From a virus: a stretch of 27,670 bases of DNA. Each line of letters begins with the position of its first letter. Position 1 is the first letter of the stretch. This document shows positions 1 to 27,670 of this stretch, piece by piece. The stretch is from positions 12,743-40,412 of the IMG/VR virus record IMGVR_UViG_3300030333_008303; one strand, 5' to 3'. Made by a program: the position numbers and the translations under genes. A model generated the notes under the pieces. The model searched no databases. It was given only the letters and a program-made list of their open reading frames with translations, and had not been told where the DNA came from.

Positions 1-786
1 AAATGCTGGATTTGTAATTCTAAGGGCAACGTTTCATATCTTGTTAAGCGATTTGGCACAACAGAAGATAGACATCAATGGGAATTACTTAATCAAGAAA
101 TTGATATGTCTTCTATAGAATCACTCTTTTCACACCCACCAGAAGATAAAAAACAGGTAATTAAACTTCCTAAAGAATATTTTTGTTTGGCCCGTAAAGA
201 CAAACCATACTCAGCAAGAGAACCGCTTTCTTATCTTATGAGTAGGGGTATTTCTTCTGCGGATATTCTTTACTATAAGATTGGATATTGTGATATGGGA
301 AAATACCGCAGACGAATTATTTTTCCGTCCTTCGATGTTGAAGGTAATTGCAATTACTTTTCAGCACGTACCTATGGAAAGGATTGGTTAAAATATAAAA
401 ACCCTCCTGCAACAAAAAATATTATTTTTAACGATCTTTTGATTGACTGGAATAGTCCGGTCACTTTAGTAGAGGGCGTTTTTGACGCAATAAACATAAA
501 GAACTCTATTCCTATTTTGGGATCAACCCTAAACGAAAACAGTTTACTTTTTAAAAAAATTGTTACCAAACAACCAAGGCTATACCTAGGTTTAGACAAA
601 GATGCATTAAATAATTCTTTACAAATGATTTTTTCTTTATTACAATACGGAATAGAGGTTTATTTATTGGATACATCTAGGATAACCGATATTGGTTCAA
701 TAACGAAGCTTGAAGCTGAAAAACTAAAACAAGATTCGCAACCAATGAACACAGAAAATATTTTTAATATTTATTGGAGTAATTAA
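1..786 (+). CDS. DNA primase (zinc finger + TOPRIM), 5' end outside window
   Basis: The frame is open from base 1, so the gene begins upstream and the first internal ATG (106) is not its start. The N-terminal residues visible (KCWICNSKGNVSYLVKRFG) look like the second half of a CHC2-type primase zinc finger. Further on there is a TOPRIM core: an acidic motif VEGVFDAIN (Glu at visible residue 158) and a DxD motif in YLGLDKDAL (Asp 199 and 201), the residues that bind catalytic metal in DnaG-type primases. The likely role is synthesis of RNA primers for lagging-strand replication. The stop codon abuts the ATG of the next gene, a nuclease/ATPase fusion, so both belong to a replication-recombination operon. 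I cannot say whether a helicase domain or a longer zinc domain lies upstream. Primase class is well supported; the exact T4 equivalent (gp61) is not. Confidence 0.8.
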   Translation, partial: KCWICNSKGNVSYLVKRFGTTEDRHQWELLNQEIDMSSIESLFSHPPEDKKQVIKLPKEYFCLARKDKPYSAREPLSYLMSRGISSADILYYKIGYCDMGKYRRRIIFPSFDVEGNCNYFSARTYGKDWLKYKNPPATKNIIFNDLLIDWNSPVTLVEGVFDAINIKNSIPILGSTLNENSLLFKKIVTKQPRLYLGLDKDALNNSLQMIFSLLQYGIEVYLLDTSRITDIGSITKLEAEKLKQDSQPMNTENIFNIYWSN

Positions 787-3700
787 ATGGCTAAGATCGC
801 CCATATATCAGATACCCACATTCGCAATTTGCGATATCATAAAGAATATCGCGAAGTGTTTGAAGCGCTTTACGAGCGCCTGCGAGAAGAAAAAGTGGAT
901 TATATTATTCATTGCGGAGACATTGCACACTCTAAAACACACATCTCCCCAGAGTTTGTGAAATTATGTTCAGAATTTTTAATTGGGCTTTCTGGAGTTG
1001 CTCCAACCTATATAATATTAGGGAACCATGACGGTAACTTAAAGAATAGCTCTCGTGAAGATGCTATTTCTCCTATAGTTAGCGCTCTAAAACTACCTAA
1101 CTTACATCTTTTAAAGAACTCTGGGGAGACTTCCATTAATGATGAAATTACTCTTAATGTACTTAGTGTCTTTGATCGCAGCGGTTGGATTAGTCCTACT
1201 AACACCGATAGGATTAACGTGGCTCTTTATCACGGATCTATATCCAATTGTCAAACGGATTTGGGATGGGTTATGGAAAACGGAGAAAACGATATCTCCA
1301 TCTTCGAAGGTTTTGATTTTGCCTTCCTCGGAGACATCCATAAAACCAACCAAGTCCTTGATAATGAAGGAAGAATAAGATACTGCGGTTCGACAGTACA
1401 GCAAAATTTTGGGGAAACCAACGACAAAGGTTTTCTTATTTGGGATATCAAAAGCAAAGCTGATTTTACAGTTAGACATGTTGTTATTCCTAACCCCAAA
1501 CCGTTTATTACCATTCGCCTAACAAAAACAGGCCGTTTGCCCAAGAATGTCCAATGCCCTCCGGGTGCGCGTTTGAGATTGGTTTCAGAAAACAATTTAC
1601 CTTTACATGTAATGAAGCGAGCAATTGAAACAGCACAACATCGTTTTAAAGTAGAAAAAGTTACATATCTTAATCGCGCTGCAGGAGAGCGAGGGGATGT
1701 CTCCCAACATACCAATAACCTAGCGGTTGACAACCTTCGTGATGAATCAGTACAGAAAAAACTAATTAAAGAGTATTTAAAAGATTATGAACTTACTGAT
1801 AACCAACTGGAAAAAGTTTACAATTTAAATAAAAAATATAATCAAGTTATTAACGAAAGCGAGGAAGTTAATCGAAATACAAATTGGAATATATCAAGTA
1901 TAACTTGGAACAATCTATTTAATTTTGGAGAACAAAATAGTGTTAATTTTGCCAACTTAACCGGGATTATTGGAATTTTTGGTAAAAACTATTCTGGCAA
2001 GTCTTCAATAATTGACAGCTTGTTATATATTCTGTTTAACTCAACAAGTAAAAATGAAAGAAAAAATCTTAACATTATTAATCAAAATAAGGAAAACGCT
2101 GTTGGGAAAGCTGTTATTACGATTGGTGATAAGGAGTATACGGTTGAAAGAAAAAGTGAAAAGTACGTTAAGAAGCTTAAAGGCGAAGAAACACTAGAAG
2201 CTAAAACTTCAGTCGATTTTTATGTTCGAGATCTTATCACAGAGAACGTTCAAATTCTAAATGGCACTACAAGAAACGAAACAGATAAAAACATTCGTAA
2301 ATATTTTGGAACCCTAGAGGACTTCTTGTTGACATCAATGTCATCTCAGCATGGTGCTTTGCAGTTTATCAGCGAAGGATCTACCAAGCGTAAAGAAATT
2401 TTAGCAAAGTTTTTAGATTTGGAAGTGTTTGATAAAAAGTTTAAACTAGCAAAAGATGACGCAACCGATTTAAGAGGTGCTCTTAACCGCGTTGAAGAAA
2501 GAAATTACGATGAAGAAGTTTATGAAATTGAAAAACAATTATTGTTTTTAGAGAGTGAGACTGACACACAAAATAAAATTTGTGAAAAACTTAATAAAGA
2601 GATAACTAAATTAAACACTGGCGTTATAACGTTACAAAACAAAATTAACAGTATACCAGCCGAAGTTATCGACATAAAGAAGATTAATAAAAAAATTAAA
2701 GCCAAACAGAACACAATTGAGGGTTACTCTATTTGTATGGCCGATTGTGATGAAAAAATCACCCAAAATAAAGAAACTTTAAGCAAGATAACGACTTTTG
2801 AAGAAAGTTTTAAGGTAGATGAGTATAAAGAAAAGAAAGAGCATATAGAACAAATCTGTGATGAATTAGGAATTATTGATAACGAACTCAAAAGTTCTAA
2901 TAAACTTATGGAGATTAATCATAAAAAAGTTTCACTTTTGAGTGAGGTACCTTGTGGTGACAAATATTCTACATGTAAATTCATTAAAGACGCTCATGAG
3001 GCAAATGAAAAGTACATCAATCTAAAAGATAAAGTAAAAGAACTTAACGAGCAAAAACGAAAAAAAGAAACAGAAATAGAAAAATCAGAACAAGATAAAG
3101 TTGAAGAATACTTAAAAAAGTATAAGTTAGTAGTAGAAAAAAAGTCAGAAGCCGAAAAACGTGTTTTGGAGCTTGAAGTAGAAAAAGGAAGTTTTAAAAA
3201 TAAAACATTGACAGAGCAAAAAGAACTTAGAGAATTGTTAAGCAAAAAAGAAGAGTATGAAGAGAATAAAGAATTAATTGACAATAAAGAGATTTATACT
3301 TTAGAATTAACAAAAGTAAAGAAAGACTTAACAGTAAAGAAAAAAGAAAAAAAGAAATGCCAAGAAAACCTGCTAGAATATTATAAAGAGCATGGTTCGC
3401 TGGAACAAAAAATTAAATCTTTAGAAGAGAAAAAACAAGAGGTCATAAGCTTACGAGAAGAATATTCTGCTTATGATCTTTTTATGCGATGTGTACACAC
3501 CAATGGAATTGCCTATGACATCATTCGACGTCAGCTTCCAATTATCAATCAAGAAATAGCAAAAATCTTAACTAATATTGTAGACTTTGAAATCTACTTT
3601 GAGGCTGATAATAAAAATCTTAATATTTTTATTAAACATCCACGATTTGAAGGAAGACCTTTGGATATGGGTTCAGGTGCAGAAAAAACACTCGCAGCCA

Positions 3701-3942
3701 TGGCCATTCGTTTGGCGCTTTTATCTGTTTCTTCGCTCCCTAAGTCTGATATTTTTATTTTAGACGAGCCCGGTACTGCTTTGGATGTTGAGAACATGGA
3801 TGGTTTTATTTCTATTTTGGAACTAATTAAGACATACTTTAAAACCGTTATTTTGATTTCTCATCTTGACGGTTTAAAAGATTGCGTAGATCAACAAATT
3901 ATGATTGAGAAAAAAGAAGGATTTGCGCATATAGCTATTTAA
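787..3942 (+). CDS. Fused Mre11/gp47-type nuclease and Rad50/gp46-type ATPase (SbcDC-like)
   Basis: One uninterrupted 1051-residue frame carries both halves of the recombination nuclease complex that T4 encodes as gp47 and gp46. The N-terminal third is a calcineurin-like phosphoesterase: SDTHI (Asp9, His11), CGDIAHSK (Asp45), LGNHDGN (Asn80, His81), YHGS (His149) and GDIHK (Asp183, His185). The remainder is an SMC/Rad50-type ATPase: Walker A GKNYSGKS (399-406), a long charged coiled coil of roughly 540-930, an ABC signature region MGSGAEKTLAAM (961-972) and Walker B FILDEPGTALD (Asp993, Glu994). Expected role: ATP-dependent processing of DNA ends, host DNA breakdown and recombination-dependent replication. 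The usual Rad50 CxxC zinc hook is not seen; at the coiled-coil midpoint there is instead CGDKYSTC (Cys723, Cys730). The start follows the primase stop directly. The function of both domains is clear; the single-chain arrangement is the odd feature. Confidence 0.93.
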   Translation: MAKIAHISDTHIRNLRYHKEYREVFEALYERLREEKVDYIIHCGDIAHSKTHISPEFVKLCSEFLIGLSGVAPTYIILGNHDGNLKNSSREDAISPIVSALKLPNLHLLKNSGETSINDEITLNVLSVFDRSGWISPTNTDRINVALYHGSISNCQTDLGWVMENGENDISIFEGFDFAFLGDIHKTNQVLDNEGRIRYCGSTVQQNFGETNDKGFLIWDIKSKADFTVRHVVIPNPKPFITIRLTKTGRLPKNVQCPPGARLRLVSENNLPLHVMKRAIETAQHRFKVEKVTYLNRAAGERGDVSQHTNNLAVDNLRDESVQKKLIKEYLKDYELTDNQLEKVYNLNKKYNQVINESEEVNRNTNWNISSITWNNLFNFGEQNSVNFANLTGIIGIFGKNYSGKSSIIDSLLYILFNSTSKNERKNLNIINQNKENAVGKAVITIGDKEYTVERKSEKYVKKLKGEETLEAKTSVDFYVRDLITENVQILNGTTRNETDKNIRKYFGTLEDFLLTSMSSQHGALQFISEGSTKRKEILAKFLDLEVFDKKFKLAKDDATDLRGALNRVEERNYDEEVYEIEKQLLFLESETDTQNKICEKLNKEITKLNTGVITLQNKINSIPAEVIDIKKINKKIKAKQNTIEGYSICMADCDEKITQNKETLSKITTFEESFKVDEYKEKKEHIEQICDELGIIDNELKSSNKLMEINHKKVSLLSEVPCGDKYSTCKFIKDAHEANEKYINLKDKVKELNEQKRKKETEIEKSEQDKVEEYLKKYKLVVEKKSEAEKRVLELEVEKGSFKNKTLTEQKELRELLSKKEEYEENKELIDNKEIYTLELTKVKKDLTVKKKEKKKCQENLLEYYKEHGSLEQKIKSLEEKKQEVISLREEYSAYDLFMRCVHTNGIAYDIIRRQLPIINQEIAKILTNIVDFEIYFEADNKNLNIFIKHPRFEGRPLDMGSGAEKTLAAMAIRLALLSVSSLPKSDIFILDEPGTALDVENMDGFISILELIKTYFKTVILISHLDGLKDCVDQQIMIEKKEGFAHIAI

Positions 3943-3958
3943 TATGGGGGAAGATTAA

Positions 3959-4189
3959 ATGCCCGGTTTTGGCGATCCCGGTGACGATGATACAATTACG
4001 TGGACTTTATACACCGACGAATCTTATTTAAGAGTTGCTGCTAATTTTGTATTTAATTATTTTAAAAATATCTCAAGTAATTATAAATTTAACGATGATG
4101 ATAATATTGGCCAAGCACCTTTTTCTCTTGGCACTAAAGGGCCCTCAACCTTGCGAGGTCGCGACAGCAGCTATAAAACAACAAGATAG
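3959..4189 (+). CDS. Small unknown protein with the same C-terminal tail motif as the next gene
   Basis: This 76-residue protein has a GGGGGAAG ribosome-binding site about 7 bases before its ATG. It begins with a Gly/Asp-rich stretch (GFGDPGDDD) and has no signal peptide or membrane segment. Its last ~26 residues (QAPFSLGTKGPSTLRGR, then SSY) match in pattern the last residues of the beta-helix protein just downstream (QAPFHLSIPGAVSLRSR, then TAY), although the DNA has diverged. Eight bases separate the two genes. The shared tail suggests both products dock on the same partner or are virion components, but this is inference. I do not recognise the family. Confidence 0.6.
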   Translation: MPGFGDPGDDDTITWTLYTDESYLRVAANFVFNYFKNISSNYKFNDDDNIGQAPFSLGTKGPSTLRGRDSSYKTTR

Positions 4190-4197
4190 AAATTCTT

Positions 4198-5409
4198 ATG
4201 ACAGTTTATTATGTAGCTAAAAGTGGAAATGACTCAAATGCAGGAACCAGCATTGGTGCTCCTAAGTTAACAATTGCAAATGCTGTAGCAGCGGCATACG
4301 GCGCCGGAACTGGCAATATTGTTGAGATTATTGATTCTGGACAATATAATGAAGGCGATATTGAAATTTATACGCGCTCCATCACAGTGCGAGCTACTGG
4401 AAGCAATAAGCCCATAATGGATGGTTCTGCGAATAACAATGATTACGCATTTCTGCCTTATATCAGTGGGAATGTTTTTCAAGGTCTTCATATGAGAAAT
4501 TATGATGACGGGCTGATCAATACTAGTTATAATTCAAATGCCAAGTGCTTCATTCTTAGCGGTTGTATAGGTCACTTTATTGCGGGCCCACAACAAATTG
4601 GTAACGGAGCCACTCAACACGCCCAGGTAAAAGACTGTTTAATACTTTCAGACACTAGAAATCCTTTTACTTGTAATAATTCTAAAATATGGTTTAACAA
4701 TAGCGTCATTGCTTCAAACAAAGTAGGATATCCTGCCATTGATTCTGCTCAGGCATACGTAAATGTAACAGCTAGTTTTTGTACTTTTATTGCTAGTGGT
4801 CATGATAACAGCAGCGGAAGGAATTATAATATTGTAAATCAAGTTTACAAAGTAATAAATTGTATTGTTTCTGGTAGCGGTGATGGGATTAATGCTTTTG
4901 ATAGTACTTACAACTTGGTGAATGTTAGTGGCGATCCATTTATAGTCTGGAGTAACAACAGTTATGACGGTACCGCTCGATCAGCCAATACCGGTGAGAT
5001 TACAGGAAATCCTCTTTTTCAAAGCGGCTCTCAGCCGGGAACGGCGACCCCTGCTGTAAATGGAAATGTAGATTTTGACACTCAATGGTATAAAATAAAA
5101 ACCGGCTCGCCTGCGATTGATGCTGGAGCAGCCTATTTAGGTGTCAATACAGATATCAGTGGTAGTACGAGATCTAATCCTGATATCGGCGCTTATGAAT
5201 ATGAAGCTTCCGATCCGGATTGGAGTAGTTATTATGAAACATCCGGAAGAAGATATAATGAAGCTTTAACAAATCGTAGATATGAAAAATCTTTAGGGGA
5301 TTATAGATATAAATATTCTGACTCTAATAGACAAGCGCCTTTTCATTTAAGCATTCCTGGGGCTGTATCCTTAAGAAGTAGAAGAACTGCATATTCCAGC
5401 AGTATCTAA
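4198..5409 (+). CDS. Right-handed beta-helix protein, probable tail spike or virion adhesin
   Basis: The 403-residue product opens with YYVAKSGNDSNAGTSIGAP, the typical start of secreted parallel beta-helix (pectate-lyase-like, DUF1565-type) proteins, and near residues 300-335 has the usual closing motifs SPAIDAG and NPDIGAYEYE. Between them lie Asn/Ser/Gly-rich rungs (for example VINCIVSGSGDG). No signal peptide is present, as expected for a phage structural protein. The last ~26 residues repeat the QAPFxL...LRxR tail seen in the preceding small protein. Its place just before probable lysis genes and two fibre genes fits a host-contact role, binding or degrading a surface polysaccharide. Catalytic residues cannot be assigned, so enzymatic activity is uncertain. 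Confidence 0.7.
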   Translation: MTVYYVAKSGNDSNAGTSIGAPKLTIANAVAAAYGAGTGNIVEIIDSGQYNEGDIEIYTRSITVRATGSNKPIMDGSANNNDYAFLPYISGNVFQGLHMRNYDDGLINTSYNSNAKCFILSGCIGHFIAGPQQIGNGATQHAQVKDCLILSDTRNPFTCNNSKIWFNNSVIASNKVGYPAIDSAQAYVNVTASFCTFIASGHDNSSGRNYNIVNQVYKVINCIVSGSGDGINAFDSTYNLVNVSGDPFIVWSNNSYDGTARSANTGEITGNPLFQSGSQPGTATPAVNGNVDFDTQWYKIKTGSPAIDAGAAYLGVNTDISGSTRSNPDIGAYEYEASDPDWSSYYETSGRRYNEALTNRRYEKSLGDYRYKYSDSNRQAPFHLSIPGAVSLRSRRTAYSSSI

Positions 5410-5452
5410 CGCTGTTTTAAACTAATTACAAACATAAAGGGAGAATATTATA

Positions 5453-5650
5453 ATGGGTACTATAAAACCAATTCTAGATAAATCAATGGAGAAACTGCTA
5501 TCACGAAAGTTAATGGTTTGGACAACCGCAACTTACTTAATGTTGTTTACTTCTTCACTAGCAAGCGAAGACTGGGTGGCTATTTCTTTAGCTTACATTG
5601 GTATTCAGGGACTTGCTGATATTGCTACACGATGGAGACATGGATCATGA
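5453..5650 (+). CDS. Small two-segment membrane protein, holin-like
   Basis: The 65-residue protein has two hydrophobic segments (about residues 21-36 and 41-57) separated by a short polar turn (ASEDW) and ends in a basic tail (TRWRHGS). The pattern of a basic N-terminus, SRKLMVW, a hydrophobic span, an acidic turn ending in W, a second span with YIG, and a short charged tail is common among small phage proteins annotated as holins. GGGAG precedes the start. The stop overlaps the next start (ATGA at 5647-5650), and nearby genes encode coiled-coil membrane proteins, consistent with a lysis group. No endolysin is visible in the window, so holin function is a guess from topology and context. Confidence 0.45.
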   Translation: MGTIKPILDKSMEKLLSRKLMVWTTATYLMLFTSSLASEDWVAISLAYIGIQGLADIATRWRHGS

Positions 5651-5982
5651 AAATTACACAATCAAGACTTAAACAAATTATAACTGAAGAATTGTCTTTA
5701 TATAAATTCTATGATGAAGAGAAAGATTGGGGCGCCACCGGTAATAGATTCGATGCGGCAAAGTTGCGATCTAATTTTCCTCTAGAATCCACAGAAAATC
5801 TAACAGATGATCATATAGAGGTTGCTATTCGCGATGCGATCCACGATGGGGGCGATATGGAAGATTTTGCCAACAAAGAAACCATGGTTTCCGGAATGTC
5901 TAACGCCGAAGCAATTAAACTAAGCTTGGGAGATAGTGTAAAAGATTTATGGCAAACATGGTCAGAGGATAATTCGTTGTAA
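5647..5982 (+). CDS. Small protein with candidate capsid-targeting N-terminus
   Basis: I place the start at 5647 rather than 5632 because its ATG overlaps the upstream stop as ATGA and gives the N-terminus MKITQSRLKQIITEEL. The 111-residue product is acidic and probably soluble, with no membrane segment. The first 14 residues end in ITE and resemble in length and pattern the capsid-targeting leader of T4 internal proteins, which the gp21 protease cleaves after an (I/L)xE motif. A closely similar N-terminus (FKQLITEEL) starts the gene at 16967, next to the protease. It may therefore be a packaged internal protein. This is inference; the rest of the sequence is not recognised. The stop and the next start overlap by one base (TAATG). 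Confidence 0.6.
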   Translation: MKITQSRLKQIITEELSLYKFYDEEKDWGATGNRFDAAKLRSNFPLESTENLTDDHIEVAIRDAIHDGGDMEDFANKETMVSGMSNAEAIKLSLGDSVKDLWQTWSEDNSL

Positions 5983-6386
5983 TGATTACACTCCTTACAA
6001 TAAAAGCTTTTTTTAAAAAAGCATGGGTCTGGCTTAAACACAATTGGAAAGTACCGGCAATACTTTTATATACTATTGTCTTGTGGCTTTTTTTTAGAAG
6101 AAAAGATGCCGTTTATCAAGTTTTAGAAGAGAGAAACAAAAGCTATAAAAAACAAATTGATGCCATTAATGAAATCCACAACGAAGAGATTGACAAGAGA
6201 AATAAAATTTTAGAAAAATATAATGGTATTTTAAAAGATTTGGAAAAGCAATACGAAAAAGATAACCTTGAACTAGATAAAAACAAGAAGAAGGAGATTA
6301 AAAAGTTGGTAGAAGAATACAACGAAAAGCCAGATGAATTGGCAAAACTATTAGCAGAAAAGTATGGGTTAGAATATGTGGAATAA
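5982..6386 (+). CDS. Membrane-anchored coiled-coil protein, Rz/i-spanin-like
   Basis: The 134-residue protein has a basic N-terminus, one transmembrane segment (about residues 23-38, VPAILLYTIVLWLFF) and then a long Lys/Glu-rich coiled coil (about 46-110), ending in a short Leu-rich segment. This N-anchored, periplasmic coiled-coil topology is that of inner-membrane spanins, which disrupt the outer membrane at the last step of lysis in Gram-negative hosts. It lies two genes after a holin-like protein and overlaps the next gene, which has a signal peptide, by 11 bases, as inner/outer spanin pairs often do. No sequence motif proves spanin function, and a structural role is possible. Confidence 0.5.
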   Translation: MITLLTIKAFFKKAWVWLKHNWKVPAILLYTIVLWLFFRRKDAVYQVLEERNKSYKKQIDAINEIHNEEIDKRNKILEKYNGILKDLEKQYEKDNLELDKNKKKEIKKLVEEYNEKPDELAKLLAEKYGLEYVE

Positions 6387-6837
6387 AATAACATCAATAT
6401 TATTAGCATTGTCTTTGATGCTAACACCGGTATTAGCCATGGCTCAATCTCCTGTTCCTACAGGTGGTAAAATTACTGGTTTGCGTTATCAACAAAAAGC
6501 TCCCTATTCCGGAGTTTTATTGAACAGTATTGCTGCAGCAAAATTATTAACTGACAAAAATTATTCTGAAGAACAATGGAAATTAAAATTACAATATGAA
6601 TTGGCCAAACAATCGGCTGAACTAAATTTAATCATTGAATCTCAAAAAGCTTCACATCAAGCTTTAGAGCAAAAACATTTAACTTTAATAAAAATCAAAG
6701 ATAGTGAAATAGAACGTCTTTCAAAAATTGCCTCTAACAAAAAAAATTATTCTGTGTGGTGGGCTACGGGCGGTGTGGTAGTAGGAATTGGTTTAACAAT
6801 TGCTGTAGTTTATGCCGTCCAGCCGGGACTTAAATAA
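6376..6837 (+). CDS. Exported protein with signal peptide and C-terminal membrane anchor
   Basis: The 153-residue product starts with a clear Sec-type signal peptide (KITSILLALSLMLTPVLAMA, likely cut after Ala23) with no lipobox cysteine. The middle contains GLRYQQKAPYSGVLLN followed by a helical, probably coiled-coil region (about 60-120), and a Gly/Val-rich transmembrane segment lies near the C-terminus (about 127-148). It overlaps the preceding spanin-like gene by 11 bases, so the pair is probably translationally coupled. The topology (exported helical domain, C-terminal inner-membrane anchor) resembles a unimolecular spanin, but the missing lipid-attachment Cys argues against a standard one. 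I regard it as a lysis-associated or envelope protein of unknown function. Confidence 0.5.
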   Translation: MWNKITSILLALSLMLTPVLAMAQSPVPTGGKITGLRYQQKAPYSGVLLNSIAAAKLLTDKNYSEEQWKLKLQYELAKQSAELNLIIESQKASHQALEQKHLTLIKIKDSEIERLSKIASNKKNYSVWWATGGVVVGIGLTIAVVYAVQPGLK

Positions 6838-6838
6838 A

Positions 6839-7876
6839 ATGGCCCGAGGTATTGGTGAGTATAGCCGCGCGAAATTAATTAGAATAATTGATCAGCGTGT
6901 AAGTTCTGAGGGGGGCGACGGAGACATTACTAGTGTAACTGCCGGCAATGGACTTACAGGCGGCGGTACAACAGGAGATCTTAGCATAGCAGTTGATATC
7001 GGGGGCTCTGATGGTCAGCTATTATATAACGATGGAACAACTGATCTGGGTGGTGTCAGTAGTTTATCATTCAATGACAGTACCGGTGACTTACAAATAA
7101 TCGATGATAAAAAATTAATTTTTGGCACTAATAATGATTCCCATATAGAATATAACGAAAACGGCGATGACTTTCTGATAATATCAGGTTCCTCTGCTGG
7201 AATGGTTTTATCTGGAAGTACTATTCAAATTAGAGGAACGCTTGTCGGTGCATCGCCTCTCCAAATTGCTGGTGGTATTGAAATTGTTTCTTTGGCTGGC
7301 GAAGCAACGACTGCTATGTCTTTTGGTGACAACATTAAGCTTAATTTTGGTGATGAGAATGACACTTATATAAAATATAATACAGTGCGGAGCGCCAATA
7401 GTTTAGAAATTTCTGGCTCTGTTGGTGGAGGAATCAGACTGCTTGGCGAGAAAGTATATGTTGATAAATTTTTAGGAATTGGAGTCTCTGAAGATGATAT
7501 TACCCATGCCATTACTTTACCTAATAATGCTAACACATCAGGCCAGATTAAAGCAAATGCCTATGTTACATATTCTTCTGCGAGGCTAAAAGAAAATATC
7601 ACACAGATTAATAATCCAATCGAAATTTTAAATAAAATACAAGGTGTGACTTTTGATTGGAAAAATAATAAGAAAAAAGATATAGGTTTTATTGCTGAAG
7701 ATGTGGGTAAATATTTGCCACATATTGTAACTTGGGAAAAAAACAATCTAGATGCTCAAGGTTTAGATTATAATAAAATTATCCCAATTTTAGTGGAAGC
7801 AATTAAACATCAAGAAGGCAAAATCGACGCACTGCGCCGCGATTTAATTAAATTAAAAAATCTTATTGGTGATTAG
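6839..7876 (+). CDS. Tail fibre-type protein with C-terminal S74 self-cleaving chaperone domain
   Basis: I choose the start at 6839 (MARGIGEYSR, 345 residues), one base after the upstream stop, over an ATG 27 bases earlier inside the previous gene. The N-terminal and central parts are Gly/Ser/Thr/Asp-rich with fibre-like repeats (ITSVTAGNGLTGGGTTGD; DDKKLIFGTNNDSHIEYNENG). The C-terminal ~100 residues form a peptidase S74 intramolecular chaperone: YSSARLKENI holds the Ser246/Lys251 pair in the SxxxxK spacing of the family, followed by IGFIAEDVGKYLPH and LDYNKIIPILVEAI. Such domains help trimerise fibres and then cut themselves off. The next gene ends in a second S74 domain, so the phage has two fibres of this class in tandem. 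The N-terminus is not recognised as a baseplate anchor. Confidence 0.82.
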   Translation: MARGIGEYSRAKLIRIIDQRVSSEGGDGDITSVTAGNGLTGGGTTGDLSIAVDIGGSDGQLLYNDGTTDLGGVSSLSFNDSTGDLQIIDDKKLIFGTNNDSHIEYNENGDDFLIISGSSAGMVLSGSTIQIRGTLVGASPLQIAGGIEIVSLAGEATTAMSFGDNIKLNFGDENDTYIKYNTVRSANSLEISGSVGGGIRLLGEKVYVDKFLGIGVSEDDITHAITLPNNANTSGQIKANAYVTYSSARLKENITQINNPIEILNKIQGVTFDWKNNKKKDIGFIAEDVGKYLPHIVTWEKNNLDAQGLDYNKIIPILVEAIKHQEGKIDALRRDLIKLKNLIGD

Positions 7877-7910
7877 GCATAATATAATTTACTCTCCTAC
7901 TTACCCAAGC

Positions 7911-7928
7911 CTTCCCTTGACCGGGAAG
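7911..7928 (+). promoter_or_regulatory. Small hairpin upstream of the main fibre gene
   Basis: CTTCCC and GGGAAG form a 6-bp stem around the loop TTGACC, directly before a strong ribosome-binding site (AAAGGAG, 7933-7939). No T-run follows, so it is not a standard terminator. A 5' mRNA-stabilising structure is one possible role. Confidence 0.35.
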
Positions 7929-7948
7929 TATAAAGGAGAAATAAATTA

Positions 7949-9967
7949 ATGTCTGTAAATATTCAACATACAACTTATAGAGAGTATATTGATCTTCAAG
8001 ATATGTCAGGTTCCAGCAATGCTGTGCCTACTCTTGAGGGTGGTATATACTACGGATCAGGTTCAATTGTAATGAACTCTGCTCTAAAGGTAGGCGGTAA
8101 GATTACCAATGTTACCGATCCTGCTGCGGCGCAAGACGCCGCAACTAAAGCTTATGTCGATGCGCAGTTAACTGCTCAAGACTTAGACTTTAGCACTGAT
8201 TCCGGTACCGGCGCTGTCGATCTTGACAGCCAAACCATGGCTTTCGCTGGTTCAAGCGGTCTAGATGTTACTCACAGTGGCCAGACCATTACTTTCGCTA
8301 TTGACGTTAACGAAGTAGCTGCTGAAACTGATGTTCAAGATGCCGATGCGCTTCTTATTTATGATAACTCTGCAGGAGCCAGCAAGAAGATGACTCGTGC
8401 CAACCTTTTAGGTTCTGCCGCTGCAGCTTTTAGCAACGGTCTTACTTCAACCACTGTTAGTGGTTCTGGTGCTGCTCAATTCAAGTCGCTTCACTCTGAT
8501 GATGTAAATCTTGATGGTGGTAACATCGACGGTGTAATCATCGGTGCTGCTTCCGCTGCTGCTGGTACTTTTACCAGTTTAGTTGCTGGTGGCAACGTTG
8601 ATTTAGGTGACGCTACAACTGACACCATTACTGCTACTGGTCGTTTTGATTCCGATCTTGTTCCTTCAACCGATTCTGCTCGTGACTTAGGTAGTAGTGC
8701 TCTTCAATGGAAAGATATCCATGCTGACGCAGGTTATATCGATGCAATGACCGTTACTGGCACTTCTACTCTTGGTGCTGTCACAGCAACCACTGTTAGT
8801 GGTTCCGGTGCTGCTCAATTCAAGTCGCTTCACTCTGATGATGTAAATCTTGATGGTGGTAATATGGATGGTGTAATCATCGGTGCTGCTTCCGCTGCTG
8901 CTTCTAACTTCACCACTGTTTCTGGTACTGTTGGTTCATATAGCTCGATGTTAGTTAATACAACTATCGGTGTCGCAGGTGATACTGATCTTCTTACTCT
9001 TGAGAGCGGTATGCTTTCGGTAGCTGGTGAGATTTCTGGTTCAGACGCTGCGGAGTTCAAGTCACTTCACTCTGATGATGTAAATCTTGATGGTGGTAAC
9101 ATCGACGGTGTAATCATTGGTGCTTCTGCAGTAGCCAACGGTTCTTTCGCTGCTATAGTCGGAACAAGCGCTACTTTGAGTAGCACTCTTACTGCTAATG
9201 CTGATGTTAATCTTGGTAACTCTGGCTCTGACGTGACTACGATTAGTTCACAGCTTACTGCTTCTGAGGGTGGTTTGTTCAATGATGAGCTTAAAGCTCA
9301 TGGTGGATTGGTTGTTGACGGCCTTGCTGAATTTGAAGGTAACGTTCATCTTGGTTCCAATCAGTCTGATGATATCACCGTAAACGGTCGCATCGCTTCT
9401 GATTTTGATCCAAAAACTGATAACACTTATGACCTAGGTGCTTCTGGTTTAGAATGGAAAGATCTTTATGTTGATGGTGTTGGTTATATTGATTCTATAG
9501 ATTGTGACACAATAAAGGTTGGAGATCTAACTGACAATCGTCTAGTCTTCGCTGGTGCTTCCGGTGAGCTAGAGGACAGTGCTAACCTTACCTACGATGG
9601 TTCAACTCTTGATATTGCTGCTGCTGTATCAGTTGATGGTGACATCACTCTTGATTCTGACCACGATGTAAAGGCTCGCTCTTTTATCACTTATTCAGAT
9701 GCTACTCTCAAGACAAACGTTGAGACAGTCACAAACGCCATGGACATGATCCAAGGTTTACGTGGTGTTTCTTACGACTTGAAAGAGGGTGGAAAGCGTG
9801 AGTTTGGTTTCATCGCTCAAGAGGTCAACACAGTTGTTCCTGAAGTTGTTTCTACTAAGAACAACATGATGGGTATCGATTACACTCGTATTACTTCCTT
9901 ACTTGTTGAGGCAGTTAAAACACAACAGGCTGAAATCGAGGCTCTTAAAAATAAACTAGACAAGTAA
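7949..9967 (+). CDS. Large tail fibre protein with internal repeats and C-terminal S74 chaperone domain
   Basis: The 672-residue protein has a strong site AAAGGAGAAA before its ATG. Near the N-terminus it has the fibre motif AATKAYVDA. The shaft contains three copies of a block built on FKSLHSDDVNLDGG, plus two copies of a DLGxSxLxWKD block (DLGSSALQWKDI and DLGASGLEWKDL). The C-terminal ~90 residues are a peptidase S74 chaperone: YSDATLK gives the Ser583/Lys588 pair, then FGFIAQEVNTVVPEVV and IDYTRITSLLVEAV. It probably forms a trimeric fibre that recognises the host and releases the chaperone by autocleavage. Its codon choice (GGT, CGT, CTT and GCT abundant) is like that of the capsid gene and unlike most neighbours, which suggests very high expression. 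A strong terminator follows it. Confidence 0.88.
   Translation: MSVNIQHTTYREYIDLQDMSGSSNAVPTLEGGIYYGSGSIVMNSALKVGGKITNVTDPAAAQDAATKAYVDAQLTAQDLDFSTDSGTGAVDLDSQTMAFAGSSGLDVTHSGQTITFAIDVNEVAAETDVQDADALLIYDNSAGASKKMTRANLLGSAAAAFSNGLTSTTVSGSGAAQFKSLHSDDVNLDGGNIDGVIIGAASAAAGTFTSLVAGGNVDLGDATTDTITATGRFDSDLVPSTDSARDLGSSALQWKDIHADAGYIDAMTVTGTSTLGAVTATTVSGSGAAQFKSLHSDDVNLDGGNMDGVIIGAASAAASNFTTVSGTVGSYSSMLVNTTIGVAGDTDLLTLESGMLSVAGEISGSDAAEFKSLHSDDVNLDGGNIDGVIIGASAVANGSFAAIVGTSATLSSTLTANADVNLGNSGSDVTTISSQLTASEGGLFNDELKAHGGLVVDGLAEFEGNVHLGSNQSDDITVNGRIASDFDPKTDNTYDLGASGLEWKDLYVDGVGYIDSIDCDTIKVGDLTDNRLVFAGASGELEDSANLTYDGSTLDIAAAVSVDGDITLDSDHDVKARSFITYSDATLKTNVETVTNAMDMIQGLRGVSYDLKEGGKREFGFIAQEVNTVVPEVVSTKNNMMGIDYTRITSLLVEAVKTQQAEIEALKNKLDK
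8450..8563 (+). repeat. Fibre internal repeat, copy 1
   Basis: This is a 114-base block, nearly identical to 8789-8902 (offset 339 bases). It encodes VSGSGAAQFKSLHSDD and then VNLDGGNIDGVIIGAASAAA in the fibre shaft. Confidence 0.85.
8789..8902 (+). repeat. Fibre internal repeat, copy 2
   Basis: This copy differs from copy 1 at only a few bases, including the change of NIDG to NMDG. The near identity of the DNA suggests recent duplication or gene conversion inside the fibre gene. Confidence 0.85.
9047..9125 (+). repeat. Fibre internal repeat, copy 3 (shorter, more diverged)
   Basis: This copy shares the core encoding FKSLHSDDVNLDGGNIDG but diverges at both ends. Confidence 0.8.
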
Positions 9968-9992
9968 TCTAATTTTTTAGATTGTTTGGCGG

Positions 9993-10021
9993 GGGAGAGC
10001 TTTCGGGCTCTCCCTTTTTTA
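9993..10021 (+). terminator. Rho-independent terminator after the fibre gene
   Basis: GGGAGAGC (9993-10000) pairs perfectly with GCTCTCCC (10007-10014) around the loop TTTCGG, followed by six T. It closes the fibre block and precedes the packaging block. Confidence 0.93.
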
Positions 10022-10030
10022 TTTTAAAAG

Positions 10031-10048
10031 TATAATTATTTTATAATA
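10031..10048 (+). promoter_or_regulatory. Possible promoter boxes between fibre terminator and packaging operon
   Basis: TATAATTA (10031-10038) differs by one base from the T4 late -10 box TATAAATA, and TTATAATA (10041-10048) recurs after another terminator at 22543 and 22553. Either could start the transcript of the gene at 10065. AT-richness makes chance matches easy. Confidence 0.35.
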
Positions 10049-10064
10049 GAATTACGAGGATATA

Positions 10065-10460
10065 ATGAGTAAAAATAAAAAAAATTTTAATAAAATAGCA
10101 TATGTAGAAAAAGCCATGGCTAAAAAGTTTGGTGATAAGGTAATTGTCAATCCAAAATCACTTTGGACAGATGAAAAAGAAAAAGAATACCTCGAACACT
10201 TAAAAGAATTTTATTCTAGACAACGCAAAAAAGCAGACAATAGTGAGAAAATAGAAGAAGAAGGGTTTTTATTATCTAAAAATCTAATTAGTAAAGAATC
10301 TAAAAGAGTTTGTCCTGTGTGTGAGGAATACTCTTTTAATATGAAAGATGATCTTTATATGAATAAATTTGAATGCTGCTGGAAATGCTACATTCAATGG
10401 GTAGAAGATCGGGAAGAAAGATGGCTATCAGGCTGGAGACCAAACAAGGAGCAAATTTAA
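10065..10460 (+). CDS. Zinc-ribbon protein of unknown function
   Basis: The 131-residue protein has a basic, helical N-terminal half (including KEFYSRQRKK) and a C-terminal zinc-ribbon pattern: CPVC (Cys83, Cys86) and, 18 residues on, CCWKC (Cys105, Cys108), followed by a Trp-rich end (WVEDREERWLSGW). The ribosome-binding site is CGAGGAT. It is the first gene after a terminator and directly precedes another unknown gene and terminase, so a role in packaging or late gene control is conceivable. Nothing in the sequence decides between these. The four-cysteine arrangement is the only firm feature. Confidence 0.65.
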   Translation: MSKNKKNFNKIAYVEKAMAKKFGDKVIVNPKSLWTDEKEKEYLEHLKEFYSRQRKKADNSEKIEEEGFLLSKNLISKESKRVCPVCEEYSFNMKDDLYMNKFECCWKCYIQWVEDREERWLSGWRPNKEQI

Positions 10461-11003
10461 ATGGCAACCGTATATGATATAGTAAAGGGAATTAATCAAG
10501 CTGCAGCAAATGCTTATGATGGTTCTCATGATAAAAGATTTGTAGAGGAAGGTGAGGAAAAACTTACTGGACTCAAAAGAGAACAGGGTTGTGTTGTTAA
10601 TGACTCTAGAGTGATGGACGGTTTTAACGTTCGCTTGGCTGGTCCCAAACTAATAGTTTCCTATCAGTCTGAAATGCCTATGTCGGATTTTCACAATACA
10701 AAGTTAGATCAAGAATTAGAAGAAACATATGCTGGTATTATAAAGTTTTTAAAGAAAGAATATAAAAAAATAACCGGTGACGCTTTGTCTTTGAAAGAAG
10801 ATGGAAAAGTGGATTTTATTCTTCAAAACATGTCAAAGATTCGCACTTGGGTTCAAGCTACTAAATCTTACACAGTGGGTAACTTGAAAGACGTGGTGGA
10901 GATTGGAGAGCCGTCTAAAGATACACTTGAAAGTAGCTTTAAAAAGTTTTTAGAACTTAGCACTGATAAAAATCCGGAAAACGTAACTCGAAAAGATGCC
11001 TAA
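10461..11003 (+). CDS. Unknown protein in the small-terminase position
   Basis: The 180-residue soluble protein has a good AAGGAGC site, and its stop overlaps the terminase ATG (TAATG), so the two are probably co-translated. It has a mixed alpha/beta start (VYDIVKGINQAAANAYDG, GFNVRLAGPKLIVSYQSEM) and a helical, Lys/Glu-rich second half. T4 encodes its small terminase (gp16) directly before gp17, so this position makes TerS a candidate, but I see no helix-turn-helix or other small-terminase motif. I treat it as unidentified and note that the recognition subunit is otherwise missing from the window. Confidence 0.6.
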   Translation: MATVYDIVKGINQAAANAYDGSHDKRFVEEGEEKLTGLKREQGCVVNDSRVMDGFNVRLAGPKLIVSYQSEMPMSDFHNTKLDQELEETYAGIIKFLKKEYKKITGDALSLKEDGKVDFILQNMSKIRTWVQATKSYTVGNLKDVVEIGEPSKDTLESSFKKFLELSTDKNPENVTRKDA

Positions 11004-12580
11004 TGGCTTACAAACTAACCAAAGAAAAAATAGTCCAAGAGATTGTAAAATCTGGCAAAAAGCCGGTTTATTTTATAAACACTTATTGTAAAATCCCTCA
11101 CCCCGGTAAGGGCCTCATTCCATTTAAAACTTATGATTTTCAAGGGGATCTTGTAGATAACTTAGCCCTTCACAGGTTTATTGTTGTTCTAAAGGCACGT
11201 CAGCTAGGTATTTCAACGATAACCGCAGCTTATATTGCTTGGCTTGTTTTGTTTCATCGCGACAAAAATGTTCTTATCGTGGCTACTAAATTATCAACTG
11301 CAGCAAACCTAGTTAAGAAAGTAAAAATTATTCTTAAAAACCTTCCTGAGTGGATACGTATTGCCGATCTTACAATTGACAATAAGAATAGTATAGAATT
11401 GTCTAATGGCTCTCAAGTTAAAGCTTCTTCAACTTCTGGAGACGCCGGTCGTTCTGAAGCACTATCTCTTCTTGTCATTGATGAGGCCGCACATATTGAT
11501 GGCTTAGATGAATTATGGACCGGTCTCTATCCTACAATTTCTACTGGTGGGCGATGTATTGCTATTTCAACTCCAAATGGTGTTGGTGATTGGTTTCATG
11601 AAACTTATGTCGGAGCCGAAAGTGCTGAGAATGAATTTTTTCCTGTAAATCTCCCATGGGATGTACATCCGGAGAGAGATCAAAAATGGTTTGACACAGA
11701 AACCAAGAACATGAGTCAAAGACAGATCGCTCAAGAGTATGAATGTAACTTTAATACTTCAGGTGATACAGTTATCCATCCGGATGATATTCTGCGGATA
11801 AAATCAATGATTAAAGAGCCGGTTTATCGTGTGGGTTTTGATCGCAATACTTGGATCTGGGAGGAACCAAAAGATGAAAATAAATACTTATTGGTTGCTG
11901 ATGTGGCACGAGGCGACGGCGCTGACTCTAGCACATTTCATGTTTTCAAATTAGAAACAATGGAAATAATCTGTGAATATAAAGGCAAACCAACACCAGA
12001 TATTTTTTCTGAAATAATTTATTCAACTGGTTTACAATATAACAATGCTATGGTAGTTATTGAAAATAATTCCGTAGGTTTTCACGTTTTAGAAAAAATT
12101 AAAGAAAAGGGATATAGCAACGTATATCACTCAAAAAAGGGAAGTCATGAATATGTCGAGCAACACGCCGCATTGGGCAACTCGTCGGTAGTTCCCGGCT
12201 TTACAACTTCTCACAAAACTAGACCATTGATTATTGCCAAGTTTGAAGAGTTTATAAGAAATAAAGTAATTACTATTTATTCTAAACGACTAGCGAATGA
12301 GCTAGATACTTTTATTTGGAAAAACGGGAGACCAGAAGCACAGCGTTCTTATAATGATGATTTGGTAATGGCTGCTTCTATTGGTTGTTGGGTAAGAGAT
12401 ACGGCAATAATAGAGAACCAACGAGACATAGAATACAAAAAAGCATTTCTAAATGCTATGATATCCACTCGTACAACACTTGATACATCAGCCACTGGGC
12501 AAATGAAAGCTAGCATGAAAGACAAAATAGCAGAAGAACGCAAAAAAATGAAAGAATTTGGATGGATTTTTAAAGGATAA
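11003..12580 (+). CDS. Large terminase subunit (gp17-like ATPase-nuclease)
   Basis: This 525-residue protein is the DNA packaging motor. The N-terminal ATPase has a variant Walker A ARQLGIST (65-72), Walker B LLVIDEAAH (Asp160, Glu161) and a coupling motif ISTPNG (about 188-193). The C-terminal RNase H-fold nuclease shows VADVARGDG (Asp300, Asp305), VVIENNSVG (Glu354) and a late acidic pair NDDLVMA (Asp452, Asp453), the pattern expected for the metal-binding site. It cuts concatemeric DNA and drives it into proheads through the portal, encoded next. T4 gp17 is somewhat longer (about 610 residues). The start overlaps the upstream stop. Identification is secure. Confidence 0.96.
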   Translation: MAYKLTKEKIVQEIVKSGKKPVYFINTYCKIPHPGKGLIPFKTYDFQGDLVDNLALHRFIVVLKARQLGISTITAAYIAWLVLFHRDKNVLIVATKLSTAANLVKKVKIILKNLPEWIRIADLTIDNKNSIELSNGSQVKASSTSGDAGRSEALSLLVIDEAAHIDGLDELWTGLYPTISTGGRCIAISTPNGVGDWFHETYVGAESAENEFFPVNLPWDVHPERDQKWFDTETKNMSQRQIAQEYECNFNTSGDTVIHPDDILRIKSMIKEPVYRVGFDRNTWIWEEPKDENKYLLVADVARGDGADSSTFHVFKLETMEIICEYKGKPTPDIFSEIIYSTGLQYNNAMVVIENNSVGFHVLEKIKEKGYSNVYHSKKGSHEYVEQHAALGNSSVVPGFTTSHKTRPLIIAKFEEFIRNKVITIYSKRLANELDTFIWKNGRPEAQRSYNDDLVMAASIGCWVRDTAIIENQRDIEYKKAFLNAMISTRTTLDTSATGQMKASMKDKIAEERKKMKEFGWIFKG

Positions 12581-12583
12581 AAT

Positions 12584-14545
12584 ATGGCTGACAACACCGA
12601 CAATAACACAAAAAACCCCGACTCTCCATTATTTAAAAGACTAACTCGTCTTTTTTCTGGGCCGATTATTAACTATCGTTCTCAAAACACAAGACAACTT
12701 CGTCGGAGAAGATTAGACAAATATGCACGAACTTTTAAAGATGTAGCTGGTCAAAAGTTTGAAAGAGCCGGTTACAATCCTTTAGATAATTTTAGTTCAT
12801 ATAATATGGACACTCAGTCACGCCTCACTCGTTATTCCGATTTTGATCAAATGGAGTATATGCCTGAATTAGCATCAGCTTTGGATATCTATGCCGATGA
12901 AATGACTACATTCAATGTCTACAACCGAATGCTTCGTATCCAATGTCCTGATGAAGAAATAAAGCAAATATTGGAAACTTTATACTATAAAGTTCTTAAC
13001 TTAGAATTCAATCTTTTTGGATGGTCAAGAACAATGTGTAAGTATGGTGATTTTTATTTGTATTTAGACATTGATTCTGAAATGGGTGTACAAAACGCTA
13101 TCGGTCTTCCATCGCGAGAAATCGAAAGACTAGAAGGTCAAGACAAAAATAACCCAAATTATATTCAGTTTCAGTGGAATAGCGCAGGTGTAACATTTGA
13201 AAATTGGCAGGTAGCTCACTTTCGTATTCTTGGTAATGATAAATTTGCCCCTTACGGAACATCAGTATTAGATCCCGCACGCCGAATATGGAGACAGTTA
13301 ACACTGCTAGAAGATGCCATGATGTCTTATCGTATTGTGCGTTCTCCTGAGAGAAAAGTTTTTTATGTCGATGTGGGTAACATCCCCGCAGCAGATGTTG
13401 ATCAGTTTATGCAACGTTTTATTACATCCATGAAACGCAATCAAATTGTCGATCCTGATACTGGACGAGTAGACCTACGTTACAATCCCATGTCAGTAGA
13501 AGAAGATTATTTTATTCCGGTACGCGGCGATGTTAAAACAGAAATTCAATCGTTACCGGGTGGAACTTTTACTGGGGATATTGACGATGTAAAATATCTT
13601 CGCGATAAGCTTTTTGCTGCCATTAAGATTCCTCAGTCTTATATGATTAGAGGCGAAGGCGCCGAAGAAGAAAAAGGAGCTTTAGCACAAAAAGACATTC
13701 GTTTTGCTAGAACAGTACAAAGACTACAGCGAAGTGTTGTAACAGAACTAGAAAAAATTGGAATTATACACCTTTACACATTAGGTTTTAGAGGTGATGA
13801 TTTGATTAATTTTAATTTAAGATTAAACAACCCATCAAAGATTTCAGAGTTACAGGAATTAGAAACATGGCGAACGAAATTTGATGTTGCTGGAGCAGCA
13901 ACCGAAGGCTTCTTTAGTAAGCGCTGGATTGCCCACAACTTGTTTGATATATCAGATGAAGAGTTCTTACGTAATCAACGTGAACTTTTTTATGATAGAA
14001 AAATTTCAACACAATTAGAACAAATTGCTGAAGAAGAGGCCGCAGCCCCTACTGGTGGACTAGGTGATCTTGGTGGTGACGAGGAGCTAGGCGGTGGCGA
14101 TCTCGGAGGCATAGGTGATGAACCAGAGGAAGATTTATTGGGTGGTGACGAACTTGGAGGTGAAGAGCCGGCTGGAGGCGAAGACGAACCTTTATTGGCC
14201 GAACCCGGAATGAAACGTGATGATGGACCAACGGTTTATAAAGATGACGACGGCAACACAACTACAAGAGACTCTAAACATAAAATGTATCGTCCCACAA
14301 AAGATGATAAGCGCCGTTCTACCGGTCCCCGCAACCGACAGATGAAAGCATTGTCTCGTCATGAACTTGCAAAAATGCCATCTAGACAGGTAAGAATGAA
14401 CCTTCCTGCAGGCGCCAAAGAGTTGCTTGGTTTAGGTAAGGGCATTTTTGAAAACAAAACAACTAATTATGAGAAGGAAGAAAAAGAAATCTTTGGCGTA
14501 AAAGACGATATTAAGAAGATATTCGAAGACTTGGAGCAAATTTAA
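12584..14545 (+). CDS. Portal protein (gp20-like)
   Basis: The 653-residue protein matches the T4 gp20 class: an N-terminal region with YSDFDQMEYMPELASALDIY, a central region GNDKFAPYGTSVLDPARRIW followed by DAMMSYRIVRSPERKVFYVD, and a stem/crown part PGGTFTGDIDDVKYLRDKLF, then IPQSYMIRG. It forms the dodecameric ring at one head vertex, nucleates prohead assembly and is the docking site for terminase and neck. An AAAGGAT site lies before the ATG. An unusual insert of about 60 residues near 485-545 is almost only Gly, Glu, Asp and Leu (GGLGDLGGDEELGGGDLGG), followed by a charged tail; this is probably a disordered extension. Its stop overlaps the next start. Confidence 0.94.
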   Translation: MADNTDNNTKNPDSPLFKRLTRLFSGPIINYRSQNTRQLRRRRLDKYARTFKDVAGQKFERAGYNPLDNFSSYNMDTQSRLTRYSDFDQMEYMPELASALDIYADEMTTFNVYNRMLRIQCPDEEIKQILETLYYKVLNLEFNLFGWSRTMCKYGDFYLYLDIDSEMGVQNAIGLPSREIERLEGQDKNNPNYIQFQWNSAGVTFENWQVAHFRILGNDKFAPYGTSVLDPARRIWRQLTLLEDAMMSYRIVRSPERKVFYVDVGNIPAADVDQFMQRFITSMKRNQIVDPDTGRVDLRYNPMSVEEDYFIPVRGDVKTEIQSLPGGTFTGDIDDVKYLRDKLFAAIKIPQSYMIRGEGAEEEKGALAQKDIRFARTVQRLQRSVVTELEKIGIIHLYTLGFRGDDLINFNLRLNNPSKISELQELETWRTKFDVAGAATEGFFSKRWIAHNLFDISDEEFLRNQRELFYDRKISTQLEQIAEEEAAAPTGGLGDLGGDEELGGGDLGGIGDEPEEDLLGGDELGGEEPAGGEDEPLLAEPGMKRDDGPTVYKDDDGNTTTRDSKHKMYRPTKDDKRRSTGPRNRQMKALSRHELAKMPSRQVRMNLPAGAKELLGLGKGIFENKTTNYEKEEKEIFGVKDDIKKIFEDLEQI

Positions 14546-15357
14546 TGGCTAAACACAATAAAAAAAGAAACACTGCTTTTATTTACGAAGTATTAGTTCG
14601 TGAAATTATCAAACAAACAATTAACAAAAATAAAGAAAAAAGAGATATTGCCATCAATGTAGTCAAAGAGGCTTTTAAAAAAGGCACCGAGCTACGTAAA
14701 GAACTGGATCTTTATAAGGCACTATTGGAAACTAACAACTTGAACGAAAGAGTGGCTGAAAAATTAATGTTCGAAGTGAAAAAACAACACAAACAACTCG
14801 ATCAACAAAAGATTTTTCAAGAGCAAAGCCATGCTATTTCTTCAATTAACAAGAGCATTTCTAAAGATGTATTTAACAATTTTGTTCCTAATTACAAAAG
14901 TTTAGCCACAGTATCCCAAATTTTTGGAACATCAGTTACTCCAAAAACGAAGGTACTATTAGAAACAAAAGTTATACAAAATCTTTCAGAAACCCCCGAA
15001 GTAACTGGTGAAAACAAAAAGATTTCTCCTTTAGTAATCAAAACCTTTACCAAGCGCTTCAATGAAACATATGGAGATCTTTTAGAAGAGCAAAAAACTC
15101 TTCTTTCAAAATATGTTTCTTCATTCCAAGATGATGGTACAGAATTTATCTTTTCTTTGAACGAAGAAATCGGACGATTAAAAGAAATTGTAAAATCATC
15201 TTATCAGTTAGAAGAAATTAAAGAAGATAAAAATTTATCTAACAAACTTGATGAGGTATCTAATATTTTGAAGAATTTCAATAAAGAACCTGTTAATAAA
15301 CATAAACTATTGCAGGTTCTTCAAATTCAAAACCTAGCACAAGAGTTACAATCTTAA
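14545..15357 (+). CDS. Unknown helical protein between portal and protease
   Basis: The 270-residue Lys/Glu-rich, largely helical protein starts MAKHNKKRNTAFIYEVLVRE. Its ATG overlaps the portal stop, and its own stop overlaps the next ATG (both TAATG), so it belongs to a coupled block of head genes. There is no membrane segment, signal peptide or recognisable catalytic motif. T4 has small prohead-core genes (67, 68) at this spot, but this protein is much larger and I see no sequence basis for equating them. A head-assembly role is inferred only from position. Confidence 0.6.
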   Translation: MAKHNKKRNTAFIYEVLVREIIKQTINKNKEKRDIAINVVKEAFKKGTELRKELDLYKALLETNNLNERVAEKLMFEVKKQHKQLDQQKIFQEQSHAISSINKSISKDVFNNFVPNYKSLATVSQIFGTSVTPKTKVLLETKVIQNLSETPEVTGENKKISPLVIKTFTKRFNETYGDLLEEQKTLLSKYVSSFQDDGTEFIFSLNEEIGRLKEIVKSSYQLEEIKEDKNLSNKLDEVSNILKNFNKEPVNKHKLLQVLQIQNLAQELQS

Positions 15358-15926
15358 TGGAAATTAAAATAGAAAAAACACCTAAGCCGATTACTATTCA
15401 GATTGATAAACCTGATGCTATAGTTAATTTAAAGGCAAAGAAAACAATTGCTGGTGATGTGATGATTTACGATCATCCCGACATAGATATTGTGGTTTCT
15501 CCAAAAGAAAATAAAGTTTTCTCATTGACTAAAAAAGATTACAGTGATCATGTTTATGCTACACAGTCTAGATTGTTTGATTACTTATCCAAACATGGAG
15601 TAGTCGATGCTACTAAAATAAGAGGGGGAAATGTTTTTGGTTCCCTTGAGGCCCCAATATTAATTGCCGAAGATGCGCAAAAAGATAAAGTAGATCCTTT
15701 ACAAATTGCAATTTATTCGGTTGCTCAGTTTCTTCATGAAGAAGCCCCCCATGTTCGCGGATACAGAGAGTACGAAGAAAACTTTGATAAAGATCTGGTT
15801 GACCCTCCTGAAGACGAAACAACCGCCCTCGGCACTGTCCCTCACGAACCCCGCCAAGGAACAAACAACACCTATCCTGGCTCTACTGCAGCTTATGGAC
15901 TAGTTGGATATTATTACGAGGAATAA
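15357..15926 (+). CDS. Unknown soluble protein in the head operon
   Basis: The 189-residue protein has a beta-rich N-terminal half (ITIQIDKPDAIVNLKAKKTI, MIYDHPDIDIVVSP) and a second half with YATQSRLFDYLSKHGV and GGNVFGSLEAP, ending in a Pro/Gly/Tyr-rich tail (GLVGYYYEE). Its ATG overlaps the preceding stop and has no clear ribosome-binding site, so it probably depends on coupled translation. The family is not recognised. Possible roles include a minor head protein or assembly factor. Confidence 0.6.
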   Translation: MEIKIEKTPKPITIQIDKPDAIVNLKAKKTIAGDVMIYDHPDIDIVVSPKENKVFSLTKKDYSDHVYATQSRLFDYLSKHGVVDATKIRGGNVFGSLEAPILIAEDAQKDKVDPLQIAIYSVAQFLHEEAPHVRGYREYEENFDKDLVDPPEDETTALGTVPHEPRQGTNNTYPGSTAAYGLVGYYYEE

Positions 15927-16244
15927 ATGGAATTAATATATTTTGTGCTAGCCGCTTACGGTTTAACTCAAATTCTTATCTACGGCTCCATCTTTAACAG
16001 GATACGCCCCAACAAAGACTGGCTACATGGTTTTGGCAAACTTTTTCATTGCCCAATGTGTATGGGTTTCTGGACAGGTGTGTTATTATTCAGCATAAAT
16101 GACCAAACTGAACTATTTACTTTTGATTATAATATATTTAACGCTTTTATTTTAGGGTGTTTATCTTCTGGAACTTCCTATTTATTAAGCGTATTAATTA
16201 ATGATTTTGGATTAAACTTGAATCATAGGAGAGATAATGAATAA
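15927..16244 (+). CDS. Membrane protein with CPMC motif
   Basis: The 105-residue protein has three hydrophobic segments (about 3-20, 44-57 and 70-90). The second is preceded by FHCPMCMGFWTG, a CxxC motif at a membrane boundary that resembles a family of small phage and bacterial membrane proteins (DUF1360-like, tentative). A good CGAGGAA site precedes it. It sits inside a head-assembly operon where a membrane protein is not expected. A link to membrane-associated prohead assembly, or a superinfection or lysis-timing role, is possible but unsupported by direct evidence. Its 3' end overlaps the next small frame by 8 bases. Confidence 0.55.
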   Translation: MELIYFVLAAYGLTQILIYGSIFNRIRPNKDWLHGFGKLFHCPMCMGFWTGVLLFSINDQTELFTFDYNIFNAFILGCLSSGTSYLLSVLINDFGLNLNHRRDNE

Positions 16245-16338
16245 TTCATGGACAGGCCGATGGAAACTACAACCAGTACGTAGGTGCTGCAGCGGCTCTA
16301 GACTCATGCGGGTTGCGCCCGTTAGAAGGAATAGATAA
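16237..16338 (+). CDS. Micro-ORF (33 aa), possibly a frameshifted small gene
   Basis: An AGGAGA site lies a few bases before this ATG, and its stop overlaps the protease start as TAATG, so translation signals look genuine. As read, the peptide starts MNNSWTGRWKLQ and then becomes Arg/Cys-rich, an unlikely composition. One frame over, 16250-16345 is open and reads like normal protein, including ADGNYNQYVGAAAALD and LRPLEGIDND, but it has no start codon. A +1 shift near GGC-CGA (16255-16260) would join MNNSWTG to DGNYNQYV. This could be a sequencing indel, a broken gene or a frameshifting site. Base composition here is clearly richer in G+C than its neighbours. Confidence 0.45.
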   Translation: MNNSWTGRWKLQPVRRCCSGSRLMRVAPVRRNR

Positions 16339-16970
16339 TGACTAAAAAACTTTTAAGAGAATTTTTTGAATTAAAGTGTGATGATCGTGGATGCCGCGAC
16401 CTTCTTACCGAAGGTGAGAAAAAGATGATCAATGATGGATTTCTCATATTTCCAGCAAAACTCCAAGAAGCAGAGGCTACTAATGGAAACATGAGACAAT
16501 ACCCTAAATTGGTTTTAGAACGAGAAATTAATAATTACCAAAAACTTGTACAAGAAAGTAGAGCCTTGGGGGAGTGTGATCATCCCGACGATTCTGTTAT
16601 TAATTTAAAAAATGCTTCTCACATGGTTAACCGTATTTGGTGGGAAAACAATAATGTTTTAGGAACAATTAAAGTATTGAAGACTCCTTCCGGAGATATT
16701 CTTCGAGGGCTTTATGAAAGTGGTGTACTTTTTGGTTTTTCATCTAGAGCAATGGGTTCACTTAAAGAAGGTATTGGTCAAGACGGAAGTAACGTTCAAG
16801 TGGTACAAGATGATTTACAGCTTATTTGCTTTGATGCCGTATCAGAGCCGTCAGCCCCCGGCGCGTATCTTATGCGTGAGGGCGTTGAAAAAAACCTACA
16901 GCAAATTTATACCAAAGGGGATAAAATCAATCGCGCATTAAATGAAATCTTAAGAGGGTATTCTAAATGA
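16338..16970 (+). CDS. Prohead maturation protease (gp21-like)
   Basis: The 210-residue protein shows the herpesvirus-protease-like phage prohead protease pattern: an Asn/Gly-rich start of the domain (EATNGNMRQYP), the catalytic His in GECDHPD (His82), the nucleophile in GFSSRAMG (Ser135/Ser136) and a later DAVSEPSAPGAY (Asp166). In T4, gp21 sits in the prohead core, degrades the scaffold and trims capsid and internal proteins after (L/I)xE. A possible self-processing site, LLTE followed by Gly (residues 22-26), is near the N-terminus. The ATG overlaps the stop of the micro-ORF and has an AAGGAA site. The scaffold and capsid genes that would be its substrates lie downstream. Confidence 0.9.
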   Translation: MTKKLLREFFELKCDDRGCRDLLTEGEKKMINDGFLIFPAKLQEAEATNGNMRQYPKLVLEREINNYQKLVQESRALGECDHPDDSVINLKNASHMVNRIWWENNNVLGTIKVLKTPSGDILRGLYESGVLFGFSSRAMGSLKEGIGQDGSNVQVVQDDLQLICFDAVSEPSAPGAYLMREGVEKNLQQIYTKGDKINRALNEILRGYSK

Positions 16971-17944
16971 AATTAAATGAATCGAGTTTTAAGCAGCTTA
17001 TTACTGAAGAATTAATTGTATCTTTACTTCAGGAAAAAAGAATTGTTCAAGCTGAAGAACTGTTGTGGGAAACGCGTCAACAACAACGTCTAGACGAAAA
17101 ATGGTGGAAAAAAGTTTTAGGCACGTGGACACCAACAGATGAAGATATAAAGGATGAAACCCTAGAAGATAAACTGGAAGATTTAACTGTCAATGTTATT
17201 AGAGATTTAAGAGGTTCCGGTCAATATAGTAAAGAACAAGCAGAAGAAATTGTTAAAAAATATCTTGATGGCGACCCGGACATGACCAGAATAGATCACA
17301 AAGACTTAACCAATTTATTTTTCAAACTTAGTAAAAAACAAGCCGAGGAGATTGAAAAATTAGAAGCTGCAGAGGATGAAGCTGGTGACGCCGAAACGCA
17401 AGCTGGAGAACAAGAGGCCGAGGCTGATGGCGAGACCACTGCCGAAACAGTAAAAGATATTTCTACTTTACTTCAAGATCCTACCACGCGAAAGTTACTC
17501 TTAAGGGGTCTAATTACATTGTTAACCAATGATTCAGTCGAAAGAGTATTAGCAACTTTAAAGCCAGAAGGAGCGAGAGAAGCAGTGTTGACCTTTTTAA
17601 AGCAAGTAGCTGATATGGAGCCTAAAGCTCTACGACAGATTAAATCTCAGATGCAAGGAGAACTTTTCTCTAGTCTTATGGGCGGCGAGGAAATTTTTGG
17701 CTTGGCGACTGCTCAAGAGCTAGACCAAATGACAGATCCTTCGGCAACTCCAGAACAACAAGAACGCGCCGGAAAAACAGTTAAAAAAATGGTAGGAAAA
17801 GCAGCCGGTGACAGAGTATCAAGCAAGCTTTCGAAAGTAGGTCTCTCAGAGCAAGCTTATAGAACAATGGTCAAAAACATAACCATTTTAGAAACATTCA
17901 ATCTCTATATTGAAAAAAGATTACTTATTCAAGAGGCAAAATGA
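16967..17944 (+). CDS. Probable head-associated protein with candidate targeting N-terminus
   Basis: The 325-residue protein starts MKLNESSFKQLITEELIV, very like the start of the gene at 5647, with ITE at residues 12-14. The middle (about 125-165) is highly acidic and Ala/Glu-rich (EIEKLEAAEDEAGDAETQAG), followed by helical segments (LLRGLITLLTNDSVERVLAT, LGLSEQAYRTM-like region near 290). The ATG overlaps the protease stop (ATGA), and its own end overlaps the next gene the same way. Its place beside the protease, and an N-terminus resembling the cleaved leader of T4 internal proteins, make a prohead-core or packaged protein likely. No enzyme motif is visible. Confidence 0.62.
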   Translation: MKLNESSFKQLITEELIVSLLQEKRIVQAEELLWETRQQQRLDEKWWKKVLGTWTPTDEDIKDETLEDKLEDLTVNVIRDLRGSGQYSKEQAEEIVKKYLDGDPDMTRIDHKDLTNLFFKLSKKQAEEIEKLEAAEDEAGDAETQAGEQEAEADGETTAETVKDISTLLQDPTTRKLLLRGLITLLTNDSVERVLATLKPEGAREAVLTFLKQVADMEPKALRQIKSQMQGELFSSLMGGEEIFGLATAQELDQMTDPSATPEQQERAGKTVKKMVGKAAGDRVSSKLSKVGLSEQAYRTMVKNITILETFNLYIEKRLLIQEAK

Positions 17945-18384
17945 AGAAATCAGATCTCAAAAAAATTATCAAACCTATTGTTCAAGAGTGTATAAACGAA
18001 GCGCTCACTGAGCAAGGATTACTCTCTAATTTAATATCAGAAGTGGTAAAAGGCTTACAGCCTATTCATACCCAACCTTCTGTTTCTGTGCCAAACCCAC
18101 AAGTAGAGTTCCAGCAGCAACAATTAGAAGAACATCGCCAAGAGTTAGAAGCTCAAAAGCAACAGCAACTTAAAGAACAAAAAAGAAAACTTTTAGATGC
18201 TGCCGGTTTTGGTACTGATATTTTTGCGGGGACTGAACCAATTACTGGCGGAATCACCACAGAGAGTAAAGATCCTTCAGGCGGCAAAGCTGGGGCCTTG
18301 GCAGATGTTGATCCTAATGATCCTGGGGTAGATATCTCTGGAATCATGGCTCTTGGTGGTAGAAACTGGGGCAAGATGATTTAG
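17941..18384 (+). CDS. Gln-rich coiled-coil head protein, unknown
   Basis: The 147-residue protein begins MKKSDLKKIIKPIVQECINE and has LTE at residues 22-24, a Gln-rich coiled coil (EFQQQQLEEHRQELEAQKQQ, about residues 57-83), then a Gly/Pro/Asp-rich linker and a distinct end, GVDISGIMALGGRNWGKMI. The start overlaps the preceding stop (ATGA). The compact C-terminal motif looks like a conserved binding peptide. Given its position between protease and scaffold, a minor prohead component is plausible. The family is not firmly recognised. Confidence 0.6.
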   Translation: MKKSDLKKIIKPIVQECINEALTEQGLLSNLISEVVKGLQPIHTQPSVSVPNPQVEFQQQQLEEHRQELEAQKQQQLKEQKRKLLDAAGFGTDIFAGTEPITGGITTESKDPSGGKAGALADVDPNDPGVDISGIMALGGRNWGKMI

Positions 18385-18393
18385 GGGGATAAA

Positions 18394-18630
18394 ATGTCTA
18401 GCAACAAAGTAATTAGAGTGGAAATAAAACCTAAATACGCAGATGAGCCACTCGAACGAATGATAAAAAGATTTAGCAAAAAAGTAAAAAAAGAACGCAT
18501 TATAGAAAAAGTTCTTGAACGACGCTACTTTGAAAAAAACTCAGATAAAAAGCGTAGACTAGAGAAAAAAAGAAAAAGAGTCCTAGATAAACTCAAAAGA
18601 AAACATTCACAAAACTTAGATAGACGATAA
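18394..18630 (+). CDS. Ribosomal protein bS21-like
   Basis: The 78-residue, very basic protein follows the bS21 pattern: VIRVEIKP at the N-terminus, EPLERMIKRF (18-27, compare EP...LRRF in bacterial S21), a helix ending in VLERRYFEKNSDKKRR (40-55, compare EVRRREFYEKPTTERKR), then a Lys/Arg-rich C-terminal helix. bS21 binds the 30S subunit near the anti-Shine-Dalgarno end of 16S rRNA and affects start-site selection; homologues are known in phage genomes. It has a strong GGGGGAT site and lies within the head operon, so it would be made late. A generic basic helical protein is the alternative, but the ordered matches along the length favour S21. Confidence 0.78.
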   Translation: MSSNKVIRVEIKPKYADEPLERMIKRFSKKVKKERIIEKVLERRYFEKNSDKKRRLEKKRKRVLDKLKRKHSQNLDRR

Positions 18631-18650
18631 TATAAGGTATTTCTTATATT
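18629..18650 (+). promoter_or_regulatory. AT-rich hairpin before the scaffold gene
   Basis: AATATAAG (18629-18636) and CTTATATT (18643-18650) form a perfect 8-bp stem with loop GTATTT. It starts at the bS21-like stop codon, with no T-run after it. It could be a processing or stability element separating head-operon transcripts. Confidence 0.4.
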
Positions 18651-18687
18651 AACTTACTAATTAATCATATAATTAAAGGAGAAACTC

Positions 18688-19866
18688 ATGTCTTCCATGT
18701 TAGAACAAGCAATTATCGACGCTGATGAACTAAAAGAAACAGCAAAACAAACCGCCGAAGAGGCAATTGTAGAAAAATATCAAGATGAGATTAAAGAAGC
18801 AATTGAAAAAATTCTGGAGCAAGACGAACTTACCGAAGAGGGTGAGCCTGTTGAAAGTGAAGAGGTTAAAGATCTCGTAGAAGAGCTACCATCTGCACAA
18901 ATGGGAGAAATGGATGAGGTTGTAGAAATCGATCTCAACAAGCTTGAAGAAATGATGGCAGAAGAGTTGGAAGAAGGCGAACTTGATGCTGCTGATATGC
19001 TTGAACGCGAAGAAGTTGCTGAAGAAATTGACGCCTTGACCGAAGAAGAAGTAGAACTCGATGAGGACATGCTAGCAGAACTTACGGACGAAGAGGTTGA
19101 TATCACCGAGGAAAATATTGCCGCTCTTGTTGCGGAGATTTTAAGTGAAGATATGATTGGAGATTCTACGGCAGAAGAAACAGCAGAAGCTGATGAAGAA
19201 ACTGCCGAAGCTCTTGAAGAAGTTGAAGAACTAGAGGAAGACAAGGCAGAGGAAGAGGCCAAGCCCGATTATATTGATTTGGATGGAGATGGAGACAAAG
19301 AAGAATCCATGAAAAAAGCAGCCGAGGACAAAAAGAAAGCCGGAAATCGAGACACCCGTGATGATATGGGTGGTGGCCACGGCGATTATAAGGTTGCAAA
19401 AGAAAAACCTGACTTCCCTTATAGAGAATCTAAAGAACTCCAAAAAGAAAACAAATCACTTTTAAATGAACAAAAGAGAACAGAACGAAAAGTCCAACTA
19501 TTGAAAGAAAAAGTAGATAAGTATGGCACAGTCATTAAACAGCTTAAAGATAAGCTTAATGAAAGCAACTTGACTAATGCTAAGTTGCTATATCAAAATC
19601 GCATTTTAAATAGCGTCTCCTTGAATGAGCGGCAAAAAGATAAAATTGTCGAAGCTATCTCAAATGCAACTACGGTTGAAGAAGCAAAATTGATTTTTGA
19701 AACTCTTCAGAGTGCGGTGGGTGTTTCTAAGCGTAAGCATAAGAGACCAGAATCACTGAACGAAGTTGTAACACGTAGCTCTTCAGCGTTTTATCCTCGT
19801 AAAGAGGTAAAACCCAGTACGGATGTTTTTTCCGATAGGATGAAACGTTTAGCTGGTTTGAAATAG
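18688..19866 (+). CDS. Prohead scaffold protein (gp22-like)
   Basis: The 392-residue protein is extremely acidic in its first 190 residues (long Glu/Asp runs such as ELDEDMLAELTDEEVDITEE), then has a linker with DLDGDGDKEE (from residue 197, an EF-hand-like loop lacking the usual twelfth Glu), a coiled coil (about 250-310) and a C-terminal segment LNERQKDKIVEAISNATTVE, ending RMKRLAGLK. This architecture, an AAAGGAGAAA site and a position directly before the capsid gene fit the T4 gp22 core scaffold, around which the capsid shell forms and which the gp21 protease later destroys. Many LTE and similar tripeptides are available for cleavage. The assignment rests on composition, the C-terminal motif and gene order. 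Confidence 0.82.
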   Translation: MSSMLEQAIIDADELKETAKQTAEEAIVEKYQDEIKEAIEKILEQDELTEEGEPVESEEVKDLVEELPSAQMGEMDEVVEIDLNKLEEMMAEELEEGELDAADMLEREEVAEEIDALTEEEVELDEDMLAELTDEEVDITEENIAALVAEILSEDMIGDSTAEETAEADEETAEALEEVEELEEDKAEEEAKPDYIDLDGDGDKEESMKKAAEDKKKAGNRDTRDDMGGGHGDYKVAKEKPDFPYRESKELQKENKSLLNEQKRTERKVQLLKEKVDKYGTVIKQLKDKLNESNLTNAKLLYQNRILNSVSLNERQKDKIVEAISNATTVEEAKLIFETLQSAVGVSKRKHKRPESLNEVVTRSSSAFYPRKEVKPSTDVFSDRMKRLAGLK

Positions 19867-19887
19867 AATTAACAAGGAGATAAAAAA

Positions 19888-21711
19888 ATGTCTATTTTAC
19901 AAAAACTTACAGAGGGTGTCGTTAATCGCGACATGCGTAAGGAAGGTGCTGCTCTCCTCGAAAAGTGGGAGAAGACAGGTCTTCTAGAAGGTCTCCAAGA
20001 TGATGCTGCCAAGAATGGCATGGCTCGTCTTTTGGAGAACCAAGCGAAGCAACTCTTAAAAGAGGCAGCTTCAACAATGAGCGGTGGCGATGTCGAAGGT
20101 TTCGCTGCTGTTGCATTCCCAATCGTTCGCCGTGTTTTCGGTGGACTTATCGCTAACGAGCTTGTTAGTGTACAACCAATGAGCCTACCTAGTGGTCTCA
20201 TCTTCTTCCTTGACTTTACATTCGGCGGTGTTCTCGGCGGTGATAGTAGTCGTCTTGGATTTGATGATGATAAATCCCTTTATGGAGGTAACAAAGTTGG
20301 TAGTGCGATTACCGGTGGTGTTGATCTTGCTGGTAACGATGGCGAGGATGCCGGTCAGTTTTATAACTTGACAAACGGTTATTCTTCACCAACCGGCTCT
20401 GGTACCATTATTTCAGCTTCTTATATTGTTCTTTCGGGTTCAATCACTGAGGGTGGTAAAGCTGCTTCTGCTGATCAATTTCCTGGTGGCACAAATGGTT
20501 ACGGTGGATTTACAGCCGATGAGGTTACTTCTCTTCTTCGTTTTGATCCTGACTTACGTTCTGGATCGGTTTTCGTTGTGGTTGAAAAAGACATGTCGAC
20601 AGCCATGGGTCTTGTTACTCCAAACGCGAAGTTTGATTATAACAACCTTGCTGCGGCAACCATTGATGGTTTGACCGAGGGTAATTGTATCCGACGTTTG
20701 ACTCACCTCAGTCAAAGTTCTGATGGTGGTACTACATCTAAGACTAAAGTTCGCTTTGTTGCTGTTGGTACTGGTTCTGCTGACACTATTGCTGGTCAGA
20801 TTGGTGCAGTTAAACTCTTTAAGGCCGATGTCGCAGCCGGCACGTTGACTTACCCAGCCACTGACAATTTTGCCGCTGGCGGCGCCGTTGGCTCTGTCGT
20901 AGGTGCTGCTGATTGGGGTCTCGAAAACAATGTAGATATTCCCGAGATTAACCTTAAGGTTGATTCCGTGAGTGTTACTGCGATGACCAAAAAGCTTAAA
21001 GCTAAGTGGACACCAGAATTGGGTCAAGACTTGAACGCATATCATAACTTGGATGCCGAGGTAGAACTTACTTCGCTTCTTTCCGAGCAGATTGCCTTAG
21101 AGATTGATCGTGAGATTCTTGAGGATCTCGTAGCTGGTGCTTCAGGCGCTGTATACTACTGGTCACGTAGCCCAGGTCTTTTTGTTAATAAGACCACTGG
21201 TGCTGAAGTTGGAGCTAGTTCTGCTGCCCCTGACTTCACGGGTACTGTTTCCGAATGGTATGAGACTCTTGGTGAGACAATTAACGATGTATCTGCACAA
21301 ATCCACAGAAAAACACTTCGTGGTGGTGCTAACTTCATTGTTACTTCACCAGAGGTTGCTAACATTCTTGAATTTACCGCTGGTTTCCGCGCCAACATAA
21401 CTGTTGACGACTCTAAGGGAACTGCTGGTACACAAAATGTTGGTAATCTCAGCAAGCGTTATGACGTCTATGTTGATCCTTACTTCCCACGTAACCTCGT
21501 GTTGGTTGGTCGCAAGGGCAACTCATTCCTAGAGAGCGGTTTTGTATACGCTCCTTACGTTCCATTACAAGTTACTCCTACCATTTTTGGTACCGAGGAC
21601 TTTGTACCACGTAAGGGTGTCATGACCCGCTATGCTAAACAAATGGTCCGTTCTGATATGTACGGTCTTGTTATTTGTCGTGGCCTTCTAGGTGAGAGTG
21701 GTGCCAGCTAG
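19888..21711 (+). CDS. Major capsid protein (gp23-like)
   Basis: The 607-residue protein has AAGGAGA before the ATG and gp23-type features: an N-terminal helical leader, then FPIVRRVFGGLIANELVSVQ and PMSLPSGLIFFLDFTFGG near residues 75-120, and a C-terminal part with KMVRSDMYGLV-like spacing (QMVRSDMYGLVICRG). A candidate gp21 cleavage site LKE followed by Ala lies at residues 57-60, close to the T4 gp23 cleavage after residue 65; LTE at 7-9 is another. It forms the hexamers of the head. Codon choice is strongly skewed to GGT, CGT, CTT and GCT, as expected for the most abundant virion protein. A hairpin and then a strong terminator follow the stop. Confidence 0.96.
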   Translation: MSILQKLTEGVVNRDMRKEGAALLEKWEKTGLLEGLQDDAAKNGMARLLENQAKQLLKEAASTMSGGDVEGFAAVAFPIVRRVFGGLIANELVSVQPMSLPSGLIFFLDFTFGGVLGGDSSRLGFDDDKSLYGGNKVGSAITGGVDLAGNDGEDAGQFYNLTNGYSSPTGSGTIISASYIVLSGSITEGGKAASADQFPGGTNGYGGFTADEVTSLLRFDPDLRSGSVFVVVEKDMSTAMGLVTPNAKFDYNNLAAATIDGLTEGNCIRRLTHLSQSSDGGTTSKTKVRFVAVGTGSADTIAGQIGAVKLFKADVAAGTLTYPATDNFAAGGAVGSVVGAADWGLENNVDIPEINLKVDSVSVTAMTKKLKAKWTPELGQDLNAYHNLDAEVELTSLLSEQIALEIDREILEDLVAGASGAVYYWSRSPGLFVNKTTGAEVGASSAAPDFTGTVSEWYETLGETINDVSAQIHRKTLRGGANFIVTSPEVANILEFTAGFRANITVDDSKGTAGTQNVGNLSKRYDVYVDPYFPRNLVLVGRKGNSFLESGFVYAPYVPLQVTPTIFGTEDFVPRKGVMTRYAKQMVRSDMYGLVICRGLLGESGAS

Positions 21712-21718
21712 GCCGACT

Positions 21719-21735
21719 TAACTTAGAATAAGTTA
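21719..21735 (+). promoter_or_regulatory. Hairpin just after the capsid stop codon
   Basis: TAACTTA and TAAGTTA form a perfect 7-bp stem with loop GAA, immediately before the capsid terminator. It may protect the capsid mRNA 3' end. Confidence 0.35.
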
Positions 21736-21739
21736 TATT

Positions 21740-21774
21740 AACCCCGTACTTCTTAGGAGGTGCGGGGTTTTTTT
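21740..21774 (+). terminator. Rho-independent terminator after the capsid gene
   Basis: A 13-bp stem (AACCCCGTACTTC with GAGGTGCGGGGTT, two G-U pairs) closes on the loop TTAG and is followed by a T-run. From here to 21918 there is no convincing gene; the interval holds only the palindrome and promoter-like box listed separately. Confidence 0.94.
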
Positions 21775-21866
21775 ATTTTTAATGATTTCAAAAAGATGAA
21801 CCATACACAAAGTTTATATCTTTAAACCGCCAACTGGAATAAATCTAGCTTACTAATTATCGTACC

Positions 21867-21891
21867 CATGTTTCTAACATGATTATAAATG
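21867..21891 (+). promoter_or_regulatory. Palindrome plus late-promoter-like box before the 21919 gene
   Basis: CATGTT-TCT-AACATG (21867-21881) is a perfect inverted repeat directly followed by TATAAATG (21884-21891), seven of eight bases of the T4 late -10 box. A transcript would begin about 20 bases before the ATG at 21919, a suitable spacing. The palindrome could be an operator or a coincidence. Confidence 0.5.
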
Positions 21892-21918
21892 GTAAAAAAC
21901 CAAGGGAGGGTTTTAAAA

Positions 21919-22479
21919 ATGGGTTCAAAAAGAGTAGGTCTTGCAAGAACGCAAGCCTTAATAGAAAATTTAAAAAGAGAATTACAAATGAATCAGACAT
22001 CTTTTGTAGGGCAAAAGCAAAAAGTAATTGCATTAACTAATGCTTCTACTACTGCTAAAGTTTTGACCGCTAATGACTCAGGTGCGCTTATCACGCTCGA
22101 TCCGAGCACTGACTCAGCGACAACCATCACTGTCACAATGCCTACACCGGAAGCAGGATTGACATTTGACTTTCTTATTAGAAATGATCAAGTTAACGCT
22201 GCCGCAGATATTATCCTGCAGACAGCCGCTAACGGTCATGACTTCGAAGGCGCTATTGTGTGTGATAATGGCGCAGTTGGAATTCAAGAAACGTTGGCAT
22301 CTACGAGCAAAATCACCATTGACGCAACAAATGTGAAAACTGTTTTTGGAACTACCGCTAGGGTTACTTGCGACGGTACCGATTACTATATTGTTATCAC
22401 TCACCCACAAGATGCTAAAAATTGTGTAGCCACCGCTGCAGGTGGTGGAGTACAATTTGTTCTAGCAGCAACTCTATAA
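21919..22479 (+). CDS. Probable capsid-associated beta-rich protein
   Basis: I choose the ATG at 21919 (186 residues) because AGGGAGG lies just upstream and because an earlier in-frame ATG at 21889 lacks a site. The start MGSKRVGLARTQALIENLKR, followed by ELQMN, is a helical, basic anchor. The rest is Thr/Ala/Val-rich and beta-like (VIALTNASTTAKVLTANDSG, TITVTMPTPEAGLTFDFLI, then a Gly-rich end). Being the first gene after the capsid protein, with its own promoter-like box and terminator, it is probably produced in large amounts; a head decoration or surface protein is the most natural reading. This is inference from position and composition. Confidence 0.62.
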   Translation: MGSKRVGLARTQALIENLKRELQMNQTSFVGQKQKVIALTNASTTAKVLTANDSGALITLDPSTDSATTITVTMPTPEAGLTFDFLIRNDQVNAAADIILQTAANGHDFEGAIVCDNGAVGIQETLASTSKITIDATNVKTVFGTTARVTCDGTDYYIVITHPQDAKNCVATAAGGGVQFVLAATL

Positions 22480-22485
22480 TAAAAA

Positions 22486-22493
22486 TATAAATA
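22486..22493 (+). promoter_or_regulatory. Exact T4 late -10 box (TATAAATA) overlapping a terminator
   Basis: The octamer matches the T4 late consensus at all eight positions and lies just after the stop of the 21919 gene. The predicted start (about 22499) falls at the foot of the terminator hairpin, so it may be fortuitous, or may give transcripts that begin with that hairpin. Confidence 0.4.
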
Positions 22494-22502
22494 CATTTTT
22501 TG

Positions 22503-22526
22503 CCCCCTCTTCGGAGGGGGTTTTTA
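22503..22526 (+). terminator. Rho-independent terminator with TTCG tetraloop
   Basis: CCCCCTC (22503-22509) and GAGGGGG (22514-22520) form a perfect stem closed by the stable TTCG loop, followed by five T. It ends transcription of the capsid-associated gene. Confidence 0.93.
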
Positions 22527-22542
22527 TTTTAAAAGCAACTAT

Positions 22543-22560
22543 TTATAATAACTTATAATA
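22543..22560 (+). promoter_or_regulatory. Duplicated TTATAATA box after the terminator
   Basis: TTATAATA occurs at 22543-22550 and 22553-22560, preceding AAAGGAG and the ATG at 22579. The same octamer follows the terminator at 9993, also after TTTTATTTTAAAAG. It is a candidate promoter element for the neck/tail operon. Confidence 0.35.
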
Positions 22561-22578
22561 TTATTAAAGGAGATACCC

Positions 22579-22887
22579 ATGGGAAAGAAAAGAAGAATGA
22601 TCGCTCATCCCCAAAAGTACGGTAGAAAATTTGCAACTCATCCGGCAACTCGTAATATTTCTGAAGATGTGGCTGAAACGAAAACAACTGAAACAGTTGT
22701 AGAGACTGTTGTAGCTAAAGAAGAAACAGTTGAAACAGTTTTGGCAAGTGTTGAAAAAACTGCCGTTGAAACACCAACACCCACGGTGTCTGAAACTACG
22801 ACGACTGTTAAAAAAACCAATAGACCCACTAAAAAGAAATCCGCTACTAAAAAGAAATCATCTTGGTCACGAAAGAAACAGAAATAG
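22579..22887 (+). CDS. Lysine-rich low-complexity protein
   Basis: The 102-residue protein has three parts: a basic conserved-looking start (MGKKRRMIAHPQKYGRKFAT), a Thr/Val/Glu-rich low-complexity middle (ETKTTETVVETVVAKEETVE), and a very Lys-rich end (KKKSATKKKSSWSRKKQK) resembling histone-like tails. An AAAGGAG site precedes the ATG. It lies between the probable capsid-associated gene and the neck gene. The charge pattern suggests nucleic-acid binding or a flexible linker in the virion; I do not recognise a defined family. Confidence 0.62.
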   Translation: MGKKRRMIAHPQKYGRKFATHPATRNISEDVAETKTTETVVETVVAKEETVETVLASVEKTAVETPTPTVSETTTTVKKTNRPTKKKSATKKKSSWSRKKQK

Positions 22888-22938
22888 ACTTGCTGTTTAT
22901 AGTTCCCTCAACTATTTACTAGAAGGAGAACTTGGTAC

Positions 22939-24204
22939 ATGGCTTATCCCACATTAACACCTACATCACAAACTAGCGCAATCGCTTTACCTTCTGCTAG
23001 TTTACCCAGCGAAGCAGAAGCTGCGTCATTTCCGTTTGAGATTTACACTACTGATGAATACTTTTTATCAGGCGCTGCAGATCAAGTGGCCTATACATAT
23101 AGAAAGCTAGGTGGAGATGTATTAGATATTGAGCTTACCAAAGAACAAGTTTTTTCAGCATATCAAGAAGCTGTTTTGGAATATTCTTATCTTTTAAATA
23201 TTCATCAAGCTAAGAACACTATTGGTGATTATCTAGGCGCAAAGACAGGATCTTTTGACGAAGACGGCCAGATTCAATCTGGAGATGCTCTATCTGGTTC
23301 AAATGTTGCATTAAAGTTTCCTAAATTTGAATTTAAATATGTGCGACGAGTAGGTCATGGATATTCGACCGAGGCCGGCTTCGGAGGCGTAACTCCTATT
23401 TATTCGGCTAGTTTTTCAACTACCCAAGACGTACAAGATTATGATCTTCAGGCAATTATTTCAGCTTCAGCAGATGGCAATGGCTTACCTTATTCCGGAA
23501 AAGTAGGAGATAACCGTGTTAATATTACCAAGGTTTTTTATAAGACTCCACAAGCAATGTGGCGCTTTTATGGCTATTATGGTGGTTTAAATACAGTGGG
23601 CGATCTTACGAGCTACGGACAGTATGCTGATGATAGTACTTTTCAATTGGTCCCTACATGGCAAAATAAAGCCCAAGCCATGGCCTTTGAAGACGCAATA
23701 TTTACAAGAAACAGCCAATATAGCTTTGAAATAAAAAATGATCGATTAAGAATATTTCCTCAAACAACGATGGTAGGTCCGACAACTATGTGGGTAGAGT
23801 TTTTTATTGATTCTGACACTCCATGGAAGGACGATTCCGGAGTTGATAATGGAGTTGATGGAATAAGTAATATAAACAATTTACCCTTTGAGAACACACC
23901 TTATCAAAAAATTAATTCAATTGGTAAGCAATGGATCCGTCGTTTTTCACTTTCTTTGTGTAAAGAAATGTTAGGAAACATTCGTTCTAAATTCACAACT
24001 ATTCCCATTCCTGGTGAAAGTGTCACGCTAGATGGCCCAGCCCTTCTTAGCCAAGGACAAACCGAACAAGAAAAGCTACGAGAAGAACTAAAAACTATCT
24101 TTGATGAACTCACTTACGCTAAGATTGCTCAAAGCGATGTTGAACTTTCTGACGCCGTAAACAATGTACAAAAGCGAATCCCAATGTTAATTTATCCGGG
24201 GTAA
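22939..24204 (+). CDS. Neck protein (gp13-like)
   Basis: The 421-residue protein has AGAAGGAGAA before the ATG. An N-terminal Ser/Ala-rich leader is followed by helical and beta segments (LTKEQVFSAYQEAVLEYSYL; FRFYGYYGG-like region near 215) and a C-terminal segment with INSIGKQWIRRFSLSLCKEM, TTIPIPGESVTLDGPALLSQ and EKLREELKTIF, a pattern I associate with the gp13 head-completion/neck family of T4-like phages. Its neighbours are gp14-like and gp15-like genes in the T4 order, which strengthens the call. It would bind the portal after packaging and form the head-tail joint. It is longer than T4 gp13 (about 309 residues) because of the N-terminal extension. Confidence 0.72.
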   Translation: MAYPTLTPTSQTSAIALPSASLPSEAEAASFPFEIYTTDEYFLSGAADQVAYTYRKLGGDVLDIELTKEQVFSAYQEAVLEYSYLLNIHQAKNTIGDYLGAKTGSFDEDGQIQSGDALSGSNVALKFPKFEFKYVRRVGHGYSTEAGFGGVTPIYSASFSTTQDVQDYDLQAIISASADGNGLPYSGKVGDNRVNITKVFYKTPQAMWRFYGYYGGLNTVGDLTSYGQYADDSTFQLVPTWQNKAQAMAFEDAIFTRNSQYSFEIKNDRLRIFPQTTMVGPTTMWVEFFIDSDTPWKDDSGVDNGVDGISNINNLPFENTPYQKINSIGKQWIRRFSLSLCKEMLGNIRSKFTTIPIPGESVTLDGPALLSQGQTEQEKLREELKTIFDELTYAKIAQSDVELSDAVNNVQKRIPMLIYPG

Positions 24205-24212
24205 TATAAACA

Positions 24213-24704
24213 ATGTCTGATGAAAATAAATGGTCACAACCCACACAGCCACCTCCCCCTTTATTTTTGGGAGAAAAAGAGCGCAATCTTGTAAAACAAG
24301 TTAACGACGAGCTAATTGAGCGCGTTATAGGTCAGGGAATATTTTATTACCCCATCAGCATAGAACATACTAATTTTCATCCTCTTTATGGCGAGGCTTT
24401 AGAAAAATCTTTCTCTAATCCAATTCGGGTATATGCTTTAATTATGTGGGAAGGTTTTGTTACCGAAACAACAAAGTTGGGAATTGATAAACGCCCTTCA
24501 ATTGTTATTCATTTTCATAAAAGAAGACTAACTGAGGATCAAGATCTATTTGTTAGAGAGGGTGATTTTGTGAAATACGGTGACACTTTTTATGAAATAG
24601 TAAACTTAAACGAGCCAAAACAAATTTTTGGCCAAGTAGAACATAAGATGGAAGTAGAAGCAAAATGTATTAAAGCTCGCGAGGGAACATTTAATGCCAA
24701 GTAA
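24213..24704 (+). CDS. Neck protein (gp14-like)
   Basis: The 163-residue protein shows an ordered resemblance to T4 gp14: FYYPISIEHTNFHPLYGEAL, then KSF, an EGF element, and EGDFVKYGDTFYEIVNLNEP, then KQIFGQ (compare [20 protein letters not shown] in T4). It is shorter than T4 gp14 (256 residues), mostly at the C-terminus. gp14 joins gp13 at the neck so that the finished tail can dock. A Pro-rich start (QPTQPPPPLFLG) precedes the fold. It follows the gp13-like gene by 8 bases, and its last 11 bases overlap the gp15-like gene. Confidence 0.7.
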   Translation: MSDENKWSQPTQPPPPLFLGEKERNLVKQVNDELIERVIGQGIFYYPISIEHTNFHPLYGEALEKSFSNPIRVYALIMWEGFVTETTKLGIDKRPSIVIHFHKRRLTEDQDLFVREGDFVKYGDTFYEIVNLNEPKQIFGQVEHKMEVEAKCIKAREGTFNAK

Positions 24705-25554
24705 AAAAGAACAATTTGAAATAGAAGTTTCTACTTTAGAAACAGTTGATTATGCGTTGTATGATTTTATAAACGATAAGTTAAATAATTTTTCTGCAGA
24801 TAACTCTGGTCGCAAAAAAGTTCCTATTCTTTGGGTTACCGCTGAAAGATCTTTTTTATCAAAAGACAACAAAGATCTGAGGGACGATGATGGCACTTTA
24901 AAACTTCCTTTGATTACTATTGAAAGAGTATCAGTGTCCAAACAGCTTGAAAATAAAGGCGCTTATTTTGGTAATCCCGGTACTCATTTAGATCCAGCCC
25001 GAGGCGGCAGAATTACAGTATCGCGCAAAATCGTACAAGATAAAACAAATAATTTTGGAGTTGCTGATAATATAAAGAAATTTGATGATACAACGCGCAC
25101 ACCGGGCCAACAACCCTATTACCCCTCAAACAACAAAAAAGTTGTTTACGAGACGATTTCTATGCCTATTCCGGTTTATTTAACTATGAATTATAGTGTA
25201 ACAGTGCGCACTGAATATGTGCAGCAGATGAATAACCTAACAACCCCCTTTGCTACACTAGGTGGCCACGTTAATTCTTTTTTAATTCGAAGAGACGGCC
25301 ACCAATATGAAACGTTTCTTAGATCCAATTTTGCTTATGATAATAATATAAGTAACATGGGGGATGGAGAAAGAACATATGAGACTACTTTTGACTTTGA
25401 AGTCTTAGGTTATATTATTGGCGAATCACCCAATGGCGACCGCCCAAAAGTCATAAAAACCCAAAACGCCGTGGAAGTAAAAATCCCTAGGGAACGTGTT
25501 ATTTTAAGTGAGAAGCCTCGTTACGGAAAAGACAAAGGATTTTACCGAGATTAA
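24694..25554 (+). CDS. Tail terminator / sheath stabiliser (gp15-like)
   Basis: The 286-residue protein has the layout of gp15: an N-terminal domain with KVPILWVTAERSFLSK and LPLITIERVSVS, a conserved middle MPIPVYLTMNYSVTVRTEYV, then QQMNNL, and a C-terminal part ERTYETTFDFEVLGYIIG. In T4 the gp15 hexamer caps the tail tube and sheath and makes the connection to the neck. The length is close to T4 gp15 (272). It overlaps the gp14-like gene and is followed after 52 bases by the tail sheath, which fits its role. Confidence rests on motif order plus neighbours. Confidence 0.78.
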   Translation: MPSKKEQFEIEVSTLETVDYALYDFINDKLNNFSADNSGRKKVPILWVTAERSFLSKDNKDLRDDDGTLKLPLITIERVSVSKQLENKGAYFGNPGTHLDPARGGRITVSRKIVQDKTNNFGVADNIKKFDDTTRTPGQQPYYPSNNKKVVYETISMPIPVYLTMNYSVTVRTEYVQQMNNLTTPFATLGGHVNSFLIRRDGHQYETFLRSNFAYDNNISNMGDGERTYETTFDFEVLGYIIGESPNGDRPKVIKTQNAVEVKIPRERVILSEKPRYGKDKGFYRD

Positions 25555-25606
25555 CAACTAATTAATAGAGAAACCTTCAGGTACGGCATATAAGGAGAAC
25601 TACTAA

Positions 25607-27670
25607 ATGTCCATTGAAAAATATAAGTTTATTTCACCCGGAATATTCACAAGCGAGATAGATAACACGGGAAGATCAGCCGATCAAGAAAGCCCCGGAC
25701 CAGTAATCATTGGTAGATCGGAGAAAGGCCCCATCTTAAAACCAACTAAGGTTACGTCATATACACAGTTTATTAGCGAATTTGGTAATCCAATTCCCGG
25801 CGGTAAAGGTGGCGACGTAGCTCGTGAAGGCAATTACACTTCTCCAACTTATGGTGCCTATGCCGCACAAGCGTGGTTTAGAAATAACCAACCCTTAACT
25901 TATGTTCGTGTAGGAGGTCAAGCTCATAACAATGCGACTGACGGCAATACCGCCGCTCTCGCCGGCTGGCGGACAACTAATCAAACAGCCAGCCATGAAA
26001 TAGATTCCAACGGTGGCGCATATGGTCTTTTCGTTGTAGATTCTCCAACTTTGGATTTTGGTTCTGGTTCTATTGATGTTATAAACAAATCAGGTATCTC
26101 CCAAAATGATACAATTAAAGCACTCATCAATGGCACCACGGTGACCATTAGTGCTTCCACGTTAAACTTGTTCCCCGCACATTATCATTCGGCAAACGCG
26201 TACAGCACAGGCTCTACAGCAGCACAAACTGCTAAAAATATTACTGGTTCTTTATTGTTGGCCCTTTCAGGCACCACAGCGCTTAGTCCAATAGCACATA
26301 AAGTTGACGTTACTGCAGCTTCCGACAAGGTGACAATTAAGCCTAACTCGGTTGGCCTTACAAATAGTCTACCAGAACTCAAACTAGCAGTTTCTCAAAG
26401 TAGTGGTTATAACACCACAGGCTTACAGCTTACAGCTTCTCAGGGCGTTCAAACCGCTGGCCTTGCCACTGAAAATGGTATCGCTAATAATACATTCTCA
26501 ATGAATACCATTGGCTCTTCATCACAAAACACGGGTACTCTTGCCGCTGTGTGGTATCTTGACCAAGACGCTAAAATTGGTCTTTCTGGAACTCTTTCAT
26601 CTGATGGTACCACAGGCGCTCACTCATCGGTATACATTGACTCAGTAGGCAGCAAACAATTTAAAGTTGCTATTACAGACGGGACTAATGGCGTAGTTGT
26701 TGATAGTACTTTTGATTTTACAGATACTAGTGATAGTTTTATTCGAAGAGTTTTTAATACTAATCCTATTTTAACTAATAGCAATTGCGTTAAAACAACT
26801 AGTCATTCTTTTAGTCGTTATTGGCTTGGTGAGTCATACGAAGGTGATGTTAAACAAACCCTGTCTAGCAATAACCATGTTGGTGTCATTCTGCCTCTTG
26901 TTAGCGGCAGTACATATAACGGAGCAAGTTTCCGAAAGTCTTATCAAGATGCTGAAACCGGTTACTTCTTTGCTCAGGATCTTAGCACAGGTAACGAGGC
27001 TACGGGTAGCTTTGATGTGACAACTACACAAAACTTGTTTAAGCTAGTTGCGAGAAATAGTGGCGACTTTGTATCACGAAATCTTAAAGTTTCAATTAAA
27101 GATATTAAAGCTAGCGCGCTAGACTCAGCCGATCCTTACGGTTCATTTAGTGTTGTGATTCGCAAAATTACAGATACCGATAACCGTGTTGAAATAGTTG
27201 AACAATTTAACAACTGCAATCTTAACCCTTCTTCTGAAAACTATATTGGACGAAAAATTGGTGATAGATATGAAACATGGGATGAAAGCGACCGTCGCTA
27301 TCGTGAATATGGATCATACCCCAATCAATCAAATTTTGTTTATGTAAGCATTCCCGAAGAAGTGGACAAGGGCGACACGGATGCGCGGTATCTTCCGTTT
27401 GGCGTTCGCGGCCCATTACGTTTTAACTCTTTCGTTGATGCTTCTCACCCAGGAGCTATTGGAAACACACTTGTAAGTGGAGGTATAGATGATTACGTAA
27501 ACGAGACTCTTTCTGGAAACAAATTTATTATAGGCGAAACAGACGGTTTGATTAAGTTTGAGTTCCCGCAGTTAAGAATGCGTATTTCTGGCTCCGAAGG
27601 AGATCCTGTTAATCCAATTGATTCTTTTTACGGCGTTGATACAACATTTAACACATCACGTTTTGATAAA
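25607..27670 (+). CDS. Contractile tail sheath protein (gp18-like), 3' end outside window
   Basis: The frame is open from ATG 25607 (preceded by TAAGGAGAA) through all 688 codons to the last base, so the C-terminus is missing. The start ISPGIFTSEID, followed by GPVIIGRSEKGP and YGAYAAQAWFRNNQPLTYVR, is typical of phage tail sheath proteins. Further on come LNPSSENYIGRKIGDRYETW and REYGSYPNQSNFVYV, conserved in T4-like sheaths. The middle (roughly residues 110-400) is Thr/Ser/Ala-rich and probably forms surface-exposed insertion domains. The protein polymerises around the tail tube and contracts on infection. Already longer here than T4 gp18 (659 residues), it must be a large member of the family. 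Confidence 0.93.
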   Translation, partial: MSIEKYKFISPGIFTSEIDNTGRSADQESPGPVIIGRSEKGPILKPTKVTSYTQFISEFGNPIPGGKGGDVAREGNYTSPTYGAYAAQAWFRNNQPLTYVRVGGQAHNNATDGNTAALAGWRTTNQTASHEIDSNGGAYGLFVVDSPTLDFGSGSIDVINKSGISQNDTIKALINGTTVTISASTLNLFPAHYHSANAYSTGSTAAQTAKNITGSLLLALSGTTALSPIAHKVDVTAASDKVTIKPNSVGLTNSLPELKLAVSQSSGYNTTGLQLTASQGVQTAGLATENGIANNTFSMNTIGSSSQNTGTLAAVWYLDQDAKIGLSGTLSSDGTTGAHSSVYIDSVGSKQFKVAITDGTNGVVVDSTFDFTDTSDSFIRRVFNTNPILTNSNCVKTTSHSFSRYWLGESYEGDVKQTLSSNNHVGVILPLVSGSTYNGASFRKSYQDAETGYFFAQDLSTGNEATGSFDVTTTQNLFKLVARNSGDFVSRNLKVSIKDIKASALDSADPYGSFSVVIRKITDTDNRVEIVEQFNNCNLNPSSENYIGRKIGDRYETWDESDRRYREYGSYPNQSNFVYVSIPEEVDKGDTDARYLPFGVRGPLRFNSFVDASHPGAIGNTLVSGGIDDYVNETLSGNKFIIGETDGLIKFEFPQLRMRISGSEGDPVNPIDSFYGVDTTFNTSRFDK

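Follow-up and report, generated by a model that had tools for sequence, protein, structure and literature searches.

A candidate capsid-targeting leader shared by unrelated proteins of uncultivated T4-like phages

Two tagged genes in a T4-type genome segment

The window analyzed here is a stretch of 27,670 nucleotides (G000:C1:12743-40412) taken from a 50,480-base IMG/VR virus record. As presented in Table 1, it carries a T4-type head block in the order terminase, portal, S77 protease (16338), 16967, 17941, an S21-like gene, 18688 and gp23 (19888), where the terminase and the portal were named by eye and from gene order. The Ribosomal_S21-like gene lies within this head operon at 18394-18630 (PF01165, 2e-9); similar small genes hold its place in relatives, and an annotated RpsU occupies it in Microcystis phage Mel-JY01. 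Elsewhere in the window, the ends of two fibre-like products (6812-7876 and 7949-9967) resemble the intramolecular chaperone domain Peptidase_S74, as judged by eye only.

Table 1. Features of the window that bear on the leader, with their positions.
Feature	Position	Strand	Remarks
Tagged gene 1	5647..5982	+	111-aa product: leader and a body without known relatives; predicted head cargo
Gene 1 leader MKITQSRLKQIITEEL, residues 1-16	5647..5694	+	Profile score 39.6
Gene 1 I12-T13-E14, predicted gp21-type site, cut after E14	5680..5688	+	Unforced I12/E14 conservation in the family
Tagged gene 2	16967..17944	+	325-aa product, adjoins the protease; accessory; predicted head cargo
Gene 2 leader MKLNESSFKQLITEEL, residues 1-16	16967..17014	+	Profile score 20.7
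Gene 2 I12-T13-E14, predicted first cleavage site	17000..17008	+	Family conservation
Gene 2 L21-Q22-E23, predicted second cleavage site	17027..17035	+	E-specific second-site enrichment in the family, residues 18-24
gp21-type prohead protease (Peptidase_S77), presumed processing enzyme	16338..16970	+	PF03420 7e-27; own LTE at 23-25
Conserved head-block gene, leader-like N-terminus, [LI]xE ending at 20 and 24	17941..18384	+	
Acidic scaffold-like gene, gp22 position directly before gp23	18688..19866	+	Putative, from position, composition and conserved place
gp23-type major capsid protein	19888..21711	+	PF07068 2e-74
Capsid L57-K58-E59 then A60, predicted maturation site	20056..20064	+	Alignment with T4 gp23
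Small holin-like gene flanking gene 1	5453..5650	+	Judged by eye
Rz-like gene flanking gene 1	5982..6386	+	phrog_739, weak at 3.7e-4

Two otherwise unrelated genes of the window, 5647 and 16967, start with the common pattern MKxxxxx[L/F]KQ[I/L]ITEEL, and ITE was found at residues 12-14 of both products, as the initial annotation of this DNA had reported. The start of 5647 is considered correct, since its ATGA shares bases with the stop codon of the 5453 ORF (5648-5650) and a GGAG at 5634-5637, nine bases upstream, is well spaced as a Shine-Dalgarno for this start, which it is not for the start at 5632 that would give a longer ORF. The start pattern MK[hydrophobic]xxxx[L/F]..[I/L]IxEE occurred twice in the window and in none of 100 shuffles. 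With a 16-residue profile the leader of 16967 scores lower than that of 5647, and no other start in the 50-kb record exceeds -11 bits; the record therefore contains no leaders of this kind besides these two.

The 16967 product possesses a second site besides ITE, whereas no second [L/I]xE was found in the leader region of 5647. This absence, together with the E that follows the first site, makes cleavage of the 5647 product less certain than that of an average member. Its relatives align over the N-terminal 16-37 residues only and searches of its body against Pfam, PHROGs and phage records were negative, so the search for a function through body homology was dropped. The AlphaFold model was poor (mean pLDDT 46), with a helix at 5-25. 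Gene 5647 had been described as far from the head genes, and its position, about 10.7 kb upstream of the protease and flanked by the holin-like and Rz-like genes, agrees with this.

We also analyzed the other proteins for which [L/I]xE sites had been proposed, and all the proposed sites are present. The protease matches the Peptidase_S77 (gp21) family profile, shares 33% identity with T4 gp21 and keeps the H and S of the family; E25 of its LTE 23-25 is nearly invariant in relatives, and this is a possible self-processing site. The 17941 product, possibly a core protein, carries LTE at 22-24, and [LI]xE ends at residue 24 in 51 of 55 relatives; the layout of this family is like that of the leader, with [LI]10, [LI]13, [IV]14 and E16 followed by [LI]xE ending at 20 and 24. 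The capsid protein matches the gp23 family profile and carries both LTE 7-9 and LKE 57-59. Judging from the alignment, the homologue of the T4 maturation site is predicted to be LKE 57-59 and not LTE 7-9: LKE|A aligns with FLTE|A of T4 gp23, and all 27 aligned sequences have LxE (IxE in two) at this position, followed by A, S or another residue. The capsid maturation site has the same motif as the leaders, whose second site is specific for E and depleted in D, in keeping with the requirement of gp21.

The leader family and its conserved positions

Hundreds of ORFs in uncultivated viral contigs start with a leader of consensus MKITKSQLKQIIKEEL. In the viral collection, the in-frame pattern was found in at least 119 stretches, often as 2-5 tandem genes, against 31 stretches for a frame-shifted control pattern over the whole collection, and these 31 loci are not clean, several of their contigs bearing genuine leaders elsewhere. 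Across 257 Gb of contigs from bacteria and archaea, 89 stretches matched the leader pattern, mostly singletons and at chance level, and the few contigs with several matches were phage-like. At seven loci, contigs filed under bacterial MAGs carried many leaders (PBIO01000025, NHDW01000006 and DJKT01000044), and these are probably phage contigs. A leader-family profile built on the first match set cleanly split leaders from background, and up to 16 leaders were counted per contig. Of 50,697 phage records, a single uncultured one matched the consensus peptide, and the literature searched held no description of this leader.

The bodies behind the leader are diverse. Clustering of 379 complete tagged proteins after removal of residues 1-26 gave 307 clusters, 276 of them singletons, a few of the proteins, for instance acyl-carrier-like ones, coming from bacterial contigs in which the start fits by chance. 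Among 120 long tagged proteins, single members match P-loop kinase, TseH-like, PAP2, GNAT and pentapeptide families. The P-loop kinase domain starts at residue 28 of its protein and the TseH-like domain at 59, while the GNAT match overlaps the leader, since it begins at residue 10. The N-terminal position, on which the initial annotation had placed most weight, is thus borne out by a motif that is N-terminal and common to unrelated proteins.

Leaders without the MK start (MSLSQKQIRKIIREEL, MSISKERLQEIIKEEI) were also observed, at L092:8233, L123:10288 and L169, so that the MK pattern undercounts the leaders. A longer variant, MKVILTESQLNQLIQEEVVEEG, stands on a 274-aa protein of record G006 (L469:4464-5288) and is possibly a sister leader type. 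At three loci (L049, L084 and L120), some tagged proteins contain further tag-like segments such as FELEEIIRQELSQILEND, internally or close to the C-end; in T4, the C-end of Alt is also processed (PMC9026906).

We evaluated the conservation of the core by two leave-out tests. When 325 non-redundant starts were selected on residues 2-10 only, I12 was found in 94%, E14 in 96% and E15 in 82%, and [LI]xE ended at residue 14 in 92%, compared to about 1% further along. When 339 starts were selected without residues 8, 11, 12 and 14, L8 was present in 96%, I11 in 80% (L in a further 12%), I12 in 94% and E14 in 95%. Both tests keep the unselected positions, and the motif is therefore not a product of selection. 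The positions L8, I11, I12 and E14 correspond to residues 4, 7, 8 and 10 of T4 IPIII with a constant shift of four residues. In mutants of IPIII (MKTYQEFIAE|A), targeting depended mainly on residues 4 and 7 and processing on residues 8 and 10, and Asp at residue 10 blocked processing and not targeting (PMC9026906).

A second [L/I]xE site, often at residues 18-22, was observed in 226 of 394 tagged proteins, compared to a mean of 102 after shuffling. Over residues 18-24, the probability of E given L or I two residues before was 0.376 against 0.089 otherwise (p 2e-49), whereas over residues 30-44 there was no effect (0.086 against 0.094). The enrichment was by far strongest at offset 2, only slight at offsets 3 and 5 and of opposite sign at offsets 1 and 4. 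At this second site D was depleted (ratio 0.35) and the next residue was rich in G, A and S. The [LI]xE|G/A/S site at 18-22 is probably the preferred one in many members of the family.

Protease co-occurrence and insertion at gene junctions

Co-occurrence of the leader with a gp21-type protease had been predicted, and we detected S77 in 28 of 50 long tagged records compared to 6 of 41 control records, a difference that is confounded with lineage and was therefore counted as consistent, not decisive. For records below 100 kb, the figures were 15/33 and 1/34. Nearly all the tagged records with gp23 also possess S77 (25/26), and the gp23 of the exception is cut at the contig start. None of the 41 long control records contained the leader. 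From the protease side, 20 of 64 independently fetched protease loci had a leader in their vicinity and 44 had none, compared to 1 of 120 control loci with a leader. Leader density was about 3 times higher at distances up to 1.5 kb from the protease. Two tagged records with a T4-type portal (G006 and G027) had no S77 protease match, and a 135-kb contig with 16 leaders, perhaps a fragment, had no head genes found. A second protease probe, phrog_207, gave no match in the 22 S77-negative records and none in its built-in control either, and is thus uninformative.

We then compared both junctions among relatives. Homologues of 5453 and 5982 are less than 100 nt apart in 22 of 25 relatives, and in one relative (L086) an unrelated tagged gene of 207 aa occupies this same junction. 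In 51 of 85 relatives, the protease gene and the homologue of 17941 are separated by less than 100 nt without a leader; the other 34 have an insert, which contains a leader in 15 of them. Of the 32 inserts at least 300 nt long on the opposite flank of the protease, 22 were tagged; the insert counts around the protease include a few contigs twice. Overall, 5647 and 16967 look like accessory insertions into otherwise collinear blocks at tight junctions. We considered 16967 as a conserved scaffold and rejected this assignment, since most relatives lack it here and 18688 holds the gp22 position; it would rather be an accessory cargo gene.

Interpretation and comparison with known systems

Taken together, the tagged proteins share, beyond chance, a leader with a conserved core and E-specific sites, linked to the protease and used in a modular way on unrelated proteins. 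In our view, the 5647 and 16967 products very probably begin with a removable capsid-targeting leader of 14-23 residues that is cut by the gp21-type protease. This reading had been put forward in the initial annotation, and all of its predictions that sequence can test came out in its favor. A coincidence is barely conceivable: a single tripeptide is indeed common in acidic proteins, but the shuffles, the frame-shifted control and the leave-out tests rule out chance, and the two leaders outscore the best of the other starts by 50 bits (5647) and 30 bits (16967). It is also very improbable that the leader is a DNA-level cassette, mobile or acting as a translation-start element, copied before genes with no protein function. 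Such a cassette would suit the tandem arrangement of tagged genes and their precise insertion between neighbouring genes; however, at identical residues of leaders from one locus the codons differ at 45%, compared to 54% expected if independent, which indicates selection on the protein and not on the DNA, and what is conserved is a protein pattern with free positions. This codon diversity rules out the cassette.

The remaining alternatives accept a leader with a function in the protein. It could be a docking helix for another component (RNA polymerase, ribosome, membrane or tail), its Glu sites belonging to a longer acidic helix that is never cut. The leader is predicted to be helical (a low-confidence model; hydrophobic moment of the consensus 0.36), some tagged genes lie far from the head genes, and the two portal-bearing tagged records without S77 protease would agree with such a role. 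In contrast, a plain acidic helix should tolerate D for E and show no tie of E to L or I two residues before, and both expectations fail; the leaders are moreover densest beside the prohead protease and their core fits the T4 spacing, so that we regard this helix as improbable. We give somewhat more weight, while still doubting it, to a head-targeting leader of which the second site alone is cut, E14 then being a targeting residue and 5647-like proteins keeping their leader. The residues after the second site are more T4-like (G/A/S), E14 is followed by E in 82%, and phiKZ-type propeptides have redundant sites (PMC9026906). Against it, a second site is missing from nearly half of the tagged proteins, and yet I12xE14 is kept in 92%, and the IPIII equivalents of these two residues, 8 and 10, are processing residues.

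Under the preferred reading of a capsid-targeting leader cut at E14, an amphipathic N-terminal helix (consensus L8, I11 and I12) would dock the new protein onto the prohead core, and the docked protein would be enclosed as the gp23 shell closes. The gp21-type protease (16338), in the same core, would then cut after I-x-E14, and many members would also be cut after the second [L/I]-x-E at 18-22. The mature protein, thereby freed, would remain associated with the DNA and be delivered into the next host. These features lead us to infer docking, cutting, packaging and injection of tagged proteins. More broadly, we think it fairly likely that uncultivated T4-like phages use a general plug-in leader, in which a docking helix is combined with one or two cut sites at Glu, to load large and fast-changing sets of unrelated proteins, enzymes included, into the head for injection.

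Since the leader is common to hundreds of unrelated proteins and has the T4 signal positions, it is probably the mark of a large group of injected proteins that has remained hidden. A leader of 16 residues makes hundreds of short, unannotatable phage genes candidates for delivery with the DNA, and offers a simple rule to find candidate injected proteins in metagenomes. If the reading is true, hundreds of ORFans become predicted effectors that reach the host within the first minutes of infection, and the junctions around the protease gene are hot spots for new cargo. The anti-restriction protein IPI of T4 is among the proteins delivered with the DNA. The T4 capsid-targeting principle, known from a handful of proteins, would thus be extended to a lineage that apparently uses it far more.

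Among known systems, phiKZ and SPN3US have N-terminal propeptides removed after Glu, with several sites each, and the diverged paralogues gp53 and gp54 have near-identical leaders (PMC5694885). Unlike the leader described here, most of these propeptides exceed 100 residues and their motif is AxE or SxE, not [L/I]xE. The protease 16338 is, like T4 gp21, a clear S77 member, and the capsid site LxE|A is kept; it differs from gp21 by a longer N-terminal region, where its nearly invariant LTE lies. The genomes of T4 and of Mel-JY01, the closest isolate by protease, contain no leader of this type, and the one T4 match with 2 mismatches has an internal stop.

The closest likeness is to the CTS of T4 IPI, IPII and IPIII, which is likewise short and N-terminal, begins with MK and has two hydrophobic targeting positions and then [I/L]xE. 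Both stand on unrelated mature bodies with E-specific processing, predicted in the case of the leader, and the leader shares with the CTS its presence at the N-terminus of many unrelated proteins, the IPIII spacing and a gp21-type protease in the same phage. Both are also found outside the head cluster, with ipII and ipIII near the lysozyme gene e in T4 and 5647 beside the holin-like and Rz-like genes here. T4 IPI, which is cleaved after ITE and before A, has the same layout as the second-site members (MKTFKEF...ITE|A). In contrast, the core of the leader comes four residues later (MKTYQEFIAE compared to MKITKSQLKQIIKEE) and its sequence therefore differs from the T4 CTS; outside the 4/7/8/10 spacing, the rest of the consensus differs as well. 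The leader also often has a second site at 18-22, stands on far more proteins, and the genes bearing it are grouped to either side of the protease gene. Overall, the leader would be functionally like the T4 CTS but, by sequence, a new, modular and widely used version of it.
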